36,246 nt of DNA, taken from assembly GCA_947632235.1 (NCBI GenBank), contig CANROO010000004.1:1-36246 (forward strand). Direction: 5' to 3'. Below are positions 1 through 36,246 of this stretch, piece by piece. Source of the stretch: an uncultured Clostridia bacterium. Lineage in GTDB: Bacteria; Bacillota; Clostridia; Lachnospirales; CAG-274. The position numbers and the translations under genes are program-made. The notes below the pieces were generated by a model. The model was not told the origin of the DNA and searched no databases. It saw only the letters and a program-made list of their open reading frames with translations. The number at the start of each line of letters is the position of its first letter. Within the stretch, counting starts at the first letter, position 1.

Positions 1-1450
1 CCTTTTCCGAATAGGGGCTTTTCCAGTCCTTTCCGCTTGTGGAGCGCACGCGCACCGTATAGGGTACATAAGTCTTAAGCTTGTCGCTGCCGAAGTTTGT
101 GATCTCTATTTCGGTCTTCTTGGTTTCAATGATGGGAGCTTCCTTGCCGTTTGAGCTTAAAAGCACCTCATAGCCGGAAATATTTACCTGAGCGTCCCAG
201 CTTATCTTAAACGCAGGGTCATCGCCCGCTGCAGTCTGAACTATCTGTATATTCTGAGGAATATTCAGATCAGGCTCGGGCACACGGCTTTCCATATTGT
301 TTACAAATTCGACCTCTGCGATGTCAACAAGGCTAGTGCTTGCGCCCGTTACCTTTATTGTTATCCTCTTTATGGCTATCTGCTTGCCAAGGTCGATAAC
401 TACTGTTCCGTCACTTTCTATCTTTGCCCTGTTTTCGCCTGCGGCATATGCGACAACAGTGAAAAGTCCGCCGAATCCGCCAATGCCCGAAGGTTCAAGC
501 GATGCGCTCTGCTCTGCGTCACCGATGACATATTCGGTAGTATTGCCATCTTCGTCTTCTATTGTTACTATACCGTCGGTAATAGTATTTTCGGAATTAA
601 CAGGAGGCTTTATAACTATACCGTCGGATTTCTTGTGTTCCTCGGGTATGGTCTCCGAATTTACATTGAGTGAAAGCTCAATGGGATTCTGAGGAGTTAT
701 CTCCGCTCCGTCCGAAGGCTTAAGCTGTACAAAGCTGTCAATGCTTTCGGTAAGGTCGCTTATGTTTCCCACTACCTCTGTGTTATCGCCCGTTTCGGGA
801 ACTATATTCTCGGGGGAGATAATATTCAGCTGTTGAGTTTCAACATTTCCGCCCTTGTTGAGAACGGCGTAAGTTATATCGGCAATGTTCACAACACCAT
901 CGTTGTTGAGGTCAGCCGTATCGGAATATGTACCAAGCGCTGCCGCCTCCGTAAGCGCCGCTACATCCTCATCGTCCACAGCTCCGTTGCTCAGCACATC
1001 GCCTATGGCAATTATGCCGTACTGAGCATTGTATTTATCATTTTTCTGACGGCTGTTGTTGAGCTCCAGCTTGGCTGTAACTCCCTTTTGAATATCCACT
1101 TTCTGAGTATACGGGATATATCCGTCAGATGTTATGGTAAGGTTATACTCGCCCACAGGCACGCCTGTTATCATACCCGACGCGGCATTTCCTACCTCGT
1201 TGCTTACAGCCTCTGTGCTGTATACGCCTGTGTCTAAATCATCAACAGGATCGAGCACAACATTGAATACATCTCCGGGTGCTTTAAAATCCATGTCAAT
1301 ATCCACACTGAAGCTGCTGAAATCCGACATACTTAAGGGCATTATGTCATATTCGCCCGCATATGCCGCACTTATGCCTGACTGCGCCGTGAATGAAAGC
1401 GCAAGAGCAAAGGCAAAAATTTTCTTAATGTTTTTTTGTCTGAGTCTCAT
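1..1450 (-). CDS. Secreted modular protein with PEGA-like region, internal dockerin-like repeats, discoidin-like segment and FnIII-like segment (C-terminus beyond window edge)
   Basis: Open minus frame from ATG at 1450 (RBS GGGAG) running off the left edge, missed by the ORF track. Reads MRLRQKNIKKIFAFALALSFTAQSGISAAYAG... (signal peptide), then GDVLSNGAVDDEDVAAL...ADLNNDGVVNIADITYAVLN (dockerin-like Ca-binding duplicates), then VVIDLGKQIAIKRITIKVTG...VEFVNNM and an FnIII-like stretch. Confidence 0.8.
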   Translation of the reverse strand, partial: MRLRQKNIKKIFAFALALSFTAQSGISAAYAGEYDIMPLSMSDFSSFSVDIDMDFKAPGDVFNVVLDPVDDLDTGVYSTEAVSNEVGNAASGMITGVPVGEYNLTITSDGYIPYTQKVDIQKGVTAKLELNNSRQKNDKYNAQYGIIAIGDVLSNGAVDDEDVAALTEAAALGTYSDTADLNNDGVVNIADITYAVLNKGGNVETQQLNIISPENIVPETGDNTEVVGNISDLTESIDSFVQLKPSDGAEITPQNPIELSLNVNSETIPEEHKKSDGIVIKPPVNSENTITDGIVTIEDEDGNTTEYVIGDAEQSASLEPSGIGGFGGLFTVVAYAAGENRAKIESDGTVVIDLGKQIAIKRITIKVTGASTSLVDIAEVEFVNNMESRVPEPDLNIPQNIQIVQTAAGDDPAFKISWDAQVNISGYEVLLSSNGKEAPIIETKKTEIEITNFGSDKLKTYVPYTVRVRSTSGKDWKSPYSEK

Positions 1451-1613
1451 TTTTTTACTCCCTTCAGTTTATTTGACGACAAAGTTGTATGGGCAAATTA
1501 TACAGAAATCTTTGCGTCGCTTGATTAAATTATAACAGTTCTTACAAAGACAGTCAATTACTAAAAAAATAATTCACAAATATTTTACTCCATTTTCATT
1601 TAATACAAAAAAA

Positions 1614-1637
1614 GCCCTCGGAGCGCTTTCCAAGGGC
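1614..1637 (-). terminator. Rho-independent terminator of the G5/LysM gene
   Basis: GCCCTCGGAGCGCTTTCCAAGGGC hairpin, followed on the minus strand by a T-tract. Confidence 0.65.
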
Positions 1638-1665
1638 ATTTTTGACATTTAAAACTGTTCATTTA

Positions 1666-2844
1666 TTACTCTTCGGAGTCTTCATCGTCGTTATCCGATG
1701 AAGGAACATAGGTTCCCACCTCTATTATCCTGTTCACAGCCTCCTTTGTGACGCGTTCGGTAAGCTGAGGTTCTCCCTTGCGTATACCGTTTACATAAGG
1801 TATCTTCTTGATGATTTCCTTAGTGCCTTCCACGCCCTCTTGTATCTCCCTGCTGTAGGACTCGGGCTGTGAGTTATTGTTTCTGGTTATGGTCTTATAA
1901 GGTATTTCTTCGGTGTCGGTCTCCCAGCTGTATGTCCTTATGGGAAGAACAGGCTCTTCCGAAATGAGCTTGAGCGTCTGACCCGGCTGAAGATTTGTCT
2001 TTGTCTGCTCTGTAACAGACGGATTTGCCTTAAGAAGTTCATCCTCGGTCATACCCGCTCTTGAAGCTATAAGTCCAAAGGTATCGCCCGAAACAACCGT
2101 GTAATTTCTTTCAACGCTATGAGTTGCGCTGAGAAGCTTGACGGCGTCTTCAACAGAGCTTACCTTGGTATTCTCTACAAATATCGTGCCGGTATTTATC
2201 TTTATGGCAAACTCGGGCTGAGCGGTGCCTTCAGGCACTTTGTAATTGTCGAGAACGGTTTGGAGCGCCTGTCTGGCGGACTCAATATTTGAAACTACGC
2301 AGAACTCCTTGTCTTCCACAAGTATTGTGACTGCCTCGCGGTTATATCCAACTATGGAACACACCTTTGCTACCACCTGCTCGGAATTTTCGGACTTTTT
2401 GAATAAGCCCGAAGCAGACCTAAGACTCAGTGTGTCCGTAATTTCTATATTGTTGCCTATCTCCTGTTTAAGCTTGGCAAGCACCATATTGTTAAGCTCC
2501 GTTTCGGTGGCTGATGTATCTTTTATATATCCTACCACCTCGCCATTCACCATTACGGCAAGAACCCTCTGACCCGATATAAAAAACACCGCGGCGCACA
2601 AAAGAGCAAGCACAAGGAGCATAAAAATAATGGGTCTGGGATTATATTTCTTTCTGCGTTTTCTCATATAAACGCTGTTATCTTTCATATTGCTCGGATG
2701 AAGAGGGAAAAGCAAGGGTTTAGAGTTTTTCTCTCTTATTTTGAGCTGTCTGTTGTTTCTTGGGGGCACGATACCACTCCTATCTGTTTCGTCACGGCAA
2801 AAGCCGTTCAGTAAAAGTATAATTGAAATCACATTCAAAAGCAA
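1666..2844 (-). CDS. Membrane-anchored LysM + G5 domain cell-wall protein (start probably at an internal Met such as MKDNSVYMRKRRKK)
   Basis: TM near N-terminus; LysM (NYTVVSGDTFGLIASRAGMTEDELLKANPSV...LQPGQTLKL); C-terminal G5 domain (IPYKTITRNNNSQPE...GTKEIIKKIPYVNGIRKGEPQLTERVTKEAVNRIIEVGT). Confidence 0.85.
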   Translation of the reverse strand: MLLNVISIILLLNGFCRDETDRSGIVPPRNNRQLKIREKNSKPLLFPLHPSNMKDNSVYMRKRRKKYNPRPIIFMLLVLALLCAAVFFISGQRVLAVMVNGEVVGYIKDTSATETELNNMVLAKLKQEIGNNIEITDTLSLRSASGLFKKSENSEQVVAKVCSIVGYNREAVTILVEDKEFCVVSNIESARQALQTVLDNYKVPEGTAQPEFAIKINTGTIFVENTKVSSVEDAVKLLSATHSVERNYTVVSGDTFGLIASRAGMTEDELLKANPSVTEQTKTNLQPGQTLKLISEEPVLPIRTYSWETDTEEIPYKTITRNNNSQPESYSREIQEGVEGTKEIIKKIPYVNGIRKGEPQLTERVTKEAVNRIIEVGTYVPSSDNDDEDSEE

Positions 2845-2870
2845 GCATAAAATAATTACAAATTAATTAA

Positions 2871-4490
2871 CTAATCTTCAAACTCCACAATGTCGCCGAA
2901 CACCTTTACAAAGTCCTCTTTTGTAAAACTTTCTATCTCTGGATCCTTTGCGCCGTATTTTTCGGCATGGCGTATGTTGTATTTTTCTTCCGTCATGACA
3001 TTTACATCAAAACTTTTTTCAAAGTAATTTTCAAGTCTTTCCTTTATTTCGTCAATGTGATTTTCTATCACGCGCAATGCGCCGTTATTGACGGTGACAA
3101 GAGTTAAAAAACCGTCCTCCAGATAGGCGGGTCTTGTCTGTACGGCAACAATTGATTTTATTATCTTTGCATCTATACTTTTTACAAACCTGTTCCAGCC
3201 CGTTATAACCTTCTTTATATCCTCGGGAACTGCCTTTTCTATCACAACTGGTTGTTCGCTCTCTTCTGCTTTTTTGCCTTCTTCGGTTTTGGGAAGCGTA
3301 TCAGCAACAAACTCCGCCGCACTCTCTCTTACGGGAATGCCGTCGGCAAGCTGTTTTTCTATGTTCTTAAGTCTTTTGTCAACACTGCCCAGATCATACA
3401 ATGTAGTGGGAGAACAGCACTTAAGCACGCAGACTTCAAGAAGTATGCGCGGATTAGCGCTGAATTTGATGCTGTTTGCAAGCTCTGAAAAAGAAGCTAT
3501 GAGGCTTAACGCATAGTCATAGCCCACAGCTTCGCCTTGAAGTCTGAGCCTGTCCACATAGGACCTTGAATAATTGAGCGCCTTTGTGTCGCCATGAGTG
3601 GAAACAGCCAGAAGTATATTGCGCAGATGAATTATCATATCGGCTGTAAATCTGCTTATATCTCTACCCTGGAGCACAACTCTGTCAATTATGTCCATAC
3701 ACTTTCCGCCGTCGTTATTGTTCATGGCATCCGTAAGCTCAAAGAACACCGACCTGTCCACGGAGCCTGTTATTTCGGTCACTCTGTCAAGCGTCACTTT
3801 GCTGTCCGTATAGAAGCTTATGCACTGGTCGAGTATGCTCAAAGCATCTCTCATTGCGCCGTCGGATATATCGGCAATGTATTCTATTGCGTCATCGGCA
3901 ACATCCGCGCCTTCCTCAGCCATATAATCCTTCAGCACCTTGACCATTGTCTGCTTGTCTATCCTGTGGAAATCAAAGCGCTGACATCTCGAAAGCACTG
4001 TGACGGGCATTTTCTGAGGGTCGGTAGTGGCAAGTATGAACACAACATACTCGGGCGGTTCCTCCAGAGTTTTTAAAAGAGCGTTGAACGCGCCGGAGGA
4101 AAGCATATGCACCTCGTCAATTATGTATACCTTGTAACGGCAATCCGTAGGAGGATATTTGACCTCCTCTATTATATCCCTCACATTATCGACGCCGTTG
4201 TTGCTGGCAGCGTCTATCTCTATGACATTCACATTCCTGCCCTGCATTATGGAGGTGCAGGTGTCACAGCTGTTACATGGCTTAGTACCCTCGCCCTCGC
4301 AGTTTATGGCTCTTGCAAATATCTTTGCCGTGGTGGTCTTGCCCGTACCTCTTGTGCCGCAGAAAAGATAAGCATGGTTTATTCTGTTGTTTTCTATCTG
4401 ATTGCACAGCGTCCTTATGATATGGTCCTGTCCTGCCACATCCTCGAAGCGCTGCGGTCTGAGTCGCCTGTAAAGCGCCTGATAAGCCAT
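2871..4490 (-). CDS. dnaX: DNA polymerase III subunits gamma/tau
   Basis: MAYQALYRRLRPQRFEDVAGQDHIIRTL, Walker A GTRGTGKTTTAK, Zn module CEGEGTKPCNSCDTC, DEVHMLS. Confidence 0.97.
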   Translation of the reverse strand: MAYQALYRRLRPQRFEDVAGQDHIIRTLCNQIENNRINHAYLFCGTRGTGKTTTAKIFARAINCEGEGTKPCNSCDTCTSIMQGRNVNVIEIDAASNNGVDNVRDIIEEVKYPPTDCRYKVYIIDEVHMLSSGAFNALLKTLEEPPEYVVFILATTDPQKMPVTVLSRCQRFDFHRIDKQTMVKVLKDYMAEEGADVADDAIEYIADISDGAMRDALSILDQCISFYTDSKVTLDRVTEITGSVDRSVFFELTDAMNNNDGGKCMDIIDRVVLQGRDISRFTADMIIHLRNILLAVSTHGDTKALNYSRSYVDRLRLQGEAVGYDYALSLIASFSELANSIKFSANPRILLEVCVLKCCSPTTLYDLGSVDKRLKNIEKQLADGIPVRESAAEFVADTLPKTEEGKKAEESEQPVVIEKAVPEDIKKVITGWNRFVKSIDAKIIKSIVAVQTRPAYLEDGFLTLVTVNNGALRVIENHIDEIKERLENYFEKSFDVNVMTEEKYNIRHAEKYGAKDPEIESFTKEDFVKVFGDIVEFED

Positions 4491-4501
4491 ATTTATTCCT
4501 C

Positions 4502-5272
4502 CTACAGCTCGGCAAGAATAATTGCCTCCTGTTTTTTGATGTTTTTAAGTCCCAGATATATATATGTAATCTGAAGTCCCCAGTAAACTATGAATGTACT
4601 CATTCCTGCAATGCCTATAATAAGCATGAGCAGGGCAGGGAATGTTCTGGCATATATCGAAAGCTTGAAAGCGCCCGAAAATCTCATGTCGGCATGTATA
4701 AATATCGAATTTATGCACATTGTTATAAGCGAAAGAATGAGAAGCGAAAAAAGTGTGCCTATGCATATTCCTATAAGATTTGTAACTGCATATATGACAA
4801 ACAGAGCAAGCTTCATTCTTTTGCTTGAAAAAAGCTCCACAAGCCCTTGTTTATCAAAGCTTTTATCGCTGAATTGGCTGAATTCGATTACATTTTTCTG
4901 AATATTGTTGCCTATTATAAGCTTATCGCTGTCGGCGAGAAGATAGCTTGTAAGCCCCGTTGTGTCGATATTGTTTACATCCTCGTTGTTGTCGATGTAT
5001 ATTTTTACGCCCATCATTTCATCGTAAAAATCTATGCTTTCACAGCTCAGCTTTCCGTTCTTTATGGAAAACTCGGGAACATTGTCGCGTATGAGTCCCG
5101 ATATGCCCCCTATCCTGTAATAGCCCACGGCAACGGGAAGCTGAGAGATCATGCAGACAAGCAGTGAAAACACAACTATATAGCCCGCTGTCCTGCCCGT
5201 GCTCAGAAGCATAAGCCTGGGATATTCCTTGAATTTATATATTGCCGTCATCATCTGTTTAAAAAAGCTCAT
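4502..5272 (-). CDS. DUF1189-type integral membrane protein
   Basis: Architecture MSFFKQMMTAIYKFKEYPRL... with N-terminal TM, extracellular segment and several C-terminal TMs resembles DUF1189 proteins. Confidence 0.65.
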   Translation of the reverse strand: MSFFKQMMTAIYKFKEYPRLMLLSTGRTAGYIVVFSLLVCMISQLPVAVGYYRIGGISGLIRDNVPEFSIKNGKLSCESIDFYDEMMGVKIYIDNNEDVNNIDTTGLTSYLLADSDKLIIGNNIQKNVIEFSQFSDKSFDKQGLVELFSSKRMKLALFVIYAVTNLIGICIGTLFSLLILSLITMCINSIFIHADMRFSGAFKLSIYARTFPALLMLIIGIAGMSTFIVYWGLQITYIYLGLKNIKKQEAIILAEL

Positions 5273-5326
5273 ATTGCCCTCCGTAAAAATAACTTTATTA
5301 TATTATATAATAATATATCATATTTT

Positions 5327-6430
5327 TTAATATTTTACAAATATCTTTCTTTCGGATTTATTAAATCCTCCCGCCCGTATCCTGCAGAAACCGCTGTTGA
5401 CATAGCTGTGCTCCAGAGAAAGCCTTTCCGCAGTGTCATTTGCCACAAGCACGCTGTCATTTGAAGCATATGCCACATAGGGCGTTCTGCTCCAGTATCT
5501 GTCGCCCGAAAGCATATTGACGCACTCGCAGAGAGTGTTTGCAAGCATACCGTTTTCGGTTATCCTGTAATTACAGCTTACCGTGCCGTCATGCTCTTCG
5601 ATACGGCTTATATAGTTTACCGCTCCCACGTTGCTGTGATCAGCGGCGAGGGAATAAAGCTTCTTTATTTCGTCCGAGGCCTCCTCATAGAGATAACAGC
5701 AGCCGTCTATTGTGAAGTTTGGCACGCTTATATTGAGCATTACCGCCTTGTCCTTGAAGTAGGCGCACTTGCCTGCGGCGTTTTCGTATTCGGAGGCGAT
5801 GTTATTGTTTTTTGCGCTCTCCTTAATATCTATGGCTACCCAGTCCACATATCTTTCATCGGGGAAGGAAAAGCTCATATCATCCGAGTCTATGCCGTAA
5901 ACAAGGGCAGTCTTGGGCGCAAGCTCCCTGAATGTCCTCGCACAGAACTCATATGTGTGCCTGTCCTCTGTCTTAAGCTCCGCAAGCATGGGAATATCCA
6001 GATCTCCGCAGACCTTTGCAATGTCGCGCGCACGGCTTATGTCACAGCCGTCTTCGGTTATAATAAAGGGTATCTTGCCCTTGGCGTAGGTATTTATGAC
6101 CTCGGAGGAAGGAAAATCGCCCGAGGACGGCACAAGGCTTATATAAATATCGTTTCGTATACCCGTTTTTTTCTCAAAAACATCTATATCCGAATAAAGA
6201 GTTTCCTCGTGTATATACGCTCCCTTCAGGCATTTTTCGCCCTCGAGAGGGGCCTTCTGCCTTTCGGTGCGTATATAGATCTGATAAGGCTCATACACCG
6301 GCTTGGGCTTTGCGGTCTCTTCCGTATTTGCCGAGCCCAAAAGGCCGAATAAAAGCGCAAGGACAATAAGCTTCAATTCTTTTCCTCCCTGAGATAAGTA
6401 TTTATTGCCTCCAGATAATGCACGGGACAC
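5327..6430 (-). CDS. Exported TIM-barrel/glycoside-hydrolase-like protein of unknown function (true start probably near 6376, KLIVLALLFGLLGSANT)
   Basis: Signal-peptide-like N-terminus; ordered beta/alpha pattern (IPFIITEDGCDISRARDIAKVCGDLDIPMLAEL; PKTALVYGIDSDD; YVDWVAIDIKE) like GH26-type proteins. Confidence 0.55.
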   Translation of the reverse strand: MSRALSGGNKYLSQGGKELKLIVLALLFGLLGSANTEETAKPKPVYEPYQIYIRTERQKAPLEGEKCLKGAYIHEETLYSDIDVFEKKTGIRNDIYISLVPSSGDFPSSEVINTYAKGKIPFIITEDGCDISRARDIAKVCGDLDIPMLAELKTEDRHTYEFCARTFRELAPKTALVYGIDSDDMSFSFPDERYVDWVAIDIKESAKNNNIASEYENAAGKCAYFKDKAVMLNISVPNFTIDGCCYLYEEASDEIKKLYSLAADHSNVGAVNYISRIEEHDGTVSCNYRITENGMLANTLCECVNMLSGDRYWSRTPYVAYASNDSVLVANDTAERLSLEHSYVNSGFCRIRAGGFNKSERKIFVKY

Positions 6431-6909
6431 CCGTTTTTATTGCTCACCATATATCTTTTTTCAAAGGCGGAATACGGCACGGACTTGCGTCCGCCGTTCT
6501 GCGCCTCCCTCCAGTATTTTTCCATGACCTCGAAGGGGAGGAAATAATATTCCTCCTCATCTGCGCAGTGGACAAGCAGAAAGGCTACACCGCCCTGTCT
6601 CTGGAAATGCTCCATAAATTCCACCTGATGGGCGTGTATATTCTGCAGAGGGAGCCTGCCCTGCTTTGTTTCCTTGGCGTCAAAGCAAATGGGTATACCC
6701 TGTGCGGCGCCTATGTAGTCTATTGTAGACTTCCGGTCAAAGTAGGCAAGAGTGATGACATTTTTGCCCTTGTCCAAGTTTATAGGAGTTATAGGCGTCG
6801 GTATCTTCTGTATTATTGCCAGACCCCTCTCCTTATATACATTGTTTGTCATATTTATCATTTCCTCGAAGCTGCTTCCGCGCAGTCCTCTTGAATTCCA
6901 GTAGCCCAT
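6373..6909 (-). CDS. recU: Holliday junction resolvase RecU
   Basis: N-RGLRGSSFEEMINMTNNVYKERGLAIIQKIPTPITP, STIDYIGAAQGIPICFDAKET, HQVEFMEHFQRQGGVAFLLVHC. Confidence 0.93.
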   Translation of the reverse strand: MGYWNSRGLRGSSFEEMINMTNNVYKERGLAIIQKIPTPITPINLDKGKNVITLAYFDRKSTIDYIGAAQGIPICFDAKETKQGRLPLQNIHAHQVEFMEHFQRQGGVAFLLVHCADEEEYYFLPFEVMEKYWREAQNGGRKSVPYSAFEKRYMVSNKNGCPVHYLEAINTYLREEKN

Positions 6910-6911
6910 AA

Positions 6912-7889
6912 CTATTGCTCCCTTATTTTCAAAACGGCATATTCCGCCGCAGACCTAAGCTGTTCGGACGGACTTGTCAAAAAGCGCGAGGCAAGCTCAA
7001 CGCCTCTTTCATCTCCCATATTTCCGAGGACCGCAAGGGCGTTTCTTTTAATCACGCTCCTGCCCCTCCAGCCCGCGGCCGTTCTGCCGTAAGTATTCAT
7101 AAACTCTTTTTCCGTCATGTCAAGAAGCTTTTCTATGTCGGGACAGGCGTATTCGCTTTCACCCTCCTTATATACTGCGTTATGCGGACACACCCTCTGG
7201 CACACATCACAGCCGTATATCGAACATCCCATTGCCGAATATTCATCATATGTAAGTGCGCCTTTTTTCTGAGTGATGTAGGAAATACATTTTGTATGCT
7301 CGCACCTGCCGTCATCAAGCGCCGAGTTGGGACATGCCTTAACGCACTTGTCACACTCACCGCACATATCGGCATAAGCCGTGTTCTTATGCCCTGCCGT
7401 AAAATCTGCATCCGTAAGCATATAGCCTATAAAAAACATACCTCCTATATCCTTGTTTATAATGCTTCCGTTCCTTCCCCGTATGCCGAGGGCGCACCTT
7501 TCGGCAACAGCCCTGTCCGAAAGAGGTCCAGTATCCGTGAATATCATGGCGTTATGAGAGGGTATGAGCTCCGCGCGGAGCCTTTCAAGCTTTTCTTTTA
7601 TGATAATATGATAATCCGTGCCCACGGCGCCCGAGGATATTTTTCCCCTCAGCCTGCCGTCATTTATAGGCTTATACACAGTGTTGTAGGAAAGACCTAT
7701 GCAGACTATGCTTTTTGCCTCGGGCATGGTGAGAAGAGGCTCCGTGCGCCTTTCAACGCTGAAGCTTACAAAGGGCACGCTCCTGCCCTCAAGCTCGGCC
7801 TTAAGCTCCGTAAAGCTTTCCGCTCCGCCCGCTCCGGCAATGATATTCTCTTTTTTTGCAAAGGCCTGCATATCCTCATATAAACTCAT
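6912..7889 (-). CDS. queG: Epoxyqueuosine reductase-like iron-sulfur protein
   Basis: Two 4Fe-4S motifs (CGECDKCVKACPNSAL; CDVCQRVCPHN), RLRAELIPSHNAMIFTDTGPLSDRAVAERCALGIRGRNG, C-terminal HEAT-like tail. Confidence 0.9.
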   Translation of the reverse strand: MSLYEDMQAFAKKENIIAGAGGAESFTELKAELEGRSVPFVSFSVERRTEPLLTMPEAKSIVCIGLSYNTVYKPINDGRLRGKISSGAVGTDYHIIIKEKLERLRAELIPSHNAMIFTDTGPLSDRAVAERCALGIRGRNGSIINKDIGGMFFIGYMLTDADFTAGHKNTAYADMCGECDKCVKACPNSALDDGRCEHTKCISYITQKKGALTYDEYSAMGCSIYGCDVCQRVCPHNAVYKEGESEYACPDIEKLLDMTEKEFMNTYGRTAAGWRGRSVIKRNALAVLGNMGDERGVELASRFLTSPSEQLRSAAEYAVLKIREQ

Positions 7890-7977
7890 GGCTTTTCCTC
7901 TTGAAGACTATATTTATTTAATTTTAACACATTTTTGCAAAAAGTAAAATAGCATAAAGCTTATTTTGTTAAATCTA

Positions 7978-8006
7978 TTGATATTTTTAACATATTATTG
8001 TATAAT
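7978..8006 (+). promoter_or_regulatory. Sigma-A-type promoter for ybaB-recR-thyX
   Basis: TTGATA - 17 nt - TATAAT upstream of ybaB RBS GGAGG. Confidence 0.65.
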
Positions 8007-8042
8007 AATAAGCAAATTAATTCAGATTTGGAGGACAGAAAT

Positions 8043-8390
8043 ATGGCAAAAGGCGGATACGGCGGAATGGGAGGCTTCGGCGGAATGAATATGAACAATA
8101 TCATGAAGCAGGCTCAGAAGATGCAGAAGCAGATGGAACAGGCTCAGCAGGACCTCGAAGCAAAGGAATTTGAGGTGACGAGCGGAGGCGGAGCAATAAA
8201 GGTGGTCATTACGGGCAAGAAGGTAATAAAATCGATAGAGATAAGCCCGGATGTTGTGGATCCCGATGATGTTGAGATGCTCCAGGACCTCGTTATGGCG
8301 GCTGTGAACGAAGCGATACGCCAAGCAGACGAGGCGGCAACAAACGCCATGGGCGGTATAGCAGGCGGTCTGGGCGGAGGACTTTTCTAG
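8043..8390 (+). CDS. YbaB/EbfC family nucleoid-associated protein (start ATG 8043, not 7998)
   Basis: [60 protein letters not shown]; the 7998 start lies inside the predicted -10/-35 region. Confidence 0.95.
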
Positions 8391-8402
8391 GAGATAGATA
8401 CT

Positions 8403-8999
8403 ATGAATTACTACGGTGAATCTGTCGCAAAGCTTATAGAGCACCTTTCAAGGCTTCCCGGCATAGGCGGTAAGTCCGCGCAGAGGCTTGCCTTCCACAT
8501 AATAAATATGCCCAAGGAGGAGGCAGAGGCTCTTGCCGAGAGCATAACAAAGGCAAAAAATGAAGTGAAATACTGCTCCGTATGCTGTAACCTCACCGAC
8601 AGCGATCCCTGCGCGGTATGTTCAAGCGCAAAGCGCAGGCGCGACACCATAATGGTGGTGGAAAACCCGAGGGATATGGCGGCATACGAAAAGACAAAGG
8701 GCTATGACGGGCTTTATCACATACTCCACGGCGCAATAGCCATGACAAAGGGAATAGGCCCCGAGGACATAAAGATAAGGGAGCTTGTGAACCGTCTTGA
8801 CGAAAGTGTGAAGGAGGTCATAATAGCCACCAACCCCACCGTTGAGGGCGATGTGACGGCAGTGTATATAAGCAAGCTCCTGAAACCGCTCGGTATAAAG
8901 GTGACAAGGATAGCGAACGGCGTGCCTGTGGGAAGCGACCTTGAATATATAGACGAGGTGACGCTTTCAAGAGCGCTCGAGGGCAGAAGCGAGATGTAA
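8403..8999 (+). CDS. recR: Recombination protein RecR
   Basis: [38 protein letters not shown] zinc finger, Toprim [33 protein letters not shown]. Confidence 0.97.
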
Positions 9000-9018
9000 A
9001 ATACGAAAGGAAAACAAA

Positions 9019-9648
9019 ATGAAAGTCATTGAACCATACTATGTTATAGAAGAGGAAATAGATGCTCAGAAAATAATGAAGACCATAGAGCGCGCCGGAA
9101 GGACCTGCTACAAAAGCGAGCAGAACATTGCAGACGGAAGCGCAGAAAAATTTATAACGAACATACTCAAAAGAGGTCATGAGTCCGTGATAGAGCACGA
9201 AAAAATAACCGTCAGGTTCATATGCGACAGAGGCGTCACTCATGAGATGGTAAGGCACAGAATAGCCAGCTACTCGCAGGAGAGCACACGCTACTGCAAC
9301 TACGCAAACGACAAATTCGGCAATGAGCTCACATTCATAGACCCCTGCTTCTGGGACAAGAACGACCCCGAGGACAAGGCAAAATACGACATATGGGAAA
9401 GGGCTATGCAGAACATAGAAAAAGAGTACAACGAGCTTATAGCCCTGGGCGCAAAGCCCGAGGAGGCAAGAAGCATACTTCCCAACAGCCTTAAAACGGA
9501 AATAGTCGTAACAATGAATATGCGCTCGTGGCGCCATTTTTTCAGGATGAGGACAGCACCCAACGCTCATCCCCAGATAAGACAGGTAGCAAACGCTCTG
9601 CTTGAGGAGTTCAAGGAAAAGCTCCCCGTGCTTTTCGGCGATCTGTGA
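9019..9648 (+). CDS. thyX: Flavin-dependent thymidylate synthase ThyX
   Basis: ThyX signature RHRIASYSQESTRYCNY; HESVIEHEKITVRFICDRGVTHEMVRHR; WRHFFRMR. Confidence 0.96.
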   Translation: MKVIEPYYVIEEEIDAQKIMKTIERAGRTCYKSEQNIADGSAEKFITNILKRGHESVIEHEKITVRFICDRGVTHEMVRHRIASYSQESTRYCNYANDKFGNELTFIDPCFWDKNDPEDKAKYDIWERAMQNIEKEYNELIALGAKPEEARSILPNSLKTEIVVTMNMRSWRHFFRMRTAPNAHPQIRQVANALLEEFKEKLPVLFGDL

Positions 9649-9773
9649 TAAATACTATAGTCATAACATTGACATTGCTTCATACCCGCAAATTTTTTTG
9701 AATTTACACTTTATTTTAAATGGGATTTGAAGTATAATCAAAGTATATAAAATATTTAAGGAGGCGTATTATT

Positions 9774-12224
9774 TTGAGATCCAAAATTTTAAGCAAAAAG
9801 GCAATAGGAATGCTTCTTTCCGCTGTGATGCTCACTTCTGCATGCATAGGCTTCAACAGCTATGCCGTTACTGCAGAGGAAAGTGCTGCGGCGCCTGCTG
9901 CCGAGACAGTTACAATAACAGAGAGCTCGGGCTGGCATGAGAGCGCTTATGTAAAATGGAGCCCATACACGGGCGCAGAGGGCTACAATGTATATGTAAA
10001 GCCGGCAGGCGGAGAATATACTAAGCTTGATGATATGCTTGTGAGAGAATACAAGACATACTGCAGAGCAGATGCTCTCGGACTTTCCGCAGGCGAATAC
10101 ACAATGAAGGTAGTTCCCGTTGTATCGGGCAAGGAGGATGCTTCATTAGCTTCCGAAACAACTGCTCTTACGGTCGACAACTATGTAAGAGAGGGCTTTG
10201 CATTTTCCGATCAGTCCCCCGCAAAGTACACTACGGGCGCTTATAATCAGGACGGTACATTAAAGGCTGACGCAATTGTGCTCTATGTTACCGATGCCAA
10301 CAGAGACAGCGTGACAATAAAAGGTCAGGAGACTCTCGGCGAAGGTCTTAACGCCATTATGTCAAAAGCCAAGAATTTGAGCGTACCTCTCGATGTAAGA
10401 CTTATAGGCAAGGTAAGAAGACCTGCAAACATAAACTTGGATTCCACATTAAGAGTGCAGGATGTAAAGAATGTGACAATAGAAGGTGTGGGAGATGACG
10501 CCACACTCTATGGCTGGGGAATAACTCTCAAGAGAACCAACAATATCGAGATAAGAAATGCCGCAATAATGTGGCACTGCAACGGCACCGACGGCGACGC
10601 CATATCTATGGATACGGAAAACTTCAATATATTCGTACACAATATGGACTTCTATTACGGCGCTCCGGGCGCAGAAGAGGACCAGAAAAAAGGTGACGGC
10701 ACCGTTGACATGAAGCAGATGACTGACTATGTAACAATTTCCTACAACCATTTCTATGATACGGGAAAATCTACATTCTCGGGCGGTCAGTGGGAATTAA
10801 ATAACAAGACAGACCCAAGAGCAAAGGTAAATGTTACATATCACCACAACTGGTTTGACCACTCCGATTCGCGTCACCCAAGATGCGTAGTGGGCAACAC
10901 ACATGTATACAACAACTATTATGCAGGCAACGGCTACGGCGCTGCGGCATGCGAAAACGCTTCCGTATTCGTTGAAAGCAACTACTTTGAAAACTGTGAA
11001 ATGCCCATGATGATAGGCTCGCAGGGAAGCGATTCCTACAGAGGCAAGGGATCATACAGCGGAAGCAAGAACCTTTCAAATCAGGACGGCGGTATGATCA
11101 AGGAATACGGCAACTACATGACGGGTCAGGGCACATTCTTCAATCAGAACAACTGCGAAGTGAGCGGTCAGATAGATGCTTACAGCGTAACCGACCCCAA
11201 GGCAAAGGTGCCCGAGAGCATACAGGCTTTAAAGGGCGGCTGGGCCTACAACAACTTTGATACCGCAGACACAATGTACAGCTATACACCCGACACTCCC
11301 GAGCAGGCAAAGGCAAATGTAATATCGGGCGCAGGCAGAATGAACGGCGGAGACCTCAAGTGGGAATTCACCTCAGCCGACAATAAGAACGGCGCAGTTA
11401 TAGAAGGTCTTAAAAATGCCATTGCCAACTACAGCACGGAGCTTGTTAAAGCAGGCGGAGTAAGCGTAGAGGGAGCCGAACCCGAAATGCCTACCGAGGG
11501 CACTACGGAAGCAGTTGAGGACGGAGGAGCTCTCAAGGACGACAAGGTATGGGATATTTCAAAGCTTTCAACAGACACCGTTGACGGTATTCGTTTCGGC
11601 GAAGCAGGCGCCTACCACACAGGCAAAAACACTTATATTTCCGAGGACAAGCACTCATATGAAATAGACGGATATTATACAGGCAGTGAAAATCCCAAAA
11701 CTGCCGATAATGCAAATCCTTCCGGAACAGCAGTACCCGTTACGGGCAGCTTCCTCTGTGTTACCGCTCCTGATGACGGAGTTATAACAACGGCAATGAG
11801 AACAGGCAATGACAAGATAAGCTATGTATCCGACGGCGCAAATATCATCAAAGAAATAAATAACAAGAATAATCCCAACTACAGCTTTGATGTTGTGAGC
11901 TTTGACGCAAAGAAGGGCGTTGACTACTATATCTACACGGACGGCTCAAAGATAAGAATAGCATACCTCGGCTTCACGGCAGGCGGACAGGGCGGAACGG
12001 AGCCCGAGCCTGCAGAACCCGACTGGGGCGATGCGGACGGCAACGATACCGTTGATGTGAATGATGTTCAGTTCACTCTTGATTATGTGCTTACCGGCAA
12101 TACAACAGGCATTACGGAAGAAACCGCTTCGGGACTTGATGTAAACAATGACGGAAAGGTAGACTCCGAGGATGTTGCTATGATACTCCAGAAGGTACTT
12201 GACAGCAGCTACACAATAAAATAA
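9774..12224 (+). CDS. Secreted pectate lyase (PL1-like beta-helix) with N-terminal FnIII-like domain and C-terminal dockerin
   Basis: TTG start with RBS AAGGAGG; signal peptide; NVTYHHNWFDHSDSRHPRCVVGNTHVYNNYYAGNGYGAAACENASVFVESNYFENC (pectate lyase); GDADGNDTVDVNDVQFTLDYVL...LDVNNDGKVDSEDVAMILQKVL (dockerin). Confidence 0.92.
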   Translation: MRSKILSKKAIGMLLSAVMLTSACIGFNSYAVTAEESAAAPAAETVTITESSGWHESAYVKWSPYTGAEGYNVYVKPAGGEYTKLDDMLVREYKTYCRADALGLSAGEYTMKVVPVVSGKEDASLASETTALTVDNYVREGFAFSDQSPAKYTTGAYNQDGTLKADAIVLYVTDANRDSVTIKGQETLGEGLNAIMSKAKNLSVPLDVRLIGKVRRPANINLDSTLRVQDVKNVTIEGVGDDATLYGWGITLKRTNNIEIRNAAIMWHCNGTDGDAISMDTENFNIFVHNMDFYYGAPGAEEDQKKGDGTVDMKQMTDYVTISYNHFYDTGKSTFSGGQWELNNKTDPRAKVNVTYHHNWFDHSDSRHPRCVVGNTHVYNNYYAGNGYGAAACENASVFVESNYFENCEMPMMIGSQGSDSYRGKGSYSGSKNLSNQDGGMIKEYGNYMTGQGTFFNQNNCEVSGQIDAYSVTDPKAKVPESIQALKGGWAYNNFDTADTMYSYTPDTPEQAKANVISGAGRMNGGDLKWEFTSADNKNGAVIEGLKNAIANYSTELVKAGGVSVEGAEPEMPTEGTTEAVEDGGALKDDKVWDISKLSTDTVDGIRFGEAGAYHTGKNTYISEDKHSYEIDGYYTGSENPKTADNANPSGTAVPVTGSFLCVTAPDDGVITTAMRTGNDKISYVSDGANIIKEINNKNNPNYSFDVVSFDAKKGVDYYIYTDGSKIRIAYLGFTAGGQGGTEPEPAEPDWGDADGNDTVDVNDVQFTLDYVLTGNTTGITEETASGLDVNNDGKVDSEDVAMILQKVLDSSYTIK

Positions 12225-12240
12225 GTGATTTAAAGCAATT

Positions 12241-12267
12241 AAAAGGGAGCTTCGGCTCCCTTTTTTG
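12241..12267 (+). terminator. Rho-independent terminator of the pectate lyase gene
   Basis: GGGAGC-TTCG-GCTCCC followed by TTTTTT. Confidence 0.85.
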
Positions 12268-12276
12268 TGCATAAAC

Positions 12277-12810
12277 TTATATTTTTTTCCTATGCCACTT
12301 AAATGTCAGTTCGTTTGGACCCTTCCATAATTCCGGATCACTGTCAAGAATTTTACAATAGAGGTCATGATTCAATTTTACTTTGAACTCGGCAGCAAAG
12401 ATACCATGTCCCGTATCTTCACTGAAAAAAGGAACCTCATCACTTTTTATTTTTACTCCATAAAATACCATTCGTCCGCTGCGCCATCCAAAATAATTTA
12501 TTAAAACCCCATAATTGACATAATCCGAAGCCATATACGGGGCTTGGTATCCGCAATACTCCATATGTCTTCCTTGATCCAATTCTTTATCCCTTATTAT
12601 TATATCAATTTTTGTGTCATCATCTTCATATACCCATTCACCCTCATCTATTACCGCCGGAAGAGAAAATATATTATTTTTAAACAGCCCTCTGAATCCA
12701 TGAAGTGAATATCCAAAATAACTATTTATCAATATCAAAATTAATATTTTTGCTGCAATTAAAAAAACAATAATTTTAATAATAATACATATGAGTTTTT
12801 TAATTTTCAT
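12277..12810 (-). CDS. Hypothetical membrane-anchored protein
   Basis: 177-aa ORF with N-terminal TM helix (LICIIIKIIVFLIAAKILILILINSYFGYS); no family recognised. Confidence 0.6.
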   Translation of the reverse strand: MKIKKLICIIIKIIVFLIAAKILILILINSYFGYSLHGFRGLFKNNIFSLPAVIDEGEWVYEDDDTKIDIIIRDKELDQGRHMEYCGYQAPYMASDYVNYGVLINYFGWRSGRMVFYGVKIKSDEVPFFSEDTGHGIFAAEFKVKLNHDLYCKILDSDPELWKGPNELTFKWHRKKI

Positions 12811-12936
12811 AATATATCCACCTCAAATAAAATTAAATATACACAGCATAATTATCAATTAGAATATAATTATAGCATATGGCAGTCAATATGACAACAT
12901 TCAAAATGAACCTATATGACTTTTTTATGTCTGTTG

Positions 12937-12965
12937 TTGACAAAAACCCCTCCTAAAAGTATAAT
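12937..12965 (+). promoter_or_regulatory. Consensus sigma-A promoter for the methyltransferase gene
   Basis: TTGACA - 17 nt - TATAAT. Confidence 0.8.
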
Positions 12966-12993
12966 GATTATAAATCAATTTCAGAGGTGCATT

Positions 12994-14355
12994 ATGAGCA
13001 AAAAATATATTGACAGCGAAGTACTTATCACGGACATAGAGTTTCCGAACAGGGGCGTGGGAGTATTTGAGGACAAAAGGGTCACTATCAAAAACACCCT
13101 CCCGGGACAGAGGGTGCTCGCGGATATAAAAAAGAAAAGAAAGCAGTACGAGGGCAGGCTTAAAGGCGTGCTTGAAAAAGCGGAATATGAGATCATGCCC
13201 GACTGTCCCGTATTCGGCACATGCGGCGGCTGTACCTATCAGAACATAAGCTATGAAAAGGAGCTTGAAATAAAGCAAAAAATGGTGCGTGAGCTCCTTG
13301 ACAAAGCCGATATAACAGGCTATGAATTTCTGCCCATAAAGGGAAGCTCCATAACAAGAGGCTACAGAAACAAAATGGAATTCAGCTTCGGCGACAACGG
13401 CGCGGAGGGAAAGCTCTGTCTGGGCATGCGGAAGAGAAACAGCTATTATGAGGTGGCTGAAGCGGAGAACTGCAATATAGTGCATGAGGATTTCTGCGAG
13501 ATACTGAAATGCGTTACGGAGTATTTCAGAAATACAGATGAGAAGTTTTTTCACAAGACAAGGCGCACGGGCGCTCTGCGTCATCTTCTGGTGCGCAGAG
13601 GATATTTCACGAAGGAAATACTTATTAGCCTTGTGACGACATCGGAGCTCAATACGGAGCTTGACGGGCTTAAGGATAAGCTTCTTGCCCTGCCCTTGGA
13701 AGGAAAAATTACGGGTATAAGCCACATTATAAACAACGGCGTTGCCGATGTAGTGAGAGCGGACGAGGTGAAAATACTTTACGGACAGGACTACTTTTAT
13801 GAAAATCTGCTCGGACTTAAATTCAAAATTTCCACATTTTCATTTTTCCAGACCAATTCGGCAGGCGCGGAGGTGCTTTATTCCGCAGTGCGCGACTTTG
13901 CAGGAGATGAATACGACAGGACGATATTCGACCTCTACTGCGGAACGGGCACAATAACACAGCTTCTCAGCAAAAATGCCAAAAAGGTGACAGGCATAGA
14001 AATAGTAGAGGAAGCCGTGGAAGCCGCAAAGAAAAACGCAGAGCTGAACGGCATAAAAAACTGCGAATTTATAGCAGGCGATGTGCTGAACATGGTGGAC
14101 AAGCTTGAGGATAAGCCCGACCTTATCATACTCGACCCTCCCCGCGAGGGCATACACCCCAAGGCTATAGGCAAAATAATAGCCTTCGGCGCAAAAAAAC
14201 TGGTGTATGTGAGCTGTAAGGCAAGCTCGCTTGCCAAAGACCTGAGCGTGTTCGAGGAAAACGGCTATAAGGCAGAAAAAATACAATGCGTGGATATGTT
14301 CCCGAAGACTTATCATGTGGAGACGGTGTGCCTGCTGACAAAGAGAAATCTTTAA
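12994..14355 (+). CDS. rlmD: 23S rRNA (uracil-5-)-methyltransferase, RumA/RlmD family (start ATG 12994)
   Basis: TRAM domain; CPVFGTCGGCTYQNISYEKELEIKQ Fe-S motif; FFQTNSAGAEVLY; FDLYCGTGTITQLL; DPPREGIHPKAI; YVSCKASSLAKDL. The ORF-track start at 12916 is upstream of the promoter. Confidence 0.93.
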   Translation: MSKKYIDSEVLITDIEFPNRGVGVFEDKRVTIKNTLPGQRVLADIKKKRKQYEGRLKGVLEKAEYEIMPDCPVFGTCGGCTYQNISYEKELEIKQKMVRELLDKADITGYEFLPIKGSSITRGYRNKMEFSFGDNGAEGKLCLGMRKRNSYYEVAEAENCNIVHEDFCEILKCVTEYFRNTDEKFFHKTRRTGALRHLLVRRGYFTKEILISLVTTSELNTELDGLKDKLLALPLEGKITGISHIINNGVADVVRADEVKILYGQDYFYENLLGLKFKISTFSFFQTNSAGAEVLYSAVRDFAGDEYDRTIFDLYCGTGTITQLLSKNAKKVTGIEIVEEAVEAAKKNAELNGIKNCEFIAGDVLNMVDKLEDKPDLIILDPPREGIHPKAIGKIIAFGAKKLVYVSCKASSLAKDLSVFEENGYKAEKIQCVDMFPKTYHVETVCLLTKRNL

Positions 14356-14369
14356 AGCCTAACTAAATA

Positions 14370-14403
14370 ATGGGGTGCCTCAATAAAACAGCATTTGAGG
14401 CAA
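14370..14403. terminator. Probable bidirectional terminator between convergent genes
   Basis: GGGGTGCCTCAA...TTGAGGCAACCCC near-perfect inverted repeat. Confidence 0.6.
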
Positions 14404-14413
14404 CCCCTTTATA

Positions 14414-15532
14414 TTATTTCAAATTTTTATTAAAGAAATCTTCTATCTTATCAAAAGGTATTTTAGACACATCATCATACAGATCAATATGCATTGCGCC
14501 GGGAACAACATATAATTCTTTGGGCTCTGCCGCTTTTTTGTAAATTTCTTCGCTTATAGAGCGTGAATGCGCTATGTCGCCCGTTATCATAAGCACGGGA
14601 CGAGGCGAAATGCTGTCTATATGGTCAAGCAGTGAATAGTTTAAAAATGACTGCATGCTTGAATTTGTAAAGCTGCCGCCTGCATTTGGATGCCAGCCGC
14701 GCTTAAGCCCATAGAATGTCCACCATTCAACATCAACACCCGTCAAGTTGTCGAGCAATTCATCAAGAGGTGCATTTTCGGGATAGGTGCGTTTATATGC
14801 AGGCTCTCCCGTTTCAAAGTCGTTCCAGCGTTGCTCGGATATGCCCTTAAGTATATTGTTTCTTGTTTCATTATCCATTGAATTGCCCATTCCGCTTATA
14901 TCATACATCGCAGATGTTACCACAGCTTTTATTCTTGTGTCTTCTGCTGCAGCAGAAAGGGCAAAGCCGCCGCTTCCGCATATGCCCAATGCTCCTATTT
15001 TTTCTCTGTCAACATAATCCAATGAGCCCAAATAATCTACTCCCGCGCTGAAATCCTCCGTAAATATCTCGGGAGAGGAAAGATGACGAGGCTCGCCGCC
15101 GCTTTCTCCGTTGTATGACGGATCAAATGCAAGCGCAACAAAGCCTCTCTGCGCAAGCTGATTTGCATAGACTCCCGGTCCCTGCTCTTTTACACCGCCG
15201 TATGGAGGGCCTATAACTATTGCAGGATATTTTGAATTTTTATCCATGGTCTTTGGAGTATACAGATCGCCTGCCAATTCAATGCCATAGCGATTTTTAT
15301 AAGTGACCGATCGCCTGTTTACACTATCGCTCAATTCAAAGATATAATAATCTTCACTTTCCTTAGCCGTATTGGGATCAACTGTTTCATTGTCTTTTAC
15401 CGTTATCATTTTATTATCTCCGTTCCATTCAACATTCAATCCAAGATTTTCGGATATAAATCTTATAGGTACCATTGTAGTGCCGTCTGTAATAACAGGC
15501 GGGTTTTCAAGCTGAGTTTCTTTTCCGTCCAC
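14414..15532 (-). CDS. Alpha/beta hydrolase (dienelactone-hydrolase-like) with N-terminally truncated CuAO_N1 'stalk' domain; possibly a 5'-truncated gene
   Basis: DGTTMVPIRFISENLGLNVEWNGDNKMITV (second half of a CuAO_N1 domain) followed by hydrolase PAIVIGPPYGG...LGICGSGGFALSAAA...PVLMITGDIAHS...GAMHIDLYD. Only a GTG start, no signal peptide, in-frame stop 12 codons upstream. Confidence 0.75.
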   Translation of the reverse strand: MDGKETQLENPPVITDGTTMVPIRFISENLGLNVEWNGDNKMITVKDNETVDPNTAKESEDYYIFELSDSVNRRSVTYKNRYGIELAGDLYTPKTMDKNSKYPAIVIGPPYGGVKEQGPGVYANQLAQRGFVALAFDPSYNGESGGEPRHLSSPEIFTEDFSAGVDYLGSLDYVDREKIGALGICGSGGFALSAAAEDTRIKAVVTSAMYDISGMGNSMDNETRNNILKGISEQRWNDFETGEPAYKRTYPENAPLDELLDNLTGVDVEWWTFYGLKRGWHPNAGGSFTNSSMQSFLNYSLLDHIDSISPRPVLMITGDIAHSRSISEEIYKKAAEPKELYVVPGAMHIDLYDDVSKIPFDKIEDFFNKNLK

Positions 15533-15642
15533 TGCTGCAGTAAAGGTTTTTATAGAATATCTGAATCAATATAAATATAAAAGTAAATGAGTAAAGCAAA
15601 AAGCATTTTTATTAATGCATTATGATATTTATATCAAAAGGT

Positions 15643-15671
15643 TTGATTTATGTCAATTAGTATGCTAAAAT
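15643..15671 (+). promoter_or_regulatory. Candidate promoter of the four-gene cassette
   Basis: TTGATT - 17 nt - TAAAAT, about 150 nt upstream of the TTG start at 15818. Confidence 0.4.
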
Positions 15672-15817
15672 TGTTATATGATATATTAAAAGGCAGTTAT
15701 GCTTACAAAGCAGAATACTTTAACTCATTAAACACAGGCTTTCCAAAACCTTGATTTTACTGTTTTTTAATAAAGCATTCCATAAAACATATGACAATAA
15801 AGGTGAGGAGTGATAGC

Positions 15818-17386
15818 TTGGCACAAAAAAACGACAAAAAGGATAAAAAGGATGATCTGCTGCGTGCAGGAATAGCAGGGGCATTATATGAGACCATACA
15901 GAGATATGGTTCGGCCGCCAAGGAGCATTTGGTAGGATATTCCGGGGTTGATAATGAAACAGGAAAGCGTTTGCAAAAAAGCTTAAAAAGTATTCGGGAG
16001 CAAAAAACAAATGACGAATATGCTTTTCCCATACGGCAGCAAAAGGCCGGCTGGGCGGCAGAGGTCAAGGATACGGCTTCTTCAAATGCAGAAAATATCA
16101 TTGCCGGCAAAAGCAACAGAAAAATAAGGCATGATGATTTGCCCGATACGCCGGCAAATCATATATTATTTGATCATGTGGAGGTTGATACGGACGGTAA
16201 TATTATTGCCGGCTCGGGAAGCCAGATGAAGTTTATCGGAGCATCTGCAAACGATCCTACGGGTGCGGGTAATGCCGAAAGAGCATTAAGTAAATTACAG
16301 TCTAAGGATTTTCAAAAGTATATAGATAACGATGTAAAGATAGAAGTGCCTAAGGATGAATATCCGCAGATGATCGCCAAGGCAACAGAGGAGATCGGCT
16401 CTTTGCAGAAACAGCTGGAAAGAGTAAGGGCAAACGGAAATGCTGAGGCAGCGGCGGCATTAGAGAAGAAGATCGATAAATTAAATAAATTAAAAAAGAA
16501 CCTCAGACCAAGTAAGCTTACAAGAAAGCAATCCTTGGAGGCTGTTGATGCTCCAAAGCTTTCGACAATTAAAAGTGTTGCAGGTATCTCACACAGGGCA
16601 GGAATAGAAACGGCAAAAACGTCGGCAAAAATCGGCGGAAGTGTTTCGCTTGTGAGGAATATAGTAAGTATATACCGTGGAGAAGCCGAGGTCGATGAGG
16701 CGGCACAGAATGTTGTAAGGGATACTGCCGGAGCAGCGGCATTAGGATATGGTACCGGTTTTGCCGGTACGGCAATAAAAGGCGCAATGCAGAATTCAGC
16801 ATCGGAATATACCAGAACGCTTTCAAAAACAAATGTCCCGGGCACAATTGTTGCAGTAACTGTCAGTGCCTCAAAAACTCTTTCAAGGTATTTTAAAGGA
16901 GAAATTGACGCAGTACAGTGCTTGGAGGATTTGGGAGAACAGGGCAGCGGTATGATCGCCTCCTCAATGTTTACGGTCATAGGACAGGCGGCTATACCTA
17001 TCCCCGTTGTGGGAGGACTGATAGGCGGTATGATAGGCTATGCATTATCGTCGGCTGCATACGGTGTGCTGACGAGCTCATTAAAGGAAGCAAAGCTTGC
17101 ACATGAAGAAAGGCTCGCAATTGAGAAGGCCTGTGAAGAACACATAAAAATGATACGAGAGTACAGGACGCAGATGAATGAAATAATAGAAGAATATTTG
17201 TCTGCCAATTTAGAAGTCTTTAATGCTTCATTTTCCGGTATCAAGGCTGCCTTGGATATAGGGGATGTTGATCTGCTTATAGAGAGCGCAAACAGCATAA
17301 CAGCTTCTCTAGGCGGAAATAAACCGTTTGAAACGGCGGATGAATTTAATGACAAAATGCTGACGGGCAAAGCTTTTAAAATTTAA
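15818..17386 (+). CDS. Uncharacterised 522-aa protein with coiled-coil middle and C-terminal glycine-zipper hydrophobic segment (cassette gene 1)
   Basis: TTG start with GAGG RBS (MAQKNDKKDKKDDLLRAG); coiled coil around IGSLQKQLERVRANGNAEAAAALEKKIDKLNKLKKNL; hydrophobic IGQAAIPIPVVGGLIGGMIGYALSSAAYG. No family recognised. Confidence 0.85.
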   Translation: MAQKNDKKDKKDDLLRAGIAGALYETIQRYGSAAKEHLVGYSGVDNETGKRLQKSLKSIREQKTNDEYAFPIRQQKAGWAAEVKDTASSNAENIIAGKSNRKIRHDDLPDTPANHILFDHVEVDTDGNIIAGSGSQMKFIGASANDPTGAGNAERALSKLQSKDFQKYIDNDVKIEVPKDEYPQMIAKATEEIGSLQKQLERVRANGNAEAAAALEKKIDKLNKLKKNLRPSKLTRKQSLEAVDAPKLSTIKSVAGISHRAGIETAKTSAKIGGSVSLVRNIVSIYRGEAEVDEAAQNVVRDTAGAAALGYGTGFAGTAIKGAMQNSASEYTRTLSKTNVPGTIVAVTVSASKTLSRYFKGEIDAVQCLEDLGEQGSGMIASSMFTVIGQAAIPIPVVGGLIGGMIGYALSSAAYGVLTSSLKEAKLAHEERLAIEKACEEHIKMIREYRTQMNEIIEEYLSANLEVFNASFSGIKAALDIGDVDLLIESANSITASLGGNKPFETADEFNDKMLTGKAFKI

Positions 17387-17399
17387 AGGAGGAAAAACA

Positions 17400-17957
17400 G
17401 TGGATAACAGAAAACAAGCCAAGCTGTACTATCTGTACATGATGTCGGACGGCGATGTATCCGACGGCGAGACTGAATTATTTGATAAAATATGTGCGGA
17501 ATTATGCTTGGATGCGGACGATAAAAAGAGCATCATGCAGGAGTGTATCGAAATAGTCAAAAATAAAAATTTGACTTGTATCGAGGTTGCAGAAAAGAAT
17601 GCAGAGGAAGCTTATATAGACAGAATATTAGATATCGGCCTTAATGAATATGCTTCGGAACAAAGTAAAGCTAATATATTATGGAATTTGATAAATTTGG
17701 GATATGCGGATTCTTATTTTACATTTAATGAAAGAGAGATCGTAGACTTTCTGAGGAAATATTGGAAGATCCCGGACAGCTTATATCATGAAATGCTCGA
17801 TATTGCCGAAACCTGTCTGGCTCTTGAAAAACACAGGCTGTGGATAGAGGGATTGCCGGATACGAAATACAGATCGGAAAAGCTCAGACAGGTTAAAGAT
17901 GATTTTAAGTATGTACAGGAAACGATATTTACAACTATTTCAGAGATCGATTTTTAA
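17400..17957 (+). CDS. TerB-like protein (cassette gene 2)
   Basis: GTG start after AAAGGAGG; LYYLYMMSDGDVSDGETELFDKICAELCLD resembles the TerB-like acidic helical motif. Confidence 0.75.
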   Translation: MDNRKQAKLYYLYMMSDGDVSDGETELFDKICAELCLDADDKKSIMQECIEIVKNKNLTCIEVAEKNAEEAYIDRILDIGLNEYASEQSKANILWNLINLGYADSYFTFNEREIVDFLRKYWKIPDSLYHEMLDIAETCLALEKHRLWIEGLPDTKYRSEKLRQVKDDFKYVQETIFTTISEIDF

Positions 17958-17971
17958 AGGAGGAAGCTCAT

Positions 17972-18985
17972 ATGCCTATACCATTATTTTTTATTGCCGT
18001 AGGTGCAGGTACGGCTTTATTCGGAGCAGGAAAAGGGATCAAAGCCGGTATTGATCAGAAGGAGGCCGGTGACATAAATCATGCTTCGGAGCGCAGAGCT
18101 GAGCATGCAAAGGAAATGGCTGATAAAAGCCGAAAAAATTGCGGTGAGGCTATCGATAAGCTTGGTGAAAGAAAGGTCGCCGTGCTCAACGGAAGCATAA
18201 AAATGTTTATCTGTGAGTTTGAAAAATTGAATCATGTTGAGCTGAGCGGATCAAGCGGACTGAACGAACTGCAGAAATTAGTTATAGATAAGAGATCCTT
18301 TTCAGATCTGAAGGAATTGCAGGGCATGGCCTCATCATTGGCAGGCGGACTGGTTTCCGGAGCTATGGCGGGAGCGCTCACGGCATTTGGTGCATATGGT
18401 GCGGCAGGTGCATTGGCAACCGCTTCTACGGGAACGGCGATCGCCTCACTGAGCGGAGCTGCGGCAACAAATGCGACTCTGGCATTTTTCGGGGGAGGCT
18501 CCTTGGCGGCAGGAGGACTCGGAATGGCAGGAGGTACAGCGATATTGGGCGGTTTGGTCGCCGGCCCTGCTTTAGCTGTTTTGGGAGCTGTGATGAGTGC
18601 AAAGGCTTCAAAAAATCTTGAGGCAGCAAATGCAAATCTGGCAAAAGCAAAGGAGTTTGAAGAGGAAATGAAAACTGCGGCGGCCTTGTGCAATGGTATC
18701 AGAAGACGTTCCGCAATGTTTGACAGATTCTTGATAAGACTTCAGACCATTTTCGATCCTTTGGTATATAAAATGTCTGAGATCATAAGGGAAAAAGGAA
18801 ATGATTTCAGAAAGTTTTCGGATGAAGAGAAAAATGTCGTTGCATCGGCCATGTCTTTGGCAGGTGCGATAAAGGCTGTGTTGGATACGCCTATTCTCGA
18901 TGAAGACGGAAATCTTACAAGGGAATCCGGCATGGTCATCGAGGACACTCAAAAAAGGATAGAGGAAATAATTTATGATGTTTGA
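17972..18985 (+). CDS. Glycine/alanine-rich predicted membrane protein (cassette gene 3)
   Basis: ATG after AAAGGAGG; long Gly/Ala hydrophobic core GLVSGAMAGALTAFGAYGAAGALATASTGTAIASLSGAAATNATLAFFGGGSLAAGGLGMAGGTAILGGLVAGPALAVLGAVMSAK flanked by charged helices. Confidence 0.8.
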   Translation: MPIPLFFIAVGAGTALFGAGKGIKAGIDQKEAGDINHASERRAEHAKEMADKSRKNCGEAIDKLGERKVAVLNGSIKMFICEFEKLNHVELSGSSGLNELQKLVIDKRSFSDLKELQGMASSLAGGLVSGAMAGALTAFGAYGAAGALATASTGTAIASLSGAAATNATLAFFGGGSLAAGGLGMAGGTAILGGLVAGPALAVLGAVMSAKASKNLEAANANLAKAKEFEEEMKTAAALCNGIRRRSAMFDRFLIRLQTIFDPLVYKMSEIIREKGNDFRKFSDEEKNVVASAMSLAGAIKAVLDTPILDEDGNLTRESGMVIEDTQKRIEEIIYDV

Positions 18986-19238
18986 GTGTGACAAATGCGG
19001 ACTATGCTGCCGTCATATTGATTTGATACCTCAGATTAAAGAATTTGATACCGGAAACGGCCGATGCATTCATTTGTCAGAAAACAACCTGTGCAGAATA
19101 TATCCGGACAGACCTGAAATTTGTAATGCGGAAAGAATGTACGAATTATATTTCAAGGATAAAATGTCCGAAGAGGAATATGTTTGCTTAAATAAGCTGG
19201 GGTGCATCAGGCTGAAAAAGCTTGACGGCAACGGTTGA
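18975..19238 (+). CDS. YkgJ-type cysteine-cluster protein (cassette gene 4)
   Basis: CDKCGLCCRHI...GRCIHLSENNLCRIYPDRPEICNAERMYEL, typical YkgJ pattern; start overlaps the end of gene 3. Confidence 0.8.
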   Translation: MMFECDKCGLCCRHIDLIPQIKEFDTGNGRCIHLSENNLCRIYPDRPEICNAERMYELYFKDKMSEEEYVCLNKLGCIRLKKLDGNG

Positions 19239-19347
19239 AAACAAAAACGGTTCAACAATGGTGCCTCTCAGGTTTGTGTCGGAAGCCCTCGGAGCAGAGG
19301 TATCATGGGACGGAAATAATAAGGTTATAACAATAAATATGAAGTAA
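19216..19347 (+). pseudogene. Remnant of the C-terminal half of a CuAO_N1 'stalk' domain
   Basis: Frame without a start encodes SLTATVENKNGSTMVPLRFVSEALGAEVSWDGNNKVITINMK*; lacks the domain N-terminus and overlaps the 3' end of the YkgJ gene in another frame. Confidence 0.75.
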
Positions 19348-19365
19348 GCGGATATTTTGTATGCA

Positions 19366-19397
19366 AAAAGGGCTTTCCCGAAAGGAAGCCCTTTCTG
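19366..19397 (+). terminator. Terminator-like hairpin, copy 1
   Basis: AAAAGGGCTTTCCCGAAAGGAAGCCCTTTCT. Confidence 0.6.
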
Positions 19398-19614
19398 CGT
19401 GTCGATAAAATCGACACGCTTGAAAGAAATTTCAGAACTTTTGCCTAACGGCAAAAGCCACAGCTAACGCTGTGTCCGAATTATTCTTTCGGTTCAAAGC
19501 ATTGCATTTCTTTCAGTTAGGCTAATGTAGGAACCAGCCGTGTTTTCTGAATTTTGGTGAATAAATCACCAAAATTCAGAAAAGTTCCTGTCCTCGGAGG
19601 AAGTGAATTCCTCC
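19397..19614. repeat. Hairpin-dense intergenic element
   Basis: Perfect stems at 19397-19419, 19438-19457, 19459-19474, 19476-19492, 19543-19583 (18 bp) and 19596-19614. Confidence 0.6.
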
Positions 19615-19701
19615 TGCGGATTTTAGTCTGCGACGCTTTTTGGGTCGTACAAACTATTCAGTCTTTCATTTTTTGTGTCAATTTATACTTTTTCGACAGT
19701 C

Positions 19702-19735
19702 TGAAAGGGCTTTCCGGAAAGGAAGCCCTTTTTAC
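19702..19735. terminator. Terminator-like hairpin, copy 2 (near-identical to 19366-19397)
   Basis: GAAAGGGCTTTCCGGAAAGGAAGCCCTTTTTAC; T-tracts on both strands. Confidence 0.7.
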
Positions 19736-19774
19736 TTTTGTAAAATATTCTGTTTGTTCGGTAAATACATTTCA

Positions 19775-21004
19775 TTATTTTTTAGGGAAACAAACCGTTA
19801 TGTTTGTGCCCTTATCCTTCTCACTTTCTATCTGTATTGAAGCACGGTGATATAAGGCTCCGTGCTTTACTATGGAAAGCCCCAGTCCCGTACCGCCAAT
19901 AGCTCTTGAATGTGCCTTATCCACTCTGTAAAAGCGTTCAAAAACGCGCTCCTGTTCCTCCTTGGCAATGCCTATGCCCGTATCGCGCACAGTAAGCAAT
20001 ACGGTATTTTCTTTTTCGTATATGCCGACCTCCGCAAGTCCGTTTGGTCTGTTGTATTTAATGGCGTTGTCACAGAGGTTATACAGCATTTCATAAATAA
20101 TTTTACGCACGCCGTTTATGCTTATATGCTCCCCTATCACTCGGAGACGGACCTGCATTTTATCCGCCTCGGGACGCAGACATTCCATGATCTCTTCCGC
20201 AAGCTCATACAGATCTACATCCTCCGGCTCAAACTGCATTTTTTCATCAAGCTCGGAAATGCGAAGTATATCCTGAACAAGGGAGATCATACGCTGTGAT
20301 TCATCATAAATGGATCTTGAAAAGTCTGCGACCGTTTCTTTATCCGCATCGCCCAGCATAAGCATTTCCGCAAAGCCCGAAATTGAAGTGAGCGGTGTTT
20401 TTAATTCATGAGAAACATTGGAAGTAAATTCACTGCGCATACGTTCTCTTTTTTCCCGTTCCTCGTCATCAAGAACAGCTTTGGAGACCCTTGCCGAAAG
20501 TATGGCCGAAGCAAGCACCGCAAAAAGAACTATTACGGCTATGGGCTGCACAAGCTTAAGAAGTATCGTAACAACGGTATACTGTCTTGCGGAAACACGC
20601 AGTATATTGCCGTTTGCAAGTCTTACGGCATAATATACGGTGCGCTGTGTAAAGGTATCGGAATATCTCACGCTTGTACCCCTGCCGTTTTGCAGGGCAA
20701 GCCGTATCTCCTCCCTGTCAATATGATTTTCCAATGCAGAAGAATCCGCTGCGGTATCGGCAAGCACAGTGCCGTCGGGAGCTATAAGAGTTATACGCTC
20801 ATTGGTATCAATATTGTCAAAATAAGATATTCCTTCCGTGAGTACGGCAGCGCCTATATAGTCCGCTTCGGTTTGAAGCTGTTTTTTAAGCTGTGATTCA
20901 AAGTATTCATAGAGTATGCCCATTATAAGCAGAGTGCTTATAATGAGCGTTACAAGAGAGATCATAAATGCATGGAGGAATATTTTTTTATTCATTGTCT
21001 TCAC
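19775..21004 (-). CDS. phoR: Sensor histidine kinase, PhoR/WalK-like
   Basis: HAMP-less two-TM sensor; FTSNVSHELKTPLTSISGFAEML; NLCDNAIKYN; VRDTGIGI; GGTGLGLSIVKH; lies next to the pst/pho genes. Confidence 0.9.
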   Translation of the reverse strand: MKTMNKKIFLHAFMISLVTLIISTLLIMGILYEYFESQLKKQLQTEADYIGAAVLTEGISYFDNIDTNERITLIAPDGTVLADTAADSSALENHIDREEIRLALQNGRGTSVRYSDTFTQRTVYYAVRLANGNILRVSARQYTVVTILLKLVQPIAVIVLFAVLASAILSARVSKAVLDDEEREKRERMRSEFTSNVSHELKTPLTSISGFAEMLMLGDADKETVADFSRSIYDESQRMISLVQDILRISELDEKMQFEPEDVDLYELAEEIMECLRPEADKMQVRLRVIGEHISINGVRKIIYEMLYNLCDNAIKYNRPNGLAEVGIYEKENTVLLTVRDTGIGIAKEEQERVFERFYRVDKAHSRAIGGTGLGLSIVKHGALYHRASIQIESEKDKGTNITVCFPKK

Positions 21005-21662
21005 TCATTCTGTAGCCTATGCCCTTGACGGTGTGTATATATTTCCCTACAATGCCGAGCTTTTTTCTCAGATTGCGTATATGTACATCAAGAGTTCTGG
21101 TTTCGCCGTAATAACCGTCCCAGACCCTTTCAAACAATTCTTCACGCGAAATGACACTGCCGTTTGCCTTTATAAGTATTTCCAAAAGCGCAAATTCTTT
21201 GTAAGAGAGTGTGATATTTTTATCCGAGACTTTGACAATATGCCTTGCCGTATCTAACAAAAGCACTCCGATATGATACATAAGACCGTCCGCTCTTCTA
21301 CCGCTTCGTCTGAGCACGGCGCGTATACGCGAAACAAGCTCAGTCATACCGAAGGGCTTTGCGATATAATCATCCGCTCCCATGTCAAGCCCCGTGACCT
21401 TATCAAATTCGCTGTCCTTTGCAGTGAGCATGATAACAGGTATATCGGGGTCGGAATTTCTTATTTTATTAAGCATTGAAAGACCGCTTTCCTCGGGAAG
21501 CATTATGTCAAGCAGTATCAAATCGGGCTTGGCATTATCATACCTGTCATAAAACTGCGAAGGCAGGGCAAAGCCTTCTGCCGAATAGCCCTCATGCTTC
21601 AGAGCATAGCACACAAGCTTGCGTATGTTGTCGTCATCTTCTACGATATATATAGCTTCCAT
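20988..21662 (-). CDS. phoP: OmpR/PhoB-family response regulator
   Basis: IYIVEDDDNIRKLV...LILLDIMLPEESGLSML...MLTAKDSEFDKVTGLDMGADDYIAKPF; winged-helix TRTLDVHIRNLRKKLG. Confidence 0.92.
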   Translation of the reverse strand: MEAIYIVEDDDNIRKLVCYALKHEGYSAEGFALPSQFYDRYDNAKPDLILLDIMLPEESGLSMLNKIRNSDPDIPVIMLTAKDSEFDKVTGLDMGADDYIAKPFGMTELVSRIRAVLRRSGRRADGLMYHIGVLLLDTARHIVKVSDKNITLSYKEFALLEILIKANGSVISREELFERVWDGYYGETRTLDVHIRNLRKKLGIVGKYIHTVKGIGYRMSEDNE

Positions 21663-21705
21663 TTTTTATCACCCGTTAATATGATAGCATTTCCGTGTTA
21701 AAAAT

Positions 21706-22356
21706 TCAAGACTTATGTACGCCCGTAACGGCATATATGACCCACTCGGCAATATTTTCGGCATGGTCTCCTATACGCTCAAAATATTTGGCTGTCATCA
21801 GAAGGTCAAGCAATGCCTCGGCATCCTCGCTTTTGCTTTGTATGGAGCCTATAAGCTCCTGCTTGAACTCCATAAACAGGCGGTCAACAATGTCGTCCAT
21901 TGCAATAACGGACTGCGCCGATACGGCATTTTTGGATATGTAGGAGTCAATGCTGGCTTTAAGCATTTTTATAACAGAGCGCGACATTGCTGTTATAAGA
22001 GAATGTATATGCTTGTCTGCTTCGTCCGCATAACTGCCTATCTCCACGATGTCCTCTGCGTGGTCGCCTATCCTCTCCATGTCCGATATCATTTTGAGCG
22101 CCGCAGTAATAAATCTGAAGTCTGCCGCAAGAGGCTGCTGGCGCATGAGAAGACGCATACAAAGAGCCTCAATGTCACGCTCCGTGCGGTCTATCTGCTT
22201 TTCATAATCTTCTGCAGTTTTTTTGTTTTCGAGCTTGCCGTCAGTCAGATATTTAACGGCACATTCAATGGCCTCCTCGCACATTTCACCCATATCGGTA
22301 AGCTCGCTGTCCAACAGACGGAGCTGTTCATCATAACGATCGCGCATATCAGCCAA
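21706..22356 (-). CDS. phoU: Phosphate transport system regulator PhoU
   Basis: [30 protein letters not shown]...[34 protein letters not shown]...[18 protein letters not shown]. Confidence 0.95.
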
Positions 22357-23098
22357 ACCTCCCTGTAATATAATCTTCCGTGCGTTTATCCTCGGGTCTT
22401 GAGAACATTTTGTCCGTATCTCCCGCCTCTATAAGCTCGCCGAGCAGGAAAAAAGCCGTTTTGTCAGCTATTCTTGCCGCCTGCTGCATATTGTGAGTTA
22501 CCATGACAATGGTGTATTTTTCGCTTAATTCCACAGCCAGATCCTCAATTTTGGATGTAGATATGGGATCTAACGCCGATGTAGGTTCGTCCATGAGCAG
22601 GACCTCCGGCTCCACTGCCAATGCACGGGCAATGCAAAGCCTTTGCTGTTGTCCGCCGCTCATGCCCAGAGCGCTTTTTTTGAGCCTGTCCTTACATTCA
22701 TCCCATATGGCGGCCTTTTTAAGCGATGCTTCGACTATATCGTCAAGCCTTCTGCGCGAGCGTATGCCGTGTATTCGTGGACCATAAGCAATGTTGTCAT
22801 AAATACTCATAGGGAATGGATTGGGCTTCTGAAAGACCATACCCACACGCTTTCTGAGCATATTGACATCATATTTATCATATATATCCACGCCGTCAAG
22901 CCTTATCTCGCCCTCAATACGACAGCCCTCCACAAGATCGTTCATGCGGTTCAGAGATTTCAGAAATGTTGACTTTCCGCAGCCCGAAGGCCCTATAAGC
23001 GCAGTTATCTTATGTGCCGGCAGTTCCAGATTGATATTATTGAGCGCCTGATGTGTGCCGTACCAAAGATACATATTTTTTGTTTCTATTGCATTCAT
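22349..23098 (-). CDS. pstB: Phosphate ABC transporter ATP-binding protein
   Basis: [14 protein letters not shown]-like start; [58 protein letters not shown]. Confidence 0.96.
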
Positions 23099-23964
23099 TT
23101 CTCGGTTCCTTTCTTCAGAAGCTTTGCCGTAAATTTTGCGGTTGAATTTATGATGAGCGTCAATATGAGCAATATTGCCGCAATGGCAAATGCCGTATCA
23201 AAATCGCCTCTCTCTTTAGCATACATATACATTGAAACGGTGAGCGTGGAGCCTGCTCCTCCGGGAGAAACAGCCTCTTTTAAACTCAGCATTTCGTTTG
23301 CCATGCCTGCCGTAAACAGCAAGGCTGCACTCTCTCCGACTATCCTGCCTATTGCAAGTATACATCCCGACACAATGCCGTCTGTTGCCGAGGGCAGGAC
23401 TACAGTCCTTATCATATGCCATTTGCCCGAGCCAAGCCCGAGGGAGCCCTCACGGTAGCTGTCGGGAACAGTTTTAAGAGATTCCTGCGTTGTGCGTATG
23501 ATAGTAGGAAGTGTCATTATAACAAGCGTAAGAGCGCCTGCAATAAGACTTGTACCCAATGAACAGAACTGCACAAATATAAGCATTCCCACAAGACCGT
23601 AAATTATGGAGGGTATGCCCGAAAGAGTTTCCGCTGCAAGCTCTATAAGACGGACAGCCTTCTGATTTTTTGCATATTCCTGTAAATATATTGCCGAGCC
23701 TACGCCCAGAGGCATAGCAACGACAAGCGTCATAAGAATAATATACAGTGTATTTAAAATATTGGGCAATATACCGACCGTGTTATTCAAAAGGCTTGGC
23801 TTTTGTGTCATAAAGTCAAGGGTGATATGCGGAATACCTCTTACAAGAATAAAAAATATCATACCTGCAAGCAGAAAACAAATGGCTGCTGCGGAAAGCC
23901 ACACAACGCACTTTAAAACCGCACCCTTTATTTTTCTTAAGAGCGAAATATTGTCATCCTTCAT
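23095..23964 (-). CDS. pstA: Phosphate ABC transporter permease PstA
   Basis: Six-TM permease; [53 protein letters not shown]. Confidence 0.95.
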
Positions 23965-24893
23965 GATCTGTTTTCCTTCTTTACTGCAATATTTAATATT
24001 ATATTGATGAGCATTATAAAGACAAAAAGCACAAGTGCCACAGAGAAAAGCGCCTGCCTTTGCAGTCCCGATGAATAGGACATTTCGCTTGCCACAGCAG
24101 TTGTCAGAAATCTGACGCTTCTGAAAATGCCGGGCATATTGGGAACATTGCCCGACACCATCATGACTGCCATAGCTTCGCCCACGGCTCTGCCCACTCC
24201 AAGCACCACAGAAGCAAGTATACCGCTTTTTGCAGAAGGTATGGTCACCTTGAAAATGGTTTCCGTTTTTGTGGCGCCGAGAGCAAGAGAGCCCTCTTCA
24301 TATTCCCTCGGCACTGCCCTCAGCGCCGTTTCGGATACGGATATGACGGAGGGCAGTATCATTACGGCAAGAACAAGTATAGCCGAAAACAGATTTGCTC
24401 CGTCCGGAAGTCCGAATAAGCTTCGCACTGCAGGCACAATGACTATCATTCCCACAAGTCCGTAAACAACGGAAGGTATGCCCGACATGATATCTACAGC
24501 ACCGCTCACTATGGCGCCTATGCGTTTGTCCGCTATCTTAGTCACAAAAACCGCGCATAGTATTCCCAAGGGTACGCCCAATATAATGGCTCCCGCAGTG
24601 CCGAATACCGATGTGAGAATAAAGGGCAGTATGCCGTAAGACGGTTCAACGGCAGTGGAAGCCCATTTTGTGCCGAACAGAAAATTGATGATGCCTATTT
24701 CTTTTATTGCAGGCACTCCCGACATTACCAGAAACACGGTGATAAGTATTACAAATGCTATCGCTATAGATCCGCATATGCCAAGCAGAGCGTGCACTAT
24801 TTTCTCAAATATATCCGAAAACGGATTTTCACGGACAGGTTTTTTTATTATGTATACTGCGGTTACTGCTTTACTTTGCAACGGGAACCGCAC
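23961..24893 (-). CDS. pstC: Phosphate ABC transporter permease PstC
   Basis: SGIPSVVYGLVGMIVIVPAVRSLFG; EEGSLALGATKTETIFKVTIPSAKSGI; overlaps the 3' end of pstS. Confidence 0.94.
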   Translation of the reverse strand: MRFPLQSKAVTAVYIIKKPVRENPFSDIFEKIVHALLGICGSIAIAFVILITVFLVMSGVPAIKEIGIINFLFGTKWASTAVEPSYGILPFILTSVFGTAGAIILGVPLGILCAVFVTKIADKRIGAIVSGAVDIMSGIPSVVYGLVGMIVIVPAVRSLFGLPDGANLFSAILVLAVMILPSVISVSETALRAVPREYEEGSLALGATKTETIFKVTIPSAKSGILASVVLGVGRAVGEAMAVMMVSGNVPNMPGIFRSVRFLTTAVASEMSYSSGLQRQALFSVALVLFVFIMLINIILNIAVKKENRS

Positions 24894-25710
24894 CTGCCTT
24901 TCTTATAAGCTCGTCGGCTTCACTGCTTGTGCAGAAATCATAGAACGCCTGCGCAGTTTCCGAGAGAGCCTTGTCCTTAGGCGTAACAAGGAGGAAGCCT
25001 CTTTGAATGGGATATTCACCGCTCAGTATGGTTTCCTCGGAGGGTGAAATTCCTTCTACATTCAACGGCTTAACGCTTTCGCCCACAGATGCAAGAGAGG
25101 CATAGCCTATGGCATTGGGGTTGGATGCTACAGTCTGTATGACATCTCCCGTTGAAGTAAGCTCCTGAGCATATTTGCACATATCCTCTGTGTCCGTAAC
25201 GGATTCAAAGCCGTCTCTTGTGCCCGAGGCGGCTTCTCTGCCTATACAGACTATAGGCGCATCGTTTCCGCCTAACTGCGACCAATCGGTTATTTCTCCC
25301 GTGTATATCTTTGCTATTTGGCCGACCGTCAGATCTGTAACTGTATTCTGAGGATTTACAACGACTGCTATACCGTCAAGCGCAATGACCGTGCCGTTAA
25401 GTGTTTTTTCTTCATCGCTTTTAAGCGCACGGCTTGAAAGTCCTATGTCACAGCGGCCCTCCTGCACCGCCTGAATGCCCGAGCCCGAGCCCGTGGGGTT
25501 GTAAGTCACTTTTACGCCGTTTTTCTGCTGATAAGCCTCGCTTAAAAAGCCTATTACCGATTCCATAGATGTTGAACCGTCCGTAGAAACAGTCTGTTCT
25601 GCGGAGGAAGAACTTCCCGGCGCAGCGGTCTGAGCTCCGCCGCAGCCCGTCATACCCGCCAACAATGAAAATGCCGCAGCTCCAACTATAAGCTTTTTGA
25701 TTTTTTTCAT
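24871..25710 (-). CDS. pstS: Phosphate-binding lipoprotein PstS
   Basis: Lipobox LLAGMTGCGG; STDGSTSMESVIGFLSEAYQ; NPTGSGSGIQAVQEGRCDIGLSSR; REAASGTRDGFES. Confidence 0.95.
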   Translation of the reverse strand: MKKIKKLIVGAAAFSLLAGMTGCGGAQTAAPGSSSSAEQTVSTDGSTSMESVIGFLSEAYQQKNGVKVTYNPTGSGSGIQAVQEGRCDIGLSSRALKSDEEKTLNGTVIALDGIAVVVNPQNTVTDLTVGQIAKIYTGEITDWSQLGGNDAPIVCIGREAASGTRDGFESVTDTEDMCKYAQELTSTGDVIQTVASNPNAIGYASLASVGESVKPLNVEGISPSEETILSGEYPIQRGFLLVTPKDKALSETAQAFYDFCTSSEADELIRKAGAVPVAK

Positions 25711-25821
25711 GCTTTACGCTTCCTTTCTGTCTGTTGTTTTTTTTTACGACAGTTAAAGTATAGCTCATGTTATGTAAAGTCTGAAATCACGGATATGTAA
25801 AATGTAGGTTAAAAATTTAAA

Positions 25822-25848
25822 AGCATCTGTCATTTCCGACAGATGCTC
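25822..25848 (-). terminator. Terminator of the fic gene
   Basis: AGCATCTGTC-loop-GACAGATGCT 10-bp perfect stem; minus strand followed by TTTTAAATTTTT. Confidence 0.7.
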
Positions 25849-25916
25849 AATTAGCAATATATAGATACCCTTTATATTTGTTATATTTTAAGCAAATAAC
25901 AGATCAACTGCTGTTG

Positions 25917-26963
25917 TCAGCTTATTCTGTAATAGCAGGTGTTCTTTCCCGAGCCCTCTTTTTTAAGCTCACCGTAGGCTACAAGCTTTCGCAGTGCTCC
26001 CTCTACGGAGCTTATGCTCAAAAAGGGGCAAAGCTCCCGAATGTCCTGCTTTGTGAAACGCCCTATCTTGTACATGGCAGCACGCCTCACCGTTTCAAGC
26101 GCCGAAAGCTTTGTTTCTACCAAAGCAAATCTGTCCGCAAGGTCCTTGTAAGCAGAAAGTATGGTCCCAAGCAGATATTTTATAAAGGGGAGCGCATCCT
26201 CTTTGCCCTCATGCCAGCCTATCTGCGCCTGACCCAGAGCATCATAATACAGCTCTTTATTCTTAGCTATCTTTGCTTCAAGCGAAATATATTTTCCTAC
26301 ACAAAATCCGCTCCTGTATAAAAGCAGTGTCGTCAGCAGACGGCTCATTCTGCCGTTTCCGTCATTGAAGGGGTGTATGCAGAGAAAGTCGTGAATGAAA
26401 ACGGGAATAACTATAAGCGGTTCTGTTTCCATGTTACCTATAACGCGGTTGTATTCTTCGCAGAGCCTGTCCAAAGCCTCAGGTGTCTCGTAAGGTGAAA
26501 GCGGAGTAAAGATGGTTTTTGTATGCCCGTCCGTATATGACGCAGTGATATAATTCTGCACATTTTTTGTTTTGCCTGCCATGGGGTTATTCATGTGGCT
26601 GTACAGTACCTTGTGAAGCTGAAGAATATAATTACGGTTGATAGAAATAACATCAAAGCTCTCATGTATCAGCTTAAGAACATCACGGTATCCTGCAATT
26701 TCCCGTTCATCACGATTTTTTGGCGCAGTCTTTTCCTCGATTAGCTGACGTATGCGCGTATTGGTCGTAACTATGCCTTCAATTGCATTTGATGCCTCCG
26801 TACTTTGTACCTTGGCAATATCGACCAGCTTCTCAAGCTCTTCCGGACGCTGTTTCAGATAAAGCTCCTGCTTTCCGGCTTCTTTATAAATTGCACCGAT
26901 AAGGCTCAATATTTCCGAATCCCACTTTTGATTTTTGAGCGCCGAATAGTTAAATTCTCTCAT
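25917..26963 (-). CDS. Fic family protein with C-terminal winged-helix-like domain
   Basis: Fic motif HPFNDGNGRMSRLL; N-terminal Fic_N-like region SNAIEGIVTTNTRI; C-terminal GRFTKQDIRELCPFLSISSVEGALRKLVAYGELKKEG (wHTH). Confidence 0.93.
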   Translation of the reverse strand: MREFNYSALKNQKWDSEILSLIGAIYKEAGKQELYLKQRPEELEKLVDIAKVQSTEASNAIEGIVTTNTRIRQLIEEKTAPKNRDEREIAGYRDVLKLIHESFDVISINRNYILQLHKVLYSHMNNPMAGKTKNVQNYITASYTDGHTKTIFTPLSPYETPEALDRLCEEYNRVIGNMETEPLIVIPVFIHDFLCIHPFNDGNGRMSRLLTTLLLYRSGFCVGKYISLEAKIAKNKELYYDALGQAQIGWHEGKEDALPFIKYLLGTILSAYKDLADRFALVETKLSALETVRRAAMYKIGRFTKQDIRELCPFLSISSVEGALRKLVAYGELKKEGSGKNTCYYRIS

Positions 26964-26984
26964 TCCCTTACCTCCTAGTACTTT

Positions 26985-27020
26985 CCCTTAAATAATACCA
27001 TAATTTAAGGGCAAAGTCAA
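26985..27020 (-). promoter_or_regulatory. fic promoter with overlapping palindromic operator-like site
   Basis: Minus strand TTGACT-17-TATTAT; CCCTTAAAT-9-ATTTAAGGG perfect inverted repeat (26985-27011) spans the -10 and spacer. Confidence 0.6.
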
Positions 27021-27136
27021 TATTTTGAGGATATATTCCCTTAATATTATATCAAATTTAATGGAAAATATCCCTCATTTCATAACAAATTGCCCACAGG
27101 CGGACAAGCCGTCTATGGGCAAATGTATTGCAATAT

Positions 27137-27285
27137 TTATTCTGCGGGAGCTTCGGCGGGCGCCTGTTCGGCAGGAGCAGGAGCCTGCTCTGCGGGAGCC
27201 TGTTCTGCCGGTGCCTGCTCTGCAGGTGCAGGAGCTTGCTCCGCGGGAGCCTGCTCTGCGGGAGCCTGCTCTGCCGGCGCGCTGT
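27137..27285 (-). repeat. Tandem 15-bp-period repeat encoding APAEQ/APAEQAPAP
   Basis: C-terminus APAEQAPAEQAPAEQAPAPAEQAPAEQAPAEQAPAPAEQAPAEAPAE. Confidence 0.85.
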
Positions 27286-30200
27286 CTGCACCGCCCGAGC
27301 TGTCCGCCGTTCCTGCGCTGCTGTCCGCATCGCTTGTTCCGCTTGATTCGCTATCGCTGCTTTCGGTAGTTTTCTTGGCTGAAGAGCTGCCCGATGAAGA
27401 ACTGCTTGACTTCTTACCGGCCGAACTGCTTCCCGAGCCCTCCGAAGACGAGCCCGAACCGTTATAATAGTTATTGCCCGAGAATACAACTCCGCTGTGT
27501 CCCTTGTGTCCGGAGCAGTAAGAGCTTACCGAAGCCTTGTCGAAGTAGTCCGTGACCGCAGGACAGCCCGAACGGGCAAGCTGGCCCGATATCTTGCAGA
27601 CCGTAGCCTTGACAACGCTGTCGGGCATCTGGAAGTCCTTTACGGGGAGATCCTTATGTATCTTGGACATAACATCGCGCCATACTACCATATGCTGTGA
27701 CTGGTTGACATTGTTCATGTTTCTGACTGTGTTATCATATCTGTCGTAGCCTAACCATATACTGCATACGTAATAGGGCGTGTAGCCTACGAATGTGAGG
27801 TCCTTTGAGTCCGTGGTGGTACCCGTCTTGCCGGCAACAGGCATAGCGCCGAGAGAGGCCTTTGTACCCGTACCGGACTTGATAACATCCTTCATCATCT
27901 CGGTGAGTATATAGCCCGTAGATTCCTTGAGCACCTGCTTCTTCTCCATTGTGTTTTCAAGGAGAACATTGCCGTCATGGTCAAGCACCTTGTCATAGAA
28001 GCGAGGCTTTATATACTGTCCGTAATTTGCTATTGTTCCGAAGGCTGCGGCTACCTCTACCTGAGTAACGCCGTTTGTAAGTCCGCCGAGGGCAGTCGCC
28101 GCATGGTTATCGTTTTCAAGCGTTGTAAATCCGAAGTTGAGCAGATAATTATAGCAGAGGTCTATGCCTGTTTCCACCATTATCTTTACGGCAACAATGT
28201 TCATTGAGTTCTTTATACCCGTTCTGGGATTTACCGCGCCCCTGTAGCCCTGATACCAGTTCTTGGGCGTATAGCCGTCGGCAGTGGTATAAGGCTCGTC
28301 AACTATCGTTGAAGCATTGCTGAGCTTTCCGAGGTCTACAGACGGAGCGTAAGCCGCAAGCACCTTGAATACGGAGCCAGGCTGTCTGGCGGCATCAGTA
28401 GCCCTGTTGAAGGCTCTGTTTACCTTCTTTTCACCTCGTCCGCCCGCTATGGCTCTTATCTCGCCTGTGTGGTAATCTATTATCGCCATAGCCGACTGAG
28501 GCTGTTTGTTGTAATATGCCTTTTCGGCAACTATCTTCTGATTGGGTCCGAGGCTTGCCTCAATAGACGCCTTCTTGTCTGCCACCCAGCCCCTTGCGCC
28601 TTCCTCGGAGCGCGCAAACTGGTTGTACTGGCTGTGAGTCTGCTCTCCCGTTGCAGTATCCTCAACGGATACTCTGTAGTCTATGTCTATGCAGTAGTAT
28701 ACATGCGGGAAATTGGCATCATTATTATATTCGTCATCCACGATCTTCTGTATTGCAGGGTCGAGATTTGACTGTATCTGAAGACCGCCGTTGTAAATAA
28801 CATTGTTGGCTTCCTCCACAGACCAGTTGTATTTGTTCTGAAGATCCTCGGATATCTGCGATATAAGTGCGTCCTCGTAGTACGAGTGTATCACGGTGTC
28901 GCCTGCTTCATCGTCTCCGCCCGAGTTATCGGTCTTCTTTACGTTGGCATATATATCCTCGTTTATGGCCTGGTCATACTCCTCCTGAGTTATCCTGCCC
29001 TGTGAGAGCATATAGTTGAGTATAATGGTCTGGCGCCTTTTGTTATTTTCGGGCTGAGACCTGGGCGAATAGAGCGAGGGATTGTTGGTTATGCCTGCAA
29101 GGCAGGCACACTCCGCCAATGTGAGCTGGCTAGGCTCCTTGCCGAAATAGCCCTCTGCCGCCGTCTTTATACCGCTGTAGCCGTGGCCGAGGCCAATGGT
29201 ATTGAGATAGAGCTCAAGGATGTAATTCTTTGCTTCCTCCTTGGAGCCGTATGCCTGCTTCAGTTCCTTTTCATACTTAAGAGCAAGGTACTGCTCCTTT
29301 ATTTTGCTCTTTACGGTGTTGTGAGTCACCTTTGTAACATTATTTTTTATGAGCTGCTGAGTTATTGTGGAACCGCCCTGCATCTGCTTGCCTGTCAATG
29401 TGGAATAAGCCGCTCTTGCAAAGCCCTGTATATCCACGCCGTTGTGCTCATAGAATCTTTCGTCCTCTATGGCGATGACAGCCTGCTGCATATTTTTGGG
29501 TATCTGGTCAAGCGTTACATATTCTCTGTTCTCATCGCCGTGGAGCTTGCTGACCTCCGCGCCGTTCTTGTCATATATTATGGAGGTATATGTACCGGGC
29601 TTTATGCTCACTATGCCCATTTCGGGAATACTGTTTATAATGCCGACATATGCGCCCACAAGACCTCCGCACAGAGCAAAGCCTATCATAATGGCTGCCA
29701 TGAGCATTGCCGTGAGAAAAACGGTAAAGGGCTTGGACTTTTCCTTATTTTTATTTTTGTGCTTATGTCCCTGATTATGCAGGCTCAGGTGATCGGAGGC
29801 CTCCTGCTCGGTCCTTGACTTAAGCTTGGGAGCGGAAACATGCTGTGTTCTCCTCACGGGCGCAGAAACGCTGTGAGGCGCTCTTTTTTCGGAAGGCGTG
29901 CCTGTCCTGCTTTCGGATGCCGCCGCTATCTGACGAGTGCCGTTATCTCTGTTTTTATCGGCTTCCTTGACCTTATCTGCCTTGTTTTCCGACACAATGT
30001 CCTGCGCAGGCTTATTTTCTCTGCGCTCTGCCTTACCGCCTTCGGGTACGGGCGTATTCTGCCTTTTTTCCTCTGCATTTACGGAAGCAGGCTTTCTTTC
30101 ACGCTGAGACGCAGACGGCCTTTTATCGTTATGCTCCGAAGCGGACACAGCTGTTTTCTCCTGCTTGGCAGGCTGTACCCTTCTCTCGGACTGCGCCGGC

Positions 30201-30580
30201 GAGGGCGTCCTCTTTTCGGGTATAAGCAAGGCTGAGGCTCTGTTCTCGCTGTGAGCGGAAACGGGCCTTGGTCTTGCCTCGCCCGAGGCATGAGCTCTGT
30301 GCTTGGGATGAGCCTTCTTTTTCTTCTTTTTAAGTCCCAGAAGCGCGAGCACTCCGCCTTCGGAGTGATGGCGCACCTTGCCCTTTGTACGCTTTGCCGT
30401 CTTTACGGAAGAGCGCAGTCTTCCGCTCTGAGGCGGTCTTCTGCGGGGCGGTCTTTCGGCGCCCTCTTCTCCCGAGGCCGCGGTCCTGCTGCGCCTTTTT
30501 ATCTCCTCTTCATAGTGGGTATTGTTCAAGATCTTGGTTCCCCCTAAATCCTCTCCAATTTTTTCGTCAGGTGGATTCAT
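27137..30580 (-). CDS. Class A penicillin-binding protein (PBP1A-like), start ATG 30580
   Basis: GT51: IEDERFYEHNGVDIQGFARAAYSTLTGKQMQGGSTITQQLIKN; transpeptidase RQPGSVFKVL, GKTGTT; RBS AAGGAGG upstream of MNPPDEKIGEDLGG; long charged N-terminal extension and C-terminal APAEQ repeats. Confidence 0.93.
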   Translation of the reverse strand: MNPPDEKIGEDLGGTKILNNTHYEEEIKRRSRTAASGEEGAERPPRRRPPQSGRLRSSVKTAKRTKGKVRHHSEGGVLALLGLKKKKKKAHPKHRAHASGEARPRPVSAHSENRASALLIPEKRTPSPAQSERRVQPAKQEKTAVSASEHNDKRPSASQRERKPASVNAEEKRQNTPVPEGGKAERRENKPAQDIVSENKADKVKEADKNRDNGTRQIAAASESRTGTPSEKRAPHSVSAPVRRTQHVSAPKLKSRTEQEASDHLSLHNQGHKHKNKNKEKSKPFTVFLTAMLMAAIMIGFALCGGLVGAYVGIINSIPEMGIVSIKPGTYTSIIYDKNGAEVSKLHGDENREYVTLDQIPKNMQQAVIAIEDERFYEHNGVDIQGFARAAYSTLTGKQMQGGSTITQQLIKNNVTKVTHNTVKSKIKEQYLALKYEKELKQAYGSKEEAKNYILELYLNTIGLGHGYSGIKTAAEGYFGKEPSQLTLAECACLAGITNNPSLYSPRSQPENNKRRQTIILNYMLSQGRITQEEYDQAINEDIYANVKKTDNSGGDDEAGDTVIHSYYEDALISQISEDLQNKYNWSVEEANNVIYNGGLQIQSNLDPAIQKIVDDEYNNDANFPHVYYCIDIDYRVSVEDTATGEQTHSQYNQFARSEEGARGWVADKKASIEASLGPNQKIVAEKAYYNKQPQSAMAIIDYHTGEIRAIAGGRGEKKVNRAFNRATDAARQPGSVFKVLAAYAPSVDLGKLSNASTIVDEPYTTADGYTPKNWYQGYRGAVNPRTGIKNSMNIVAVKIMVETGIDLCYNYLLNFGFTTLENDNHAATALGGLTNGVTQVEVAAAFGTIANYGQYIKPRFYDKVLDHDGNVLLENTMEKKQVLKESTGYILTEMMKDVIKSGTGTKASLGAMPVAGKTGTTTDSKDLTFVGYTPYYVCSIWLGYDRYDNTVRNMNNVNQSQHMVVWRDVMSKIHKDLPVKDFQMPDSVVKATVCKISGQLARSGCPAVTDYFDKASVSSYCSGHKGHSGVVFSGNNYYNGSGSSSEGSGSSSAGKKSSSSSSGSSSAKKTTESSDSESSGTSDADSSAGTADSSGGADSAPAEQAPAEQAPAEQAPAPAEQAPAEQAPAEQAPAPAEQAPAEAPAE

Positions 30581-30723
30581 ATTACACCCCTCCTTAAAAT
30601 ATATATTTAACGGCATTCAAAATAAATGCATAAATATAAACTTGCCCTTTATATGATTATATCAGAAAAATCACAATATATAAAGAAAAATTTTTATAAA
30701 AAAGAAAAAAAGGGGACGATCAT

Positions 30724-31335
30724 ATAAAAAAGCTAATTTTAATTACCGCATTAACACTTGTACTTACGGCTGTTTTTACCGCTTTTGCTTTTAACAGATT
30801 TGTACTGCCGATAATAAGCGATATGTGCAATAAATACGCCGTCACCAAAATAAACCGCGAAATAAGCGATGCCGTAGACGCAGTTATTGACGAAATGCAG
30901 GTGAAGACAGACGACTTTACAAAAGAGATAGAAGGACGCGACCTGAGCCACATAGACATAGATTCACTGCTTATAAATCAGGTGACTAACAGAATAACGG
31001 CAAGGCTCTCGGAGAGAATGAACGAGCTTTCTCAGCACGAGATAACCGTGCCGTCGGGAGCATTCAGCGGTGTGCCCCTGTTTTCAAGGCTGGGCTTCGA
31101 CATACCCCTGCACATTTCATCCATAGGCGATGCGCAGGCGGAGTACGAAACGGAGTTCACATCGGCAGGCGTAAATCAGGTGTCTTACCAGGTGTGGCTG
31201 AACATAAGGTGCGGTGTTACGATAGTGACGCCGTTCAAGGGCAGGGAAATGAACATACAAAGGCGCCTGCTTCTTGTAAGTACCATATTCAACGGCAAGG
31301 TTCCCGAGGGCTATGCAAGCATTGCCGTAAAATAA
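30724..31335 (+). CDS. yunB: Sporulation protein YunB-like; apparent ATA start at 30724
   Basis: (I/M)KKLILITALTLVLTAVFTAFAFNRFVLPIISDMCNKYAVTKINREISDAVDAVI...TVPSGAFSGVPLFSRLGFDIPLHISSIGDAQAEYETEFTSAGVNQVSYQVWL. The ORF-track ATG at 30823 would delete the TM helix. Confidence 0.8.
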   Translation: MKKLILITALTLVLTAVFTAFAFNRFVLPIISDMCNKYAVTKINREISDAVDAVIDEMQVKTDDFTKEIEGRDLSHIDIDSLLINQVTNRITARLSERMNELSQHEITVPSGAFSGVPLFSRLGFDIPLHISSIGDAQAEYETEFTSAGVNQVSYQVWLNIRCGVTIVTPFKGREMNIQRRLLLVSTIFNGKVPEGYASIAVK

Positions 31336-31341
31336 AAATTG

Positions 31342-31377
31342 CCCCCGTATGCCGTTTAAGACATACGGAGGTGTTTT
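31342..31377. terminator. Terminator between convergent yunB and stalk-domain gene
   Basis: CCGTATG...CATACGG stem followed by GTTTTTT. Confidence 0.6.
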
Positions 31378-33012
31378 TTAAACAGTGCTTGTTTTTATAA
31401 CATAGTCGTTGAGTTTATGGTTTATTTCGGCAAGCTCATTGAAGCTCTTTGCATCGGAGAGCTTGGCAATATCGCTACAGAAGGCTGAAATAACGCCCTT
31501 TTTGGCTGCCGTGCTCTTTATATACATGACATTATCAAAATTCAGGCCCTCCTTTTGCTCCATTCTGTTTCCTACCTTAGCATAATAATATTCGTAGGGA
31601 ACATAGGGCTTGTTATCCCATTTGACTATTATGTATTTGTCCAGAGCCTCCGAAACAAGCTCGGCAAATTTTTTGTCCTCGTCCGTTTTGGCAAGCGACT
31701 TAAGCTCGCTCTTTATGCCCTCAAGGCTTTCCCTTGAGGTGCTGTTCTGCGGTGTTATTTTCTTTATTTCTTCATCTGCCCTTGCCTTAAGCTCTGCCGA
31801 CACCTTGGATATATCCATATTTATATCAGCCTTGAAGCCGTCAGACTCATGCTTGATATATGTTATGCTGTTCTTTGTGATATTACAGTTTATGAGCCTT
31901 ATAACATCGTCCTTTTTAAGCTCTGTCTGATAAGGCGAATTTAGGATAACGGGAGGCTTGAAGTTTATTGCAACTGCCGCAAAGTCACAGCCGGGAGCCT
32001 TTACAAAGCCATAGCTTCCCTCTTGAATGTCAACGCCCACTCTGTAGGTGCCGTTGTATGCCGTGTTTCTTTTCTCCACTTCATCCGAAGGCACGGCATA
32101 ACAGTTTTCAAGCCGTATCTCATTGCAGAATACGGACCTTAAGTCCGTGCAGTACTGCGGATTGTTTTTGCCAAGCTCATTCAAGGCGATATAATTATTG
32201 CTTGTTATATAGGCATTCTTTTCATGTTTTATCTTGTAGGGGTTTTCGTTATTCTTTCCCCTCTCGCCTATTTCAAGCACATCGTTTCCGCTTATGTATA
32301 TGATTTTGTCATCGGTTATCTGTCCAGTGGCGTTTGGGTCGTCATCAACACCGCCCGAATAACCGAATTTGGTTATATAATCGCTCTTCATATACTCGGG
32401 CTGCACCATAACTACCCTGCCCAATTTATCATTTTCGGAAAAGAAAACATACTTGCCGAAGGGTATATCATCGCCTATTTTGTATGTACCGCTTCTGTAG
32501 ACAGTGTCATAGCCCGGGGCTTCGGTAGAAGCCTCAGTCACGGCCTCCTTGGAGGTCTCCTCCGCGGTTTCTTCCTCGCCGTTTTCATATGATGAATATA
32601 CGGCAACCGTTTTTTCGGCAGATCTCCATTCCACACGGCAGCCAAGGCTTTCGCTCACGGCTCTTGCCGGGACCATAGTTCTGCCGTCAATCACGGAGGC
32701 GGGAACATCGAGAGCTCTTTCCTCCCCGTTTACGGTAAAGTTTTTTTCATCGATCTTCATATATATAGTCGTGCTTGCCCTATCGGCCGTTATGCTCTTT
32801 TCCTCACCGTTCCAGCTGACCTGCGCACCGAGAGCCTCAAAAATGGCTCTTAACGGAACAAGCGTTCTGCCGTCAACTATGACGGGAGAAGCGTCAGTCG
32901 ACAGGGCTTCGCCGTCAACGGTAATGCTTATATCGTCCGCGTATACGCTCAGAGCCGATATAAGGCAGAAAATAACACATCCTAGAAAAATAAGACCCTT
33001 TTTCACATTCAT
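31378..33012 (-). CDS. Secreted CuAO_N1 'stalk'-domain protein
   Basis: Signal peptide MNVKKGLIFLGCVIFCLISALSVYA; ITVDGEALSTDASPVIVDGRTLVPLRAIFEALGAQVSWNGEEKSITA...VIDGRTMVPARAVSESLGCRVEW. Confidence 0.88.
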   Translation of the reverse strand: MNVKKGLIFLGCVIFCLISALSVYADDISITVDGEALSTDASPVIVDGRTLVPLRAIFEALGAQVSWNGEEKSITADRASTTIYMKIDEKNFTVNGEERALDVPASVIDGRTMVPARAVSESLGCRVEWRSAEKTVAVYSSYENGEEETAEETSKEAVTEASTEAPGYDTVYRSGTYKIGDDIPFGKYVFFSENDKLGRVVMVQPEYMKSDYITKFGYSGGVDDDPNATGQITDDKIIYISGNDVLEIGERGKNNENPYKIKHEKNAYITSNNYIALNELGKNNPQYCTDLRSVFCNEIRLENCYAVPSDEVEKRNTAYNGTYRVGVDIQEGSYGFVKAPGCDFAAVAINFKPPVILNSPYQTELKKDDVIRLINCNITKNSITYIKHESDGFKADINMDISKVSAELKARADEEIKKITPQNSTSRESLEGIKSELKSLAKTDEDKKFAELVSEALDKYIIVKWDNKPYVPYEYYYAKVGNRMEQKEGLNFDNVMYIKSTAAKKGVISAFCSDIAKLSDAKSFNELAEINHKLNDYVIKTSTV

Positions 33013-33167
33013 TCCTCCTCTTAAAATACATTCTATATAAATACGGCGAAAATCAAAGCAAGCTTTATTTTCCCCTTCATATAAATTATATTAGCATATT
33101 TTTTTCTTGAAATCAATGCCGTTTTATGGTATTTTAAATATATAAAACAAGCAAGGAGAGTGATAAA

Positions 33168-34040
33168 ATGAAATTTACAAAAATGCACGGCTGCGGAAAC
33201 GACTATGTGTATATAAACTGTTTTGAGGAGAAGGTGAATGACCCGTCGGAGCTTTCAAAGGCTATGAGCGACAGGCATTTCGGCATAGGCTCGGACGGGC
33301 TTGTGCTCATATGTCCCCCGGACAGTGCCGAAAACGACTGCAGGATGAGAATGTTCAATTCCGACGGCTCGGAAGCGGAGATGTGCGGTAATGCGTCAAG
33401 GTGCGTGGGCAGATATGTATATGACAGGGGCATCATAAAAAAGAACCCCATAAGGCTTGAAACGCTTGCAGGAATAAAGGTGATAGAGGTACACCCTAAC
33501 GCCAAGGGCGAGGCTGAAATGCTCACGGTGGATATGGGCGAGCCCGTGCTTGCGCCTGCGGAGGTCCCCGTAAATGCGGAAGCGGCAGCTTCAAAAATAG
33601 ACGGCGTAAGCGCCGTTATGTCGCTTAAGCTTAGCTCTCGGGACAGGGAATTTGACTTCACCTGCGTATCTATGGGCAATCCTCACGCAGTTACTTTTAT
33701 TGACGAGGATGTGAAGGACTTTGCGGTCGAATACTACGGACCTTCATTAGAGGTGAACAAGGCTTTCCCGCGGAAAACAAATGTGGAATTTGCCAGATTT
33801 ATTGACAGCACTCATCTGGACATGAGAGTATGGGAAAGAGGCGCAGGCGAGACATGGGCATGCGGTACGGGTACCTGCGCAACGGTGGTAGCCGCAAACC
33901 TGAGAGGGCTTTGTCCCAGAGTGCCCGTTGATGTGAAGCTTCTGGGCGGTACTCTCACAATAGAGTGGAGCGAAAAGGATGACCATGTTTATATGACGGG
34001 TCCTGCGACCTTTGTATTTGACGGTGTTTGGAATGAATAA
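33168..34040 (+). CDS. dapF: Diaminopimelate epimerase
   Basis: FTKMHGCGNDYVYIN; MRMFNSDGSEAEMCGNASRCVGRYVYD; WERGAGETWACGTGTCATVVAA. Confidence 0.97.
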   Translation: MKFTKMHGCGNDYVYINCFEEKVNDPSELSKAMSDRHFGIGSDGLVLICPPDSAENDCRMRMFNSDGSEAEMCGNASRCVGRYVYDRGIIKKNPIRLETLAGIKVIEVHPNAKGEAEMLTVDMGEPVLAPAEVPVNAEAAASKIDGVSAVMSLKLSSRDREFDFTCVSMGNPHAVTFIDEDVKDFAVEYYGPSLEVNKAFPRKTNVEFARFIDSTHLDMRVWERGAGETWACGTGTCATVVAANLRGLCPRVPVDVKLLGGTLTIEWSEKDDHVYMTGPATFVFDGVWNE

Positions 34041-34524
34041 AAGGCTTTTTGAGAAAATATATTTCTTCACGGCAAAAAACAAATGGGCTGAAAAAACAGC
34101 CGTATTCATAACACAGCTTTCAAAGCCTGCTTTCATGATCATATATATTGCAGGCATAATAGCACTGTATGCGACGGGAAAAGAGGGAATAGTGAAAATA
34201 ATTGCCGTTCCCTTTTTTACCCTTGTTTTCAATACTATATTGAGAAAACTGCTCAACAAGCCGAGACCGTTTTTAACGGACGGCGTGGAAAAGCTTGTGG
34301 AGCACGGCGAAAGCGGATCATTTCCCAGTAATCACGCCTGCAGTTCAATGATAATATCGCTTTCGTATATACTTGTGTTTCCAAGGGCTGTGCCGTTTCT
34401 TATGGTCTTCTCGTTTTTCACGGGACTTTCAAGGATAATGACGGGCGTTCACTATCCTCTTGATGTGCTCTGCGGATGGCTTATTAGCTTAATTTCGGGC
34501 TGTATTTTCTTTGTTTTATTATAA
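34033..34524 (+). CDS. PAP2 family phosphatase (start ATG 34033 overlapping dapF stop)
   Basis: KLLNKPRPFL; SGSFPSNHACSSMIISL; SRIMTGVHYPLDVLCGWLI. Confidence 0.92.
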   Translation: MNKRLFEKIYFFTAKNKWAEKTAVFITQLSKPAFMIIYIAGIIALYATGKEGIVKIIAVPFFTLVFNTILRKLLNKPRPFLTDGVEKLVEHGESGSFPSNHACSSMIISLSYILVFPRAVPFLMVFSFFTGLSRIMTGVHYPLDVLCGWLISLISGCIFFVLL

Positions 34525-34531
34525 AAAAGTC

Positions 34532-34560
34532 TTGACAGTTTATTCTTTATATGCTATACT
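34532..34560 (+). promoter_or_regulatory. tRNA-Ser promoter
   Basis: TTGACA - 17 nt - TATACT. Confidence 0.75.
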
Positions 34561-34593
34561 TATTAAGCGTTGTAAATCACAGCGGTTTGGTAT

Positions 34594-34681
34594 GGAGTAG
34601 TACCCAAGTGGCTGAAGGGGCTCCCCTGCTAAGGGAGTAGGTCGTTTGCGCGGCGCGAGAGTTCAAATCTCTCCTACTCCG
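34594..34681 (+). tRNA. tRNA-Ser(GCT)
   Basis: Acceptor GGAGTAG/CTACTCC; anticodon arm CTCCC-CTGCTAA-GGGAG; long variable arm; GTTCAAATC T-loop; no encoded CCA. Confidence 0.95.
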
Positions 34682-34689
34682 CTCTTTAT

Positions 34690-34714
34690 CGAAGCACTTT
34701 TGTGCTTCTTTTTT
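34690..34714 (+). terminator. tRNA-Ser terminator
   Basis: GAAGCAC-TTTT-GTGCTTC-TTTTTTT. Confidence 0.85.
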
Positions 34715-34807
34715 TATGCATATTTAATTCAAAAAGAGATTTTCATAAGTCGGCTATTGTGGGTATGCCTGTACAAATGAAATATAGGTTCTATGAATAA
34801 CTATGTG

Positions 34808-34836
34808 TTGCAATATTATGTTGTATGTGCTATAAT
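34808..34836 (+). promoter_or_regulatory. Promoter of small toxin-like transcript
   Basis: TTGCAA - 17 nt - TATAAT. Confidence 0.65.
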
Positions 34837-34927
34837 ATACATAAGTTAGGCTTTTGCCTAGCCCGCACAACGGAGCGACGGGCGGTTGTTCCTCCCCTAT
34901 TCTGCAAAGAAAGGGGGCTTGATAATC

Positions 34928-34990
34928 ATGACTTATGAGATTGTTTATTTGACTTTACTTATTATCATAATTATTTTAATAAAGAAATAG
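34928..34990 (+). CDS. 20-aa hydrophobic peptide, candidate type I toxin / holin-like peptide
   Basis: MTYEIVYLTLLIIIIILIKK with RBS AGGGGG; below ORF-track length cut-off. Confidence 0.6.
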   Translation: MTYEIVYLTLLIIIIILIKK

Positions 34991-35044
34991 CCGCCCTATC
35001 TGATACATAGGACGACTATATAATATAGTGTTCAATTTTTGTAT

Positions 35045-35069
35045 GAGGGACAACTGAAGTTGCTCCCTC
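35045..35069. terminator. Terminator hairpin after toxin-like transcript (possibly bidirectional)
   Basis: GAGGGA-CAACT-GA-AGTTG-C-TCCCTC. Confidence 0.6.
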
Positions 35070-35116
35070 TTGTGCTTTTATGATAACATAAACTAACTAT
35101 TTTGTCAATATGCTAT

Positions 35117-36246
35117 TTACTTGAATCCATTATAATCCCAGCAAATCCAGTTCTGACCTGCTTCATTCCATTCATACTGACACCAGTTACCTAAGCCGAA
35201 GTATCTCATTTCACCATTTGTCTTGCCTTTGTCAGTAGGTCTGTAGGCTTCCTGTATCTTGTCCCATTCATCTCCCCAGTGTCCCTCACCAGTTTTGGGG
35301 TTAATATAATATGTTGCCCCAAGTCTGAAAAAGGTTCCATCTGAGACGGTCAAGTGTCCTACTATCTTTGGAACAACTGTTTGCTTTCTACCAGCATCAA
35401 GAGCAATCGGCTGTCCTTCACCAAGAACCCCACCTTTGCCAAGCTTAACAACTGTACTCTTACCATTAGCATCCACAAAAGTATCACCGGGAACAGCATC
35501 TCTTCTGTTTTCGTCCGACTGATTAAGAGTGCCTATCTGAACTCCTGCATAGGGGTCTTTCTTCTCAACTTTTACAACCTTACTCATATCACGCTTGCTT
35601 GGGTTGCTTAAAGCATATATGAGAACCGCACTGTCTTCTCTTGTGAGATTGTTCTTAGGGTTGAACCTTGAATTTGAATCGCCATGTCCAATGCCAAGGG
35701 CATACAACTTTGCTATTTGGTAGCGTTGAGAACCAAGGTCTTCGTTCCAGTCGCCTATCATAGCTTCAAGGTCGTAGTCGTTCTGAACACTTCCCTCAAA
35801 CTTCTCACCTTTGAGTTCCTCAATACAATGAATCATTATATCAGCAGCCTCGCCTCTGGTGATGGGCTGTGTCCAAACATTTCCCTTACCTGTGTCCGTA
35901 AAGGCTGTAGTTACACCTAAGTATTGGGAACCAACTATTAAATCCAAACTCCATAACCCCTTGAGACCTTCAAAATTAACTACATCATCATAGTAAGATA
36001 AGCCATTTTCAATCTCATTTTTGGCGTCAACAACTGCTTTATTAACTTTTGTTAGACCTGGGTCACAGGCGTTCACACACATTGATAGAAACTCTTGTCG
36101 CGTAATGGTTCCCTGTGGTCTGAAGGTGTTGTCTTCGGGATAACCCTTGATTGCTCCCTTTGAAATAAGGCTCTCAACGGATTCCCTCGAATAGTCCCTT
36201 ATCTTGGCATCATCCTGGAACTGTGTGGCAGCTTCTACCTGCTCGT
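35117..36246 (-). CDS. SLH-domain surface protein, N-terminus beyond right edge
   Basis: Minus frame is open to the window edge, extending the ORF-track call: IRDYSRESVESLISKGAIKGYPEDNTFRPQGTITRQEFLSMCVNAC (SLH), AFTDTGKGNVWTQPITRGEAADIMI and IAKLYALGIGHGDSNSRFNPKNNLTREDSAVLIYAL (further SLH repeats). Confidence 0.88.
   Translation of the reverse strand, partial: EQVEAATQFQDDAKIRDYSRESVESLISKGAIKGYPEDNTFRPQGTITRQEFLSMCVNACDPGLTKVNKAVVDAKNEIENGLSYYDDVVNFEGLKGLWSLDLIVGSQYLGVTTAFTDTGKGNVWTQPITRGEAADIMIHCIEELKGEKFEGSVQNDYDLEAMIGDWNEDLGSQRYQIAKLYALGIGHGDSNSRFNPKNNLTREDSAVLIYALSNPSKRDMSKVVKVEKKDPYAGVQIGTLNQSDENRRDAVPGDTFVDANGKSTVVKLGKGGVLGEGQPIALDAGRKQTVVPKIVGHLTVSDGTFFRLGATYYINPKTGEGHWGDEWDKIQEAYRPTDKGKTNGEMRYFGLGNWCQYEWNEAGQNWICWDYNGFK

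Follow-up and report, generated by a model that had tools for sequence, protein, structure and literature searches.

Closest Described Systems

PDC families are candidate defense systems proposed by "guilt by embedding" and, according to a 2026 survey, are mostly unvalidated (PMC12988326). Our literature search revealed no paper naming PDC-M09 and no report of phage testing for any member of this family. TerB proteins are found in other systems: TerB is listed for Bunzi (PMC10952713), and the anti-phage activity of Shango, which comprises TerB, an ATPase, and a helicase, has been demonstrated (PMC10250203).

The window considered here, i.e., the whole analyzed stretch of 36,246 nucleotides from an uncultured Clostridia bacterium (contig CANROO010000004.1), contains a cassette of four genes, denoted B, T, A, and C (genes 1-4, respectively). 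Both member proteins of PDC-M09 are present in the same operon, with one gene between them: the gene 3 product matches PDC-M09A (PADLOC profile, E = 2.5e-26, profile positions 38-267 of 282), and the gene 1 product matches PDC-M09B (E = 1.7e-15, positions 66-440 of 480). Thus, the statement of the initial annotation that genes 1 and 3 match no family it could name has to be replaced by their assignment to these candidate families. The cassette differs from PDC-M09, itself a prediction, in the addition of genes for a TerB protein and a CxxCxxCC protein in a fixed order. Its likeness to Bunzi lies in a sister branch that has the window-type C-terminal domain, TerB, and gene 3, and bears a BnzB-like domain; in contrast, the gene 1 protein of the window has no BnzB similarity. 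With Shango the cassette shares the TerB-containing operon, but profile searches detected no ATPase or helicase domain in any of its four proteins. Weak similarity to LeoBC/LeoA/LeoB and JukA in PADLOC (E from about 0.03 to 2e-7) falls largely on the Gly-rich parts, whereas no GTPase domain is seen in the cassette. The interpretation that we rank first, and to which we would give an even chance of being correct, is that the cassette was acquired by horizontal transfer and is an immune operon tethered to the membrane, with a nuclease as its effector; it would represent a TerB-plus-Cys-cluster variant of the predicted PDC-M09. From this we infer an anti-phage activity; an ordinary housekeeping role is unlikely.

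Organization and Codon Usage of the Cassette

Inspection of the sequence and an ORF check placed four co-directional ORFs at positions 15818-19238 of the forward strand (Table 1). The tight packing reported in the initial annotation is present, with spacers of 13 nt (genes 1 and 2) and 14 nt (genes 2 and 3) and an 11-nt overlap of genes 3 and 4, as are the ribosome-binding sites ahead of genes 2 and 3. Gene 1 most likely starts with the TTG codon at 15818-15820, which is preceded by AGGTGAGGAG; translation might instead begin at the in-frame ATG at 15791.

Table 1. Features of the four-gene cassette (positions in the window)
Feature	Position	Strand	Comment
Gene 1 (B), PDC-M09B-like	15818..17386	+	Putative nuclease domain at the N-terminus, followed by a glycine-zipper segment and a helical C-terminal domain
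Putative PD-(D/E)XK-type domain of gene 1	16013..16360	+	Residues 75-190 counted from 15791, ~115 residues
Glycine-zipper-like hydrophobic segment of gene 1	16943..17086	+	Residues 385-432; Kyte-Doolittle peaks 1.65-1.74
C-terminal helical domain of gene 1	17039..17383	+	Common to B proteins with differing N-terminal domains
Ribosome-binding site of gene 2	17385..17392	+	AAAGGAGG
Gene 2 (T), TerB family	17400..17957	+	GTG start
Ribosome-binding site of gene 3	17956..17963	+	AAAGGAGG
Gene 3 (A), PDC-M09A-like	17972..18985	+	Two long helices either side of a Gly/Ala-rich segment
Gly/Ala-rich segment of gene 3	18347..18610	+	Residues 126-213, 53% Gly+Ala, hydropathy peak 2.11
Gene 4 (C), CxxCxxCC (YkgJ-type) protein	18975..19238	+	PF03692

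The proposed preference for the leucine codons TTA and TTG, relative to the neighboring genes, was borne out: they make up 53 of 100 leucine codons in the cassette (53%) vs. 93 of 581 (16%) in the 19 other genes of the window (chi-square over six leucine codons, p = 2e-17). Their fraction is 0.44-0.56 in each cassette gene, and the maximum elsewhere in the window is 0.42. The parallel claim about isoleucine holds as well, ATC being raised in the cassette (25/87, 29%, vs. 58/570, 10%; p = 3e-6 over three isoleucine codons), although ATA is still the commonest isoleucine codon there.

Conservation and Distribution

Scans of the window's order, supplemented with named genomes, yielded about 90 distinct loci after removal of duplicates. 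Besides the window, 13 loci (Bacillota, Spirochaetota, and Synergistota) have the complete order B-T-A-C; hence the condition by which the initial annotation would be refuted, namely, a lack of co-occurrence of the four genes elsewhere, does not hold, and the cassette is a real accessory unit. The B-T-A core without gene 4 was present in 50 further loci, and the remaining arrangements were B-A (7 loci), T-A (6 loci), rearranged B/C/A (4 loci), and other or incomplete (11 loci). The median gap is 12 nt both in 64 B-T pairs and in 70 T-A pairs, and A-C pairs have a median overlap of 4 nt. As this order and tight spacing recur in unrelated genomes, the cassette is more than a chance assembly.

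Most of the hosts are Bacillota from the gut and rumen, other phyla being Spirochaetota, Synergistota, Bacteroidota, Actinomycetota, Campylobacterota, Lentisphaerota, and Pseudomonadota. Within the window's order, 37 of 395 genomes contained a gene 3 match of whatever strength, often a weak one, and in 11 genomes, including the window's own, the match was at E below 1e-80; a gene 3 protein with 86% identity occurs in a different family (f6) of the order than that of the window (f1). Several phyla are scattered over the gene 3 tree, in which bins and paralogs can mimic transfer. Horizontal spread of the cassette is supported by this scattering together with the patchy distribution and the foreign-looking codon usage. 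The genes are unlikely to be phage-borne, since neither gene 1 nor gene 3 had relatives in the phage collection, viral contigs gave only three weak gene 3 matches, and plasmids, where relatives do occur, gave few.

The B Protein and Its Exchangeable N-terminal Domain

In the alignment of 31 homologs of the gene 1 protein (A7; residue identity was compared in 29 sequences), residues E91, D115, D128, G136, Q145, K147, G150, K176, and Y177 do not vary among these 29 window-type homologs, some of which are only 31% identical overall to the protein of the window. The putative motif has the spacing E91, D115, D128, Q145-x-K147, K176-Y177. PD-(D/E)XK nucleases have this order of residues (E, D, QxK) combined with alpha-beta-beta-beta-alpha-beta elements; the residue pattern of the superfamily, E ... 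D ... (D/E/Q)xK, is represented here by E91, D128, Q145, and K147, identical in all 29 sequences. The AlphaFold2 model of gene 1, with a mean pLDDT of 71 for the whole protein, contains a helix (75-105), three strands (110-113, 129-132, and 144-146), two helices (162-169 and 172-179), and a strand (183-186); the conserved residues sit on or beside these predicted elements, whose order is alpha-beta-beta-beta-alpha-beta (pLDDT about 71-95). The residue pattern and the model together suggest that the N-terminal domain is a PD-(D/E)XK-type nuclease. Foldseek comparison of gene 1 with the PDB and viral libraries gave zero significant matches, and no nuclease was matched in Foldseek, PDB-profile, or Pfam searches. 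Given the conserved E/D/QxK domain, and HNH motifs at the equivalent place in relatives, the earlier view that the cassette encodes no recognizable nuclease is probably wrong.

The rest of the protein comprises the glycine-zipper segment, modeled by AlphaFold2 with low confidence and weakly matched to Pfam Gly-zipper_Omp in one homolog, and the C-terminal domain (the last ~110 residues), found with a local HMM in 84 B proteins. General searches were of little help: Pfam, NCBIfam, and PHROGs produced only coiled-coil or Gly-zipper noise for genes 1 and 3, PDB profiles mostly coiled-coil or chance matches for genes 1-3 (e.g., PDCD10 and MEH1), and the whole-chain Foldseek matches were dominated by helices.

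The constant core across relatives is formed by the C-terminal domain of gene 1, the TerB protein, and the Gly-rich gene 3 protein, while the N-terminal domain of gene 1 varies: it may be of the window type, HNH, BnzB-like with or without an M48 peptidase, or another module. An HNH-like motif (invariant D, H, N, N, N) is located in the equivalent region of the B proteins from loci L049, L051, L053, and L114 and of the second B protein from L041; the best matches of HNH-type B proteins to PDB profiles were mostly Cas9 HNH domains, none of them significant. Two of these proteins (L049 and L051) match PDC-M40B (E = 2.3e-60 and 3.1e-34, respectively) and are encoded beside relatives of genes 3 and 4; PDC-M40 differs from the window in its N-terminal nuclease motif, and the window-type C-terminal domain was not detected in it. 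In 35 loci a BnzB-like domain, often with an M48 peptidase ahead, takes the place of the window-type domain, and in L045 a kinase-domain protein adjoins TerB and gene 3 of the same type. At least 7 switches of the N-terminal type were counted on the gene 3 tree, a quick reconstruction with some long branches; the minimum for five types is 4.

In the M48-type B proteins, it is the middle part that matches the BnzB profile of PADLOC, with E about 1e-42 (4.6e-42). In most inspected BnzB-bearing loci the adjoining gene encodes a Gly-rich protein of ~180 residues. The one from L140 is similar to gene 3 (local HMM, E = 9.8e-8; profile-profile comparison, E = 2.6e-4, probability 42%) and has no PADLOC match at E up to 1e-10. 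Moreover, the BnzB-like domain and the Gly hairpin of gene 3 are fused in single ORFs in L006 and L007, and because of these fusions the BnzB-like (B) and gene 3-like (A) proteins probably act together. Classification of the window's cassette itself as Bunzi was considered and rejected, as the four proteins matched neither BnzB nor, at E up to 1, BnzA in PADLOC, and hhalign of A7 against BnzB-type proteins yielded a probability of 0.4%.

A broader proposition, with somewhat less than an even chance in our estimate, is that a single modular class of immunity, previously unrecognized, has PDC-M09, PDC-M40, and Bunzi as its branches. In this class a membrane sensor shaped as a Gly hairpin would, together with a coupler of the TerB type, arm an interchangeable effector (PD-(D/E)XK, HNH, M48 protease with a BnzB domain, or kinase); the window would then carry the nuclease form, to which a metal-binding Cys-cluster subunit has been added.

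The A Protein and Proposed Mode of Action

The AlphaFold2 model of the gene 3 protein contains two long helices (21-85 and 216-275). The Gly/Ala-rich segment between them, the tip of the model, has low confidence; conservation in the family is highest there (84-sequence alignment A5). Hydropathy analysis confirmed the Gly-rich hydrophobic cores initially described in two proteins, those of genes 1 and 3. From the model, the natural reading of gene 3 is a membrane-inserting hairpin on a coiled-coil stalk.

This architecture is also compatible with gene 3, together with the glycine zipper of gene 1, being the killer: an infection-triggered pore would depolarize the membrane, and the variable N-terminus of gene 1 would be the sensor or trigger, binding, for instance, phage DNA or protein. 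Gene 3 is the most constant part of the family, its two long helices around a hydrophobic segment so rich in Gly and Ala would suit a pore, and the alpha-pore-forming toxins ClyA (0.30) and SmhB (0.25) have the top probabilities among the weak Foldseek matches of gene 3 to the PDB; an NCBIfam match to alpha-xenorhabdolysin A was found at 0.022. However, none of these toxin matches is significant (E = 0.5-0.7 in Foldseek), nor is any other Foldseek match of gene 3 to the PDB, so that a pore fold is not confirmed, and the ClyA-type matches by themselves are not evidence. In addition, swapped enzymatic domains (PD-(D/E)XK, HNH, M48) are more usual in effectors than in sensors. The pore-effector version is thus second after the nuclease-effector reading, and we regard it as rather unlikely.

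According to the nuclease-effector reading, gene 3 would form a stalked assembly with its Gly/Ala-rich tip in or on the inner membrane, where the tip could detect phage entry or phage-caused damage. The TerB protein would link this assembly to the gene 1 protein, which the glycine zipper and the C-terminal helices would keep in place and which would then be switched on. The PD-(D/E)XK-like domain would cut either the phage genome as it enters or the DNA of the host, the latter leading to abortive infection, and the Cys-cluster protein of gene 4 might be a metal-dependent accessory, a maturation factor, or a brake. If this is true, an unvalidated defense candidate gains a testable mechanism with named catalytic residues and is tied to the named system Bunzi and to TerB, long suspected of a role in phage defense. 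A membrane core that stays constant while its enzyme domains are exchanged would, in that case, also be a new instance of effector modularity at membranes.

The TerB and Cys-cluster Proteins

Taken alone, the gene 2 protein matches Pfam TerB (PF05099) with E = 0.0034 and 18.1 bits, under the gathering score of 24.4, and TerB surfaced in the PDB profile search only at E = 0.047. At the family level, 65 of 67 members match Pfam TerB at E up to 0.1 (the best at 1.7e-8), which upholds the TerB-like assignment made initially. Two acidic pairs (D-x6-E), D17/E24 and D104/E111, which we take to be TerB metal-site residues, are each kept in 62-63 of the 67 homologs. Judging by these family sequences, gene 2 is a member of the TerB family.

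The YkgJ-like nature of gene 4 is likewise clear from a PF03692 match above the cut-off (E = 7.8e-8; 33.3 bits vs. 23), and eight cysteines (C5, C8, C11, C12, C31, C40, C50, and C77) are invariant in 9 homologs. So far, the gene 1 proteins found together with gene 4 are all of types other than BnzB, mainly the nuclease type: gene 4 is present in 16 of 32 nuclease-type loci vs. 0 of 35 BnzB-type loci (Fisher test, p = 5e-7). Its role as a specific partner of nuclease-type gene 1 was nevertheless downgraded because these loci are not phylogenetically independent, with only one independent pair on well-supported tree branches.

Genomic Context

In 15 loci the operon has a gene for a WYL-type regulator nearby, usually one or two positions upstream (-1 or -2); in 10 loci a short HTH gene lies directly upstream. 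WYL domains have been tied to the regulation of defense (PMC4012209). In the Azospirillum relative, the run of genes consists of a RecD-like helicase, a DUF3320 protein, WYL, B, A, an unknown gene, and an annotated PD-(D/E)XK protein. The PADLOC families matched at E up to 1e-10 numbered 143 for 115 neighbor proteins vs. 50 for 115 control proteins, the families piling onto few proteins, so that the enrichment of defense genes near the operon is no more than suggestive. The anti-phage reading offered initially fits, as genes 1 and 3 match the predicted system PDC-M09.

Another reading, instead of phage defense, is a Ter-type envelope or metal stress module, in which TerB and the Cys-cluster protein would be the sensors of metal or redox stress, while protection or remodeling of the membrane would fall to genes 1 and 3. 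The cassette does contain TerB and CxxCxxCC families; TerB has been placed among the ligand-binding Ter domains, which are possible signal sensors (PMC7824862), and, in the account given there of Anantharaman et al. (2012), the Ter stress response is linked to metal sensing. However, reading of the neighboring ORFs by eye revealed no typical ter genes, and the patchy horizontal distribution, WYL regulators, nuclease-like domains, and PDC-M09 and BnzB matches suit defense better, which makes a stress module improbable. A toxin-antitoxin or plasmid-maintenance module, in which gene 4 or gene 2 would inhibit the gene 1 nuclease acting as the toxin, would agree with the small neighbors of gene 1 and with the relatives on plasmids, but is very improbable, as, of the 32 nuclease-type loci, 16 are without gene 4 and 10 without gene 2, so that neither is an obligate antidote, and as the operon has 3-4 conserved genes, some of them large.

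Several further features of the surrounding DNA were recorded. When the site was compared within the genus, phoR adjoined different DNA in every genome, with no clean empty site. JukA was matched by three neighbor proteins. Finally, two Prevotellaceae loci have a DUF3944 gene immediately downstream, an M48 gene upstream being confirmed in one of them.

Related Loci in Other Genomes

Arrangements beyond a single B-T-A-C operon (gene 1, TerB family gene, Gly-rich gene 3, and CxxCxxCC protein gene) were found at several loci carrying cassette relatives. First, two Prevotellaceae loci (L074 and L076) have the B-A order without TerB, and in both a DUF3944 gene lies immediately 3' of gene 3. The M48 peptidase of L076 is encoded by a separate gene upstream of B-A, and a similar gene is present in L074. 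Second, a BnzB-like domain and a Gly hairpin resembling that of gene 3 are combined in one protein of about 700 aa in each of two other loci, L006 and L007 (see table). Finally, L041 contains a tandem pair of related systems: the first (5122-7463) encodes a gene 3-like protein (259 aa) and an HNH-type B protein (510 aa), while the second (7592-11048) is a full B-T-A-C set.

Coordinates of the fused proteins and of the dispersed repeat
Feature	Location	Strand	Position
BnzB-like/Gly-hairpin fusion protein	L006 1183-3306	minus	
BnzB-like/Gly-hairpin fusion protein	L007 882-2924	minus	
Dispersed intergenic repeat	window 19392-19709		just downstream of the cassette

Genomic Context of the Cassette

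As read from the sequence, the cassette is flanked by copper-amine-oxidase-type stalk fragments (14414-15532 and 19240-19346), which may mark an insertion or rearrangement. The hydrolase gene on the upstream side has its start inside a domain of this type and encodes no signal peptide. On the other side, gene 4 is followed on the plus strand by what remains of the C-terminal end of a stalk (VENKNGSTMVPLRF...ITINMK).

The dispersed repeat, an element of about 250-310 bp with 81 matching pieces and roughly at least 30 copies in the window's own genome, had no match in Rfam. Several copies sit at contig ends. The window copy contains about 70 nt absent from most others, and a perfect 18-nt inverted repeat (19543-19583) lies within the element.

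The spot after phoR is a rearrangement or insertion site: in one genome of the same genus (G016) the end of phoR directly abuts dapF, the two being 13 kb apart in the window (about 19763 and 33098), and in another (G015) phoR is followed by genes other than dapF.
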